From positions 1-46,746 of the forward strand of contig JAGLYP010000017.1 in assembly GCA_023132155.1 (NCBI GenBank): DNA of 46,746 nucleotides, given 5' to 3'. Source of the DNA: Candidatus Parcubacteria bacterium (GTDB lineage: Bacteria; Patescibacteriota; Patescibacteriia; Patescibacteriales; UBA12075). The position numbers and the translations under genes were made by a program. The notes below the pieces were generated by a model. It searched no databases. It worked only from the letters and a program-made list of their open reading frames with translations, and was not told the origin of the DNA. Shown here piece after piece: positions 1-46,746 of this stretch; the stretch's first letter is position 1; every line of letters begins with the position of its first letter.

Positions 1-28
1 GTGCAAAATGTATGTACACATTACCAAA

Positions 29-57
29 TTGACTTGACTAAATCAATAAAATATGTA
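29..57 (+). promoter_or_regulatory. Sigma-70-like promoter of the first small gene
   Basis: TTGACT (29-34) and TATGTA (52-57) are 17 bp apart. A second overlapping reading is TTGACT (34-39) with TAATAA (56-61), 16 bp apart. Either would start a transcript about 40-50 bases before the gene at 109. Confidence 0.5.
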
Positions 58-108
58 ATAATGAAATTATCAAATCAATAATCAATCGAAAAAAGAGGAG
101 GAGCTACC

Positions 109-354
109 ATGAATTTAGGAGGACTGCGCAGATTTATAGAAGGTATTGCATATTTACCTGATGAAACTGATTTAATTGTTGAACAAAAAGATGGTGGTCA
201 AGATGAAGCTCTCTGTGCTGAAGTTTGCACCTATGAATATGGAGGACTTCACTATTCGAAAGATAGTGTCAAGGAAAATGAGGATAACACAGCCTTTGAC
301 CCTGAATGTTGGGAAAAATTGGAAAAACCAACAGTTAAAATCGCTATGTGCTAA
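109..354 (+). CDS. Small acidic protein, unknown function
   Basis: I do not recognise this 81-residue protein. It is soluble, acidic and has four cysteines (C36, C40, C67 and the last residue, C81), so metal binding or a disulfide is possible but unproven. The start is well supported: a strong Shine-Dalgarno sequence (AGGAGGAG) lies 6-8 bases upstream, which is rare among genes in this window, and a promoter and terminator frame the gene, so it looks like a single-gene unit. It points the opposite way to the cassette genes downstream and lies outside the recognisable cassette boundaries. It could be the last remnant of accessory DNA beyond the array. Confidence 0.65.
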   Translation: MNLGGLRRFIEGIAYLPDETDLIVEQKDGGQDEALCAEVCTYEYGGLHYSKDSVKENEDNTAFDPECWEKLEKPTVKIAMC

Positions 355-355
355 C

Positions 356-398
356 AACCCACCAGCAGAAAATTCGCTTTGGTGGGTTTTCTGTTTTT
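356..398 (+). terminator. Rho-independent terminator
   Basis: AACCCACCA (356-364) pairs with TGGTGGGTT (380-388), followed by a T-rich tract to 398. It lies directly after the stop codon of the small gene at 109-354. Confidence 0.8.
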
Positions 399-439
399 AA
401 AAAAATTTCAAAAAAGGGCTATTTAATTTTAAAGAATAT

Positions 440-482
440 TTGTGATTTTCTTTTCTGTGGAACCAGATATTCGGTGTTATGT
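440..482 (-). repeat. attC-like site 1, truncated (distal end of the array)
   Basis: Only one arm is present: GTTATGT (476-482) preceded by CCAGATATTCGGT, closely like the corresponding arm of site 3. The partner arm expected to the left cannot be found; sequence related to no other site follows. The array appears to end in a broken site here. Confidence 0.6.
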
Positions 483-580
483 GATGTATTGACGGGATTA
501 TTTAATTATCTGTTTTAAAATAGCAATGTTTTTTTTATCCGCAAAAACGTTTTCAAATAAAAACGTCTAGTCAATATTTC

Positions 581-734
581 ACATAATGAATACCGATGAA
601 GCGAAGTTTTTGTTTCTCTTCATTATTATATATTATAAAGAAAAGAGAGGCAAAAATTTGGGTCGGAAAAAAAATTTACTCCTTATTATCATTATTAAGG
701 AATTTTTTTGGAGCCGCTTATCGCGTTGTTGTAC
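581..734 (-). repeat. attC-like site 2
   Basis: Outer boxes are ACATAAT (581-587) and GTTGTAC (728-734). Inner arms CGATGAAGCG and CCGCTTATCG pair with one unpaired extra base, as extrahelical bases do in true attC sites. Inside are two sub-hairpins: one framed by GCGAAGTTTTT and AAAAATTTGGG, one by AAAAATTTACTCC and GGAATTTTTTT. The flanks TATTTC and GATGTA are shared with the other sites. Confidence 0.8.
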
Positions 735-738
735 GATG

Positions 739-752
739 TAAATTTTTTATCT
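739..752. repeat. Cassette E internal inverted repeat, left copy
   Basis: TAAATTTTTTATCT recurs exactly inverted at 1779-1792, again just inside the two boxes of its cassette. Cassette D has an interrupted version (1958-2011 with 2547-2599) and cassette F a 7-bp version (487-493 with 570-576). Confidence 0.75.
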
Positions 753-802
753 GGTTTTAAATGAAATAAACTTTGTTTATTCTAATAGAAAATTTAATTT
801 TT

Positions 803-860
803 TTGTTTTGGGCAAAGAGCAGAGGGGAAGTGAAGGGGTGAATGCTCTTTGCCCAAAACT
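803..860 (-). terminator. Strong hairpin terminator after the methyltransferase gene
   Basis: A perfect 17-bp stem (805-821 with 843-859, starting GTTTTGGGC) encloses a 21-base purine-rich loop. T-rich sequence follows on the - strand side. It sits between the methyltransferase stop codon and attC-like site 2, so it ends that cassette's transcript. Confidence 0.7.
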
Positions 861-865
861 CCTTA

Positions 866-1654
866 TTATTTTATTTTTTTACAAATATAAAAAAACGGTG
901 ATTTATAAGAATTAAAGTTTTTTGACAACGATCCTCTCATTAAATCAGCATCTTCTTTTGATATATTTCCCATTGTTCTTCTATCTTCTATTTGGAAATT
1001 GGCATTTCTAATTTGTGTTTCTACTTCTTTCCGACTTGTGAAATGAATGAATTGTCTTGCGTTTGTATAACTTCTATTAAAAAATAAATCTCCAAATTCA
1101 ATTTCTTCAATTTTGAATCCAAGCGGTTTTAGAATGTATAATTTTACCCATTTTTTTATCCAGAGAAATAAATAATATCCTGCGTAATATCTTTGGTGGG
1201 CAGTAAGAATAAAATAACCGCATGGTTTTAATATTCTGTATATTTCATTCAATGCTTTTTGACGATTTTCTTTTCCAGGAATTTGCACCCAGCCGTTGTT
1301 GGCAAATATTGCTCCGTCAAAAGAATTGTCACAGAATTCAAGATGAGTCGCATCGCCAACTCTTAAATTAATTTCTAAATTTTTTGATGAAGTTATTTTT
1401 TTAGCCGTATCAATCATTTCGGGAGTGACATCAACTCCAATTACTTCAAGGCCTTTTTTGTGTAGCGAAATAGTTGTTCTTCCGGATCCGCAACCAATAT
1501 CAAGAATTTTTGATTTAGGTTTAAAATATTTATTGATTAATATCTCTTCACTATTCCAAAAACCTTGTTCGGCAATTTTTCTATATCCATCTTGCGTAAC
1601 TTCTGAACCAAACTCTTTTATACTTTCTTGTTTTATTTGTTCTATGTGATTCAT
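866..1654 (-). CDS. Class I SAM-dependent methyltransferase (cassette E)
   Basis: The 262-residue protein has a Rossmann-type methyltransferase core. The glycine-rich motif I (ILDIGCGSGRTT) lies at residues 50-61, the acidic residue closing strand 2 in VIGVDVT at about 75, and then GDATHLEFCDNSFD and a C-terminal ILKPCGYFILTAH strand. These identify a Methyltransf_11/25-type small-molecule or protein methyltransferase. Nothing shows the substrate. It is the only gene of cassette E, begins 143 bases after the cassette border, and has no clear Shine-Dalgarno sequence. Cassette-borne methyltransferases are common, so a modifying or resistance role is possible but is only a guess. Confidence 0.9.
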   Translation of the reverse strand: MNHIEQIKQESIKEFGSEVTQDGYRKIAEQGFWNSEEILINKYFKPKSKILDIGCGSGRTTISLHKKGLEVIGVDVTPEMIDTAKKITSSKNLEINLRVGDATHLEFCDNSFDGAIFANNGWVQIPGKENRQKALNEIYRILKPCGYFILTAHQRYYAGYYLFLWIKKWVKLYILKPLGFKIEEIEFGDLFFNRSYTNARQFIHFTSRKEVETQIRNANFQIEDRRTMGNISKEDADLMRGSLSKNFNSYKSPFFYICKKIK

Positions 1655-1778
1655 CTTTTTAAATAATAAATCGTTTTCGCAGCGACAGCGGAGAAAACAC
1701 CTTATTTCCCCTTTTTAATAAATAAAAAAATCAAATTTTCGCCGTGTTCAAATCACCTGAATATTAAAACCGCCACTA

Positions 1779-1792
1779 AGATAAAAAATTTA
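1779..1792. repeat. Cassette E internal inverted repeat, right copy
   Basis: Exact reverse complement of 739-752, four bases from the GTACAAT box of site 3. Confidence 0.75.
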
Positions 1793-1796
1793 TTTC

Positions 1797-1952
1797 GTAC
1801 AATGAATACCGATATCTGAAGTTTTTAATTCTCTACATTATTATTTTATTATAAAGAAAAGAGAATTAAAAATTTGGGTCGAAATAAAATTTTTCTCATT
1901 GTTATAATTAATATTAAAAAATTTTATGTAGCCAGATATCGCGTTGTTATGT
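1797..1952 (-). repeat. attC-like site 3 (compensatory arm variant)
   Basis: Boxes are GTACAAT (1797-1803) and GTTATGT (1946-1952). The inner arms read CGATATCTG and CCAGATATCG instead of the AAGCG/CGCTT type of the other sites: both arms changed together, so pairing is kept. This arm pair shows no extra unpaired base. The two sub-hairpins are retained. Confidence 0.8.
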
Positions 1953-1957
1953 GCTGT

Positions 1958-2011
1958 AATAAAAAGCTTCACTCCTTATTATTAAAAAATTAATAATTGG
2001 GGCAATTTATT
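1958..2011. repeat. Cassette D internal inverted repeat, left copy (interrupted)
   Basis: Blocks AATAAAAAGC, AAAAAATTAATAATT and GCAATTTATT occur in this order and reappear inverted at about 2547-2599, with small insertions between them. The longer unmatched stretches suggest an older or decaying copy. This is also the one cassette whose end boxes do not match. Confidence 0.7.
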
Positions 2012-2531
2012 GATTATTATTTTCAATTTGGTTTGTATTTGGAATTTGTTTTGATGCGATAAATTCTATTTCTTCTTCGGTCGCGCCAATTTGTCCATAC
2101 AGTTTATCACCTCGTTTAACGATTTCATGATACCCTTTGCTAATTTTTTGGCCAGTTTGCATATCAAGAACATAATTCATCGCACCAGTTGAAACAATCA
2201 TTAATCCCAAGCTATCATCAAAATAGATATCGTGAAAATCCTCTGGAGATTCTTCAAAAAAATCATCTAGATTTTGAGGCGTTTTAAGTAAATTTTGCAT
2301 CGCCCCTTTTCTTCCAATTAATGCAATAACATTATCGTGTTTAAAAATATCAAATTCATGATAACCTTCGCTAACAATTTTGCCGTCATTGTTAATAATG
2401 TATTTCAAAGCACCTTTTTTCAGTATTCGATAATTTTCATTAACTTTTTCGCCATGGACATCAGGTAAATTTTCACGCTCATTTTGATTTTTTTGAGGAA
2501 TCTCCTCGTGTTTTATTAATTCATTTTTCAT
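2007..2531 (-). CDS. WG-like repeat protein, unknown function (cassette D)
   Basis: The 174-residue soluble protein has a charged, probably flexible first 30 residues and an Asn-rich tail. Between them it repeats a short beta unit: KGALKYIINNDGKI followed by GYHEF (residues 39-60), a degenerate KGAMQNLL (75-82), TGAMNYVLDMQTGQ followed by GYHEI (115-137), and a last partial unit near GQIGA. The spacing between the GYHE motifs is 77 residues. This resembles WG/KWG repeat proteins, which are poorly characterised. It is the sole gene of cassette D. No signal peptide or membrane segment is visible. Confidence 0.75.
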   Translation of the reverse strand: MKNELIKHEEIPQKNQNERENLPDVHGEKVNENYRILKKGALKYIINNDGKIVSEGYHEFDIFKHDNVIALIGRKGAMQNLLKTPQNLDDFFEESPEDFHDIYFDDSLGLMIVSTGAMNYVLDMQTGQKISKGYHEIVKRGDKLYGQIGATEEEIEFIASKQIPNTNQIENNNQ

Positions 2532-2604
2532 ATGATTTATTACAAAAATAAATTGCCAAAATTATTAATTTTTTATTTTATTTAAGGAGGCTTTTTATTA
2601 TTTC

Positions 2605-2758
2605 GTACAACTATCACCGATGAAGCGAAGTTTTTGTTTCTCCTCATTATTATATATTATAAAGAAAAGAGAAACAAAAATTTGGGTCGGAAAAAAAATT
2701 TACTCCTTATTATTATAATTAAGGAATTTTTTTGGAGCCGCTTATCGCGTTGTTATGT
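2605..2758 (-). repeat. attC-like site 4
   Basis: Boxes are GTACAAC (2605-2611) and GTTATGT (2752-2758). The body is nearly identical to site 2, including the CGATGAAGCG/CCGCTTATCG arms with one extra base and both sub-hairpins. Confidence 0.8.
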
Positions 2759-2762
2759 GATG

Positions 2763-2785
2763 TTGAAAAAGAAAAAATATTTTTA
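2763..2785. repeat. Cassette C internal inverted repeat, left copy
   Basis: 23 bp (begins TTGAAAAAGAAAAAA) found exactly inverted at 3204-3226. It overlaps the stop codon of the deaminase gene. Confidence 0.9.
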
Positions 2786-3184
2786 TCCTATTTTTTGCCA
2801 CCAATCATGATAAGGAAGCAATTCTTTCAACTTAACTACTTTGTCTTTATCTAAAATAATATCTGTTTCAAGATTCTCTTTGTTTGTTTGATGCATAAAC
2901 TCACGACATCTTCCACAAGGTGATAGGATAAAAACACTTCCTTTATCATCTTTCCAAACAGCGACTATTTTTTTGATTTTGTATTCGCCTTGAGTGATCA
3001 TTTGACTGATGGCAGTATGTTCAGCACAAAATCCCATCCCAGAACTGGTATCAATACAGACTCCCTTGAAGATAGTATTTTTATTCGTTACTAAGGCGCA
3101 ACCAACATCACCCATTTCAGAGTTACCGATGGTTTTAGAATGTACAACTTGAATTGCTTCTTCTATTAATTTTTCGTTTGTCAT
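2783..3184 (-). CDS. Cytidine deaminase family protein (cassette C)
   Basis: The 133-residue protein carries the zinc signature of the cytidine deaminase fold: CAEH at residues 53-56 (Cys53 ligand, Glu55 proton shuttle) and PCGRC at 89-93 (Cys90 and Cys93 ligands). Length and layout fit single-domain enzymes of the CDA/blasticidin-S deaminase group. The likely reaction is hydrolytic deamination of a cytosine nucleoside or related aminopyrimidine; the true substrate cannot be read from the sequence. Its stop codon lies inside the 23-bp inverted repeat that also occurs before its start, so the cassette is trimmed tightly around the gene. Confidence 0.88.
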   Translation of the reverse strand: MTNEKLIEEAIQVVHSKTIGNSEMGDVGCALVTNKNTIFKGVCIDTSSGMGFCAEHTAISQMITQGEYKIKKIVAVWKDDKGSVFILSPCGRCREFMHQTNKENLETDIILDKDKVVKLKELLPYHDWWQKIG

Positions 3185-3203
3185 AGTATTGTGTTGTTAA
3201 AAT

Positions 3204-3226
3204 TAAAAATATTTTTTCTTTTTCAA
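3204..3226. repeat. Cassette C internal inverted repeat, right copy
   Basis: Exact reverse complement of 2763-2785, four bases from the ACATAAC box of site 5. Confidence 0.9.
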
Positions 3227-3230
3227 TTTC

Positions 3231-3384
3231 ACATAACGTTTCGGGATTAAGCGAAGTTTTTATTTTTCTTCCTTATTATAATAATCAAGAAAAGAAAAAT
3301 AAAAATTTGGGTGAAGAGCTGGCACAATTCATTAATGTAAATATAAAATCGTGCCAGCTCTGAACCGCTTATCCCGTGTTATGT
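3231..3384 (-). repeat. attC-like site 5 (sub-hairpin with a new stem)
   Basis: Boxes are ACATAAC (3231-3237) and GTTATGT (3378-3384), the only site whose boxes match each other. Arms GGGATTAAGCG and CCGCTTATCCC pair with one extra T. The second sub-hairpin has an unrelated GC-rich stem, AGAGCTGGCAC with GTGCCAGCTCT, at the position of the AT-rich stem of other sites. The folding, not the sequence, is conserved. Confidence 0.8.
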
Positions 3385-3394
3385 GATGTAGACG

Positions 3395-3430
3395 GAAATT
3401 TTTATTTTTTAAATTATTTTTTGGCAATTT
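3395..3430. repeat. Cassette B internal inverted repeat, left copy
   Basis: A 36-bp sequence (begins GAAATTTTTATTTTTT, ends TTTGGCAATTT) is repeated exactly, inverted, at 3875-3910. The copies lie just inside the two cassette-end boxes and flank the gene. Confidence 0.9.
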
Positions 3431-3824
3431 ATGATTCTAATTTTTCAAGGCAATTCTCTGATAGGAAATCAATAAAGTATTTTAACATATCCTTTGCTCT
3501 GTCCGTAATAATATTTTTGATAGCATCGTATTCTTCAGATTGACCTTCTGGTTTAAATTCATCTTTGTATTCATTAAATTTTTTCACAAAATCTTCTATG
3601 CCGGGTCTCAATATTACAATTCTGTCATCCCTTTTTTCCGGGTAATCCGAATTTTCTCTGTCTAAAGAAGGAAAGTTTTCGTTTATGATTTTGTCCACGT
3701 CATCATATGTAACGGGCTGTTTTGATAAAAATTTATTACTAAGTAATTTTTCTAGATTGACCTTGATATTATTTATCTCTGGCATTTCTTTTTTGTCTAT
3801 TGATAATTTAGATTCTTGTTCCAT
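3429..3824 (-). CDS. Unknown charged protein (cassette B)
   Basis: I do not recognise this 131-residue protein. It is soluble and highly charged, with predicted helical character at both ends (LEKLLSNKFLSKQPV; YDAIKNIITDRAKDMLKYF) and a central RDDRIVILRPGIEDF segment. There is no membrane segment or obvious catalytic motif. It is the only gene of cassette B and is framed by the longest internal repeat of the array, 36 bp on each side. One copy overlaps its stop codon; the other ends about 50 bases before its start. Confidence 0.7.
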   Translation of the reverse strand: MEQESKLSIDKKEMPEINNIKVNLEKLLSNKFLSKQPVTYDDVDKIINENFPSLDRENSDYPEKRDDRIVILRPGIEDFVKKFNEYKDEFKPEGQSEEYDAIKNIITDRAKDMLKYFIDFLSENCLEKLES

Positions 3825-3874
3825 ATTGTTGAATTATAATTATTTATTTAATAAGTTATGTCGACCGTTGAAAA

Positions 3875-3910
3875 AAATTGCCAAAAAATAATTTAAAAAA
3901 TAAAAATTTC
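3875..3910. repeat. Cassette B internal inverted repeat, right copy
   Basis: Exact reverse complement of 3395-3430, placed ten bases from the ATATAAC box of site 6. Confidence 0.9.
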
Positions 3911-3920
3911 TGGCTATTTC

Positions 3921-4061
3921 ATATAACATTTACCGATCAAGCGAAGTTTTGATTCTTCCTTATTAAATTAATTAGGAATCAAAATTTGGGAGAAGGAATT
4001 TTTTACTCATTATTATTATCATTAAGGAAAAATTCCTGAACCGCTTATCGCGTTGTTGTAC
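3921..4061 (-). repeat. attC-like site 6
   Basis: Boxes are ATATAAC (3921-3927) and GTTGTAC (4055-4061). Arms CGATCAAGCG and CCGCTTATCG pair with one extra C. It is the shortest full copy (141 bp), with a reduced first sub-hairpin. Confidence 0.8.
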
Positions 4062-4090
4062 GACCAGCTAGGGCGGAGCGAAGCGGAGAG

Positions 4091-4112
4091 TAGCAAATAA
4101 ATTACTTAGTTT
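4091..4112. repeat. Cassette A internal inverted repeat, left copy
   Basis: 22 bp (begins TAGCAAATAAATTAC) found exactly inverted at 4528-4549. It overlaps the stop codon of the gene ending at 4102. Confidence 0.9.
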
Positions 4113-4521
4113 GTATTTCAAGATTCTCGTCTTTTAATTTGGTTCTGTTTCCCCATAGGTCTTTGCGCATAGCCTTTACGGTTTTTATGAATTGTTTATT
4201 TGAAGGCGATGCTATATAATCCCTAACATTCTCAATTACATCGTCTGTCGCATAGAGTATCATTTCATAATATTCAGCCATTAAGGTCTCCTTTATATCT
4301 TCAGTTGACTGAATATCAGGGTGTGAATCTTGCACAAAAACAATATTTTTAGGATTCAAATAACAATTCATAAAAATCATCGCAGATTTATACCGACGTA
4401 TTTTATGCTCAAATTCTGATTTTGATTTTTCTTGTTTTTTATCTAATGCGTATTTTATAAACAACGTGGCAACAGAACCAAAACCAAACGAGATTAATGC
4501 AATAATTATATTTTCTGGCAT
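4102..4521 (-). CDS. Membrane-anchored unknown protein (cassette A)
   Basis: The 139-residue protein starts with one membrane segment (about residues 4-25, IIIALISFGFGSVATLFIKY) followed by a Lys/Glu-rich, probably helical cytoplasmic part. I do not recognise a family. It is the cassette nearest the recombinase, where cassette genes are usually best expressed in known integrons. The start codon has no Shine-Dalgarno sequence; the first 30 bases after the cassette border form one half of a 22-bp inverted repeat whose other half covers the stop codon. Confidence 0.7.
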   Translation of the reverse strand: MPENIIIALISFGFGSVATLFIKYALDKKQEKSKSEFEHKIRRYKSAMIFMNCYLNPKNIVFVQDSHPDIQSTEDIKETLMAEYYEMILYATDDVIENVRDYIASPSNKQFIKTVKAMRKDLWGNRTKLKDENLEIQTK

Positions 4522-4527
4522 AAACTT

Positions 4528-4549
4528 AAACTAAGTAATTTATTTGCTA
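4528..4549. repeat. Cassette A internal inverted repeat, right copy
   Basis: Exact reverse complement of 4091-4112, four bases from the GTACAAC box at 4554. Confidence 0.9.
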
Positions 4550-4553
4550 TTTC

Positions 4554-4582
4554 GTACAACAAGTGATATCTGCACTTATTGT
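4554..4582 (-). other. attI-like simple recombination site
   Basis: GTACAAC (4554-4560) is followed by AAGTGATATCTGCACTTATTG. It matches the left arm of attC-like site 3 (box, short gap, GATATCTG) but has no second long arm, only a small hairpin (AAGTG/CACTT). It lies between the recombinase gene and the first cassette, where attI sits in integrons, and overlaps the -35 region of the recombinase promoter. Confidence 0.6.
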
Positions 4583-4607
4583 TTTTTTATTTAAAATAAG
4601 CTAAAAT
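4579..4607 (+). promoter_or_regulatory. Promoter of the recombinase gene
   Basis: TTGTTT (4579-4584), 17 bp, TAAAAT (4602-4607). It overlaps the end of the attI-like site, so recombination or recombinase binding there could affect its own expression. Confidence 0.5.
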
Positions 4608-4637
4608 TATATTATAAATTTCTAATCAAGGAGGGGT

Positions 4638-5486
4638 ATGAATGGAAATTATAAATATCCAAGCAAAGATCCTATTTATATGTTAGCACAAGAGTTAAGA
4701 TTACGCAATTTTAGCCCAAAAACAGTAAAGGTGTACGCATACTATAATCAGGAAATTTTAAGATTTGCCGAAAAGTCGCCCAAAGAGATAAACAGCCAAG
4801 ATATAAAAGATTATTTGGATTATTTAATAAATTCTGGAAAATCAACTTCAACAGTTAACCAGGCGATTAACGCGTTGAAGTTCTATTACGGGCAAATATT
4901 AAGAAGAAAGTTTTTTTCCGGAGAAATAGGAATAAAACGCCCTAAAAAAGAAAAAAAATTGCCAGTTGTGTTATCAAAGCAAGAAATTGTCAAAATGATT
5001 GGTGCCGGCAATAATACAAAACACAAATTAGTAGTTCAAATATTATACAGCACCGGTTTGCGAATATCCGAATTAAGAAATTTAGAAATTAATGATATAG
5101 ATTTTAATAGAAAGTGTGTATTAGTAAAAAATGGAAAAGGCAAAAAGGATAGAATTACAGTAATTTCACAGGTTGTGTTAAAAAATATAGAAAAATATTT
5201 GTTGGAATATAAGCCGATTAAGTATCTTTTTGAAAGTTTTGAAATTGCTAAAAAAATGAATGTCAGAGGCATGCAAAAAGTTGTAACGGATTTAGCTAAA
5301 AAGGCGGGAATTAAAAAGAACGTAAGCCCTCATTCCCTAAGACATAGTTTCGCAACACATTTACTGGAAAATAATGTTAATTTGCGTTATATTCAAAGTC
5401 TTTTAGGGCATGCAAGGCTGGAAACAACGCAAATTTATACTAAGGTGGCCACAAATAATTTTGCTAATATTAAAGATTTATTGTAA
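4638..5486 (+). CDS. Tyrosine recombinase (Xer/IntI-like integrase) of the cassette array
   Basis: The 282-residue protein has the N-terminal SAM-like core-binding domain (about residues 10-90) and a C-terminal catalytic domain with the full active-site set: Arg142 (TGLRISEL), a Lys near 167-169 (GKGKKDR), His232 and Arg235 (HSLRH), His258 (LLGHARLETT) and Tyr267 (QIYTKV). The stretch between the Lys motif and HSLRH is only about 55 residues. IntI proteins have an extra helical insertion here and E. coli XerD is also longer, so this is a Xer-like enzyme lacking the IntI signature. The start is set by a strong AAGGAGGGG six bases upstream. Its position at the end of the array suggests it moves the cassettes; it could instead be an ordinary Xer-type or element integrase. 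Confidence 0.9.
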   Translation: MNGNYKYPSKDPIYMLAQELRLRNFSPKTVKVYAYYNQEILRFAEKSPKEINSQDIKDYLDYLINSGKSTSTVNQAINALKFYYGQILRRKFFSGEIGIKRPKKEKKLPVVLSKQEIVKMIGAGNNTKHKLVVQILYSTGLRISELRNLEINDIDFNRKCVLVKNGKGKKDRITVISQVVLKNIEKYLLEYKPIKYLFESFEIAKKMNVRGMQKVVTDLAKKAGIKKNVSPHSLRHSFATHLLENNVNLRYIQSLLGHARLETTQIYTKVATNNFANIKDLL

Positions 5487-5502
5487 TAATTTGAATGTAT
5501 TT

Positions 5503-5532
5503 ACTTATTTAAAATAAATAAAGTTATTTTTT
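5503..5532 (+). terminator. Weak AT-rich terminator after the recombinase gene
   Basis: CTTATTTA and TAAATAAAG can pair across a short A loop, followed by TTATTTTTTG. It lies about 17 bases after the stop codon. Confidence 0.5.
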
Positions 5533-5658
5533 GTTGCAAAATTAAAAAAAATACTATATTATGTTAATAGGAAAATGACAAGATTTGTCGTTTTGTGTTG
5601 TTTTGGGTTTGGCTTTTTTATTTTTACGAAAAAACCTTTATTTTATTAAACGCCCTTA
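5533..5658. other. Intergenic AT-rich stretch before tRNA-Arg
   Basis: No gene seen. A small hairpin (ATGACAA/TTGTCGT, about 5574-5594) followed by T-rich sequence could be a second terminator. No clear promoter for the tRNA gene could be assigned. Confidence 0.4.
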
Positions 5659-5731
5659 GCTCCCGTAGTTCAATTGGATAGAACGGTAGCCTCCTAAGCT
5701 TCAAATAGAGGTTCAATTCCTCTCGGGGGCA
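5659..5731 (+). tRNA. tRNA-Arg (anticodon CCT)
   Basis: The acceptor arms GCTCCCG and CGGGGGC pair (one G-T), with discriminator A at 5731 and no encoded CCA. The D-arm is GTTC/GAAC, and the T-arm AGAGG-TTCAATT-CCTCT is perfect. The anticodon loop CTCCTAA reads AGG codons. The anticodon stem GTAGC/GCTTC contains one T-T mismatch, which is unusual and worth noting. Confidence 0.88.
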
Positions 5732-5845
5732 CTATTTTGCTAATATTAGTATATATTATAACATATTTTTGTATTAATGTAAAGTTTTAAATTTATAAAA
5801 CATATAATATGTGGTGTAATATTAGCATAATTTCTTAATATAACC

Positions 5846-5893
5846 GTTCCATATAGAACGTTCTTAAAAGCTATATCAAGTTCCGTACAGAAC
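5846..5893. promoter_or_regulatory. Two palindromic operator-like sites before tRNA-Ala
   Basis: GTTCCATATAGAAC (5846-5859) and GTTCCGTACAGAAC (5880-5893) share the form GTTC-N6-GAAC and are spaced 34 bp centre to centre, about three helical turns. They lie directly before tRNA-Ala. No regulator gene is nearby; function is inferred from symmetry only. Confidence 0.4.
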
Positions 5894-5906
5894 AAAAATA
5901 AAAAAT

Positions 5907-5978
<72 letters not shown>

Positions 5979-5980
<2 letters not shown>

Positions 5981-6020
5981 CATAACAAATATCCCCCTTT
6001 TTGGGGATATTTGTTATGTG
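5979..6020. repeat. Perfect hairpin at the tRNA-Ala 3' end
   Basis: An 18-bp perfect stem (5979-5996 with 6003-6020) begins CACATAAC and ends GTTATGTG, with a 6-base loop. No T-run follows, so it is not a classical terminator. The arm ends are identical to the box pair of attC-like site 5. Confidence 0.85.
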
Positions 6021-6140
6021 GATTATAATGGCAGCTTGAAACCAATTGATTATATAAGACAAATAAATAAATCTGTTTTTTAAAAATAACGTATAAAAAT
6101 TCTATAAACATTTTAGCAGATGGTGTGAGGCTCGCCTCTC

Positions 6141-6159
6141 CAAGTCCCTTATGGTCCAC
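6141..6159 (+). repeat. Direct repeat, duplicated tRNA-Ala 3' end
   Basis: Exact 19-bp copy of the tRNA-Ala 3' end. The 159 bp between the copies holds the perfect hairpin and AT-rich sequence but no credible gene. It looks like a leftover of tyrosine-recombinase integration or of a tRNA-gene duplication. Confidence 0.85.
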
Positions 6160-6584
6160 CACTTCGCTCCTATTGCTTACGCAATATAGGAGCTACGCGG
6201 TGCACGCACGGATTTATTAAAATATATACCACTGTCAAAGTGAAATTATGTATTACGTCTATATTTTAAAAAGTAGTTTTGATGAATCAAAATATATAGA
6301 CACTGCTAATATAACAAGGTTTGTCTCTTCAAATTTTTTACAACTCTCTCAATATTAAAATAATTATCATATCAAAATTTATCAAATAGATAAGTCCACA
6401 TTAACGTAGACTTAAGTATTTAATAATTTAGTGGATAAGTCCACACAAACGTAGACAGAAGTATACAACTTTACTAATATTAAATAAAAAAATATAGGGG
6501 ATAAATAGGGGATAAATGTTAGTAAAATTGTAAAATTTAAAAAATTTTGGTGATAATTTATATATTAATAATTAAAATATTAGA
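6160..6584. other. Non-coding stretch before trxB
   Basis: No gene seen. It contains a hairpin (GCTCCTATTGC-TTAC-GCAATATAGGAGC, about 6165-6193), an inverted pair GTCTATATTTT/AAAATATATAGAC around 6258-6301, and two 31-base direct repeats at 6389-6419 and 6434-6464. Confidence 0.5.
6389..6464. repeat. Tandem 31-base repeats with internal dyad, operator-like
   Basis: GATAAGTCCACATTAACGTA (6389 onward) and GATAAGTCCACACAAACGTA (6434 onward) continue similarly to GTAT at 6419 and 6464. They start 45 bp apart. Each contains a near-palindrome GTCCAC-N6-GTAGAC. They lie 120-200 bp before trxB and could be regulator sites for it. Confidence 0.5.
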
Positions 6585-7523
6585 ATGATGTTTGATACAA
6601 TTATAATCGGTGCCGGTCCTGCCGGCTTTACTGCCGGAATATATGCCGCCAGGCGAGAAATGAAAACAATAATAATCGCGAAAGAACCTGGCGGACAAGT
6701 TGCTTTGGCTTCAAAAATAGAAAATTATCCGGGTTTTAAAAGTATTGAGAGTTATGATTTGATTACAAAAATGCAGGAGCAGGTTAAGGCTCTGGGGGTG
6801 GACATAAAGATTACCGAAGTTAAGAAAATTGAAAAACAAAATGATGATTCTTTTATTTTATATACGGCAAAAGAAAAATACCAAAGTAAAACTATAATAA
6901 TCGCAACCGGCTTAACTCCGCGGCGGCTGAATATTCCAGGGGAAAATGAATTTAACGGAAAAGGAATTTCTTATTGCGCTAATTGCGACGGGCCTTTTTA
7001 TAGAAATAAAACAGTGGCGGTTGTCGGCGGCGGTAATGCCGCGCTTGATGCCGCGGAAGTTATGTCAAAAATAGCTAAAAAAGTTTATTTAATACATAGA
7101 CGGGAAGAATTTAGAGGTTTTGAGGCTTTGATTAACAAAGTTAATGAAAAAGAAAACATTAAATTTTTATTAAATACGGAACTAAAAGAAATAATCGGCA
7201 AAGAAAAAGTTGAAAAAATTAAAATTTATGATAATAAAACCAGTAAAGAAAAGGAAATAGCGCTGGATGGCGTATTTGTGGAAATAGGACGGGCGGCGCA
7301 TACTGATTTAGTGGCTGATTTTACGGAGCGGGATGAAAGGCGTCAAATAATTGTCGGACAAAACTGCGAAACAAAAACTCCGGGCATGTTTGCCGCCGGC
7401 GATGTTACTGTCGGTAATTTTAAACAGATTACAATTGCAACAGGACAAGCGACAATCGCGGCCTTGGCGGCTTATCAATATTTACAGCTTAAACAAGACG
7501 ATAGTAGAATTTCTAAATTATAA
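6585..7523 (+). CDS. trxB: Thioredoxin-disulfide reductase
   Basis: This FAD enzyme passes electrons from NADPH to thioredoxin. The 312-residue length is typical. The FAD site GAGPAGFTAG is at residues 9-18, the redox-active pair CANC at 131-134, the NADPH site VGGGNAALDAAE at 147-158, and the C-terminal FAD motif TPGMFAAGDV near 268-277. The middle residues of the redox pair (AN) differ from the common CATC. Translation could start at Met1 or Met2; no Shine-Dalgarno sequence decides. It stands alone between the tRNA region and tRNA-Glu. Confidence 0.95.
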   Translation: MMFDTIIIGAGPAGFTAGIYAARREMKTIIIAKEPGGQVALASKIENYPGFKSIESYDLITKMQEQVKALGVDIKITEVKKIEKQNDDSFILYTAKEKYQSKTIIIATGLTPRRLNIPGENEFNGKGISYCANCDGPFYRNKTVAVVGGGNAALDAAEVMSKIAKKVYLIHRREEFRGFEALINKVNEKENIKFLLNTELKEIIGKEKVEKIKIYDNKTSKEKEIALDGVFVEIGRAAHTDLVADFTERDERRQIIVGQNCETKTPGMFAAGDVTVGNFKQITIATGQATIAALAAYQYLQLKQDDSRISKL

Positions 7524-7604
7524 ATTATAATATCTAACTGTTTAATAGCAAAAATTTGTATTGGAAATTAGAAATTATAATTTAGAAATTTACGGATTTT
7601 GCTA

Positions 7605-7657
7605 TTGACTTTTTTGTTTTATTCATATATAATATTTTTAAGTCCTAATTTAGGGCT
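7605..7657 (+). promoter_or_regulatory. Promoter of tRNA-Glu with a hairpin at the transcript start
   Basis: TTGACT (7605-7610), 17 bp, TATAAT (7628-7633) is near consensus. The predicted start is followed at once by a 7-bp hairpin, AGTCCTA-ATT-TAGGGCT (7641-7657), and a T-rich tract. Confidence 0.75.
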
Positions 7658-7689
7658 ATTTATTTTTGCCCCCGCTAGCAAACGTTAAG

Positions 7690-7761
7690 GGCGCCATCGT
7701 CTAGTGGTTAGGACACCAGGTTTTCATCCTGGTAACAGGGGTTCGATTCCCCTTGGCGTCA
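7690..7761 (+). tRNA. tRNA-Glu (anticodon TTC)
   Basis: Acceptor arms GGCGCCA and TGGCGTC pair (one G-T), discriminator A, no encoded CCA. The anticodon stem CCAGG/CCTGG encloses TTTTCAT, giving TTC. The T-arm CAGGGGTTCGATTCCCCTT is normal. Confidence 0.95.
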
Positions 7762-7775
7762 CAGTTTAGTAAACA

Positions 7776-7831
7776 TTAGAAATAAAGTCGAATTTCTTAA
7801 TTTTACTAATTTTAATAAACTTTATTTCTAA
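7776..7831 (+). promoter_or_regulatory. Leader hairpin of the cold-shock gene
   Basis: TTAGAAATAAAGT (7776-7788) and ACTTTATTTCTAA (7819-7831) form a perfect 13-bp AU-rich stem that ends six bases before the start codon at 7838. A temperature-sensitive leader is plausible for a cold-shock gene but is inferred. Confidence 0.55.
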
Positions 7832-7837
7832 ATTTTT

Positions 7838-8035
7838 ATGCAAGGTACAATCAAAAAATTGACTGACAAAAATTTTGGATTTATCACTCAAGAAGGTTCA
7901 GACAAAGATGTTTTCTTTCATGCTTCTGAACTTCAAGGAGTTGAATTCGATGAATTAAGAGAAGGCGATGCGGTTACTTTTGAGGTTAGCGATACCCCAA
8001 AAGGCACAGCGGCTGTTCAGATTAAAAAAGCTTAA
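7838..8035 (+). CDS. Cold-shock domain protein (CspA family)
   Basis: A 65-residue single OB-fold protein that binds single-stranded RNA or DNA and melts RNA structure. RNP1 is NFGFI (residues 12-16) and RNP2 is VFFHAS (25-30); GxVxF-type strand and the C-terminal AAVQIKKA complete the domain. It probably shares a transcript with tRNA-Glu, since no separate promoter is evident in the 76-base gap. The gap forms an AU-rich hairpin that could control translation. A strong terminator follows. Confidence 0.95.
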   Translation: MQGTIKKLTDKNFGFITQEGSDKDVFFHASELQGVEFDELREGDAVTFEVSDTPKGTAAVQIKKA

Positions 8036-8054
8036 ATCAAATTTCTATAAAGTC

Positions 8055-8088
8055 AAAAAAACACCCCGGTTTAATCGGGGTGTTTTTA
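8055..8088. terminator. Bidirectional terminator between csp and pnp
   Basis: AACACCCCG pairs with CGGGGTGTT around the loop GTTTAAT, with A-run before and T-run after. It serves the csp gene on + and the convergent pnp gene on -. Confidence 0.9.
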
Positions 8089-8120
8089 TTGATGTTATAA
8101 CTTGGCTTATCTAGCCTATT

Positions 8121-10409
8121 TTATCTCCTAAACCCGCCCCTATCTCCACCAGGTCTGGATCCGCGATTATTGCTGTATTTGCTGTTGCTGCGATTATTAA
8201 ATCTGTCATTGCCTCCGCCAAATCCGCCGCCAACCTGTTTGCCTTTTTCGTCTTTCCATAAAGCCTCATTTTCTTTAAGCCCTTTCATTGTTAAATTAAC
8301 ACGGCCTTTTTCGTCAATTTCTTTTATTTTGACGGTAACAACATCTCCAATACTTATAAAATCAGATGGCTTGCCAATTCTGTATGGAGCTAATTCGCTG
8401 ACATGCGCCATGCCATCACGTCCCGGCATTAATTCAATAAAAGCGCCAAAGTCCAAAATGCGGACAACCTTACCAGTAAAAATTTCACCTGCTTCAAATT
8501 CACGGACAATATCTTTTATCCATTTGACGGCTTTTTCAGCGCCTTCGGCATTGGTTCCGCAAACCATAACCAAGCCATCATCTTCAATATCAATTTCCAC
8601 TTCGCAAACGGCAATAATTTCATTAATCACTTTTCCGCCGGTTCCGATTACTTCGCGAATTTTTTCAGGATCAATGTGAAAGCTGGTAATTCTCGGAGCA
8701 TACGGTGAAAGCTCTTTGTTCGGCTCGGGAATGGCTTTTTGTATCACATCAAGAATTTTAATGCGGCCGTCATACCCCTGTTTTAATGCCTGCTCAATAA
8801 TATCTTCAGTCAATCCGCTGGTTTTAGTATCAAGCTGAATAGCTGTTATGCCATCACGGGTTCCGGTAACTTTGAAGTCCATGCCGCCTTTGCCGTCTTC
8901 CAGGTCTTGAATGTCAGTCAATACTTTCCATTGGCTCATATCATCAGTAGAGGCCAAACCGATCGCAACGCCTGCTACCGGTTTTTTAATCGGCACGCCC
9001 GCGTGCATAAGCGCCAAGCTTGAAGCGCAAGTCGCGCCCATTGAAGATGATCCGTTTGAGCCTAGGGTTTCCGACACGACCCGAATCGTGTAAGGAAAAT
9101 CTTCTTTGGACGGAATCATCGGTTCAAGAGCTTTTTCCGCCAAAGCGCCATGTCCTATATCTCTTCTTCCCGGTCCCCTGTTCGGCCTTGCCTCACCGAC
9201 TGAAAAAGCCGGAAAATTATAATGATGCATAAAGCGTTTCTCGGAAGTCCCCTCAATTCCTTCCAAATTTTGCGCCAATCCGGCCGCTCCAAGAGTAACA
9301 ATGCTCATTATTTGAGTTTCACCGCGGGAAAAAAGACCTGCTCCGTGATTGCGGGGCAAAATGTCAACATCGGATTCCAGTTTTCTGATTTCAGTCAATT
9401 TGCGGCCGTCAACCCGCCTTTCGTTTTCAACCAGCTCGCGGGTAATTTCAGAATCAACCGCTTTTTCAACGCTTGCGTTGATTGCGAATTTTCTTTTATC
9501 TTTTCCAATTCCTTCCGCAAACAAAAATTCGTCAAGACCGTCTTTAATGGCTTGGACAGCGAGTTTTCTTTCGCCTTTAGTGTAATATTCTTTATCAAAC
9601 AAAATTTTGTTAACCTTGTCTTTTAACCAATTATTTGCTTTTTCAATTAAGGCTTCTTTTTCTTTTTCGTCCTCTTGTTCCTCAACGCTTTTTCTTTCTT
9701 CTTTCTTTTCTGTCTTTTTGATTTCAACTTTTTTAATCATTTCTTTAATTAAATTAACAGCTCCTTGCAACTCTTTCTGCCCGAGTTTGATTGCCTCAAA
9801 CATATCATCTTCTTTAACTTCATTGGCGTTGGCTTCAATCATAATTACTTTTTCCGGAGTTCCCGCAACAATCAAATCCAAATCAGCGCCTTCGCGCTCT
9901 TCATAAGTCGGGTTTAAAATTAATTTACCGTCTTTCCGTCCAACGCGAATTCCGCCAATCGGTCCCGCCCACTTGACTCCTGAAATTGAAAGAGCGGCTG
10001 ACGCGGCAATCAACGACACGATGTCATGGTCATTTTCTTTGTCAGCCGATAAAACAGTCAAAACCACCTGCACGTCTTTTCTTGATGAATCATCAAAAAG
10101 CGGCCTGATTGAACGATCAATCATCCGTCCGGTTAAAATTGACTCATCAGTCGGCCTGCCCTCGCGCTTAATCCAGCGAGAACCTTTAATAATGCCGGCG
10201 GCGTATAGCTTTTCTTCCATGTCAACCATTAAAGGAAAATAATTTATGCCTGCCCGCTCTTCTTTGGCCTCAACTACGGTAGCCAAAACAACCGTGTCCG
10301 CGTATTGCACTATCACGGCAGAGTCTGCTTGTTTAGCCAAAAGGCCTGTTTTAAATGTAAGAGTGCGGCCAAGCCACTCAGTTGAGAAAGTTTGTTCTTT
10401 CTTCTCCAT
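8121..10409 (-). CDS. pnp: Polyribonucleotide nucleotidyltransferase (PNPase)
   Basis: Phosphorolytic 3'-to-5' exoribonuclease and degradosome core enzyme. The 762-residue protein has two RNase PH-like halves (about 10-220 and 320-555) joined by an alpha-helical region with a Lys/Glu-rich insert (about 230-260). The second half holds the active site (GSNGSSSMGATCASSLALM; DLEDGKGGMDFKVTGT). A KH domain (about 570-635, VIGTGGKVINEI) and an S1 domain (about 645-715, FTGKVVRILDFGAFIELM) follow. The last 40 residues are Gly/Asn/Arg-rich, a probable RNA-binding or partner-binding tail. It follows rpsO and an NYN gene on the same strand; a structured leader lies in the 281-base gap upstream. Confidence 0.97.
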   Translation of the reverse strand: MEKKEQTFSTEWLGRTLTFKTGLLAKQADSAVIVQYADTVVLATVVEAKEERAGINYFPLMVDMEEKLYAAGIIKGSRWIKREGRPTDESILTGRMIDRSIRPLFDDSSRKDVQVVLTVLSADKENDHDIVSLIAASAALSISGVKWAGPIGGIRVGRKDGKLILNPTYEEREGADLDLIVAGTPEKVIMIEANANEVKEDDMFEAIKLGQKELQGAVNLIKEMIKKVEIKKTEKKEERKSVEEQEDEKEKEALIEKANNWLKDKVNKILFDKEYYTKGERKLAVQAIKDGLDEFLFAEGIGKDKRKFAINASVEKAVDSEITRELVENERRVDGRKLTEIRKLESDVDILPRNHGAGLFSRGETQIMSIVTLGAAGLAQNLEGIEGTSEKRFMHHYNFPAFSVGEARPNRGPGRRDIGHGALAEKALEPMIPSKEDFPYTIRVVSETLGSNGSSSMGATCASSLALMHAGVPIKKPVAGVAIGLASTDDMSQWKVLTDIQDLEDGKGGMDFKVTGTRDGITAIQLDTKTSGLTEDIIEQALKQGYDGRIKILDVIQKAIPEPNKELSPYAPRITSFHIDPEKIREVIGTGGKVINEIIAVCEVEIDIEDDGLVMVCGTNAEGAEKAVKWIKDIVREFEAGEIFTGKVVRILDFGAFIELMPGRDGMAHVSELAPYRIGKPSDFISIGDVVTVKIKEIDEKGRVNLTMKGLKENEALWKDEKGKQVGGGFGGGNDRFNNRSNSKYSNNRGSRPGGDRGGFRR

Positions 10410-10690
10410 ATAATTTTTTCAAACCCAGCAAATACTTTATTTTATTTAGTTCTAAAATTTCCAATTTCCAATTTCCAATTTCTAAATAATTTTAGAATTT
10501 TCAATTTTCAATTTAAAATTTAAGCTTTATTAATAAACTAAATGTTAAGTTTTGATTTCGCTTGACCGTCAGATTACAGAACTGGTGAGCTTATCTCACA
10601 AGAACTATTTATCTGAAGGCCAAAGCCTTGTTTAATTTTTTAATTTTATAATTTTTAATTTTATAAATTATAAAATTAAAAATTTCTTGA
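10410..10690. other. Intergenic leader of pnp with AT-rich repeats
   Basis: No gene seen. It contains short tandem variants of TTTCCAATTT (about 10454-10482), a cruciform at about 10561-10622, and a self-complementary AT run just before 10690. Confidence 0.6.
10561..10624 (-). promoter_or_regulatory. Nested hairpin in the pnp leader
   Basis: GTGAG/CTCAC (10585-10589, 10595-10599) forms the tip. TCAGAT/ATCTGA (10569-10574, 10611-10616) closes an outer stem, and CTTGACC/GGCCAAAG may extend it. In other bacteria PNPase controls its own mRNA through a leader stem cut by RNase III; a similar role is inferred here only from position and shape. Confidence 0.45.
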
Positions 10691-11188
10691 CTATCTTAAC
10701 AAAAACTTCTTATTCTCACTCAAATTCATAAAATCATCCGCTTCTTCAATTAATTTACTGGATGTTGTTTGCCTAAAACCGACTACCTCTACTAAACTGC
10801 CGCTTGTGTTTTGCAAATAAGCCATTAAGGGCAAATAATCGCCATCGCCTGATACCAATACTATCACATCCAAATTATTGGCAAGTTTGATCGCGTCCAT
10901 AGCTATGCCGACATCCCAATCCGCTTTTTTCGCGCCACCGGCGAAAATTTGCAAATCTTTCATTTTTACCTCAAAGCCTTGCTGGGAAAGCGCTTCAAAA
11001 AACGGCGTTTCTTCTTCTGTTTCCGTGCGTATTACATATGCGATAGCGCGAATTAATTTTCTGCCCGCGACCGCTTCTTTTAATACTTCTTTAAAATTCA
11101 CCCGTTTGTGGTATAAGTTTTTAGCGGAGTGGTACATATTGGAGACATCCACCAATACACCCACTCTTTGCTCCTTGTGTTTTATCAT
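10691..11188 (-). CDS. NYN-domain ribonuclease-like protein (LabA/DUF88 type)
   Basis: The 165-residue protein has the PIN-like NYN fold: VLVDVSNMYH at residues 11-20 (Asp14, Asn17), KADWDVGIAMDAI around 88-100 (Asp90, Asp92) and VLVSGDGDYLPLM at 110-122 (Asp115, Asp117). These acids form the predicted metal-binding active site of RNases in this family. It lies between rpsO and pnp, 9 bases from rpsO. That placement next to PNPase supports an RNA-processing or decay role, though its target is unknown. Confidence 0.9.
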   Translation of the reverse strand: MIKHKEQRVGVLVDVSNMYHSAKNLYHKRVNFKEVLKEAVAGRKLIRAIAYVIRTETEEETPFFEALSQQGFEVKMKDLQIFAGGAKKADWDVGIAMDAIKLANNLDVIVLVSGDGDYLPLMAYLQNTSGSLVEVVGFRQTTSSKLIEEADDFMNLSENKKFLLR

Positions 11189-11197
11189 ATATATTAT

Positions 11198-11566
11198 TTA
11201 TTCTTTTAGTTTTTCTTGTTCAGCTAATTTTTCTTGTTTTTTGGCTAATTCTTCAGCCTCTACTCTCTTTTTTTCTTCTTCCTCTACAATCATTTTTTTA
11301 GCGATTTTCAGTTTCAGTTTTTTAGCTAAATCCATGAAAGACTTTTCGTCTTCTTTTTGCAAATATTTTAAAAGTTTTCGCCTTTCGCCGACTTTTTTTA
11401 ATAAACCGCGGCGTGAAGAATGGTCATGCTTGTGCTGTTTTAAATGTCCTGACAATTCATCAATTTCCGCGCTTAAAATCGCGATTTGCACCTGTGAAGA
11501 TCCTGTGTCGTTTTTGTGGATCTTAAATTTGTTAATAATTTTTTGTTTAGCTTCTTTGCTTAACAT
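11198..11566 (-). CDS. rpsO: 30S ribosomal protein S15 with C-terminal extension
   Basis: Primary binder of 16S rRNA in the central domain. Residues 1-88 match S15 (KFKIHKNDTGSSQVQIAIL; HLKQHKHDHSSRRGLL; RRKLLKYLQ). S15 is normally about 89 residues; this one has 122. The extra 33 residues are a Lys/Glu-rich, probably helical tail (EEEEKKRVEAEELAKKQ). The rpsO-pnp neighbourhood is common in bacteria. Confidence 0.95.
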   Translation of the reverse strand: MLSKEAKQKIINKFKIHKNDTGSSQVQIAILSAEIDELSGHLKQHKHDHSSRRGLLKKVGERRKLLKYLQKEDEKSFMDLAKKLKLKIAKKMIVEEEEKKRVEAEELAKKQEKLAEQEKLKE

Positions 11567-11916
11567 CTGTTTTTTTTGCCTCTAACCGAGATATGCCTGC
11601 CTGAACCATATCCAAGAAAGGGTTGAATTAAAATAATTAAATCTAGGCTAAGAGTAACATAAATATATAAAAATTGCAAGCGGATTAAGCGTAACCTCAC
11701 TGACAAATATACGCACAAATATAGCAAAGGCTATTATTGGCTATTATCGAAGCGAGGACTGTTTGAGCGATAGCGAGTTCCGCAGCGAGATAATAGCTAA
11801 TAATAGCCTTTGCGGAATACTCAGTGAACAGTTACGATTAAATTCTTGGCTGGCTATTGGTTTCTTAATTATTAAAATTATGCTAAAATAAAAATATAAA
11901 AAATAATACAATATTT
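11567..11916. other. Intergenic region between rpsO and the DUF4349 gene
   Basis: No gene seen. Divergent genes flank it, so promoters for both must lie here. Most of it is the large palindromic element at 11690-11836. Confidence 0.6.
11690..11836. mobile_element. Palindromic MITE-like element
   Basis: Arms 11724-11748 and 11789-11813 (25 bp, one mismatch, begin GCAAAGGCTATTATT) and outer pairs CACTGA/TCAGTG and CGTAAC/GTTACG make a ~147-bp hairpin. GATTAA flanks it on both sides (11683-11688, 11836-11841), as a target-site duplication would. It has no coding capacity. Confidence 0.55.
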
Positions 11917-12948
11917 ATGGAATTTTTAAACAAGTACAATTTAAAATTTTCGCAGATTTTAAAAATCGGCGGATTGGCGATTCTAGGCGTGATCGTTTTG
12001 GTTTTTTTGTTTCGCATTGTCGGATCTTCTTTTAACGCTTTTGAAAGAAAAAACTTAAGCTTAGGTAATTCTAAAGGAGGGTTTGACACGGGCATGTCTT
12101 ACGGAGAGGAATCAGTCAAATCTAGTAGGGATTACGCACTTAAGTCCAAGCTTTCTGCGCGTAATGTTGCTCCCGCGCAGCAACACAAAAGCAGTACGGG
12201 AAATACAGCCGAAGATTATGAAATTACCGAATACGCTAGCACTGTTGAAACCCGAGATTTGAAAAATACTTGCGCGCGAGTAGCCGCTTTAAAAGCAAAA
12301 AGCTATGTGATATTTGAAAACTCAAATCAGTACGACACCGGCTGTAATTTTTATTTTAAAGTTGAAAAAAACTATCAAGAAGAAATATTGGGAGTAATCA
12401 AAGGACTTGACCCAAAAACTTTAGTGGAAAACACCCGCACAATTAAAAAGATGATTGATGATTATACGCAAGAAGAATATATTTTAAAAAAGAAAAAAGA
12501 AACCATTGAAAATACCTTAAACAATGCGATTAATTCTTATGATGAAATCAGCCGAGTTGCTACGCAGGCGCGCGACGCGGAAAGCCTTGCGAAAATCATT
12601 GATTCAAAAATAAGAATTATTGAGCGCCTTTCACAGGAAAGAATCAATATATCTGTCCAGTTGGATCGCATCAGCCGCGCCAAAGCTGAACAGCTGGACA
12701 GGCTTGACTACACATATTTTAATGTTAATATTTATGAAAATAAATATGTCAATGTTGATGACTTAAAAGACTCTTGGAAAATGGCGATCAAAAAATTCGT
12801 ACGCGACATCAATAGAACTTTCCAGGATATCAGCATAAATTTGCTGGCGGCCATTTTCCTGATATTCCAATACGCGCTTTATATTTTAATTCTCATTATA
12901 ACCGCGAAATACGGCTGGAAAATCGTAAAGAATATTTGGAATAGATAA
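11917..12948 (+). CDS. DUF4349 membrane protein
   Basis: The 343-residue protein has a first membrane segment at about 16-38 (ILKIGGLAILGVIVLVFLF), an extracytoplasmic DUF4349 domain with a long coiled-coil (about 175-255), and a last membrane segment at about 308-333. This is the standard DUF4349 layout, seen widely in Patescibacteria and Firmicutes. Function is not established. Two Cys residues in the outer domain (TCARVAALKAKSY and DTGCNFYF) could form a disulfide. It is a single-gene unit upstream of infB. Confidence 0.85.
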   Translation: MEFLNKYNLKFSQILKIGGLAILGVIVLVFLFRIVGSSFNAFERKNLSLGNSKGGFDTGMSYGEESVKSSRDYALKSKLSARNVAPAQQHKSSTGNTAEDYEITEYASTVETRDLKNTCARVAALKAKSYVIFENSNQYDTGCNFYFKVEKNYQEEILGVIKGLDPKTLVENTRTIKKMIDDYTQEEYILKKKKETIENTLNNAINSYDEISRVATQARDAESLAKIIDSKIRIIERLSQERINISVQLDRISRAKAEQLDRLDYTYFNVNIYENKYVNVDDLKDSWKMAIKKFVRDINRTFQDISINLLAAIFLIFQYALYILILIITAKYGWKIVKNIWNR

Positions 12949-12974
12949 AATTTAAAAATCAACAAAATTTATCC

Positions 12975-13003
12975 TTGACTTTTTCGGGCTAACATTGTAA
13001 TAT
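12975..13003 (+). promoter_or_regulatory. Promoter of the infB operon
   Basis: TTGACT (12975-12980), exactly 17 bp, TAATAT (12998-13003). The expected start near 13010 falls right before the hairpin at 13013. Confidence 0.75.
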
Positions 13004-13012
13004 TAATAAAAT

Positions 13013-13040
13013 AAAGACAGTATAACTGTCTTTATTTTTT
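13013..13040 (+). terminator. Hairpin plus T-run at the start of the infB transcript
   Basis: AAAGACAGT-ATA-ACTGTCTTT (13013-13033) followed by ATTTTTTT. It looks like a terminator but lies only a few bases after the predicted transcription start, so it may be an attenuator, a 5' protective stem, or the terminator of the gene ending at 12948. Confidence 0.7.
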
Positions 13041-13077
13041 TAAATTGTAAATTTGTTAAATTAAAAACAAGTTATCC

Positions 13078-15060
13078 ATGAATGTAACTGAATTAGCTAG
13101 AAAATTAAAAATTACTCCAAACGAACTGCGCGAGCAATTGCCGGGTTTGGGTTTTGATATTGGGAGAAAAGCGATTAAGATAAATAGTAATGTCGCGCGT
13201 AAAATTATTAAGGAATGGCCGAAATTAAAAAGGCAAATTGAGCATAAAAAACTGCAAGAGCAAAAACAAGCTGAAGCTGAAAAGGAGAAAAGCGCTGAAA
13301 AAACAGAAGTCAAAAAAACCGTTTCAGTGCCAAGCTTTATTACCGTGCGGGATTTTTCAAATTTAACAGAGCTGCCTTTAAGCGCCATTCTGGCTGAATT
13401 AATGAAAAACGGAATTTTTTCTTCAATAAACGAAAAAATTGATTATGATACGGCTTGGCTTGTCGGCTCCGAGCTGGGTTTGAATGTTACGCGCGAAAAA
13501 GAAAAGGAGCAAGAAGAAAAAGAAGAAAATAAATTGCTTAAAGCCTTGGGCGCTGAAAATAAAGACAAGCTGTTTGCCCGTCCGCCGGTAATAGTAGTTA
13601 TGGGACATGTTGATCATGGCAAGACAAAGCTATTAGACGCGATTCGCAAAACGCAGATAGTGGAAGGCGAGGCCGGCGGCATCACCCAGCATATCGGCGC
13701 TTATCAAGTTAAAAGGCAAGGACAAGCTATTACTTTTATTGATACTCCGGGACACGAAGCTTTTACCGCCATGCGCGGCCGCGGCGCGCGCATTGCCGAT
13801 ATTGCCATTTTGGTAGTTGCCGCTGATGACGGGGTTAAGCCGCAGACGATTGAGGCTTTTCGCATTATTGAAGCCGCTAAAATTCCTTTTGTGGTCGCAA
13901 TCAATAAAATAGACAAAGAGGGCGCTAACATTGATAAAGTAAAGCAGGAATTATCAAAACAGCTCAATATTATTCCCGAAGATTGGGGTGGAAAAACCAT
14001 CTGCGCTCCGATTTCAGCTTTGAAAAATATCGGAATTGACGACCTTTTGGACATGGTGCTTTTAAGCGCCAAAACCGAAGCGGAAAATATTATCGCTAAT
14101 CCGAACGCGCCGGCAATCGGAACTATTATTGAGTCGCATATCAATAAAGGCGCCGGTCCGATCGCGACAGTCCTTATACAAAACGGCACGCTGCGCAACG
14201 GCGACCGGCTTACTTTAAATAATATTAATATCGGCAAAGTAAAATGCTTAAATAATTATTTGGGAAAAAAAATAGATTCAGCCGGACCGGCAGCACCCGC
14301 GCAAATTCTCGGGCTTAAGGGCATGCCGGAAGTCGGAGATATGATTGAAGCGGGCGAAGGGTTAAAAATCAAACATAAAAAAATCAAGGGCATAGCCAAA
14401 AAACAATCAGTTTCCGTTTTGCCGCAAAAAGAAGACGATGAAAATATTAAAAAAATCAATTTAATAATCAAAAGCGACGTTTTGGGGACTGCTGAAGCAA
14501 TTGAAGAATCTTTAATGAAAATAAACACGGGTGAAGCGCAAGCGAAAATAATTTACAAAGGACTTGGAAACATTGCCGAAGGCGACATCAAGCAGGCCGA
14601 AGCCTGCGGCGGGAAAATTATCGGCTTTAATGTTAAAATATCGCCGGTAATGGAGGAATTAGCGCGCGAAAAAAATATTACCGTTAAATCATATTCCATT
14701 ATTTATGATTTAATTAATGATATAAAAGAAGAAATGCGAAAAATTATTGAGCCGACTTTTAAGAGGGTTGATTTGGGCAAATTAAAAGTGCTGGCTATTT
14801 TTAGAACCGATAAAGACGGACAAATCCTTGGAGGGAAAATTATTGAAGGCAAGACGGAAGAAAATTCCTTAATTGATATCTATCGCGATAAAGAATTTAT
14901 AGACAGCGGAGAACTTACGCGCCTGCAATCCGGCAAGCAGGATGTCAGCTCTTGCGAAATTGGCGAGGAATGCGGATTGCAGTTCAAAGGCCGCGGCGTA
15001 ATTCAGGAAGGCGATATCCTTCATTTTTATAAGCAAGAGAAAGTTGCTAAAAAAATATAA
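13078..15060 (+). CDS. infB: Translation initiation factor IF-2
   Basis: GTPase that brings initiator tRNA to the 30S subunit and drives subunit joining. At 660 residues it is short because the N-terminal part is reduced to two IF2_N-type helical domains (about 1-50 and 83-135). The G domain starts at about 175 with GHVDHGKT (G1), DTPGHEAF (G3) and NKIDK (G4). Domains II, III and the initiator-tRNA-binding C-terminal domain IV follow to the end. Its stop codon shares a base with the rbfA start codon, so the two are translationally coupled. Confidence 0.97.
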   Translation: MNVTELARKLKITPNELREQLPGLGFDIGRKAIKINSNVARKIIKEWPKLKRQIEHKKLQEQKQAEAEKEKSAEKTEVKKTVSVPSFITVRDFSNLTELPLSAILAELMKNGIFSSINEKIDYDTAWLVGSELGLNVTREKEKEQEEKEENKLLKALGAENKDKLFARPPVIVVMGHVDHGKTKLLDAIRKTQIVEGEAGGITQHIGAYQVKRQGQAITFIDTPGHEAFTAMRGRGARIADIAILVVAADDGVKPQTIEAFRIIEAAKIPFVVAINKIDKEGANIDKVKQELSKQLNIIPEDWGGKTICAPISALKNIGIDDLLDMVLLSAKTEAENIIANPNAPAIGTIIESHINKGAGPIATVLIQNGTLRNGDRLTLNNINIGKVKCLNNYLGKKIDSAGPAAPAQILGLKGMPEVGDMIEAGEGLKIKHKKIKGIAKKQSVSVLPQKEDDENIKKINLIIKSDVLGTAEAIEESLMKINTGEAQAKIIYKGLGNIAEGDIKQAEACGGKIIGFNVKISPVMEELAREKNITVKSYSIIYDLINDIKEEMRKIIEPTFKRVDLGKLKVLAIFRTDKDGQILGGKIIEGKTEENSLIDIYRDKEFIDSGELTRLQSGKQDVSSCEIGEECGLQFKGRGVIQEGDILHFYKQEKVAKKI

Positions 15061-15404
15061 TGTCCAACAGAATACTGCAAATAAATGAACTTTTACGGCA
15101 AGAGCTGGCAGCCTTGGTTTCCAGGGAAATATATTTGCGTGACGGACTTATAACCGTTACCAAAGTTAAATGCTCTCCTGATCTTAAGAACGCTTCCGTG
15201 CGAATTTCGGTCTTGCCGGAAAATTTTTCAGGATCAGCTTTGCGCGAATTAAAAAATCATAATACGCTTTTTGCCAAAGAATTGAAGAAAAAACTGAATT
15301 TAAAAAGAATTCCCCGTTTTAAATGGGAAATAGACCAGCAAGAGAGATACGCTCTGGATATTGATAAAGTTTTTGATGAAATAAAAAAAAATGATATTAA
15401 TTAA
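15060..15404 (+). CDS. rbfA: Ribosome-binding factor A
   Basis: A KH-like 30S maturation factor acting on the 5' end of 16S rRNA. The 114-residue length and the pattern SNRILQINELLRQELAALV followed by VTKVKCSPDLKNASVRISVL fit RbfA. infB-rbfA order is conserved in bacteria. It overlaps infB by one base and the next gene by 14 bases. Confidence 0.93.
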   Translation: MSNRILQINELLRQELAALVSREIYLRDGLITVTKVKCSPDLKNASVRISVLPENFSGSALRELKNHNTLFAKELKKKLNLKRIPRFKWEIDQQERYALDIDKVFDEIKKNDIN

Positions 15405-16359
15405 CCATTATATCAAGGCTTTGCATAAAATTTTTAAAGCCGACAACATTCTGCTAGTTACCCATAATCGTCCGGACGGCGATGCTTTGGCGTCAACTTG
15501 CGCCATGTCCGAGCTTTTAATCGGCATGAATAAAAAATTTACCGCTTACTGCGAAGATCCCGCGCCGCAACATTATAATTTTCTGCCGCATATTGAAAAA
15601 ATTATTACCGATAAGAATAAATTTAATTTTTCACAATTTGATTTAATTATCACTCTTGATTGCGGCAGTCTTTCGCGGACAGCGCTTGCCCGAGAAATAA
15701 GCAATCGCGATAAAAACCAGTTTGTCATAGAGTTTGACCATCATCCTAAAATTGATGATTACTCTGATTTGGAAATCCGCTATACGGAAAGCTCTTCCAC
15801 CGCGGAAATTTTGTATCATTTTTTCAAAGTCAATAATATTAAATTCAACAAAAATGTCGCTAACTGCGTATTAACCGGAATTTTAACTGACACTGGAAAT
15901 TTTTTATATCCTTCGGCAACAGATGAAACCATAAAAATCGCTTCTAAAATGCTCTTGCGCGGCGCGCGCTTCCCTGTTATTCTGGAACATACTTGGCGCA
16001 ACAAAAGCATTGGCGGCATGAAAATTTGGGGAGAAGCAATGAGCAATTTAAAAATAAATAAAAAATATAATATTGCCTTTACGGTTTTAAGCAGAAAAGA
16101 TATAATTAAGCATAAAGCAAGCGACGAGGATCTGGAAGGCGCTGCCGGATTTTTAAGCAGTTTAAGCGGAGTCAACGCGCTGCTATTTTTAAGAGAAGAA
16201 GAAAACGGCAAAATCAAAGGCTCTTTAAGGACAGCCCGCCCAGATATTGATATTTCCGGACTAGCCGCCAAATTAGGAGGCGGCGGACACCCTAAGGCGG
16301 CGGGATTTGTGCTTGACGGGCGGTTGGAGGAAACGAAGACGGGGTGGAAAGTAGTTTAA
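15391..16359 (+). CDS. DHH/DHHA1 phosphoesterase (NrnA-like)
   Basis: The 322-residue protein has a DHH domain with NRPDGDALAS (about residues 27-36), a DCGS motif near 91-94, FDHHPKIDD (about 114-122), then a DHHA1 substrate domain ending in GGGGHPKAAGF. This matches NrnA-type nano-RNases/pAp phosphatases, which remove short oligoribonucleotides and 3'-phosphoadenosine-5'-phosphate. infB-rbfA-nrnA is a recurrent gene order. The chosen ATG lies inside rbfA; a later start is possible but no better one is evident. Confidence 0.92.
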   Translation: MILINHYIKALHKIFKADNILLVTHNRPDGDALASTCAMSELLIGMNKKFTAYCEDPAPQHYNFLPHIEKIITDKNKFNFSQFDLIITLDCGSLSRTALAREISNRDKNQFVIEFDHHPKIDDYSDLEIRYTESSSTAEILYHFFKVNNIKFNKNVANCVLTGILTDTGNFLYPSATDETIKIASKMLLRGARFPVILEHTWRNKSIGGMKIWGEAMSNLKINKKYNIAFTVLSRKDIIKHKASDEDLEGAAGFLSSLSGVNALLFLREEENGKIKGSLRTARPDIDISGLAAKLGGGGHPKAAGFVLDGRLEETKTGWKVV

Positions 16360-16445
16360 ATGAAAATCATGAGGAATAAATCATAAATCAAAAATTATAA
16401 ATCACTTGTACTCGCTTGACGGGTATAAATCATAAATTCAAAAAT

Positions 16446-17024
16446 ATGCCTTTAATCCCAACAGTTATAGAAAAAACCGGACACGTGGAGCGCGCGTACG
16501 ATATTTATTCACGTCTTTTAAAAGACCGGATAATTTTTTTAGGCGAAGTGATTACTGATCATGTCGCCAATATTCTAATCGCTCAATTTCTTTTTCTTGA
16601 TGCCGAAAGCAAAGATAAGGATATTAAATTTTATATTAACACTCCCGGCGGATCCGTCAGTTCCGGCATGGCGATTTACGATACCATGCAATACGTGAAA
16701 TGCGATGTGTCAACCATCTGCATGGGCATGGCTGCCTCCATGGGCGCCACTCTTTTAGCCGCGGGAGCCCGTGGCAAGCGCTTTGCTCTGCCGAATTCCG
16801 AAGTAATGATTCATCAGATAATGGGCGGAACCGAAGGCCAGGCCAGCGATATTAAAATTCGCGCCGAGCACATCTTAAGAATCAGAGATCGCTTAAATAA
16901 AATTTTAGCCCAGCATACCGGACAAAAAATCACCGCCATTGAAAAAGACACCGACCGCGATCGTTTCATGACCGCGGATGAGGCTAAGAAGTATGGAATA
17001 ATTGATAAGGTTATCGGGAAGTGA
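16446..17024 (+). CDS. clpP: ATP-dependent Clp protease, proteolytic subunit
   Basis: Serine protease that forms the two-ring degradation chamber fed by ClpX/ClpA/ClpC. From the ATG at 16446 the protein is 192 residues and carries the catalytic triad Ser98 (GMAASMG), His123 (VMIHQ) and Asp172 (DTDRDRF). An in-frame TTG at 16416 would add 10 residues without similarity to the family, so the ATG is preferred. MPLIPTVIE is a typical ClpP beginning. The last ~38 bases of the gene are repeated in degenerate form at about 19456-19497. Confidence 0.96.
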
Positions 17025-17029
17025 ATATT

Positions 17030-17057
17030 TTGGTTTTAGCATATTTTATTGTATAAT
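17030..17057 (+). promoter_or_regulatory. Promoter of the CHAT-protease operon
   Basis: TTGGTT (17030-17035), 16 bp, TATAAT (17052-17057). It begins six bases after the clpP stop codon and would start a ~30-base leader before 17088. Confidence 0.7.
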
Positions 17058-17087
17058 GTAATTATAAGCATTATAAATTCAATTTAT

Positions 17088-17276
17088 ATGGAGCATTTAA
17101 AAGAAGATTTTTTTAAAACATATTCCAATGTTCCTATTAATTTAAGAAATAATATAATTTTGGTTTTAGACGATGGCGGTCCAATATCTTGGGACGTTGC
17201 TTATTTCGCGATTAAAAATGACACGGAATCAAGCCGGTCAATACTTGCCAATTTAAAAGAGCTAAATTTAATTTAA
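17088..17276 (+). CDS. Small helical protein, first gene of the CHAT-protease operon
   Basis: From the ATG at 17088 the protein has 62 residues; an in-frame TTG at 17049 overlaps the -10 box and is rejected. It has no membrane segment. The pattern LRNNIILVLDDGGPISWDVA followed by SSRSILANLKELNLI looks like a small helical, perhaps winged-helix-like, domain. I have an impression of similar small proteins in Patescibacteria but cannot name the family. It lies five bases before the next gene, so the three genes form one operon. A scaffold, inhibitor or substrate of the protease are possible roles. Confidence 0.7.
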   Translation: MEHLKEDFFKTYSNVPINLRNNIILVLDDGGPISWDVAYFAIKNDTESSRSILANLKELNLI

Positions 17277-17281
17277 TAAAA

Positions 17282-17539
17282 ATGACAGATAATATTAATA
17301 AAAATAAAACCATTGAAGACAGGGAAAAAGAAATAGTTATTGCCCGCTTAGAAGCTCTTATCCCTGAAATGTCTTTCGCAAGCGGCGGTAATTTTCAAAG
17401 TTTTACAAGAGATGGAATTATTAATGAAATTAAAAAAGATAGTCAAATTGGAAAAGATTTTATTGAAACCGAAATGAATTTTTTAAGGGCGCTAAAAGAC
17501 GGCTCTTTAATTAGAAAATTAAACGAAGCGGCAATATGA
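17282..17539 (+). CDS. Small acidic protein, second gene of the CHAT-protease operon
   Basis: The 85-residue protein is soluble and mostly helical, with a conserved-looking centre (FASGGNFQSFTRDGIINEI, then DSQIGKDFIETEMNFLRALK). I do not recognise a named family. Its stop codon overlaps the start of the protease gene (ATGA), a classic coupling arrangement, so it is probably made in step with the protease and may bind it. Confidence 0.72.
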   Translation: MTDNINKNKTIEDREKEIVIARLEALIPEMSFASGGNFQSFTRDGIINEIKKDSQIGKDFIETEMNFLRALKDGSLIRKLNEAAI

Positions 17540-18192
17540 GTATGACCAGAATTGTAATAGCAACTAATCCGGCCGATGATCAGGTTACGGAATATTTAGA
17601 CGCTTGGCATAAAAAAGTTGTAAATTTTGCCAAAAAGCAAACAAATACACAAATTTTTGAATTAAACAAAAAAGCAGCAAATAGAATTTTTTTAACTGAA
17701 TTAATTGAAAGAAAAAATCCTCATTTAGTTATTTTTAACGGACACGGCAGTTATGACTCTATTTTTGGTTTTGATCAAGGCATATTAATAAAGTGCGGTG
17801 AAAATGAATTATTACTTAAAGATAAAATTGTACACGCCTTGGCTTGCGATTCTGGCAAAAAATTAGGGCCACGGTCCGTTAAAATAGGAGCTTTGGCATA
17901 TCTTGGTTATAAAGAACAATTTAAATTTGCGTTTATTAATAATCCTAATAAAGAAAAATCACAAGACAAAATTGCAAATTTATTTCTTGAACCCGCGTTT
18001 AAAGTAGTTTTTTCTTTACTTCAAGGATTCTCCGCAAAAGAGGCATTCAATGAATCTCAAAAAGTATGTTTAAACAATTTAAGATTAGTGATAGCAAAAA
18101 AATCTCTTAAATTGAATCAATCTGTTGCCCCGCGGTTATTTCATAATTTAACTCATCAGGTTTGTTTGGGAAGTGATGAAGCATGTTTTTAA
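17536..18192 (+). CDS. Small CHAT/caspase-like cysteine protease
   Basis: The 218-residue protein carries the two catalytic elements of clan CD peptidases: His70 in VIFNGHGSYD, after a hydrophobic strand, and Cys104 in VHALACDSGKKLG, also after a strand. The order and 34-residue spacing fit the CHAT/caspase-like fold, and an extra C-terminal helical region follows. There is no signal peptide, so it should act in the cytoplasm. Such proteases often sit in defence, signalling or programmed-death modules with small partner genes, as here. Family assignment rests on these motifs only; specificity is unknown. Confidence 0.78.
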   Translation: MSMTRIVIATNPADDQVTEYLDAWHKKVVNFAKKQTNTQIFELNKKAANRIFLTELIERKNPHLVIFNGHGSYDSIFGFDQGILIKCGENELLLKDKIVHALACDSGKKLGPRSVKIGALAYLGYKEQFKFAFINNPNKEKSQDKIANLFLEPAFKVVFSLLQGFSAKEAFNESQKVCLNNLRLVIAKKSLKLNQSVAPRLFHNLTHQVCLGSDEACF

Positions 18193-18291
18193 TATAAGAA
18201 TTGATTGGTTATTTTTTATACGCAAATGATAGAAAATAAAGTTATCCTAATTTTTCCGCCTAGGCATGAATGCCCATGCTACGTTTTTTAA

Positions 18292-18317
18292 ATCCCGCTA
18301 AAAGCGGGATATTTTGT
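18292..18317 (+). terminator. Rho-independent terminator
   Basis: ATCCCGCT-AAA-AGCGGGAT (18292-18310) followed by ATTTTGTT. It closes the three-gene operon about 100 bases after its last stop codon. Confidence 0.75.
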
Positions 18318-18353
18318 TATTGATGTTTTTATGTAATTTTTTCAAATTTGACT

Positions 18354-18381
18354 TTTGCCGTATTTTTTGCTAATTTATAAT
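18354..18381 (+). promoter_or_regulatory. Promoter of the candidate structured RNA
   Basis: TTTGCC (18354-18359), 16 bp, TATAAT (18376-18381). It would start a transcript near 18388. Confidence 0.55.
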
Positions 18382-18387
18382 CAATAA

Positions 18388-18549
18388 TAAAACAATTTAA
18401 TTAGCCTAACCCTTGGATTTTTTGTTTGAGGTATGGTTGAAATCCATAAACACAAAGGCGGTTTTCTGATCGGTACTGTGTTTATGGTCTTTGTCCGAAA
18501 GGGCATTGGGTGATCCGAAAGGGTCGCCGCCTACGGGAGACCTTTTTTG
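18388..18549 (+). ncRNA. Candidate structured small RNA with GNRA hairpins and a possible pseudoknot
   Basis: Stem TGGATTT/AAATCCA (18414-18420, 18440-18446) is followed by an 11-bp perfect stem CCATAAACACA/TGTGTTTATGG (18444-18454, 18477-18487). Its loop holds GGCGG (18457-18461), complementary to CCGCC (18527-18531). Two GAAA-tetraloop hairpins follow (TGTCC/GGGCA and GGTGATCC/GGGTCGCC). GGTCT/AGACC (18486-18490, 18538-18542) closes the set, directly before a run of six T. Upstream is a promoter. I do not recognise it as tmRNA, RNase P RNA, SRP RNA or a known riboswitch class; a riboswitch for the gene at 18617 is an alternative. Confidence 0.6.
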
Positions 18550-18616
18550 TAAAGATTACGGACTCGTGATATAGCATAAGTGTAATTGATCAATATAACT
18601 AACTAAATTTACACAT

Positions 18617-18913
18617 ATGAAAATTGAATCTATACCTAAAGTTAACGATAGTTATAAATTTAGAGTTGATGATGTGATTATTTTGGAAATTACAGGATCG
18701 ATGATTCCTGCTTTAGAAATCGTTATGCCATCTTCGGGTTCTGATAAAAAATTTCAGTCGAGGATTAGAGAGCAATTTGATATAGAAAAAATGATAAATG
18801 ACCTGCTGAATAAAAATAATAAGATTAAAAAAATTGTTATTAAAAATGGAGCTTGTCATGTTGATGATGAAACTGTTTTTCAAATTAGTGAATTAGAAAA
18901 ATATAAAATTTAA
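18617..18913 (+). CDS. Unknown small soluble protein
   Basis: I do not recognise this 98-residue protein. Its start has no clear Shine-Dalgarno sequence. It shows alternating beta-like stretches (YKFRVDDVIILEITGS) and a Lys/Asn-rich helix (DIEKMINDLLNKNNKIKKIV), with no membrane segment. It lies in the accessory island after clpP, 70 bases downstream of the candidate structured RNA, which could be its leader. Confidence 0.6.
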   Translation: MKIESIPKVNDSYKFRVDDVIILEITGSMIPALEIVMPSSGSDKKFQSRIREQFDIEKMINDLLNKNNKIKKIVIKNGACHVDDETVFQISELEKYKI

Positions 18914-18936
18914 GATATAAATTTAATAATAAAATT

Positions 18937-19158
18937 ATGTTAGAAAAAATTAAAAACATTTCTATAAAAAAAGTTTTTGAAATTATTACAATTTTAGCTT
19001 ATACATGTCTCAATTTGCACATAATAAATACTATTATTAGCATGGAATATTGGTGGTCAATTATTATGCAAATGGGAGGAGCTATTATTTTTATAGGTAT
19101 TATTATAGGGTTGTTTTTGAATGCGGGATTAATTTTATATTATCTTCATAAAAAATAA
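18937..19158 (+). CDS. Small membrane protein, unknown function
   Basis: A 73-residue protein with a basic start and two predicted membrane segments (about 15-35 and 41-68). I do not recognise it. It follows the previous gene by 23 bases on the same strand, so the two are probably co-transcribed. Composition is like the surrounding island. Confidence 0.55.
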   Translation: MLEKIKNISIKKVFEIITILAYTCLNLHIINTIISMEYWWSIIMQMGGAIIFIGIIIGLFLNAGLILYYLHKK

Positions 19159-19167
19159 TTAATTTAA

Positions 19168-19432
19168 CAAGCCACCATAGCAATATTTAATGTTTCAGGA
19201 CTTAATCCAAAAATACTTAACAACTATCTTAATTCAAAATTCCCAAACAAATTATCAGGAAAAATAATGCTGGATGTTGAGCAAAACGACGAGGCATATT
19301 ATGTTAATCCAAATGATCTAAAAGGTTATTATCTTAAATAGGCTGGCTGACGCGTTTAAAGTCATGCGGGAACTCGGGCTTGGAATTACAAACAGCGATA
19401 TAAGGAAAATTGATGTTGGGGAGATTGAATAA
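19168..19432 (+). pseudogene. Frameshifted C-terminal fragment of an AWYVNP-type protein
   Basis: One frame reads LSGKIMLDVEQNDEAYYVNP followed by DLKGYYLK and a stop. One base later, another frame continues LADAFKVMRELGLGITNSDI followed by RKIDVGEIE and a stop. Joined, they match the C-terminal module (roughly G-x-ILLQVE...EAWYVNP...YYL...ADAF-x-MR-x-LGLGI) that ends many Patescibacteria surface proteins. A one-base change near 19342 and the lack of any N-terminal part show it is dead. Confidence 0.75.
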
Positions 19433-19451
19433 AATAATAAAACAAAACCTG

Positions 19452-19497
19452 TGCCAAAAAATACGGAATAATTGATAAGATTATCGGCAGGTAAATA
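19452..19497 (+). pseudogene. Degenerate copy of the clpP 3' end
   Basis: The stretch encodes [13 protein letters not shown] and a stop, against [13 protein letters not shown] and a stop at the end of clpP. Over about 38 bases, only five or so differ, including sequence just past the stop codon (AATATT). Nothing of the rest of clpP is present. Confidence 0.8.
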
Positions 19498-19520
19498 TTC
19501 TGCCGTGTATTACCACCGTA

Positions 19521-19548
19521 GGAACGCGCTTTGGCGCGTTCTTTTTTA
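19521..19548 (+). terminator. Rho-independent terminator of REP-like sequence
   Basis: GAACGCGC-TTTG-GCGCGTTC followed by six T. The preceding CCGTAG makes the left half identical to the palindrome at 27527-27558, so this is a REP-family hairpin doing terminator duty. Confidence 0.8.
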
Positions 19549-19579
19549 TGGTTGGCGGGCGTTCTATTAAAGAATAAAT

Positions 19580-19609
19580 TTGTCTATCACGCAAAAAATA
19601 TGCTATAAT
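19580..19609 (+). promoter_or_regulatory. Promoter of the alpha-2-macroglobulin gene
   Basis: TTGTCT (19580-19585), 18 bp, TATAAT (19604-19609), 44 bases before the start codon. Confidence 0.6.
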
Positions 19610-19652
19610 TTAAGCGAAAACAACATAATTTAATCTTTAAAATGCAAATTTT

Positions 19653-22600
19653 ATGAAAAATAAAATAATAATCGCTATCGGGATATTATTAATTTTTTTA
19701 ATCGGCGGCCTGGCCGCTTTTTTATTAATTGGCAAAGAAGGAGCCAAACAAAAAATTTCCGATTATTTAAGCCCGCGTCCTCAATACGCCCAGGCCTACA
19801 CGCTGGTAAACGATAAAATTTCGCAAGGCGCGAATATCGCCATTAACCTGCCGCCTGATGTAAACAGCGAGGAAGCCAAAACAAACATTGTGTTTACTCC
19901 GGAAATCAAGGGGCAATGGCTGGACAATGTTGAAGAGCAACAAATTATCTTTAAGCCGAAAACAAAGCTTATGGTTGGCAAATACTATTCAGTCGCATTG
20001 AATTCGCCCGCCGGTACGATTGGCAAAGATTTTTTAATAGACGAGGATCCTGAGATAGCGGCGGTTTTTCCTAAAAAAGATTCGGAAACCCATGAAAAAT
20101 CCGATATTACAATTATTTTTAACCGTCCGATGGTGCCTTTAACCACTCTTGATGTTGTGTATGAAAAAGATGTGCCGATAGAAATTAACCCGACAACAGA
20201 AGGAAAATTCAAATGGATTAGCACTAAAACATTGCAATTTCAACCAAGCGAAGCCTTAATGTCATCGGCCAATTACAGTGTTATTATAAAACCGTGTTTT
20301 ACTTCAATGGACGGTCTCTTGGTTAGTGAGATGACTCATAATTTTATTACCAGAAAACTTCGCTACGAATACGCGCATACAGGCAAAACCATCTACAACC
20401 AGCCGATCCGCGTTAAATTCAACCAGCCAATAGATATTGAGAAAACCGAGGATGAAATAAAACTGTTTAACACGACTACTAATAAAGAAATTGAATTTAT
20501 TGTTGAGTACGGCGTTAAAAAAACTTACGAGCCGCGGGACAAAAAATACACGGAAGAAAAAGACGAATCAACGCTGTTGATTTATAATAAAAAAGACCGG
20601 CATGGGCGGAAAAAACTTTGGGATTTTACCAATAATTATGAATTAACAATTAACAAAGCCTACCCTGCGCTAGGCGATATTATTATTGAAGCGCCTAAAC
20701 AAATTAACATTAATGTTACGGATATCATCAGCGGCATCAGCGCTACATCGGACCAAACAAATTTCGCCGCGCAAGATTTTTTTGACGCCCAAGGCAAATT
20801 GATAGTTGACTTTTATGAAAATATTAATCTTGATAAAAGCAAAATAGAATCTGATAAACTTGTTTCCATTGAATATGGGGAAAAATGCAAAGAGTCGGAA
20901 AACGATTATTATTATGCCAAAACATCCGAATGCGAAAAAATTCCGGACAAGGCGCGGATATATCTTACTTTCAAAAGTAATGAGGTGAATTATTCCGAAA
21001 ATCTGGAAATCGTATTTAAAAAAATCATCAATCTTGACGGCTTGCAAATCAATAAAGAAAAAATTATTGAATACGCCAAGGCTATTCCTAAATTGCGAAT
21101 TCATTCCACTATTCCGGCGGACGAGGCGGGCAGTGGCAGCCTAACCGAACTCATAATCTGTGGCAATAGCCCGCTTACCGCTCCTGCCAAAGAAGATATA
21201 GACGATTATTTAACCGTTAGCCCCGAGTATGAATATAAAAGCTGGAATAAGCCGGTATTGGTGCCGAAAAATTATAGCGGGACATATTATAAATGCAAGC
21301 GAGGAGAATTTGAAAGCAGAATTAAATACGGGCTGATGCCTAAAACTGAATATACCGTTAATATTAATGTAATTGATCATTTTAACAATAAAGATTCACG
21401 CGTTGTTAAATTCACGACCGGACCAATGCCGAAAATGTATCTGAATTTTTATCATTTTCAAAAAGATTACACGGTTACGGTTCCGGACAAAACAAAACTG
21501 ACTTATGCTGTTGAAAATATGGAATTTGTTAATTTGCATATTTGCAAATTAACGGCTGATGATATGCTCAAACACCTGCAAAATAAACCGAAATACTGGG
21601 AATCGGCATCCGTAATAAATGATTGCGCTGAAATAAAACAAGATAAAATTGAATTGCCTAAACGTTTTTGGATAAAAAATTATTTTCAAGTTAATTTAAA
21701 AGATTATTTTGAAGATACGCGCGGCCATTATGTTTTAACGTTCTCTCATCCAAAATATGTTCATCGTTACAAAAAAGAACAAAAAGTAAACGAAAGAACC
21801 TATATCACTGTAACAAACCTGAATGTTGTTGAAAAAAAGATTAATATTAACGAAAGATACGTGGATCATAATGGTAATCGTCCGGAAAGAAATCTCACAG
21901 GTGAACAAAAATCCTCAATTAATAATCTTTATTGGGTTACCGATTTGATTGATTTAAAACCAATCAAAAACGCGCGAGTGGAATTATATCAAGAACAAAA
22001 AGATAAAACAGTTGTTAGGGCGGCGACCTTTTATACTAACGACTCCGGTATAGCCGAAACAACAGCGGCTAATAAACTCATTGGCGCCGTAATAAGCGAT
22101 GACAATGGGAACGACGCTATTGTTATGGCTTATTATAATAAATTCGGATATAGCGGTTCAGCTTATAACGCGCAAAAAATTTATCTTTACACTGATCGGC
22201 CGATTTATCGTCCGGGGCACGAGGTGCATATAAAAGGGCTTTACCGCGTCGGCTTTGACGGTGATTATGAAATTTTTAAGGAAAAAAAAATTCCCATAAC
22301 TATTTTTAACAGTAAAAATGAAGAAATTTACAAGGATGCGCTGGATATCAATGACTTCGGCACCTTTAATGCTAAAATCATATTAACCAAAGAAGCGCCG
22401 CTCGGTAAATACAGAATCAAAGCCAAGAACACTTATTCCTATTTTGACGTAGAAGAATATGTGCCGGCGCCGTTTAAAATAGAAACAAAAATTGACAAGG
22501 AGGAATATATGTCGGGTGATACTTTTACGCTTGATATTGAGGCCGGCTATTATTTTGGTGTGCCATTGGACGGCGGGGAAATTACTTACAGTATCGGCAG

Positions 22601-25600
22601 TCAAAATTATCATTTTGATAAATACGAAGGCGAATATTTTAATTTTGGCAATAGTTGGCACAGGTGCTGGTGGGGATGCGATTATAATGATAAATTTATT
22701 TTAAGAAATAAAGCGGAATTAGACGCAAATGGCAAAGTGCAAATTAGCTACAAGCTTGATTTTAATAAATTATTCGGCCAGGACGAAGAGCGAAAAAGTA
22801 AAATTTTTGTTGTTTATATTACCGCTAAAAATGAGAATGGACAATCAGTTTCAGCGCAAAAATCTTTTATCGTCCATAACGCGGAATTTTATTTAGGGCT
22901 AAAAACTGACAAATCTTTTCTGGGCAAAAACGAATCTTTTGAACTTAAAATCAAATCCGTTGACACTGAAGGCAAAGAGCTGAGCGTTAATAATATTGAT
23001 TTAACAATCAACAAAATGGAGTGGGTAAGAAATAGGCGCAAAGAAGTGGACGGCGGTTATTATTATAAGTGGGAGAAAAAATTAACGCCGATTGAACAGA
23101 AAAAGATCTCAACCGACAAACAAGGCAATTGGCGCGGTGATTTTTCCATAAAAGAAGAAGGGCAATTTGAAATTGTCATTAAAGCTACTGACAAAAGAGG
23201 CAATACGGCTAACGCTCATTATAATCTTTATGTTTATGGAGAAAAACGAGTTGACATAGAACCGAGCAATGATGATACGCTTGATTTGGCAGTTGAAAAA
23301 ACAAATTTAAACGTCGGCGATCAAGCCAGTTTTATAATCAAATCTCCATACAAGAACGCCAAGGCTTTGGTTTCAATTGAAAGAGGCAAAATATTTGATT
23401 ATGAAATTATAGATGTTAATCAGGGTCTGTATAATTATCGCTTTGATATAATTGAAGAATATATTCCTAATATTTACGCTTCAGTCGTCTTAGTATCGCC
23501 CGAACCGGATGTAAAGTATAATAAAATTCAATTCAATATTAATACCGAAAAGAAAACTTTGGATATTCAAATTAAGCCGAATAAACAACATTATTTACCC
23601 GGCGAAGAAGTTATTCTTGATTTTGATGTTAAAAATAGTTCCGGCCAAGGAGTTAAAACAGAGTTATCGGTGGCAGTGGCGGATTTAAGCGTCTTGGCTT
23701 TGAAAGGCAACCCGAAAAAAAATCCGATAATGTTTTTCTATGGCGGTTTGCCATTAACCGTTTCCACAGCCGCTAATCTAAAAAGCGTTTTGCATGAAAT
23801 TGAATTAGAAAATAGCGCTGATAAAGCTTTAAAAACTGGCAGAAAGGGCGGCGGCGGGGCCGAATCCGAAGACCTTGCTAAAAAGAAAAGAGGAATATTT
23901 AAAGACACTGCCCTGTGGCGCGCGGTTATAGTTACGAATGAAGCAGGTAAGGCAAACATAAAATTCAATTTGCCGGATAATCTGACTACCTGGCAAATAG
24001 AATCAATCGGATTGACTAAAGACACTAGGCTAGGAGTAAGTTATAAAGAAATAACCAGCCGCAAACAGCTAATGCTAACGCCTCTAAAACCGCGCTTTAT
24101 CATTCCTGGTGATAAATTTTCAATCGGAGCCAAAGTTTATAATCAAACAGGACAACACCAACGATTTGATATCAGATTGGCAGACTCAAGTTTTAATTTA
24201 GAAGATGATTTAAATAAAAGCCTTGTCCTAAAAGACGGAGAATCAAACACGATATATTTTAATGTATCAGCTCCTCAAGACAAGCAAGACGGCATTCATA
24301 GATTTACGGTTTCCGCTCAAGACAATATTCATGAAGACACAGTGGAAAAAACAATTAAAATCAGACGTAATGACACTTATGAGGCGGTTGCCACGGCAGG
24401 TTATACAAAGAACGACAAGGCAAGCGAATATATATTCTTGCCCGGCAACATTATTAAAGACAAAGGTGAACTAACAATTAAAACCAGCGCCACGCTAGCC
24501 GTATTTTTAAGCGACGCTTTGAATTATATGCTTGCTTTTCCTTATGGCTGCAGCGAACAAATCGCCAGTAAACTAAGCACGATTGCAGTTATTAAAAAAG
24601 GTTTAAATCTTGAAAATATCGGCGATAAATTTGAACTTAAAAAAATTGAATACGAGGACCAAACTTACACCATTGAGGAATTGGTTGAAATCGGACTGAA
24701 TAAATTATATCAAAACCAAAGAAGCGACGGCGGTTTTACTTATTATGATTACGGACAATCAAATTTTTATTTAACCCTGCACCTTGTAAATACTTTTAAG
24801 CAGTTGCGTGAGGCCGGCTATAAAATTGATAAAGAAAGACTGGAAAAAGCTTATAATTTTTTAGAAAATAAAATTAATTATGATCATAGCTTTTACGATA
24901 ATAAAAATACCGTCATTCTTACGGCTTACACTTTGTCCCAATGGCAAAATATTAAACCGTTAAGCAAAATATTAATTGACAGGATTAAAAAAATTGAATG
25001 GGATGAAAAATTTATTCTGGAAAATATTAGTAATACATCTCTTGTTCATTTGGCTATGCTGTTAACTAATAATCCTAAAATTTTTAATTTCAATTATAAA
25101 CAAAAAATTTTTAATACCTTGGAAAATCGTATTGAAATAGATTCCCGCGGATCTTATTTGTCAAAAAATAAAACCTGGCTTTGGCAATACTATGAAACTC
25201 CGATTAAAAATACGGCCTTACTTCTTAAAGCTTTAACCAAGGACAAGCGCGATAACGCCATCTTGGATGGTATAATGCGCTGGCTGCTTAGAAGCCGCAA
25301 CAAGGACGGAGCTTGGGGTTCAAGCAACAATACTTTAAGCGTGGTTGACGCCTTTGCTGATTATCTTCTCTGGCAGGAGGAGAATAAATCCGATTTTGAG
25401 CTTAGAGTCGCGCTTGACAATAAAGAGATTGGCCGATTTGACTACGGCCCGGCTAATATACTGCAACAAGATACTATTGTCACGCCGCTGAATAAAATGC
25501 AATTCGGCGTTATGACTCCTCTGGTATTCAACCGGACCAACCGCAACAAGCTTAATAATAATTTTTACTACGATATTTCGCTTAAATATTTTCTGCCCAT

Positions 25601-26111
25601 TGACACGGTTCCGCCGCGCGACGAAGGCTTTACTATTACGCGTGAGTTATACGCTCTTGATGATGAAGAATATAAACGGCCGGTAACAGTTGCTAAAGTC
25701 GGAGATATTTTGCGCGGACATATCAAAATAATCACGCCCAAGGCAAGGAACTTCGTGTCAATAGAGGATTTTATTCCGGCCGGTGTTGAGTTGATTAATT
25801 TTAATTTGGATACTGAAAATGAAGCGGCTTTAACCGGTAAAAAACCAAGTGATAAAAATATTTATGGTTACCGCGGCGGCAACTGGCACGACTGGCAGCG
25901 CAGCCGGCAAATTCGTCCCGATGCCGTGGAGATGCGCGACGACCGTTTGTTTTTATTTAAAGAAAGATTATCCGCCGGCACTTATACATACGAATACTAT
26001 GTTCGTGTTTTAATCCCGGGCAAATTTCATCATTTGCCGGCTGTGGCTTCGGAAATGTATTTTCCGGAGAATTTTGGGAGGACGAGAGGCGGGTGGTTTG
26101 AGGTTGAGTAG
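19653..26111 (+). CDS. Bacterial alpha-2-macroglobulin family protein
   Basis: A 2152-residue envelope protein of the protease-trapping alpha-2-macroglobulin family. One N-terminal membrane segment (about 4-27) without a lipobox cysteine anchors it outside the membrane. About 800 residues of beta-sandwich (Ig-like/MG-like) repeats follow, then the characteristic MG segment KIYLYTDRPIYRPGHEVHIK near 842. The thioester motif PYGCSEQ places Cys1633 and Gln1636; the alpha/alpha thioester domain runs from there to about 1920, with repeated GGFTYYDYG and GAWGSSNNT helices. It is longer than the 1653-residue E. coli homologue, mainly in the N-terminal part. A PBP1C gene lies close by, the usual partner in peptidoglycan repair. 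The presence of Cys and Gln means the covalent trap should be functional. Confidence 0.93.
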   Translation: MKNKIIIAIGILLIFLIGGLAAFLLIGKEGAKQKISDYLSPRPQYAQAYTLVNDKISQGANIAINLPPDVNSEEAKTNIVFTPEIKGQWLDNVEEQQIIFKPKTKLMVGKYYSVALNSPAGTIGKDFLIDEDPEIAAVFPKKDSETHEKSDITIIFNRPMVPLTTLDVVYEKDVPIEINPTTEGKFKWISTKTLQFQPSEALMSSANYSVIIKPCFTSMDGLLVSEMTHNFITRKLRYEYAHTGKTIYNQPIRVKFNQPIDIEKTEDEIKLFNTTTNKEIEFIVEYGVKKTYEPRDKKYTEEKDESTLLIYNKKDRHGRKKLWDFTNNYELTINKAYPALGDIIIEAPKQININVTDIISGISATSDQTNFAAQDFFDAQGKLIVDFYENINLDKSKIESDKLVSIEYGEKCKESENDYYYAKTSECEKIPDKARIYLTFKSNEVNYSENLEIVFKKIINLDGLQINKEKIIEYAKAIPKLRIHSTIPADEAGSGSLTELIICGNSPLTAPAKEDIDDYLTVSPEYEYKSWNKPVLVPKNYSGTYYKCKRGEFESRIKYGLMPKTEYTVNINVIDHFNNKDSRVVKFTTGPMPKMYLNFYHFQKDYTVTVPDKTKLTYAVENMEFVNLHICKLTADDMLKHLQNKPKYWESASVINDCAEIKQDKIELPKRFWIKNYFQVNLKDYFEDTRGHYVLTFSHPKYVHRYKKEQKVNERTYITVTNLNVVEKKININERYVDHNGNRPERNLTGEQKSSINNLYWVTDLIDLKPIKNARVELYQEQKDKTVVRAATFYTNDSGIAETTAANKLIGAVISDDNGNDAIVMAYYNKFGYSGSAYNAQKIYLYTDRPIYRPGHEVHIKGLYRVGFDGDYEIFKEKKIPITIFNSKNEEIYKDALDINDFGTFNAKIILTKEAPLGKYRIKAKNTYSYFDVEEYVPAPFKIETKIDKEEYMSGDTFTLDIEAGYYFGVPLDGGEITYSIGSQNYHFDKYEGEYFNFGNSWHRCWWGCDYNDKFILRNKAELDANGKVQISYKLDFNKLFGQDEERKSKIFVVYITAKNENGQSVSAQKSFIVHNAEFYLGLKTDKSFLGKNESFELKIKSVDTEGKELSVNNIDLTINKMEWVRNRRKEVDGGYYYKWEKKLTPIEQKKISTDKQGNWRGDFSIKEEGQFEIVIKATDKRGNTANAHYNLYVYGEKRVDIEPSNDDTLDLAVEKTNLNVGDQASFIIKSPYKNAKALVSIERGKIFDYEIIDVNQGLYNYRFDIIEEYIPNIYASVVLVSPEPDVKYNKIQFNINTEKKTLDIQIKPNKQHYLPGEEVILDFDVKNSSGQGVKTELSVAVADLSVLALKGNPKKNPIMFFYGGLPLTVSTAANLKSVLHEIELENSADKALKTGRKGGGGAESEDLAKKKRGIFKDTALWRAVIVTNEAGKANIKFNLPDNLTTWQIESIGLTKDTRLGVSYKEITSRKQLMLTPLKPRFIIPGDKFSIGAKVYNQTGQHQRFDIRLADSSFNLEDDLNKSLVLKDGESNTIYFNVSAPQDKQDGIHRFTVSAQDNIHEDTVEKTIKIRRNDTYEAVATAGYTKNDKASEYIFLPGNIIKDKGELTIKTSATLAVFLSDALNYMLAFPYGCSEQIASKLSTIAVIKKGLNLENIGDKFELKKIEYEDQTYTIEELVEIGLNKLYQNQRSDGGFTYYDYGQSNFYLTLHLVNTFKQLREAGYKIDKERLEKAYNFLENKINYDHSFYDNKNTVILTAYTLSQWQNIKPLSKILIDRIKKIEWDEKFILENISNTSLVHLAMLLTNNPKIFNFNYKQKIFNTLENRIEIDSRGSYLSKNKTWLWQYYETPIKNTALLLKALTKDKRDNAILDGIMRWLLRSRNKDGAWGSSNNTLSVVDAFADYLLWQEENKSDFELRVALDNKEIGRFDYGPANILQQDTIVTPLNKMQFGVMTPLVFNRTNRNKLNNNFYYDISLKYFLPIDTVPPRDEGFTITRELYALDDEEYKRPVTVAKVGDILRGHIKIITPKARNFVSIEDFIPAGVELINFNLDTENEAALTGKKPSDKNIYGYRGGNWHDWQRSRQIRPDAVEMRDDRLFLFKERLSAGTYTYEYYVRVLIPGKFHHLPAVASEMYFPENFGRTRGGWFEVE

Positions 26112-26121
26112 AAAAATTTTA

Positions 26122-26160
26122 TAAAAAAAACAACCCTAACATTAATGGGCTGTTTTTTTA
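26122..26160 (+). terminator. Terminator of the alpha-2-macroglobulin gene
   Basis: AACAACCC and GGGCTGTT pair with one mismatch around TAACATTAAT, with an A-run before and seven T after. It may also serve the convergent small gene ending at 26171. Confidence 0.7.
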
Positions 26161-26170
26161 ATAGCTATTT

Positions 26171-26446
26171 TCACTTATTCCTTTCTTCCGCTCTTAAACG
26201 ATAGGCAACATCTTCAACAACTGTTAATTTAGATTTTTTCATAATTTCCCTTACTGCACGTGGGATATCGTCGAGATAATGAAAAATTACATTTTGAGCT
26301 TTAATTCCCTTGGTTCTGTTTGCCTCAATAGATACATTTCCTGATGTCCAACAAGGAATTTGACCATTTTTTCTTCCTATTTTTTCAGGGAGATCATTTG
26401 TCCAAAATCTAATTTTAATAGCAATGGTTTTATTATCTTTTGCCAT
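26171..26446 (-). CDS. Unknown small protein
   Basis: The 91-residue basic protein begins TIAIKIRFWTNDLPEKIGRK and has a CWTSGNVSIEANRTKGI centre, a predicted small alpha/beta fold. I recall similar short proteins in Patescibacteria (AIKIRFWT...W.SG.V.IE.N..HGI) but cannot name the family or function. It is a single gene, convergent to the macroglobulin gene. Confidence 0.65.
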   Translation of the reverse strand: MAKDNKTIAIKIRFWTNDLPEKIGRKNGQIPCWTSGNVSIEANRTKGIKAQNVIFHYLDDIPRAVREIMKKSKLTVVEDVAYRLRAEERNK

Positions 26447-26817
26447 AATATTTTAAGTTAGTTTATTAGAAATAATATATTTTTATAATAGAAAAAAATA
26501 AATTAAAAATCAAGCATTTTTTATTTTTTGCTTATTTTTTTGCTAATATAACAATTTTGAACTATGATTTTTTTGATTATTATAATGGGCTATGATTGTT
26601 TTTTTATTATCCGCATAAGAACCCGCAAATTTTTGTTTGTCGCGCATAATCGTAGGAACAGGGCACTGCCCTGTTCTGTCCGTGGTATATTACCCTGTTT
26701 GCGCCATATTATTTTATCCGCGGTTTTATAATTTTTGTTATAAAATTTATCATTTTTTTGTTTTTCACGCGCCGAACAGGGCAGTGCCCTGTTCCTACGG
26801 TTTAATATTATCCAAAA
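26447..26817. other. Intergenic region with a REP doublet
   Basis: No gene seen; apparent reading frames here only translate the repeat. It contains the downstream copy of the REP doublet (26650-26800) and AT-rich flanks. Confidence 0.6.
26650..26800. repeat. REP doublet, copy downstream of the transposase gene
   Basis: Two inverted palindromes, GTAGGAACAGGGC-ACT-GCCCTGTTC (26652-26676) and its mirror ending GTTCCTACGG (26774-26800), are separated by about 97 bases. The whole unit is repeated, highly similar, at 27072-27220 inside the transposase gene. Confidence 0.9.
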
Positions 26818-27477
26818 TCACATATACAAATTTTCTAAATTATTTCTATCAATTTCCCATTTCAACGGATTATCCATAATATATTGCCTGATTCTATTTA
26901 ATTCATTATTGTTTTGTATAATTCTGTCATGAAATCTGGATTGCCATGCAAATCCTGTTTCGTAAAATTTACGGTTAGCGGTTTTTGTTATAATTGATTT
27001 AAATGAACCGATAATTGTAGAAATTGATTTTGGCGTAACATGCCCGAATATTGAATAATCATCATCCGTATCCGTAGGAACAGGGCACTGCCCTGTTCTG
27101 TCCGTGGCATTGCATTGCCTTCGCCATATTATTTTATCCGCGGTTTTATAATTTTTGTTATAATATTTATCGTTTCTGCGTTTTTCACGCGCCGAACAGG
27201 GTAGTGCCCTGTTCCTACGGTTGTCAATTTCAATTATTCCGTGAATGTGGTTTGGCATTATTACAAATTTATCTAATTTTATAAATTGAAAATGATTGGG
27301 AATTTCTAAATAAAATTTTTCCGCGATTTTTCCAATTTTTGATAATTGCATTTTTTCGTTTTTTATATTGCCAAAAAACATTTCCCTGTTTTTACAACAA
27401 ATCGTTATAAAATAAAAACCGTCTTGCGAATAGTCGTATCCTTTGCGTCTGTATTGTTTTTGTGATTTATATTGCAT
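26818..27477 (-). CDS. REP-associated tyrosine transposase (Y1/HUH, IS200-like)
   Basis: The 219-residue protein has the single-strand-DNA transposase HUH motif HIH (residues 77-79, in MPNHIHGII), an N-terminal DGFYFITICCKNR strand, and the C-terminal helix RIRQYIMDNP whose Tyr199 is the likely nucleophile; FAWQSRFHDRII precedes it. Members of this group (RAYTs) are flanked by palindromic REPs, as here. Residues about 87-136 are encoded by a REP doublet lying inside the gene and have no resemblance to a structured part of the enzyme (they include RTGQCPVPT and RNRALPC). The frame stays open, so a functional enzyme with an extended loop is possible. Confidence 0.9.
   Translation of the reverse strand: MQYKSQKQYRRKGYDYSQDGFYFITICCKNREMFFGNIKNEKMQLSKIGKIAEKFYLEIPNHFQFIKLDKFVIMPNHIHGIIEIDNRRNRALPCSAREKRRNDKYYNKNYKTADKIIWRRQCNATDRTGQCPVPTDTDDDYSIFGHVTPKSISTIIGSFKSIITKTANRKFYETGFAWQSRFHDRIIQNNNELNRIRQYIMDNPLKWEIDRNNLENLYM
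27072..27220. repeat. REP doublet embedded in the transposase coding sequence
   Basis: Palindromes at 27074-27098 and 27194-27220 match those at 26652 and 26774; the spacer also matches over most of its length. The insertion keeps the transposase frame open. Confidence 0.9.
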
Positions 27478-27526
27478 TTGATTTTTTTGTATTTCCCGTT
27501 AAAACGCAAATTTTTTGTCGCACATA

Positions 27527-27558
27527 CCGTAGGAACGCGCCACGGCGCGTTCCTACGG
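27527..27558. repeat. Perfect 32-base REP-like palindrome
   Basis: CCGTAGGAACGCGC-CACG-GCGCGTTCCTACGG. It lies between the PBP1C gene end and the transposase start, and has the GTAGGAAC/GTTCCTAC ends of the REPs with a different core. It may also terminate the PBP1C transcript. Confidence 0.85.
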
Positions 27559-27565
27559 TTATTTT

Positions 27566-29677
27566 TTATTCCTCATCAACAAAAACTACAACTTCCTCCA
27601 CCTTGCTATCAGGCGCAACAGCCTTAATCGTATAGCCACCCGCATCAACCGGCGAAAAAACCGCCTCCCCGCCTTGCTTAAAAAATTCCCCCTCAATATA
27701 CCACTCTACTTCACGACCGGATCTCAAAGGAATTCCCATACCCTCTTCCAATAAAAATACATCACCATCATGCGGATTTATAATTAAGTTGTCATCCAAC
27801 AATAAATTAACATGCTCAAAATAATCATCTCCCGGCAAACCGTAAACCAAACTGCCGTCTTCATCAAATTCCGTAATTAAATCAAACACAAAAGGCGTTT
27901 GTTTGTTATATTCGGAATTATATAATAAATTCATAATATCCTGCCAGACGCGTCCGGCACCGTTTTGGCCGGAAATCCTGTCCATTGGCGTATTAGCGCT
28001 ATTGCCGACCCAGACTCCGACCAGAAAGTCGGAAGTATAGCCGATAGTCCAGCTGTCGTGGAAATCACGCGAAGTCCCGGTCTTAACCGCGTAGTTTGAA
28101 TGCGGAAGATTAAGGTTGCTTTTCATACCGAATTGTTCAATCCCTGTCTTTCTGTCAGACAAAATTTTGTTGATTAGCTGCACATACTGTTCTTCAACAA
28201 TTTTTTTATCTTGCCTAAAGTCCGATGTCGTTCTGTAATCAGGCCATCCGCCGTTAAGATATAAATTTAGAGGTTTTAGATAGCCTTCATTAGGAAAAAT
28301 TGTAAAATAATAAGATAATGCCAAAAGATCCATTTCCAAACCGCCCAAGGCTATGCTCAGTTGATAATTTTCAATCGGCTGTATTGGCGCAAATGCCAAA
28401 TCAGACAATAAAAATTCAGAAAAATTATTAATGCCTACATATTCAAATACTTTTACCGTCGGCACGTTCAAACTGTTGGACAAGGCATAATGCAAATCAA
28501 CCTCGCCCCTGTATTCATAGTCGTAATTTTTCGGATAAAAAGCAAAGCCTGACTGAATAGTATATTTATATTCTTTGTCTTCAACACTGGTAAACGGCCT
28601 TAAATCTTTTTCAAATCCTTTAAGATAAATAAAAGGCTTGACTGTTGATCCAATCGGTCGAGGCCGCGCAGCCATATTTATTTGGCAGCCGCGCGCGTCA
28701 AGCGCCGGATCCGGCGTTCCGACAATGGCAAGAAGCTCGTTCTCCGGCAGTTTGATAACCGCCACTGCGCCGTTAGCCGCGTCTTTTTCAATTAATATTT
28801 GTAAATTCTTTTGCAATAATTCGCGGATATTGCCAGTAAGCGAATGATTAATGGTTAACCGATTATGCTCAGCGCTCGCGATTCCCATATTTTCCAATTC
28901 AAAATAACTGTTTTTACGCGTATAATCGGCAAACGCGGACAAGCGCTGTTTTTTTTCGCTTTCTTTAATAACAAAATTTTGGCTTGAGTCAACACCCAAT
29001 CGCTGTGATAGGCGCGATATCCCATCTTTAATATTAGCGCTAAAAGGATTTGCGTGAGACGGATTGCTGACAGCGGCCAATAATTGCGTTATCTGAATAT
29101 CGCTTAGCATTTCCGGCGCAACTCCGAAATACAGGCGGGAGGCGCTTTTAATCCCCTGTATTTTATTGCCAAGATAAATTGAGTTAACATACATTTGTAA
29201 AATTTCATCTTTGCTTAAACGCGCTTCCAGGCAAAACGCGTAAATAGCTTCCCTGAATTTATTTTTCAAGTTTCTTTCCGTTTCAGTTGCTAAAATAATT
29301 TTAACCAGTTGCTGGGTAATTGTGCTGGACGTTAGATTATTTCTTCCAAAAATATAATTTTTAAAGGCGCGCAAAGTGCTTACAGGATTAATTCCCGGGT
29401 GATAATAAAAATATTTATCTTCTTTGGCAAGAAGCAGCCGTTTAAATTCATCAGGCGCTTGATTACTGTATTCGGCCCGATAACCAAGAGCATTAGGCTT
29501 AAGATAAATAAGTTCGCCTTGGCGATCATATATAGCGGCTGACTGGCGCGTTTGATAAACGCTTTTAATTTCGTCTGCTAAATTTTTACTTTTATACAAA
29601 AAACCAACCGACAAAAATGCAAACAACGCCAAGCAAAACATCGCAACTTTCTTTTTTGTTAATTTATTGAATTGCAT
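27566..29677 (-). CDS. pbpC: Penicillin-binding protein 1C (class A, bifunctional)
   Basis: Peptidoglycan glycosyltransferase/transpeptidase at the outer face of the membrane. The 703-residue protein has an N-terminal membrane segment (about 9-27), a GT51 domain (about 50-230; EDKYFYYHPGINPVSTL with the catalytic Glu, then ITQQLVKI), and a transpeptidase domain with the motifs STVK (about 344), SNSLN and KTGTS (about 532). A short C-terminal beta domain (about 615-703) is the BiPBP_C type. This C-terminal domain and the nearby alpha-2-macroglobulin gene identify PBP1C, as in the E. coli yfhM-pbpC pair, although here the two genes converge. Confidence 0.92.
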   Translation of the reverse strand: MQFNKLTKKKVAMFCLALFAFLSVGFLYKSKNLADEIKSVYQTRQSAAIYDRQGELIYLKPNALGYRAEYSNQAPDEFKRLLLAKEDKYFYYHPGINPVSTLRAFKNYIFGRNNLTSSTITQQLVKIILATETERNLKNKFREAIYAFCLEARLSKDEILQMYVNSIYLGNKIQGIKSASRLYFGVAPEMLSDIQITQLLAAVSNPSHANPFSANIKDGISRLSQRLGVDSSQNFVIKESEKKQRLSAFADYTRKNSYFELENMGIASAEHNRLTINHSLTGNIRELLQKNLQILIEKDAANGAVAVIKLPENELLAIVGTPDPALDARGCQINMAARPRPIGSTVKPFIYLKGFEKDLRPFTSVEDKEYKYTIQSGFAFYPKNYDYEYRGEVDLHYALSNSLNVPTVKVFEYVGINNFSEFLLSDLAFAPIQPIENYQLSIALGGLEMDLLALSYYFTIFPNEGYLKPLNLYLNGGWPDYRTTSDFRQDKKIVEEQYVQLINKILSDRKTGIEQFGMKSNLNLPHSNYAVKTGTSRDFHDSWTIGYTSDFLVGVWVGNSANTPMDRISGQNGAGRVWQDIMNLLYNSEYNKQTPFVFDLITEFDEDGSLVYGLPGDDYFEHVNLLLDDNLIINPHDGDVFLLEEGMGIPLRSGREVEWYIEGEFFKQGGEAVFSPVDAGGYTIKAVAPDSKVEEVVVFVDEE

Positions 29678-29682
29678 ATACG

Positions 29683-29715
29683 TTTGTCATTGCGAGCTCG
29701 CGAAGCAATGACAAA
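29683..29715. repeat. Intergenic hairpin repeat
   Basis: TTTGTCATTGC and GCAATGACAAA pair around GAGCTCGCGAA. It lies in the 51-base gap between the glycosyltransferase and PBP1C genes and probably acts as a terminator on one strand. Confidence 0.75.
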
Positions 29716-29728
29716 AAATTAGAAACTC

Positions 29729-31942
29729 TTAGTTTAAAATAACATCAATCATTGTCCTCGCGCTTTCTTTCCAAGATTTTTGTTTTATTATTTTATCGCC
29801 TTTCCCTATTAAGGCTTTAATTAATTTTTGGTTACAGGCAAGTTCATTTATTTTTACAGCCAAATCACCAAAGTCGCCCGGCTTAAAAAACAGCGCGGCA
29901 TCATCGCCCAATTCTTTCATTACTTTTATATCCGCGGCAATTGCCGGAATCTGAAAATCAAAAGCCTCTAACAAAGAGATTGAGGAGCCTTCCAAAGAAC
30001 CGGGATGAACAAAAATAGCGCTTGTTTTCAGTAATTCCCGCTTTTTTTCTTCACTCACAAAACCAAGCGTTTCAATTTTTTCCTGAAGATCTAATTTTTT
30101 AATTAAAAATTTTATTTCATCCGCTCCATATCCATCCGAGCCCGCCAAAATTAATTTCCAATCAAAATTACTTTGAGAAAATTCCGCAAAGGCTCTAACC
30201 AACACATCAACTGACTTTTTCTTCTCTATCCGTCCAATATAAATAATATTTTTATTCTTAGCTTTATTTTTTTCAAAATTCGAAATTCGAAATTCAAAAT
30301 TCGAAGCATATCCCATCGGCGCGTAAACAACCCTATCTTCAGATAAATTATAATACTTGATAATCTCATCGCGGGAATTTTCTGATACCGTAAATATTTT
30401 TCGCGTGCGCTTAATATTTAATTTCGTTGTATAATTTTGAATTAACCTTTCTTTTAAAGTATACTTTTCAGGGTTTGATTTAAAAATCACATCATGAATA
30501 ACAGCGAAACTTTTTTTTGGAGCGTTTTTCGGGATATAATATGACGGCGTAAAAAAATATTCCGGCGGTGAATTAAATAATTCTTTATTTAATTTTGTTC
30601 TGGTCCAGCCTTTGCCGTAAGGAATTGCTTTTTGAATGGCAAGCGGCAAAGACTGAATTGTACGCGGAGTATAGACGCGAACACGCAAATTCTTTTCCAA
30701 AGCCAGCTTTACCAATTCGCTAATGATATTTTTTGAATAAACCTCAACCCCCGTTCTTCTGCGCTCACCGATATAACGCGGATCTTCCCAGCGCGAAGCG
30801 TCAATACCAAGTACTGGAATATCAGGATTATTTTTATTAATAATATTTTTAATTTTTTTAAAAAATTCTTGAGAACGATATTTTTCCGCGTGCTTAACGC
30901 AAATATTTTTCTTGGATTCGCACCATTCTTTTGTCATTTTACTAATTCCCAAGATGACATCTTCGCGCTTAGGCTTTGCCGGAATTAAGATTCCGGTTTC
31001 GTTGTCAATAGTTGATTCTATTAATCCGCCCTCCATAACTCCCAAATATGGCTTGCCCGCGGAATTAGATTCCAAATGCGTCATTCCCGCGTCTTCGTCC
31101 AGGGGAATATAAATTGTTGCTTGGCATCTGCCGACTAAATCAAATAATTTTTCATCGCTAACCCAATCCAAAACCTGAATATTTTTCGCGTTTTTAGCAA
31201 TCCTTTTTACCGCTTCCAAACGCGGACCTCCGGAAGCGATAATTAATTTTTTATCCGGCATTTCTAAAAAAGCCTGAGCAATCAATTCTACGCGCTTAGC
31301 CTCGTCAACACGCCCGAAAGATAAATAATAATCGCCAAATTCAAGCCACCTAAATCTATCAGTTATTACCGGCGGCCAAATAACCGCGCTGGCGTCAGAT
31401 TTTGTATGATTTTTAATGCGCGCGCGAATATTATTGGAATTGGCAATATTGATGTCAAATTTGCTAATAGCGCGCAAGTATAATTTTTTCCAAAACAAAG
31501 CAAACACCGCGTATGCCGGACGCAAAATTAAGGGATACATATTTTTGCTGATTTTGTACTGGTCAAAAACCCTTCGCGGAGTAGTATGCGTATAAACTAT
31601 TTTTAAAGCATCTTTTCTTGAATAACGCGCGACTGCCTCGGTTGCCGCTTGCGAAGACGCGATTAATATATCGTAATTTTTTAAAATATCCCGGCGCATA
31701 TAAAAAAGGCCGCGCAACCAAAAAAAGCGAATTACTCTCATATTTACAATTCGCTTAGTTAAAGGTATAAGTTTATTCCCAAGTTTTTTTTGATATTCAG
31801 AAAATGTTTCAGAATCGGCATAAGCGGTAATAAAATCAGCGCCCAATTCAAGCGCCAACAATAAAACCGTTCTTTCACCGCCGCCGCAGAAGCCGAGATG
31901 ATCGTGGACGATGGCTATTTTAGGATTTTTATTTTTTTGCAT
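29729..31942 (-). CDS. Double GT4-family glycosyltransferase (two fused enzymes)
   Basis: The 737-residue protein contains two complete GT-B glycosyltransferases. The first (about 1-365) starts IAIVHDHLGFCGGGERTVL, has YLSFGRVDEAKRVELIAQAF, and ends with DEDAGMTHLESNSAGKPYLG. The second (about 375-737) starts VLGIDASRWEDPRYIGERRR with TGVEVYSKNI, has IIYIGRIEKKKSVDVLVRAF, and HPGSLEGSSISLLEAFD carrying the nucleotide-sugar acid. Such enzymes build surface polysaccharide from nucleotide sugars in the cytoplasm. Between them near residues 552-562, a translated AATTCGAAATTC-type repeat codes for SNFEFRISNFE. The sugar specificity is unknown. Confidence 0.9.
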   Translation of the reverse strand: MQKNKNPKIAIVHDHLGFCGGGERTVLLLALELGADFITAYADSETFSEYQKKLGNKLIPLTKRIVNMRVIRFFWLRGLFYMRRDILKNYDILIASSQAATEAVARYSRKDALKIVYTHTTPRRVFDQYKISKNMYPLILRPAYAVFALFWKKLYLRAISKFDINIANSNNIRARIKNHTKSDASAVIWPPVITDRFRWLEFGDYYLSFGRVDEAKRVELIAQAFLEMPDKKLIIASGGPRLEAVKRIAKNAKNIQVLDWVSDEKLFDLVGRCQATIYIPLDEDAGMTHLESNSAGKPYLGVMEGGLIESTIDNETGILIPAKPKREDVILGISKMTKEWCESKKNICVKHAEKYRSQEFFKKIKNIINKNNPDIPVLGIDASRWEDPRYIGERRRTGVEVYSKNIISELVKLALEKNLRVRVYTPRTIQSLPLAIQKAIPYGKGWTRTKLNKELFNSPPEYFFTPSYYIPKNAPKKSFAVIHDVIFKSNPEKYTLKERLIQNYTTKLNIKRTRKIFTVSENSRDEIIKYYNLSEDRVVYAPMGYASNFEFRISNFEKNKAKNKNIIYIGRIEKKKSVDVLVRAFAEFSQSNFDWKLILAGSDGYGADEIKFLIKKLDLQEKIETLGFVSEEKKRELLKTSAIFVHPGSLEGSSISLLEAFDFQIPAIAADIKVMKELGDDAALFFKPGDFGDLAVKINELACNQKLIKALIGKGDKIIKQKSWKESARTMIDVILN

Positions 31943-31980
31943 TGATATATTTTGACATACGCAAGAAGCTAAGCTTCTGG

Positions 31981-32829
31981 TTATACGCCGCGTGACTTAT
32001 ACAACTCTAAAGTATTCTCAAACAACATCGCAATCGTAATCGGTCCGACTCCGCCCGGGACAGGCGTTATAAATCCGGCTTTTTCGCCAACGTCATCAAA
32101 ATCAACATCTCCGTAAATTTTTCCCTCTTCTCTGCTAATGCCAATATCAATAATTACCGCGTCTTTTTTTATCATATCTTTCTTTATAAATTGCGCCTTG
32201 CCAACAGCGGTTATTAAAACATCGGCTTCTTTGGTTTTTTCTGATAATTTTTTTTCATCCGATTTTACGCTTCGCGCTTTTGCCCCCAAACACGATAAAA
32301 CTTTTACCAAGCTTTTTCCGAAAATATCGGAATTTGCCAACACGCAAACATTTTTGCCTTTTATATCAAATTTAATTTCTTTTAAAATTTCAAGCACAAC
32401 CTTAAATACCGGCGGCATCACTTTGCCGTGGTCGCAAGTACGCAAAAGCTTTTCCAAATTATCAGGATGAAAGCGGTCCACGTCCTTTTGGGGATTAATT
32501 GCTAAAATTATCTTGTCAGTATCATAACTTTTTGGAAGAGGAAGTTGGACTAAAATCGCGTCAATCAAATTATCCTTATTCAGATGATCAATCATGGCAA
32601 AAATTTCCGGCTCAGGAGTATTTGCTTCGCATTTGTAAATATGGGCATCAATACCGACTTTTTTCGCTTCTTTTTCTTTTAAGCTAACATACAACTTTGA
32701 ATCATCGCGATCCCCAACTAGAATAATCGCTAAATTAGGACGCTTATTATCGCCCAATTCAAATATTTCTTTAACGATTTTATCTTTAATTTTCTCGGCA
32801 ATTAATTTGCCGTTGATTATGTTTATCAT
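31981..32829 (-). CDS. folD: Bifunctional methylenetetrahydrofolate dehydrogenase/cyclohydrolase
   Basis: Interconverts 5,10-methylene-, methenyl- and 10-formyl-THF using NADP. The 282-residue length is normal. Visible are the catalytic YVSLKEKEAKKVGI (Tyr and Lys), the DAILVQLPLPK and KDVDRFHPDN signatures, the Rossmann part CVLANSDIFGKSL, and the C-terminal PVPGGVGPITIAML. In the usual DVDGFHP the Gly is replaced by Arg. In the Rossmann motif, SDIFGK replaces the common SxxVGxP, so NADP binding may be altered. glyA upstream supplies the methylene-THF substrate. Confidence 0.95.
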   Translation of the reverse strand: MINIINGKLIAEKIKDKIVKEIFELGDNKRPNLAIILVGDRDDSKLYVSLKEKEAKKVGIDAHIYKCEANTPEPEIFAMIDHLNKDNLIDAILVQLPLPKSYDTDKIILAINPQKDVDRFHPDNLEKLLRTCDHGKVMPPVFKVVLEILKEIKFDIKGKNVCVLANSDIFGKSLVKVLSCLGAKARSVKSDEKKLSEKTKEADVLITAVGKAQFIKKDMIKKDAVIIDIGISREEGKIYGDVDFDDVGEKAGFITPVPGGVGPITIAMLFENTLELYKSRGV

Positions 32830-32843
32830 AGTTAATTCGCGCT

Positions 32844-32913
32844 AAAGAGACTAAGTACCTACGATTTTTCTTTTGGCGTGCCAAAAGAAAAATCGTAGGT
32901 ACTTAGTCTCTTT
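32844..32913. repeat. Perfect 34-bp inverted repeat between folD and glyA
   Basis: Arms 32844-32877 and 32880-32913 (begin AAAGAGACTAAGTACC) match exactly around a 2-base centre. It can terminate glyA transcription on the - strand, but is far longer than a terminator needs. Confidence 0.95.
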
Positions 32914-32917
32914 CTAG

Positions 32918-34177
32918 TTAATCAAAATGACAAAAAGAATCCGGTATCGGAAATTCCAGACAAAGTTTTTTAACTTCACCGCGAATACTTTCCAATACTT
33001 CAATTTTTTGTTTATTCGCAATCGCGCTGTCAATCCACGCGGCAATGCGTTTTATTTCATCTTCTTTCATACCGCGCGTGGTAATCGCCGGGGTGCCGAA
33101 ACGCACGCCGGAAGGATTCATCGGCGGATTTGGATCATTGGGAATAGTGGAGCGGGAAACCGATATGCCAATTCTATCCAAAATCGTTTCCGCTTCCTTG
33201 CCTGTTAAATTTTTGCTTGTCATATCAACGACAAGCAAATGATTATCAGTGCCGCCTGAAATTATTTTATAGCCTTTTGCTGTTAATTCGCTTGCCAAAA
33301 CTTTAGCGTTTTTAATTGTTTGTTTAGCGTAATCCTTAAAATTATCTTCCAAAGCCTCTTTAAAAGCGACTGCTTTAGCCGCGTTTATATGATCATGCGG
33401 ACCTCCTTGCATTCCCGGAAAAACCGCTCTGTCAACCTGTTTCGCGTATTCCTTTTTACACATTATCATAGCTCCGCGAGGACCGCGCAAGGTTTTGTGA
33501 GTAGTGGTTGAAACAACATCAAAAAGCGGTACGGGATTATTCATCTCTCCCGCCGCTATCAGCCCTGCCGTATGAGCGATGTCGGCGAAAGTATAAGCTC
33601 CGACTTCATCGGCGATTTTTTTAAATTCTTCCCACTCAATTTCTCTGGAATACGCCGAATATCCCGCTACAATCATTTTTGGCTTTTCTCTTAAAGCGAT
33701 TTTTTTTACTTCTTCCATATCAATTTTTTCTGTTTTCGCGTTCACTTCGTATTGGACAAAATCATATAGCATGCCGGAAAAATTTATTGGATGTCCGTGC
33801 GATAAATGCCCGCCATGATCAAGCTTAAGCCCAAGCACTTTATCACCCGGTTTAATAAACGCAAAATACACGGCGGCATTAGCCGGAGATCCTGACAAAG
33901 GCTGGACATTGACATGCTCGGCTGAAAATAATTCTTTTGCCCGCTCAATTGCCAAGCTTTCCACCTCGTCAATAATTTGATTTCCGCCATAATATCTTTT
34001 TCCGGGATAACCTTCACTGTATTTATTTGTCAAAACCGTAGCCATTGCCTCTAAAACACTTTTGGAAACATAATTTTCCGAAGCGATCATCTCCATTTCT
34101 TCGGCCTGCCTTTTTGACTCGCTATCTATAATCCGCATAAGCTCCGGATCTTCTAAAGTTAAATTTTTATAATCCAT
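32918..34177 (-). CDS. glyA: Serine hydroxymethyltransferase
   Basis: PLP enzyme converting serine and THF to glycine and methylene-THF. The 419-residue protein begins with the family pattern DPELMRIIDSESKRQAEEME followed by MIASENYVS and has NKYSEGYPGKRYYGG. The PLP lysine lies in VVSTTTHKTLRGPRG (about residue 229), and FPGMQGGPHDH follows. It lies directly upstream of folD on the same strand; the two make a one-carbon unit. Confidence 0.97.
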   Translation of the reverse strand: MDYKNLTLEDPELMRIIDSESKRQAEEMEMIASENYVSKSVLEAMATVLTNKYSEGYPGKRYYGGNQIIDEVESLAIERAKELFSAEHVNVQPLSGSPANAAVYFAFIKPGDKVLGLKLDHGGHLSHGHPINFSGMLYDFVQYEVNAKTEKIDMEEVKKIALREKPKMIVAGYSAYSREIEWEEFKKIADEVGAYTFADIAHTAGLIAAGEMNNPVPLFDVVSTTTHKTLRGPRGAMIMCKKEYAKQVDRAVFPGMQGGPHDHINAAKAVAFKEALEDNFKDYAKQTIKNAKVLASELTAKGYKIISGGTDNHLLVVDMTSKNLTGKEAETILDRIGISVSRSTIPNDPNPPMNPSGVRFGTPAITTRGMKEDEIKRIAAWIDSAIANKQKIEVLESIRGEVKKLCLEFPIPDSFCHFD

Positions 34178-34360
34178 ATATTTTTATTAATAGTTAATAT
34201 TATAATATTAGTTTAATTTAAGTTCATTGTCAAAATTAAAAAAATATAAAAACAAATAAAAGCCTAATTTTAAATTTACAAAAAACTTGTAAATTTTATT
34301 TTTATATACTACTCTTAAGTTAAGAGCATTAAATAATTTAAGTAAAAAAACACAAAACAT

Positions 34361-34732
34361 ATGTTCAATAAAAACAACAATGAAAACATTAAAGAAGCCG
34401 AAACCATAATCGGCCCCTCAATAAAAGTTAAAGGAAATTTTCATGGACAGGGCAATATTATTATTGAAGGAGAGGTTGAAGGAAGCGTAAAAACAAATAA
34501 CTATTTACTGGTTGGAGAAAAATCAACAATCTCCGCTAACATTGAAGCAAAAAATGCTAAAATCAACGGAAAGGTTACCGGGAATGTTCAAGTTGGCGAA
34601 TATTTAGAGCTTGGCCCCACTGCCATAATTAACGGTGATATTAATACAAAAATTCTCTCAATTGCCAAAGGCGCGATTATTAACGGCAAATGCTCTATGG
34701 GAAAACAAGAAAATAACGAAGAAAAAAAATAA
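34361..34732 (+). CDS. Bactofilin-family cytoskeletal protein
   Basis: The 123-residue protein is a single bactofilin domain: a polar N-terminal stretch, then IIGPSIKVKGNFHGQGNIII and successive G-x-V-x-G turns (EGEVEGSV, INGKVTGNV, INGDI, INGKC) that form the right-handed beta-helix which polymerises without nucleotide. Bactofilins mark membrane sites and help shape the cell wall. The tail is short and charged. It is followed immediately by the next gene, whose ATG directly follows this stop codon. Confidence 0.92.
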   Translation: MFNKNNNENIKEAETIIGPSIKVKGNFHGQGNIIIEGEVEGSVKTNNYLLVGEKSTISANIEAKNAKINGKVTGNVQVGEYLELGPTAIINGDINTKILSIAKGAIINGKCSMGKQENNEEKK

Positions 34733-35512
34733 ATGTATATATATATTTATGACAATTTTGTAAATCAAAAAAAATATGAGTCAATTTTAGCTAAAATTGA
34801 AACTCGTGTTACCGATCTTGGTTTAAACGGAAAAATAGTGCGTTTAAGCATAATGAGCTCGTTGTCGGATACAATAAAAAGTGAATTAAAGAAAGGGGCT
34901 AAAACCATAGTGGTGGTAGGGGATGACAGCACCTTAAATAAAGCTATTTCTGTTTTAGCCGGTTTTATATCCAATAATAATGCTTTTAAAAAAATACCGC
35001 TTGGCTTTATTCCCGTAAACAAAAAAAACAATATAATCGCGGAGCATCTAGGGTTGAATTATAATGAGTTGGCTTGTGATATGCTTTCTGCCCGTAGAAT
35101 TAAAACTCTGGATCTGGGTCTGGTAAATAATAATTATTTTTTAACTCAAGTAAACATCAACACGAAAAACACAATCATAGAAATAGACGATACTTATTCT
35201 ATAGAAATTTCAGAACAGGGGAAAATAAACATTATTAATTTACCGACAATCCCCGGCTTGCCGAAAAATTTTAACATAAGCGCTCAAGATAATGCTCTGG
35301 ATTTGTTTATAAAAACAAAAATTAGTAAAAATATATTTTTTAATAAAAAAAACAGCTCCGAGCAAAGCGTTTTTTCTTTTAAAAAATTAAATATTTTAAA
35401 CAAATATTCTCCTCTAATTTTAGACAACACCGTAGAAATAAAATGTCCGGCAACAATCAAGATTGCTAATGAAAAAATTAATTTAATTGTTGGTAAAAAA
35501 AGATTGTTTTAA
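34733..35512 (+). CDS. Divergent diacylglycerol kinase-like lipid kinase
   Basis: The 259-residue protein begins YIYIYDNFVNQKKYESILAK and has TIVVVGDDSTLNKAISVLAG (about 62-81), which matches the GGDGTLN nucleotide loop of the DAGK catalytic domain with GGDG changed to GDDS. LGFIPVNKKNNIIAEHLGL (about 95-113) then corresponds to the GxIPxGTxNxxA region. The rest is poorly conserved. It likely phosphorylates a lipid or is a degenerate relative; loss of the second Gly makes activity uncertain. It is co-transcribed with the bactofilin. Confidence 0.7.
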   Translation: MYIYIYDNFVNQKKYESILAKIETRVTDLGLNGKIVRLSIMSSLSDTIKSELKKGAKTIVVVGDDSTLNKAISVLAGFISNNNAFKKIPLGFIPVNKKNNIIAEHLGLNYNELACDMLSARRIKTLDLGLVNNNYFLTQVNINTKNTIIEIDDTYSIEISEQGKINIINLPTIPGLPKNFNISAQDNALDLFIKTKISKNIFFNKKNSSEQSVFSFKKLNILNKYSPLILDNTVEIKCPATIKIANEKINLIVGKKRLF

Positions 35513-35528
35513 AATATCCTATTATGCT

Positions 35529-36269
35529 CTATTTTTTAACAACTTCAGCCTCAATAATATCGTCTTTTTTTTCTTTCTTTTTAAAAACAAACAACTGCTG
35601 AACACCGGTAAGAATGGTCGTTACCAGCCAATAAAGCGCCAAGCCGCCGGGAAAAGACATGCCAATAAATACGGTTATTATTGGCATAAAATATACCATC
35701 TGTTTATTCATAATAGCGGCCATATCTTCATCTTTCGCGCCCTTGCTTTTTACTTTTGGCCGTTTTGTCATTAACATTTTTGATTGCCAATATTGCGCGG
35801 CTCCGGCTAAAATCGCAATAGTTATATTTTTTTCCGCTAAATCAATAAATCCCAGTGAAACCATATTAATTGTTTCCGGACGGCTAATAAACGGGTACAC
35901 TAAATCCAATGATCCATTAGCAAAACCATCGCGAAAAACTTTAAATACCGCGAACAAAAACGGCATCTGAACTAATAAAGGCAAACAGGAAGATAGGGGG
36001 TTTACCTTATTATCTTTATATAACCCCATCATTGCCCGCCCTAACTCCTCCTTGTTTTTTGCGTATTTCTTTTTTAATTCTTCAATTTTGGGCTGTAAAT
36101 CCTGTAGCGCTTTTTGTGATTTTAAAGATTTTTTTGATAAAGGAAGCAGTATTATCTTTATAATTATTGTTAAAGCAATAATAGCAATACCAAAATCATG
36201 CCCGGGGATATTATTGTACAAAAAAACCAATAAATTTAAAATCGGCTGATAGAATAAAATTTGAAACAT
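35529..36269 (-). CDS. yidC: Membrane protein insertase YidC/Oxa1
   Basis: Inserts and folds inner-membrane proteins. The 246-residue form has only the conserved Oxa1 core with about five membrane segments and no large periplasmic domain, as in Gram-positives. The first hydrophobic segment is FGIAIIALTIIIKIILLPLS; a basic cytoplasmic hairpin (LKSQKALQDLQPKIEELKKK) and LPLLVQMPFLFAVFKVF follow. The C-terminus is Lys-rich. It follows yidD in the rpmH-rnpA-yidD-yidC order next to dnaA. Confidence 0.95.
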   Translation of the reverse strand: MFQILFYQPILNLLVFLYNNIPGHDFGIAIIALTIIIKIILLPLSKKSLKSQKALQDLQPKIEELKKKYAKNKEELGRAMMGLYKDNKVNPLSSCLPLLVQMPFLFAVFKVFRDGFANGSLDLVYPFISRPETINMVSLGFIDLAEKNITIAILAGAAQYWQSKMLMTKRPKVKSKGAKDEDMAAIMNKQMVYFMPIITVFIGMSFPGGLALYWLVTTILTGVQQLFVFKKKEKKDDIIEAEVVKK

Positions 36270-36334
36270 AGGTTATTCGCTTCGCGAACCCGTAACCGCA
36301 AATACGGGACATTCGAATGTTAATATTAAATTAT
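36270..36334. other. Short hairpins between yidD and yidC
   Basis: TTCGC/GCGAA, CCCGTA/TACGGG (about 36290-36308) and ACATTCGAATGT form a row of small palindromes in 65 bases just before the yidC start. They may limit read-through or affect yidC translation. Confidence 0.5.
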
Positions 36335-36565
36335 TTAACAGGGATCATATCCGCCCTTGTTCCAAGGATTACAGCGAATAATACGCCAAATTGATTTTAT
36401 TAATCCCTTAATTATACCATGTTTTTTAAAAGCTTGAATAGAATATTCCGAGCAAGTCGGAAAAAAACGGCAAAAACCGAAAGGATGCAAAAACCGAAAA
36501 AAACCATGATCAGGCGATAAGGTTTTCTGGTAAATTTTAATAATTTTTATTAAAAAATTTTTAAT
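36335..36565 (-). CDS. yidD: Membrane protein insertion efficiency factor YidD, with no standard start codon
   Basis: Small amphipathic factor assisting YidC. The frame reads [20 protein letters not shown], then [20 protein letters not shown] and [13 protein letters not shown], covering the whole YidD family including the CxxxPTCSEY motif. From the family's usual first residue there is no ATG, GTG or TTG: the frame is closed upstream by a stop inside rnpA, and only ATT or ATA codons (best ATT at 36565-36563) are available. Either a rare ATT start is used, as known for infC in some bacteria, or translation restarts from rnpA, whose stop lies five bases before. Confidence 0.88.
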
Positions 36566-36570
36566 ATCAA

Positions 36571-36909
36571 TTAAATTTTTAATTTTTTAAAATGCGCGCA
36601 AAGAGATTTTTCAATTTCGTTATATTTTTTATTTAATATTCCCGGAAGAGTAATTATAATCACGTCTTTTGCGTTTATGTTGTCAATATAATTTTTCGCG
36701 ACTATGTTTCTTATTCTTCTTTTAATTTTGTTTCTGGTTACCGCCTTTTTACTAATCTTAGAGCTGACCATAATCCCAAAACGTGGAAATCCTTGTTTGC
36801 CGCCTTTAATCGTTTTCACGCCCAACAAATCGTCAAAACTTGATTTTCCTTTTTTAAAAACTCTGTCAAAATCTTTTTTTTTACTCAAACGGTTTTTTAA
36901 GGGAAGCAT
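36571..36909 (-). CDS. rnpA: Ribonuclease P protein component
   Basis: Protein subunit that helps RNase P RNA bind pre-tRNA. The 112-residue basic protein begins [20 protein letters not shown] and has the family signature [12 protein letters not shown] (about 80-91). It starts four bases after rpmH and ends five bases before the yidD frame, a tight operon. Confidence 0.96.
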
Positions 36910-36913
36910 ATTT

Positions 36914-37051
36914 TTATTTAGTTAAGACTTTTCTTCCTTTGTCTCTGCGGTTTTTTATAACATTTTGTCCGTTTTTAGCGGCCATTCTTACTCTAAATCC
37001 GTGTTTTTTTTTAGCTTTTCTTGTGTTTGGTTGAAATGTTCTTTTTGGCAT
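36914..37051 (-). CDS. rpmH: 50S ribosomal protein L34
   Basis: A 45-residue, very basic protein, [20 protein letters not shown] followed by [20 protein letters not shown] and KVLTK, an unmistakable L34. It is the first gene of the rpmH-rnpA-yidD-yidC operon that faces away from dnaA. Confidence 0.98.
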
Positions 37052-37616
37052 ATCTATATAAATTTATTCTTATTTAGCTCGCGTTAAACATAACACCTTT
37101 TTTTTAAAAGGTCAACAAAACAAACACGGGGAACAAAAAAATAACTGTGAATATTTTGTTATTGGTTTGTGTTTTAAGGGTGTCTTGTTTGTGGTTTAAT
37201 TGCTAATTTAAAAAAAATTAAGTTTATACACTAAAATATACTCCGATTTTAAACAATTTATATTAAATTTTCACACACGCAAAAATGTCTTTTTTGTTTT
37301 TAATCTTAGTAAAAATTAAAACCTAATTAAAGCTTAAGCACTTGCTTATTATAATTATTAGTTATATATTTATTATTAATTATATATAATTAGTTTGTTA
37401 ATAATTTAATAAAATAATTTTTAACCGCTATTTGATTTTTTATTAAAAAGACACATGCGTTTTATAATAGTATTAATTAAGATTTATTAAATTTTATCAA
37501 CAAAAAACATATCCACCCCTTATTAACAGCTTGTAAACAAATTTTTACTTTTTAATTTTTAAAATAACTGATATAATAAAAATTATCAAAAAATAATAAA
37601 CTATAAATTTTGATTT
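37052..37616. other. Probable chromosome replication origin region (oriC)
   Basis: A 565-base, very AT-rich gap between rpmH and dnaA, the classical bacterial oriC position. DnaA-box-like sequences close to TTATCCACA are TTATACACT (37224-37232), TTTTCACAC (37268-37276), TTATCAACA (37494-37502), ATATCCACC (37509-37517) and TTATTAACA (37520-37528). The cluster at 37494-37528 next to an AT-only stretch (about 37330-37440) could be the unwinding element. No gene seen. None of the boxes is a perfect match. Confidence 0.65.
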
Positions 37617-38966
37617 ATGAGTAATGATCAAATTTGGCAAGCCGTTTTAGGTGAAGTAGAGTTGAATTTATCAAAAGCAAACTTTACCACATGGTTTAAA
37701 AACACATTTATTTCTTCTTTTGAATATGATAAGGTCGTAATTTGCGTACCCAATACGTTTACAAAAGCGTGGCTGGAAAATAAGTACCATAAAAAAATTT
37801 GCGCGGCCATGGAAAATGTGAGCGGAAAAAACATAACGGAAATTTTTTATAAAGTTGAAATTAAAAAAAATAATCCGGTTGGAGGCTTGTTAAAAAAAAT
37901 AAAAATAAAAAGAGAAGAAAATAATAATATTTCAGTTAACAGGTTTTCTTTGAACAATAAATATGTTTTTAAAAATTTTGTTGTTGGCAAAGGAAACGAA
38001 CTTGCCCACGCGGCTTGTCAGGCGGTTGTGGCTAATCTGGGGAACGCCTATAATCCCCTGTTTATTTATGGCGGAGTCGGTCTTGGTAAAACCCACTTAT
38101 TACAAGCGATAGGGCATGAAGTTTCCGCTAAAACCGATAAAATTTTATATGTTTCTTGTGAAAAATTCGCTAATGATTATATTAACTCGGTAAAAAGCGG
38201 CAAAGCCAAAGAGTTTAAAGACAGATACAGGAACGTTGATTTATTATTGATAGACGATGTCCAGTTTATGGCAGGCAAAGACGGCACCCAGCAAGAATTT
38301 TTTCATACTTTTAATGAACTGCATCAAGCCAACAGGCAAATAGTTTTAACTTCCGACAGGCAGCCAAAATCGATTCCCGCCCTGGAAGAAAGGCTGCTTT
38401 CTCGTTTTGAATGGGGGATGATAGCGGATGTTACCCAGCCGGACACTGATACCTTGGTGGCTATTTTAGAAACAAAATGCCGGGAAAAAAATTATACCTT
38501 AGAAAAAAAGATTTTATATTATATAGCGGAAAACGTTAAAAATAATATCAGGGAGATTGAAGGGGCTTTGAATAGAATTATCGCTTTTCATGAATTTAAT
38601 AATTCCCAGCCGACCATTGAATCAACCAAGAATATTCTAGGCAGCCTTTTGGTAAACACAAAAAGCAAGTCAATAACCAATAAGGATATAATTGATTCGG
38701 TTTCCGGTTTTTTTAAGATTAGCGAGAAAGACATTATCGGAAAAAGCCGTAAAAAAGAATTGGTTTATCCTCGGCAAATAATTATGTTTTTAATGCGCAC
38801 CGAAAACGGCGCGTCATATCCGACAATAGGACAAGAACTGGGCGGCAGGGATCATACAACCGCGATGCACGCTTTTAATAAAGTAAAAAGAGAGCTTGAA
38901 GAAAATGAAAAAATCAAGCAAGACATAGAATCTATTAAGCAAGTGATAAACAATTCTTATAATTAA
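37617..38966 (+). CDS. dnaA: Chromosomal replication initiator DnaA
   Basis: AAA+ protein that binds DnaA boxes and melts the origin. The 449-residue protein has the N-terminal domain I (about 1-80), a short linker, the AAA+ domain with Walker A GGVGLGKTH (152-160) and Walker B LLLIDDVQF (about 207-215), and the C-terminal HTH with the DnaA signature GGRDHTTAMHAF (about 415-426). Its position beside the presumed origin and upstream of dnaN is canonical. Confidence 0.98.
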   Translation: MSNDQIWQAVLGEVELNLSKANFTTWFKNTFISSFEYDKVVICVPNTFTKAWLENKYHKKICAAMENVSGKNITEIFYKVEIKKNNPVGGLLKKIKIKREENNNISVNRFSLNNKYVFKNFVVGKGNELAHAACQAVVANLGNAYNPLFIYGGVGLGKTHLLQAIGHEVSAKTDKILYVSCEKFANDYINSVKSGKAKEFKDRYRNVDLLLIDDVQFMAGKDGTQQEFFHTFNELHQANRQIVLTSDRQPKSIPALEERLLSRFEWGMIADVTQPDTDTLVAILETKCREKNYTLEKKILYYIAENVKNNIREIEGALNRIIAFHEFNNSQPTIESTKNILGSLLVNTKSKSITNKDIIDSVSGFFKISEKDIIGKSRKKELVYPRQIIMFLMRTENGASYPTIGQELGGRDHTTAMHAFNKVKRELEENEKIKQDIESIKQVINNSYN

Positions 38967-38988
38967 TTGGCGTTAAAATAAATTTTTT

Positions 38989-40113
38989 ATGAAAATTTCC
39001 AGTTTACAAGAAAATTTTAAAAACGGATTATTTATTGTCAGCCACATTGCGGGAAAAAATGTAAATTTGCCGATTCTTAATAATGTCATGATAAAATCCA
39101 TGCAGGGTGATATAAAACTAATTACCACTGACCTTGAAATAGGCATAGTAACTCGCGTAAGAGGCAAGGTTGAAGAAGATGGAGAATTTACAATTGAGGC
39201 AAAAATATTATCTGATTATATATCTTTGCTTCCCAACCAAAAAGTTGATTTAGAAATAAATAAAAACAACGCTTTAATAAAATGCGAGAACTACAAAACC
39301 GTAATCAGAGGAGAAAGCGCTGAGGAATATCCCCTTGTTCCTGAAATTGAGAAAGAAATTTATTTTAAAACAAACATAAACGATTTTAAAAAAGCTTTAT
39401 CCCAGGTTATATTCGCGGTATCGGGCAGCGAAACCAGAATGGAATTATCAGGCGTTTTTTTTAGCTTTAATAAAAAGAAATTGATTATGGCGGCAACCGA
39501 CAGTTATCGTTTAGCGGAAAGAATTATTAGCATTGAAACCAATACCAAGGAAGAAAAAAACGTAATCATTCCGGCTAAAGCACTGCAAGAAGTTATCAGG
39601 ATAATATCAGTATTAAAAAATGAAGACTTGAATGAAAATAATGATATCATTTTTTATTTATCGGATAATCAAATATTATTTACCATTGGAAGCACAGAGG
39701 TGGTTTCCCGCTTGATAGAGGGGCAATATCCGGACTATAAGCAGATTATTCCCGTAAACCGCGAGACTAAAGCAAAAATTGACAGAGCGGAATTGCTAAG
39801 AGCGGTAAAAGCGGCCGCGCTTTTTTCTAAAATCGGAATTAATGACATTAATTTGGATTTTCCTGAAAACAAAAACAAGATAATCGTTTCGTCCGCTTCC
39901 GGCCAAACAGGAGAAAATATAGCGGAACTTGACGCGGAAACAACAGGAAAAGACAACGGCATAGTTGTGAATTATAAATATGTTTTAGACGGAATTAACA
40001 ATATTGATTCTGAGAAAATTGTTATTGAAATTATTGACGGCAATACGCCCTGTGTTTTAAAAGGTGAAAATAATAATAACTACGCCTATATCATCATGCC
40101 GATTAAGCAGTAG
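38989..40113 (+). CDS. dnaN: DNA polymerase III subunit beta (sliding clamp)
   Basis: Ring-shaped processivity clamp. The 374-residue protein has the three repeated clamp domains (about 1-120, 128-245, 250-374), with LPILNNVMIKSMQGDIKLIT near the start, AATDSYRLAE in the middle domain, and the C-terminal YIIMPIKQ ending that forms part of the binding pocket (usual MPxRL). It lies 22 bases after dnaA. Confidence 0.97.
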   Translation: MKISSLQENFKNGLFIVSHIAGKNVNLPILNNVMIKSMQGDIKLITTDLEIGIVTRVRGKVEEDGEFTIEAKILSDYISLLPNQKVDLEINKNNALIKCENYKTVIRGESAEEYPLVPEIEKEIYFKTNINDFKKALSQVIFAVSGSETRMELSGVFFSFNKKKLIMAATDSYRLAERIISIETNTKEEKNVIIPAKALQEVIRIISVLKNEDLNENNDIIFYLSDNQILFTIGSTEVVSRLIEGQYPDYKQIIPVNRETKAKIDRAELLRAVKAAALFSKIGINDINLDFPENKNKIIVSSASGQTGENIAELDAETTGKDNGIVVNYKYVLDGINNIDSEKIVIEIIDGNTPCVLKGENNNNYAYIIMPIKQ

Positions 40114-40117
40114 GATG

Positions 40118-40185
40118 AAAAACACGCAAATTATATTGTAGGGAACAAAAATTTTTGTTCCCTACAATATAATTTGCGTGTTTTT
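40118..40185. terminator. Perfect 68-base palindrome between dnaN and PBP1A
   Basis: Arms 40118-40151 and 40152-40185 (begin AAAAACACGCAAATTATATT) are exact inverted copies with no loop bases. T-runs at both ends make it a bidirectional terminator for the converging genes. The core GTAGGGAAC/GTTCCCTAC is reminiscent of the REP ends near 27530. Confidence 0.9.
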
Positions 40186-40189
40186 TGTT

Positions 40190-43138
40190 TTATTCAATTT
40201 TTTCCAAATCAACATTATTCACGGTAACCACCACCACCTCAGATTTAATAATTTTATTTGTCCACGTATTCGCGCGCGCGAATATTTTATAAGTGCCGCT
40301 CGCCGGCGCCTCAGCCCACAGATATTCATTTGTGTCTTTTAAATCTGTAATAGTCGTAATTTTATTCTCATTTTTATCTTCATCAATATAATAAAAAATA
40401 ATCGTAGAAATATACTCGGGATTGTTTATTTCCGCTTTAAGGCTTAAGGGGAAATCAATATTGCTTAAAGCCAAACCGCTCGCGGGCGAGCTTAGCTTTA
40501 GCGTAAAATCAGCCGGCTTATTAGCATTGTTTTCCAAAATTAAATTAAATTCAACTTCTTCTGAGACGCAATTGTCAACGTCATCGCACACTTTAATTTT
40601 TAAATTATGAAAACCGTTATTTAAAAAGCTGATTTGTTTTGCCAAATTAAAAGGATAGGAATTTGCGATGTGCAACAAATTATTATTTATATAATATTCA
40701 GCGCGGTTGATTCCTCTTGGAGCGGTGGCGTTAATTCGTGAGAAAAGCATGGGCTCTAAAATGGTTTGATTATTGCTTGGACTGATAATTTCCACTTTCG
40801 GCAAGTTCTCGGGAAGGTGGATATTGTCTTCTTCAGTCGGCGGAAGTTCATCTGTTACCGGTTCGGTTGAAGTGGCTTTTTGTTTTTTTGCCCATTCCAA
40901 AATTCTGTTTTCCCAAAGCTCAAATTGAGGATCAGCGCTTGGATTTTCAGGTTTTTCACCTAAAGGATCGTTTTTATTTATGTAATAAAGAATACTATGC
41001 GGCTGAAAAAAGGCTTTTTCCTTGATTAAATGTTCGGGCGTGTGTTCTGTTGCCAAGAGTCCGCTGATTTCATCAATTTTAATAATTGTTTCAGGGGTGA
41101 TTTCGCCGTCAATAACCGCTTTCCCTGTTTTTACAATTTTTGGTTCGCGGAAAGTTTCAATCGGCGTGTCGCCTAAAATTTTATTCATATAATCATGCCA
41201 AATCGGCGCCGCTACTGTTCCGCCGGCGGCGCCTCTTTTCATTTCGCTGTTATCATTGTTTCCAACCCAGACTCCGGTAACGATTGACGGAGTGTAACCC
41301 ACTGTCCAAGCATCGCGATAATCGTTGGTGGTGCCTGTTTTAGCGGCAACAGGGCGCGAGCCAAGCGTAAGCCAGTTTTTTTCGCCAAAAGCATAAGCGC
41401 GGGCATTGTTATCGGAAAGAATATTGTTTATTTGGCGGGCGATTTTCGGATCCAGCACTTTTTTTTCTTTTTTTTCAAACTCTTCTAAAGTTTTACCGTT
41501 TGAATCTTCAATTCTAAGAATAGTGGCGATCGGGTGTAAAATTCCTTCGCGGGCAAAAGCGCCGTAAGCGTTAACATGTTCCAAGAGCTTAACTTCGGCT
41601 CCGCCCAAAACCAAAGAAAGGCCATATCTTTCGTGATTGCTTAAGGTTGTATAGCCAAGGTCGCCCGCTAATTCGGAAACATTTTTTACGCCGGCCAAAT
41701 ATATGATTTTAACTGCCGGGATATTTAAAGATCCCGCCAATGCTTTTCGCATGTTTACAGGACCATGTTCTTTGCTGTCGTAATTGTGCGGTTCGTAAGG
41801 CTTTCCGTTTATGTTGGAGAAATCAGTAACCACGTCATAAAGAATTGTTTCCGGAGTATAGCCTTTTAAAAAACAGGCGGCAAACACCAATGGCTTTAAA
41901 GATGAGCCAGGCTGTCTTTGGCAGGTGCTGATATTAACTTGGCCGTCAATTTTTTCATTAAAGTAATCGCGTGAACCGACCATGGCAAGCACCTGTCCCG
42001 TTTTAGGATCAATTGAAACCAGCGACGCGTTCGTGGCATCGTAATTTTTTTCGTTTTTTTCCGCAAGTTCGGAAATTACTTCTTCGGCAATTTTTTGCTT
42101 GTATAAATCAAGCGTGGTAATAATTTTTAATCCGCCTTGTTCAACTTGTTTTTCTCCGTATTTAGCTGAAAGAATTTCTTTGATATACATGACAAAATGC
42201 GGCGCTTTAATATTCGCGGCAGGCGGCTTGAATTCAAGCGCGAATTCTTTGGCGTCTAAAGCTTCTTCTTGCTTAATATATCCTTGCTCAACCATTAAGT
42301 TTAATATTTTGATTTGCCTTTCAATTAATAAGTCTTTATTTGATCCGTAAGGTGAGTAGCGGGACGGCCCTTGCGGCAGGGCAGCCAGAATTGCCGACTC
42401 CGCTAAGTTAATATCACCTACGCCTTTGCCGAAATAGCGCCGGCTGGCGGCCTCAACTCCATACGCGGTAGAGCCGTATGGTATCTCATTAAAATACATT
42501 TGCAGAATTTCGTCTTTGGAAAAACTTTTTTCCAGCCTGTAAGCCAAAAGCGCCTCTTTAATTTTTCTGGTATATTTTTTTTCACTTGTTAAAACGCTGT
42601 TTTTAATAAATTGCTGTGTTAAAGTTGATCCGCCCGCCCTTTGTCCGTATAAAACGTTTGTAATTAAGGTTCTAAAAATAGCCCATAAACTAACGCCTTT
42701 GTGTTTATAAAAATCTTTATCTTCAACAGCGATTGTCGCCCATTTTAAATAATTTGGAATATTATCCATGTTAACTATAGTACGTTGTTCATTGCCGTGT
42801 ATATCGTATAGCAATTCCTCGCCGGTACGATCGTAAATTTTTGTGCTTTGCGCGATTTCTCTTTCAAGCAAACGATTCGGGTCGGGAAGATTTTTGGATA
42901 ATTGCACGACAAAAATAACCCCGCTTAAAATACTCAATAACAAAAATCCGCCGATTGCAAAGAAGGCTTTTTTCTTAAAAGAGTCGCTAAAAATATTTTT
43001 AAAATCAAAAGATTTACCGTTTTGTTTACCGCGGTTATAATTCAGGTTTTTAGAGCGGGAAATATAATATTTTTTCTTTTGATTTTGCTGGTTTCGCCAG
43101 CTTTGATTTTTTTTCTTTTTTAGAGGAGGAATGGGCAT
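40190..43138 (-). CDS. Penicillin-binding protein 1A (class A, bifunctional)
   Basis: Peptidoglycan polymerase and crosslinker. The 982-residue protein has a Lys/Asn-rich cytoplasmic start, one membrane segment (about 55-78), a GT51 domain (VEDKDFYKHKGVSLWAIF near 137; ILQMYFNEIPYGSTAYGVEA), and a transpeptidase domain with SSLK (about 412), SLN and KTGTT (about 602). A long C-terminal part (about 745-982) has a Thr/Glu/Pro-rich linker and two Ig-like beta domains, one of the PBP C-terminal type; these may bind wall or partners. It is distinct from the PBP1C gene at 27566 in length and C-terminal domains. Confidence 0.95.
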   Translation of the reverse strand: MPIPPLKKKKNQSWRNQQNQKKKYYISRSKNLNYNRGKQNGKSFDFKNIFSDSFKKKAFFAIGGFLLLSILSGVIFVVQLSKNLPDPNRLLEREIAQSTKIYDRTGEELLYDIHGNEQRTIVNMDNIPNYLKWATIAVEDKDFYKHKGVSLWAIFRTLITNVLYGQRAGGSTLTQQFIKNSVLTSEKKYTRKIKEALLAYRLEKSFSKDEILQMYFNEIPYGSTAYGVEAASRRYFGKGVGDINLAESAILAALPQGPSRYSPYGSNKDLLIERQIKILNLMVEQGYIKQEEALDAKEFALEFKPPAANIKAPHFVMYIKEILSAKYGEKQVEQGGLKIITTLDLYKQKIAEEVISELAEKNEKNYDATNASLVSIDPKTGQVLAMVGSRDYFNEKIDGQVNISTCQRQPGSSLKPLVFAACFLKGYTPETILYDVVTDFSNINGKPYEPHNYDSKEHGPVNMRKALAGSLNIPAVKIIYLAGVKNVSELAGDLGYTTLSNHERYGLSLVLGGAEVKLLEHVNAYGAFAREGILHPIATILRIEDSNGKTLEEFEKKEKKVLDPKIARQINNILSDNNARAYAFGEKNWLTLGSRPVAAKTGTTNDYRDAWTVGYTPSIVTGVWVGNNDNSEMKRGAAGGTVAAPIWHDYMNKILGDTPIETFREPKIVKTGKAVIDGEITPETIIKIDEISGLLATEHTPEHLIKEKAFFQPHSILYYINKNDPLGEKPENPSADPQFELWENRILEWAKKQKATSTEPVTDELPPTEEDNIHLPENLPKVEIISPSNNQTILEPMLFSRINATAPRGINRAEYYINNNLLHIANSYPFNLAKQISFLNNGFHNLKIKVCDDVDNCVSEEVEFNLILENNANKPADFTLKLSSPASGLALSNIDFPLSLKAEINNPEYISTIIFYYIDEDKNENKITTITDLKDTNEYLWAEAPASGTYKIFARANTWTNKIIKSEVVVVTVNNVDLEKIE

Positions 43139-43145
43139 ATATAAT

Positions 43146-44087
43146 TTATGATTTATGGTTTATGGTTCTATAATACTCCGCAGCTTCTTCCGGCGCCATT
43201 GAATTAATCACCAAACCCGAGCCAAGCTCAATGCCGGCCCAAACACTGTCGCGCGGTTGGATTTTTAAATAAAAATGCTGGTTATGGTCGGAAATTATTT
43301 GGTGTAAAAAGAAATTAAAAGATAAATCCAGCGCTTGAAGCTTGGTTAATATTATTTTTAAGCATTTGGCAAATGATTGAAATTCGCTATCATTAAGCTT
43401 GGTGATATTGTCTAGGTGTCTTTTAGTGAATATCCAAGCTTCGTAATGGTATTCGCTGGCGTAAGGCGCGAATGCCGCTATAAATTTATCTTCAAAAATT
43501 TTTCGAGTTTGTTTTAGCTCCTTTTTAATTAAGTCGCAATAAGGACAGCTTTTGTGTTCAACGCGATAGGCTTTAGCTAGCATTGACTCGTCACGAATAT
43601 CCGGCGGCAAGATATTGGTCGCGAAAATTTGCGAATGGGCGTGAACAATGGAAGCGCCCGCTTTTGAGCCCTGGTTTTTAAAGCATAAAATATAATTTAA
43701 TTTTTTATTCGCGCTTAAAGCAAGCGTGCGCCTGGCGTACATGCGTAAAACATTTTCAATTTCCGTCTCGTTTAAATCAGCCATTTCTTTAATATGGTCT
43801 CGGTCTTCAATAATTACTTCTTGCGTGCCATAAGCTTTGTCATTATCAAGAGAAACAGCGGGGAAAATATTTTTTATGCTGACTATTTGCCATTTTCCAT
43901 CTTTTTTTATTTCATCAACAATGTTTTTCGGGTCAATGTTTTTCGGACAAAAAGGGCAATCTCCGGTACGTTTGATTATGGTTTGTTCGCGGATATCTTT
44001 AGGCCGGCTCGCGCGCCTTGGCGTAATTAAGACATATTTATTCAAAAGATAGGCTTTTCTTAACTCTGATGATTGATTTTTTGGCAT
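43146..44087 (-). CDS. GalT-like hexose-1-phosphate uridylyl/nucleotidyltransferase
   Basis: The 313-residue HIT-superfamily protein has two CxxC pairs (CPFC near 45-48 and CPYC near 187-190) and the active-site motif VHAHSQIFAT (about 150-159), matching HxHxQ of GalT, whose second His forms the nucleotidyl intermediate. A C-terminal FFLHQIISDHNQHFYLKIQP provides the second HIT half. It probably interconverts sugar phosphates and nucleotide sugars for surface glycans or central metabolism; whether galactose or another hexose is used cannot be told. It begins eight bases after... PBP1A's upstream side, so the two may share a transcript. Confidence 0.88.
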   Translation of the reverse strand: MPKNQSSELRKAYLLNKYVLITPRRASRPKDIREQTIIKRTGDCPFCPKNIDPKNIVDEIKKDGKWQIVSIKNIFPAVSLDNDKAYGTQEVIIEDRDHIKEMADLNETEIENVLRMYARRTLALSANKKLNYILCFKNQGSKAGASIVHAHSQIFATNILPPDIRDESMLAKAYRVEHKSCPYCDLIKKELKQTRKIFEDKFIAAFAPYASEYHYEAWIFTKRHLDNITKLNDSEFQSFAKCLKIILTKLQALDLSFNFFLHQIISDHNQHFYLKIQPRDSVWAGIELGSGLVINSMAPEEAAEYYRTINHKS

Positions 44088-44169
44088 AAATGATTTGCTT
44101 TAAATATTATAACATTATTATAGCAAAGGCTGGGGATTGTATAAAGTGTATTTAAATTAAAATAATTGG

Positions 44170-44175
44170 TATAAT
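44170..44175 (+). promoter_or_regulatory. -10 box before rnhB
   Basis: TATAAT, 28 bases before the rnhB start codon, with an extended GG before it; no convincing -35 hexamer at the usual distance. Confidence 0.4.
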
Positions 44176-44203
44176 AAGGAATAAGATTATAAAATTATAA
44201 AAA

Positions 44204-44860
44204 ATGCCAAACTTAAAGCTGGAAAAAACATTTTTTCAAAAAGGCGCTAAATTTATCGGCGGAATTGACGAGGCCGGACGAGGGCCTTTAGCCGGTCCCG
44301 TAGTGGCGGCTTGCGTTGTTTTGGACGCGAATTTTAAAATAAACAAGGAAATTCAAGAGATAAAGGATTCAAAAAAAATAAGCGCGAGCAAAAGGGAAAA
44401 ATTAACAGATGTGATTTTTGAATCTTTTATTGAGGTGGGAATCGGGCTTTGCGATCACACGACAATTGATAGAATAAATATTTTGCAAGCTACGTTTTTA
44501 GCCATGAAAAAGGCCATCGGCGCGCTTAAACAAAAGCCGGATTTTATATTATTAGACGGTAAATTTCCAATTCCAGACATCAGTATAAGACAAAAAGCAA
44601 TAATCAACGGCGATAATTTGGCGCTAAGCATCGCGGCCGCGTCAATTGCCGCGAAAGTAAAGAGAGACGAAATAATGCTGGAATTGCATGAAAAATATCC
44701 GCAATACGGGTTTGACAAGCATAAAGGCTATGGCACTAAATTGCATATGGAGGCTTTGCAAAAATACGGTCATTGTTTAGTGCATAGGAAAAGTTTTAAG
44801 CCGGTGGCTTTGGCTGAGAAGCAAGAAGCAAGAATTAGGAATCAAGCACAAAATCCTTAA
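44204..44860 (+). CDS. rnhB: Ribonuclease HII
   Basis: Removes RNA from RNA-DNA hybrids and misincorporated ribonucleotides. The 218-residue protein has the metal-binding GGIDEAGRGPLAGPVV (Asp22, Glu23), ILLDGKF (Asp118) and the later IAAKVKRDE acid, all in normal order. The C-terminal HRKSFKPVA closes the domain. The last 14 residues are a Gln/Arg-rich tail coded by an AATTCTTAATTCTTGATTC-type repeat region that continues past the stop codon. Confidence 0.96.
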   Translation: MPNLKLEKTFFQKGAKFIGGIDEAGRGPLAGPVVAACVVLDANFKINKEIQEIKDSKKISASKREKLTDVIFESFIEVGIGLCDHTTIDRINILQATFLAMKKAIGALKQKPDFILLDGKFPIPDISIRQKAIINGDNLALSIAAASIAAKVKRDEIMLELHEKYPQYGFDKHKGYGTKLHMEALQKYGHCLVHRKSFKPVALAEKQEARIRNQAQNP

Positions 44861-44938
44861 TTCTTAATTCCTGATTCTTGATTCTTAACAATAAATAAAC
44901 TATAATTAAAACAGGCTAATAAATAATTAAGCGTACTT

Positions 44939-45493
44939 ATGTATAAAATAACCGGCGGCGGCATATTGATTGACGTAAATTATATTTTGGAAAAAGCCCA
45001 AATTACCGAAGGCATGAAAGTGGCTGATTTGGGCTGTGGAACGCTTGGGCATTTTGTTTTTCCTTTGGCAAAAATAGTCGGCGAGCACGGCAAAGTTTAT
45101 GCGGTTGATATTTTAAAAATAGCCTTGGATACGATAGACAGAAGAATAAAAGTTGAAGGATCTAAAAATATTAAAACGGTTTGGAGCGATTTGGAACTGT
45201 TTAACGCTGCTAAAATTGAGTCTAGCAGCCTTGATGTCGGACTTTTGTTAAACACATTGTATTTATCGCATAGGCGCGTGGAAATTATAAGAGAATCGGT
45301 AAGGATGTTAAAACAGCGGGGAAAATTAGTTATAGTTGAATGGCGAAAGATAAATATCCCTTTTGGTCCTCCGGTGGAAGAAAGAGTAAAAAAAGATTTA
45401 TTAATTCAGGGCGCCGGAAAGTTAGGCTTAAAATTTGTTGATGAATTTATTGCCGGACAATATCATTATGGTTTGATTTTTGAAAAGATATAA
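44939..45493 (+). CDS. Class I SAM-dependent methyltransferase
   Basis: The 184-residue protein has motif I MKVADLGCGTLGHFVFPLA (about 26-44), VYAVDIL (about 56-62) for the ribose-binding acid, and VGLLLNTLYLSHRRVEIIRE followed by MLKQRGKLVIVEW. It fits UbiE/Methyltransf_31-like enzymes. The substrate is unknown. The first residues (GGGILIDVNYILEKAQI) resemble a family seen in archaea and Patescibacteria. It lies 78 bases after rnhB. Confidence 0.88.
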   Translation: MYKITGGGILIDVNYILEKAQITEGMKVADLGCGTLGHFVFPLAKIVGEHGKVYAVDILKIALDTIDRRIKVEGSKNIKTVWSDLELFNAAKIESSSLDVGLLLNTLYLSHRRVEIIRESVRMLKQRGKLVIVEWRKINIPFGPPVEERVKKDLLIQGAGKLGLKFVDEFIAGQYHYGLIFEKI

Positions 45494-45575
45494 AAAAAAT
45501 AAAAAAATTGCTAATATTATTAAAAATAAAAATTAATTATATAGCAGGTGTTGCGTGTTGCGTGATATGTGCTGC

Positions 45576-45974
45576 ATGAAAACAGATATGGGAAATTGGT
45601 TAAAATTAAATTTTTGGCTTAGTATGAACCCCGGGGGCTTGACTCAGGGCGTGATCAGGGTTATTATTGTTTTTTTAATAAGTTTATTTGTTGCCGTTGT
45701 TGTTCTTAAGCTTTTAAAAAATCGCAAAAGAAATTTGTATAATAAAATTTGGAATAAATTATATTTTTTTAGTTTTACCAATCTGATAATCGGTCTGGTG
45801 CTATTGTTTTTCAGCTATGAGATGCTTCCTTTTCTTTCCATGAGGCTTTGGTTTTTATTATGGGGCGCAAGCATGATTGTTTGGCTGGTTTTTATACTCA
45901 AGGTTCTTAATGAAATACCGAAAGTTAAAGAAAAAATGGCCAAAGAGGATGAGTATAAAAAATATTTGCCGTAA
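45576..45974 (+). CDS. Small membrane protein, unknown function
   Basis: Three predicted membrane segments (about 26-46, 69-89 and 94-115 in the 132-residue form) with a basic loop KLLKNRKRNLYNKIWNKLYF and a charged tail. I do not recognise a family. The start is uncertain: GTG at 45555, ATG at 45576 or ATG at 45588 are all in frame and none has a good Shine-Dalgarno sequence; ATG at 45576 is chosen because the earlier residues are not membrane-protein-like. Confidence 0.65.
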   Translation: MKTDMGNWLKLNFWLSMNPGGLTQGVIRVIIVFLISLFVAVVVLKLLKNRKRNLYNKIWNKLYFFSFTNLIIGLVLLFFSYEMLPFLSMRLWFLLWGASMIVWLVFILKVLNEIPKVKEKMAKEDEYKKYLP

Positions 45975-46008
45975 AATTTAAGTTTAATAGGGTTTACGCG
46001 TTTAAAGC

Positions 46009-46036
46009 AGACAAACACTAATATTAGTGTTTGTCT
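46009..46036. terminator. Perfect palindromic terminator
   Basis: AGACAAACACTAAT and ATTAGTGTTTGTCT are exact inverse copies. It follows the membrane protein gene. The core CAAACACTAATATTAGT recurs at 46725-46742, at the window's end. Confidence 0.7.
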
Positions 46037-46095
46037 TTAAGTTAGTCAAAGTTTAATATTTTGAAATGTTGTGTAACTCATATTATTATTAAAAC

Positions 46096-46455
46096 ATGCA
46101 CTATAACAAAAAAGTCGGTAATTTCGGTGAAAAATTGGCATGTGATTATCTTCAAAAAAAGGGTTATAAAATAATATCCAGAAACACCCGCGCAAAGCAT
46201 AATGAAATTGATATTATTGCCAAGATTAAAGAAGTTATTGTGTTTGTTGAGGTAAAAACCCGTACAAATAGCAATTTTGGCGTGGCTGAAGATGCAATTT
46301 GCCGATATAAGATGAGTCATTTAAATAACGCGATAAATCTTTATTTAAATTATAAAAAAATCACTGATGATAATTTCCGTTTGGACTATATTGCGGTTAA
46401 TATTGATAAAGTTAAGAAAGTAGCCAATATTAAGCATTTTAAAGATATTTTGTAG
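46096..46455 (+). CDS. YraN-family (UPF0102) nuclease-fold protein
   Basis: The 119-residue protein has the PD-(D/E)xK-like core of YraN: GNFGEKLACDYLQKKGYKII, then NEIDIIAK (Glu37, Asp39) and IVFVEVKTR (Glu52, Lys54). Function is not firmly known; a role in DNA handling is supposed from the fold. YraN commonly lies near rnhB, as here. Confidence 0.93.
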   Translation: MHYNKKVGNFGEKLACDYLQKKGYKIISRNTRAKHNEIDIIAKIKEVIVFVEVKTRTNSNFGVAEDAICRYKMSHLNNAINLYLNYKKITDDNFRLDYIAVNIDKVKKVANIKHFKDIL

Positions 46456-46746
46456 AAGTTTTAAACTTATGTTTTGCTGTTTTTTGTTTATTTTTCCACG
46501 TTTTCCCCACAGTTTTACCCATATTTAAGCACAGCATATTAACGGTTTATATACTTGACGCAGAATGCGGTAATGGTATAAGGTAACAATGTCATGGGGA
46601 CATTGTTTTTTTTAAATATTGCTTTAGTGCCATATAGGGCATAACAGGAGCGATCTCGTTAAGCTCCTATTATGGCACTAAATGCATATTTTATATATTT
46701 TAATATTTAATGCTCTTGAAATAAGCAAACACTAATATTAGTTATT
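46456..46746. other. Intergenic region at the window end
   Basis: No gene seen. It contains promoter-like TTGACG (46555-46560), 16 bp, TATAAG (46577-46582); a terminator-like hairpin AACAATGTC/GACATTGTT followed by eight T (46585-46613); and a two-part hairpin with outer stem TTTAGTGCCATA/TATGGCACTAAA (46623-46634, 46671-46682) and inner stem AGGAGC/GCTCCT. The next gene lies beyond the window. Confidence 0.6.

Follow-up and report, generated by a model that had tools for sequence, protein, structure and literature searches.

All six cassettes of an integron-like array in the window, the whole 46,746-nucleotide contig of a Candidatus Parcubacteria bacterium analyzed here, carry inverted arms at their ends, and we give an about even chance to the explanation that by pairing they seal the gene into an insulated loop, so that the folded single-stranded cassette presents its recombination site. 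The arm lengths given in the original prediction for cassettes C1 to C6 (22, 36 and 23 bp, an interrupted version, 14 and 7 bp) were all recovered. That the arms are real is confirmed by C1-C5, which far exceed a cross-cassette null: the duplex between a cassette's own start and end has an energy of −25 to −40 kcal/mol, versus −6 to −18 kcal/mol for mismatched cassettes, and the longest exact run is 14-36 versus 6-14. The null covers C1-C5, C6 being gene-less and, at 97 nt, too short for this test.

The cassettes are oriented along the minus strand, on which all of the following features lie unless stated otherwise. In C1 the start arm (4528..4549) pairs over 22/22 bp with its own end arm (4091..4112), which covers the stop codon of a hypothetical gene of 139 aa (4102..4521). 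It is followed by attC1 (3920..4062), which has the layout R''-L''-hairpin 1-CCCAAATTTT-hairpin 2-L'-R'. The C2 arms (3875..3910 and 3395..3430) match exactly over 36 bp, or over 54 at 91% with the boxes included, and the end arm extends to the stop codon of a hypothetical gene of 131 aa (3429..3824); hairpin 1 of attC2 (3230..3385) is a differing, GC-rich palindrome. C3 has exact 23-bp arms (3204..3226 and 2763..2785), the second overlapping the stop codon of a 133-aa cytidine deaminase family gene (2783..3184; PF00383, E 6e-12), and is followed by attC3 (2604..2760). The interrupted arms of C4 consist of an 11-bp outer arm (2590..2600 and 1957..1967, limits partly read from the sequence) and a 29-nt inner arm at 93% (2547..2575 and 1983..2011, the latter overlapping the stop codon), around a hypothetical gene of 174 aa (2007..2531) and followed by attC4 (1796..1953). 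In C5, exact 14-bp outer arms (1779..1792 and 739..752) and an inner 21-nt block (1720..1740 and 788..808) enclose a SAM methyltransferase gene of 262 aa (866..1654; PF13649, E 2e-23), with attC5 at 580..735. C6 contains no gene between its 7-bp arms (570..576 and 487..493). An 81-aa gene in reverse orientation (109..354, plus strand) is probably a seventh cassette gene lying inside an attC hairpin 1, with the R''L'' of that site at about 461-483. It has a terminator-like hairpin (357-400), TTGACT...TATGTA upstream, and start-side sequence similar to the arms of frame family D; the remainder of the cassette, its end arm included, is cut off because the contig starts at base 1. In an Rfam scan of the array, only two neighboring tRNAs scored above the gathering score, and no known RNA family was found.

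The arms begin 3-9 nt beyond the 8-bp R box (four to ten bases in the original prediction), except on one side of C1, where the distance is 28 nt. In a circular cassette they extend the attC stem, as had been proposed, and the stem runs outward from the attC R boxes in C1-C5 but inward in many relatives. There a gene of about 230-750 nt sits inside hairpin 1 of the attC, at the VTS position, closed by its own arms of the same kind, an arrangement that the original prediction had missed.

Of 111 genomes in the order, 24 carry the attC-array pattern, as do 61 of 381 in the class, with almost no control matches; the first set of relatives yielded 75 parsed sites. Arms are widespread in these other Patescibacteria arrays. 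Outer gene-carrying loops (n = 57) have a median score of 17, with 36 scoring at least 15, versus 0.9% of cross pairs; loops inside attC hairpin 1 (n = 32) have a median of 22, with 25 scoring at least 15, versus 2.1% of cross pairs. Five class 1 integron control cassettes had no arms, which agrees with the claim that classical cassettes lack the feature. Long arms are confined to gene-bearing loops, and gene-less loops have only short stems: hairpin 1 without a gene scores 5-16, nearly all 5-12, versus a median of 23.5 for large hairpin 1, and outer loops score 4-12 without a gene and up to 36 with one. In the parsed loops, the arms lead from the box in the direction of the ATG; their score shows no rise with loop length, which weighs against the loop-closing explanation.

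If the cassette becomes single-stranded or extruded, above all as the excised circle, the arms would pair, giving one continuous fold that takes in the R and L boxes and both short attC hairpins and leaves the gene looped out. Paired in this way, the arms could keep the gene from pairing with the recombination site, help the site resist melting and allow it to accommodate a loop as large as a gene, whether within or next to it. In classical integrons a long VTS reduces recombination and SSB opens attC hairpins (PMC8946536), which makes such a use for the arms plausible. Equilibrium DNA folding assigns the arms an added stability of about 8-30 kcal/mol, consistent with the predicted stabilization of the folded substrate, but box pairing depends little on them. 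Shuffling the start arm of C1-C3 changed the bottom-strand P(R) from 0.97-0.99 to 0.86-0.98, and in folding models of hairpin-1 cassettes P(L) hardly changes without arm pairing. The model predicts that the boxes would pair well without arms, and a strict need for them is not borne out. As a pointer to the selected strand, G·T wobble pairs in the arms, 17 on the bottom and 10 on the top strand, show no significant bias (p = 0.25), the hairpin-2 control being likewise unbiased. We infer that selection acts on DNA, that this DNA is the form that recombines and that the arms promote the reaction.

Arm differences between related frames are mirrored, in agreement with the compensatory change that the original prediction had put forward as a check: 229 are mirrored versus 24 one-sided, a count in which the same frames enter several pairs and which is biased towards pairing because the arm blocks were picked for complementarity. 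In one frame family, 305 of 312 cells are Watson-Crick and at least two pair types occur in 33 of 43 columns. Mirrored differences would also be left if the arms were a by-product of cassette making or repair, generated by fold-back copying or strand switching and continually corrected, with no benefit required. The very high perfection of arms up to 36 bp long, their low wobble content and their ending at the ORF would fit such an origin. However, the side hairpins that interrupt some arms have unlike sequences on the two sides, although templated copying ought to make them identical, and the same frame family is kept around unrelated genes. Internal mismatches, at about 1.5% of arm columns versus 2.4-2.6% in the attC's own hairpins, are also similar in rate to those of hairpins presumed to be structurally constrained. 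We consider a by-product unlikely.

Another possible origin starts from a small repertoire of non-coding carrier frames: genes would be exchanged in the hairpin loop, and the arms would simply be the carrier's edge rather than made for each cassette. The C2, C4 and C5 frames recur across genomes around unrelated genes: the C5 frame holds several, one of them in Ca. Wolfebacteria, the C2 frame is also found at L066 1148 and the C4 frame at L071 5063, and frame family E has eight members. The claim that each repeat is private to its cassette thus stands for the pairings inside the window and fails for these three frames; C2 and C4 also have a short GGCAATTT stretch in common. Against carrier frames, the arms of C1, C3 and many others have no recognized relative in the set. 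As an account of the arms this is somewhat less probable still than a by-product; it concerns origin rather than function and is compatible with arms that close and insulate the gene loop.

The arms could instead pair the ends of the cassette mRNA, 5' UTR with 3' UTR, for protection or for stop/start coupling. The end of the arm is within 10 nt of the ATG or overlaps it in 39 of 60 parsed loops, and the stop codon lies under the arm in 40 of the 60, the frequent overlap that had been predicted. Both strands also fold comparably as DNA. However, five reverse-oriented genes (L058 1112, L067 4068, L070 2188, L124 1472 and L160) have a sigma-70-like promoter sequence inside arms that are equally long, and one of the five also has an intrinsic terminator. 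Transcripts begun at such a promoter-like sequence would be expected to miss one arm or both, and that the arms are kept nonetheless speaks for a role at the DNA level and against pairing of mRNA ends. Some forward frames have −10-like elements, read by eye, between arm and ATG. The mRNA reading, contradicted for the reverse genes, is therefore doubtful, and we rank it a little below carrier frames. If the arms were a transposon-like element's terminal inverted repeats, they would likewise flank each gene, but this is highly improbable, since no window cassette matches a transposase family and the arms differ between window cassettes, are located inward of the recombination boxes and extend into coding sequence.

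Adjoining the array is a tyrosine recombinase gene (4638..5486, plus strand), divergent from the gene array as in integrons. Its best family match is the Xer/XerA-like NCBIfam NF040815 (244 bits, cut-off 220); TIGR02249 gives 201 bits, below its cut-off of 265, in two pieces. Aligned to IntI1, the protein shows two gaps, 31 and 10 residues long, at the IntI-specific region near patch III, and it retains the catalytic residues R142, K167, H232, R235, H258 and Y267, an R-K-H-R-H-Y set conserved in 5/5 aligned proteins. By sequence, the recombinase is Xer-like and lacks the IntI additional domain. It is a putative partner of the array by position. XerA, XerC and XerD at dif-like sites are its closest likeness, but it differs from them in adjoining a cassette array and in its patchy distribution between genomes. 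A search of viral contigs with the single protein found no relative, and a search with the recombinase alignment found 15 distant recombinases. Directly before the first cassette, sequence reading places an attI-like site (approximately 4561..4592, minus strand) with two inverted halves, ACAATAAGTG and CACTTGTTGT, a layout that would also fit the dif-like sites of Xer recombinases. By eye, conserved halves of this kind precede the first cassette in six genomes, the window's included, and the arrangement upstream of the recombinase also occurs in G005, G006, G011, G043 and G044.

The sites themselves resemble those of integrons. They form an array of imperfect palindromes (R''L''...L'R') many of which have an additional base in L', and are more conserved in sequence than classical attC. 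The R boxes are cassette-specific: those of one cassette appear complementary, with a putative boundary G^TT in R', and in 30 of 38 consecutive pairs, a set with some mis-parsed members, R' and the R'' of the following site are complementary at 7-8 of 8 positions. Unlike integrons, the window-type attC consists of two hairpins around CCCAAATTTT, the cassette ends bear long inverted arms and the gene may sit inside hairpin 1. Hairpins 1 and 2 occupy the position of the classical VTS, but the region here can contain a whole gene. Archaeal integrons likewise place attC arrays outside the classical hosts, and short sites of window type lie near an integrase in Nanoarchaeia contig L205; the archaeal IntIs reported in PMC9668308, however, carry the IntI-specific additional domain. 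A search of the open-access journal literature returned no paper on integrons of Patescibacteria or Parcubacteria, on attC hairpins that contain genes or on paired cassette ends.

The IntI additional domain is thought to define integron integrases, a long sequence within an attC site impairs folding, and in classical integrons the step that turns a gene into a cassette is still an open question. We regard the window system as a novel integron variant. We propose more tentatively, at somewhat under an even chance, that it represents a distinct Patescibacteria integron class, with a Xer-type recombinase that lacks the IntI domain, cassettes that move as one folded single-stranded DNA object, the gene as the loop of a long paired stem beside or inside attC, and reusable frames that exchange unrelated genes. 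Ends that stay paired as far as the start and stop codons, together with a gene-containing attC, give a folded cassette a visible structural logic, and the paired frames provide a testable route for gene exchange within a frame. The system would place integron-like gene capture, with a recombinase lacking the IntI domain, in very small bacterial genomes.

Each cassette of the window array carries its own inverted repeats (hereafter arms) at its start and end, just inside the recombination boxes and, in C1 to C5, flanking the gene, and these were confirmed at the lengths originally predicted. Duplex energies for the paired ends of cassettes C1 to C5 range from −25 to −40 kcal/mol, versus −6 to −18 kcal/mol when a start is paired with the ends of other cassettes. 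The arms begin 3 to 9 nt past the R box and extend toward the gene, and the gap between R box and arm is a nearly constant mismatch, with GAAAT on one side and ACATC opposite.

The array lies on contig C9, which belongs to a genome of 1.23 Mb; there, a tyrosine recombinase gene (4638-5486, plus strand) diverges from six minus-strand cassettes, C1 to C6, numbered from the recombinase, with five sites between them of ∼143 to 158 nt each. Each attC site consists of R'' (8 nt, usually preceded by ACAT), 3 to 4 nt, L'', hairpin 1, CCCAAATTTT, hairpin 2, AAACTTC, L' (often with one extra base), a spacer, and R' followed by GAAAT; R'' is usually complementary to the R' of its own cassette. The C3 gene encodes a cytidine deaminase relative and the C5 gene a methyltransferase, and protein family searches found no family match for the C1, C2, and C4 genes. 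The R boxes of C4 (1954-2603), GTTGTACG and CACATAAC, do not match, unlike those of the other cassettes, and their pairing as predicted by partition-function folding is exceptional in being nearly absent; C4 may have arisen by fusion or exchange of cassettes. Hairpin 1 of attC2 (3230-3385) is a 15-bp GC-rich palindrome in the same place as the AT-rich ones of its neighbors, and the R' boxes at 580-587 and 1796-1803 start with ATT, not GTT, at the presumed crossover. A seventh cassette is probable at positions 461-483 together with 109-354; it would be of the hairpin-1 type, with its gene in reverse orientation, and truncated by the contig start.

The recombinase scores above the cut-off of NF040815 (XerA-type, described as "site-specific tyrosine recombinase/integron integrase") and does not reach that of TIGR02249. 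Its closest named relative found is in Ca. Falkowbacteria. When aligned with IntI1 (a control sequence matched by thousands of plasmid records at 99-100%), it retains the catalytic residues and lacks the additional domain, whereas this domain is reported to be present in archaeal integron integrases (PMC9668308). Judged by this domain, the protein is not a canonical integron integrase, although the array has an integron-like layout. An attI-like sequence at 4561-4592, with two inverted halves, is conserved upstream of recombinases in five relatives and resembles a dif-like core site.

Of the 111 genomes of the order, 24 contained the conserved site-center pattern, as did 61 of the 381 genomes of the class; the reversed pattern almost never matched. 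All loci come from assemblies, in which many contigs end within arrays. Parsing the fetched stretches yielded 100 large loops, 32 of which sit inside attC hairpin 1 rather than between sites (outer loops); a few more loops were added by hand. The outer loop is often short and non-coding where the gene loop sits in hairpin 1. At L058 (G005:C10), L057 (G011:C122), L034 (G002:C101), and L160, the whole gene lies between L'' and CCCAAATTTT with its own arms, and the accompanying outer loop is often a small hairpin without coding sequence. The arms go with the gene in both positions. Median scores for pairing of a loop's own start and end were 17 for outer loops (n = 57) and 22 for hairpin-1 loops (n = 32), with 8 for cross pairings between loops, own scores being lowered where the home-made parser let long loops span a missed site. 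Scores of at least 15 were reached by 36 of 57 outer loops versus 0.9% of cross pairings, and by 25 of 32 hairpin-1 loops versus 2.1%; gene-less loops scored mostly 5 to 12. Classical sites had been described as lacking such repeats, and five class 1 integron cassettes scored 6 to 7, the same as their cross pairings, in a small control where 4 of 9 genes had no recognizable box pair. Overlap of arm and stop codon was found in 40 of 60 loops, and in 39 of 60 an arm overlaps the ATG or stops no more than 10 nt from it. A contig from a DPANN archaeon (Ca. Nanoarchaeia, JAQTRH010000014.1, locus L205) has two similarly built attC-like sites at 3200-3560, adjoining a related recombinase.

The original prediction also offered pairing of the two mRNA ends. 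Five loops with a reverse-oriented gene have a predicted sigma-70-like promoter within an arm, e.g., TTGACA-N17-TATACT in L058 and TTGACA-N17-TATCAT in L160, and therefore their transcripts should miss at least one arm; in L058, an intrinsic terminator also follows the gene, ahead of the other arm. These predictions make it less likely that the arms exist, in general, to pair the ends of the mRNA. Wobble pairs counted in the arms showed no significant preference for either strand (17 bottom, 10 top; p = 0.25).

Contrary to what had been proposed, the arms are not strictly private to their cassettes, since the frames (the non-coding surround including the arms) of C2, C4, and C5 recur at other loci. 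The C5 frame surrounds different genes at L058, L066, L075, L077, and in the complete genome of Ca. Wolfebacteria GW2011_GWB1_47_1 (L160, CP011209.1); L066 also has the C2 frame, and L071 has the C4 frame. Protein comparison, which left out the L160 gene, found no homology among most genes of recurring frames, the homologous pairs being L066/L077 and L081/L083. In the C5 frame, the start-side GAGGGGAA matches, by eye, the loop of an end-side hairpin. At L049 (1593), L071 (5710), L068 (749), and L079 (4402), small GC-rich hairpins (e.g., CGGCTATCGCCG) interrupt the arms, with the two sides unrelated. Across 109 pairs of related frames, 229 differences were mirrored versus 24 one-sided, a ratio inflated because blocks were picked for complementarity and frames were reused in several pairs. 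Unambiguous individual pairs can be taken on their own, for example L049/L079 (10 mirrored, 0 one-sided, 28 same). Frame family E has Watson-Crick pairing in 305 of 312 cells, and at least two pair types occur in 33 of its 43 columns. Plain inverted copying would not yield side hairpins unlike on the two sides, and in several frames the side hairpins do differ in sequence between sides.

At the DNA level, the arms, R boxes, L boxes, and attC hairpins of an excised circle would align into a single stem that leaves the gene as its loop. Classical attC sites fold from single strands or via cruciform extrusion, their hairpins are opened by SSB, and long terminal structures in classical integrons reduce recombination under replicative conditions (PMC8946536, review). 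In partition-function folding, the arms add ∼8 to 30 kcal/mol and the boxes pair at equilibrium without them, so that any benefit of the arms would be kinetic, protective, or one of recognition. By closing a gene-sized loop, the arms would offset both the penalty of long terminal structures and opening by SSB.
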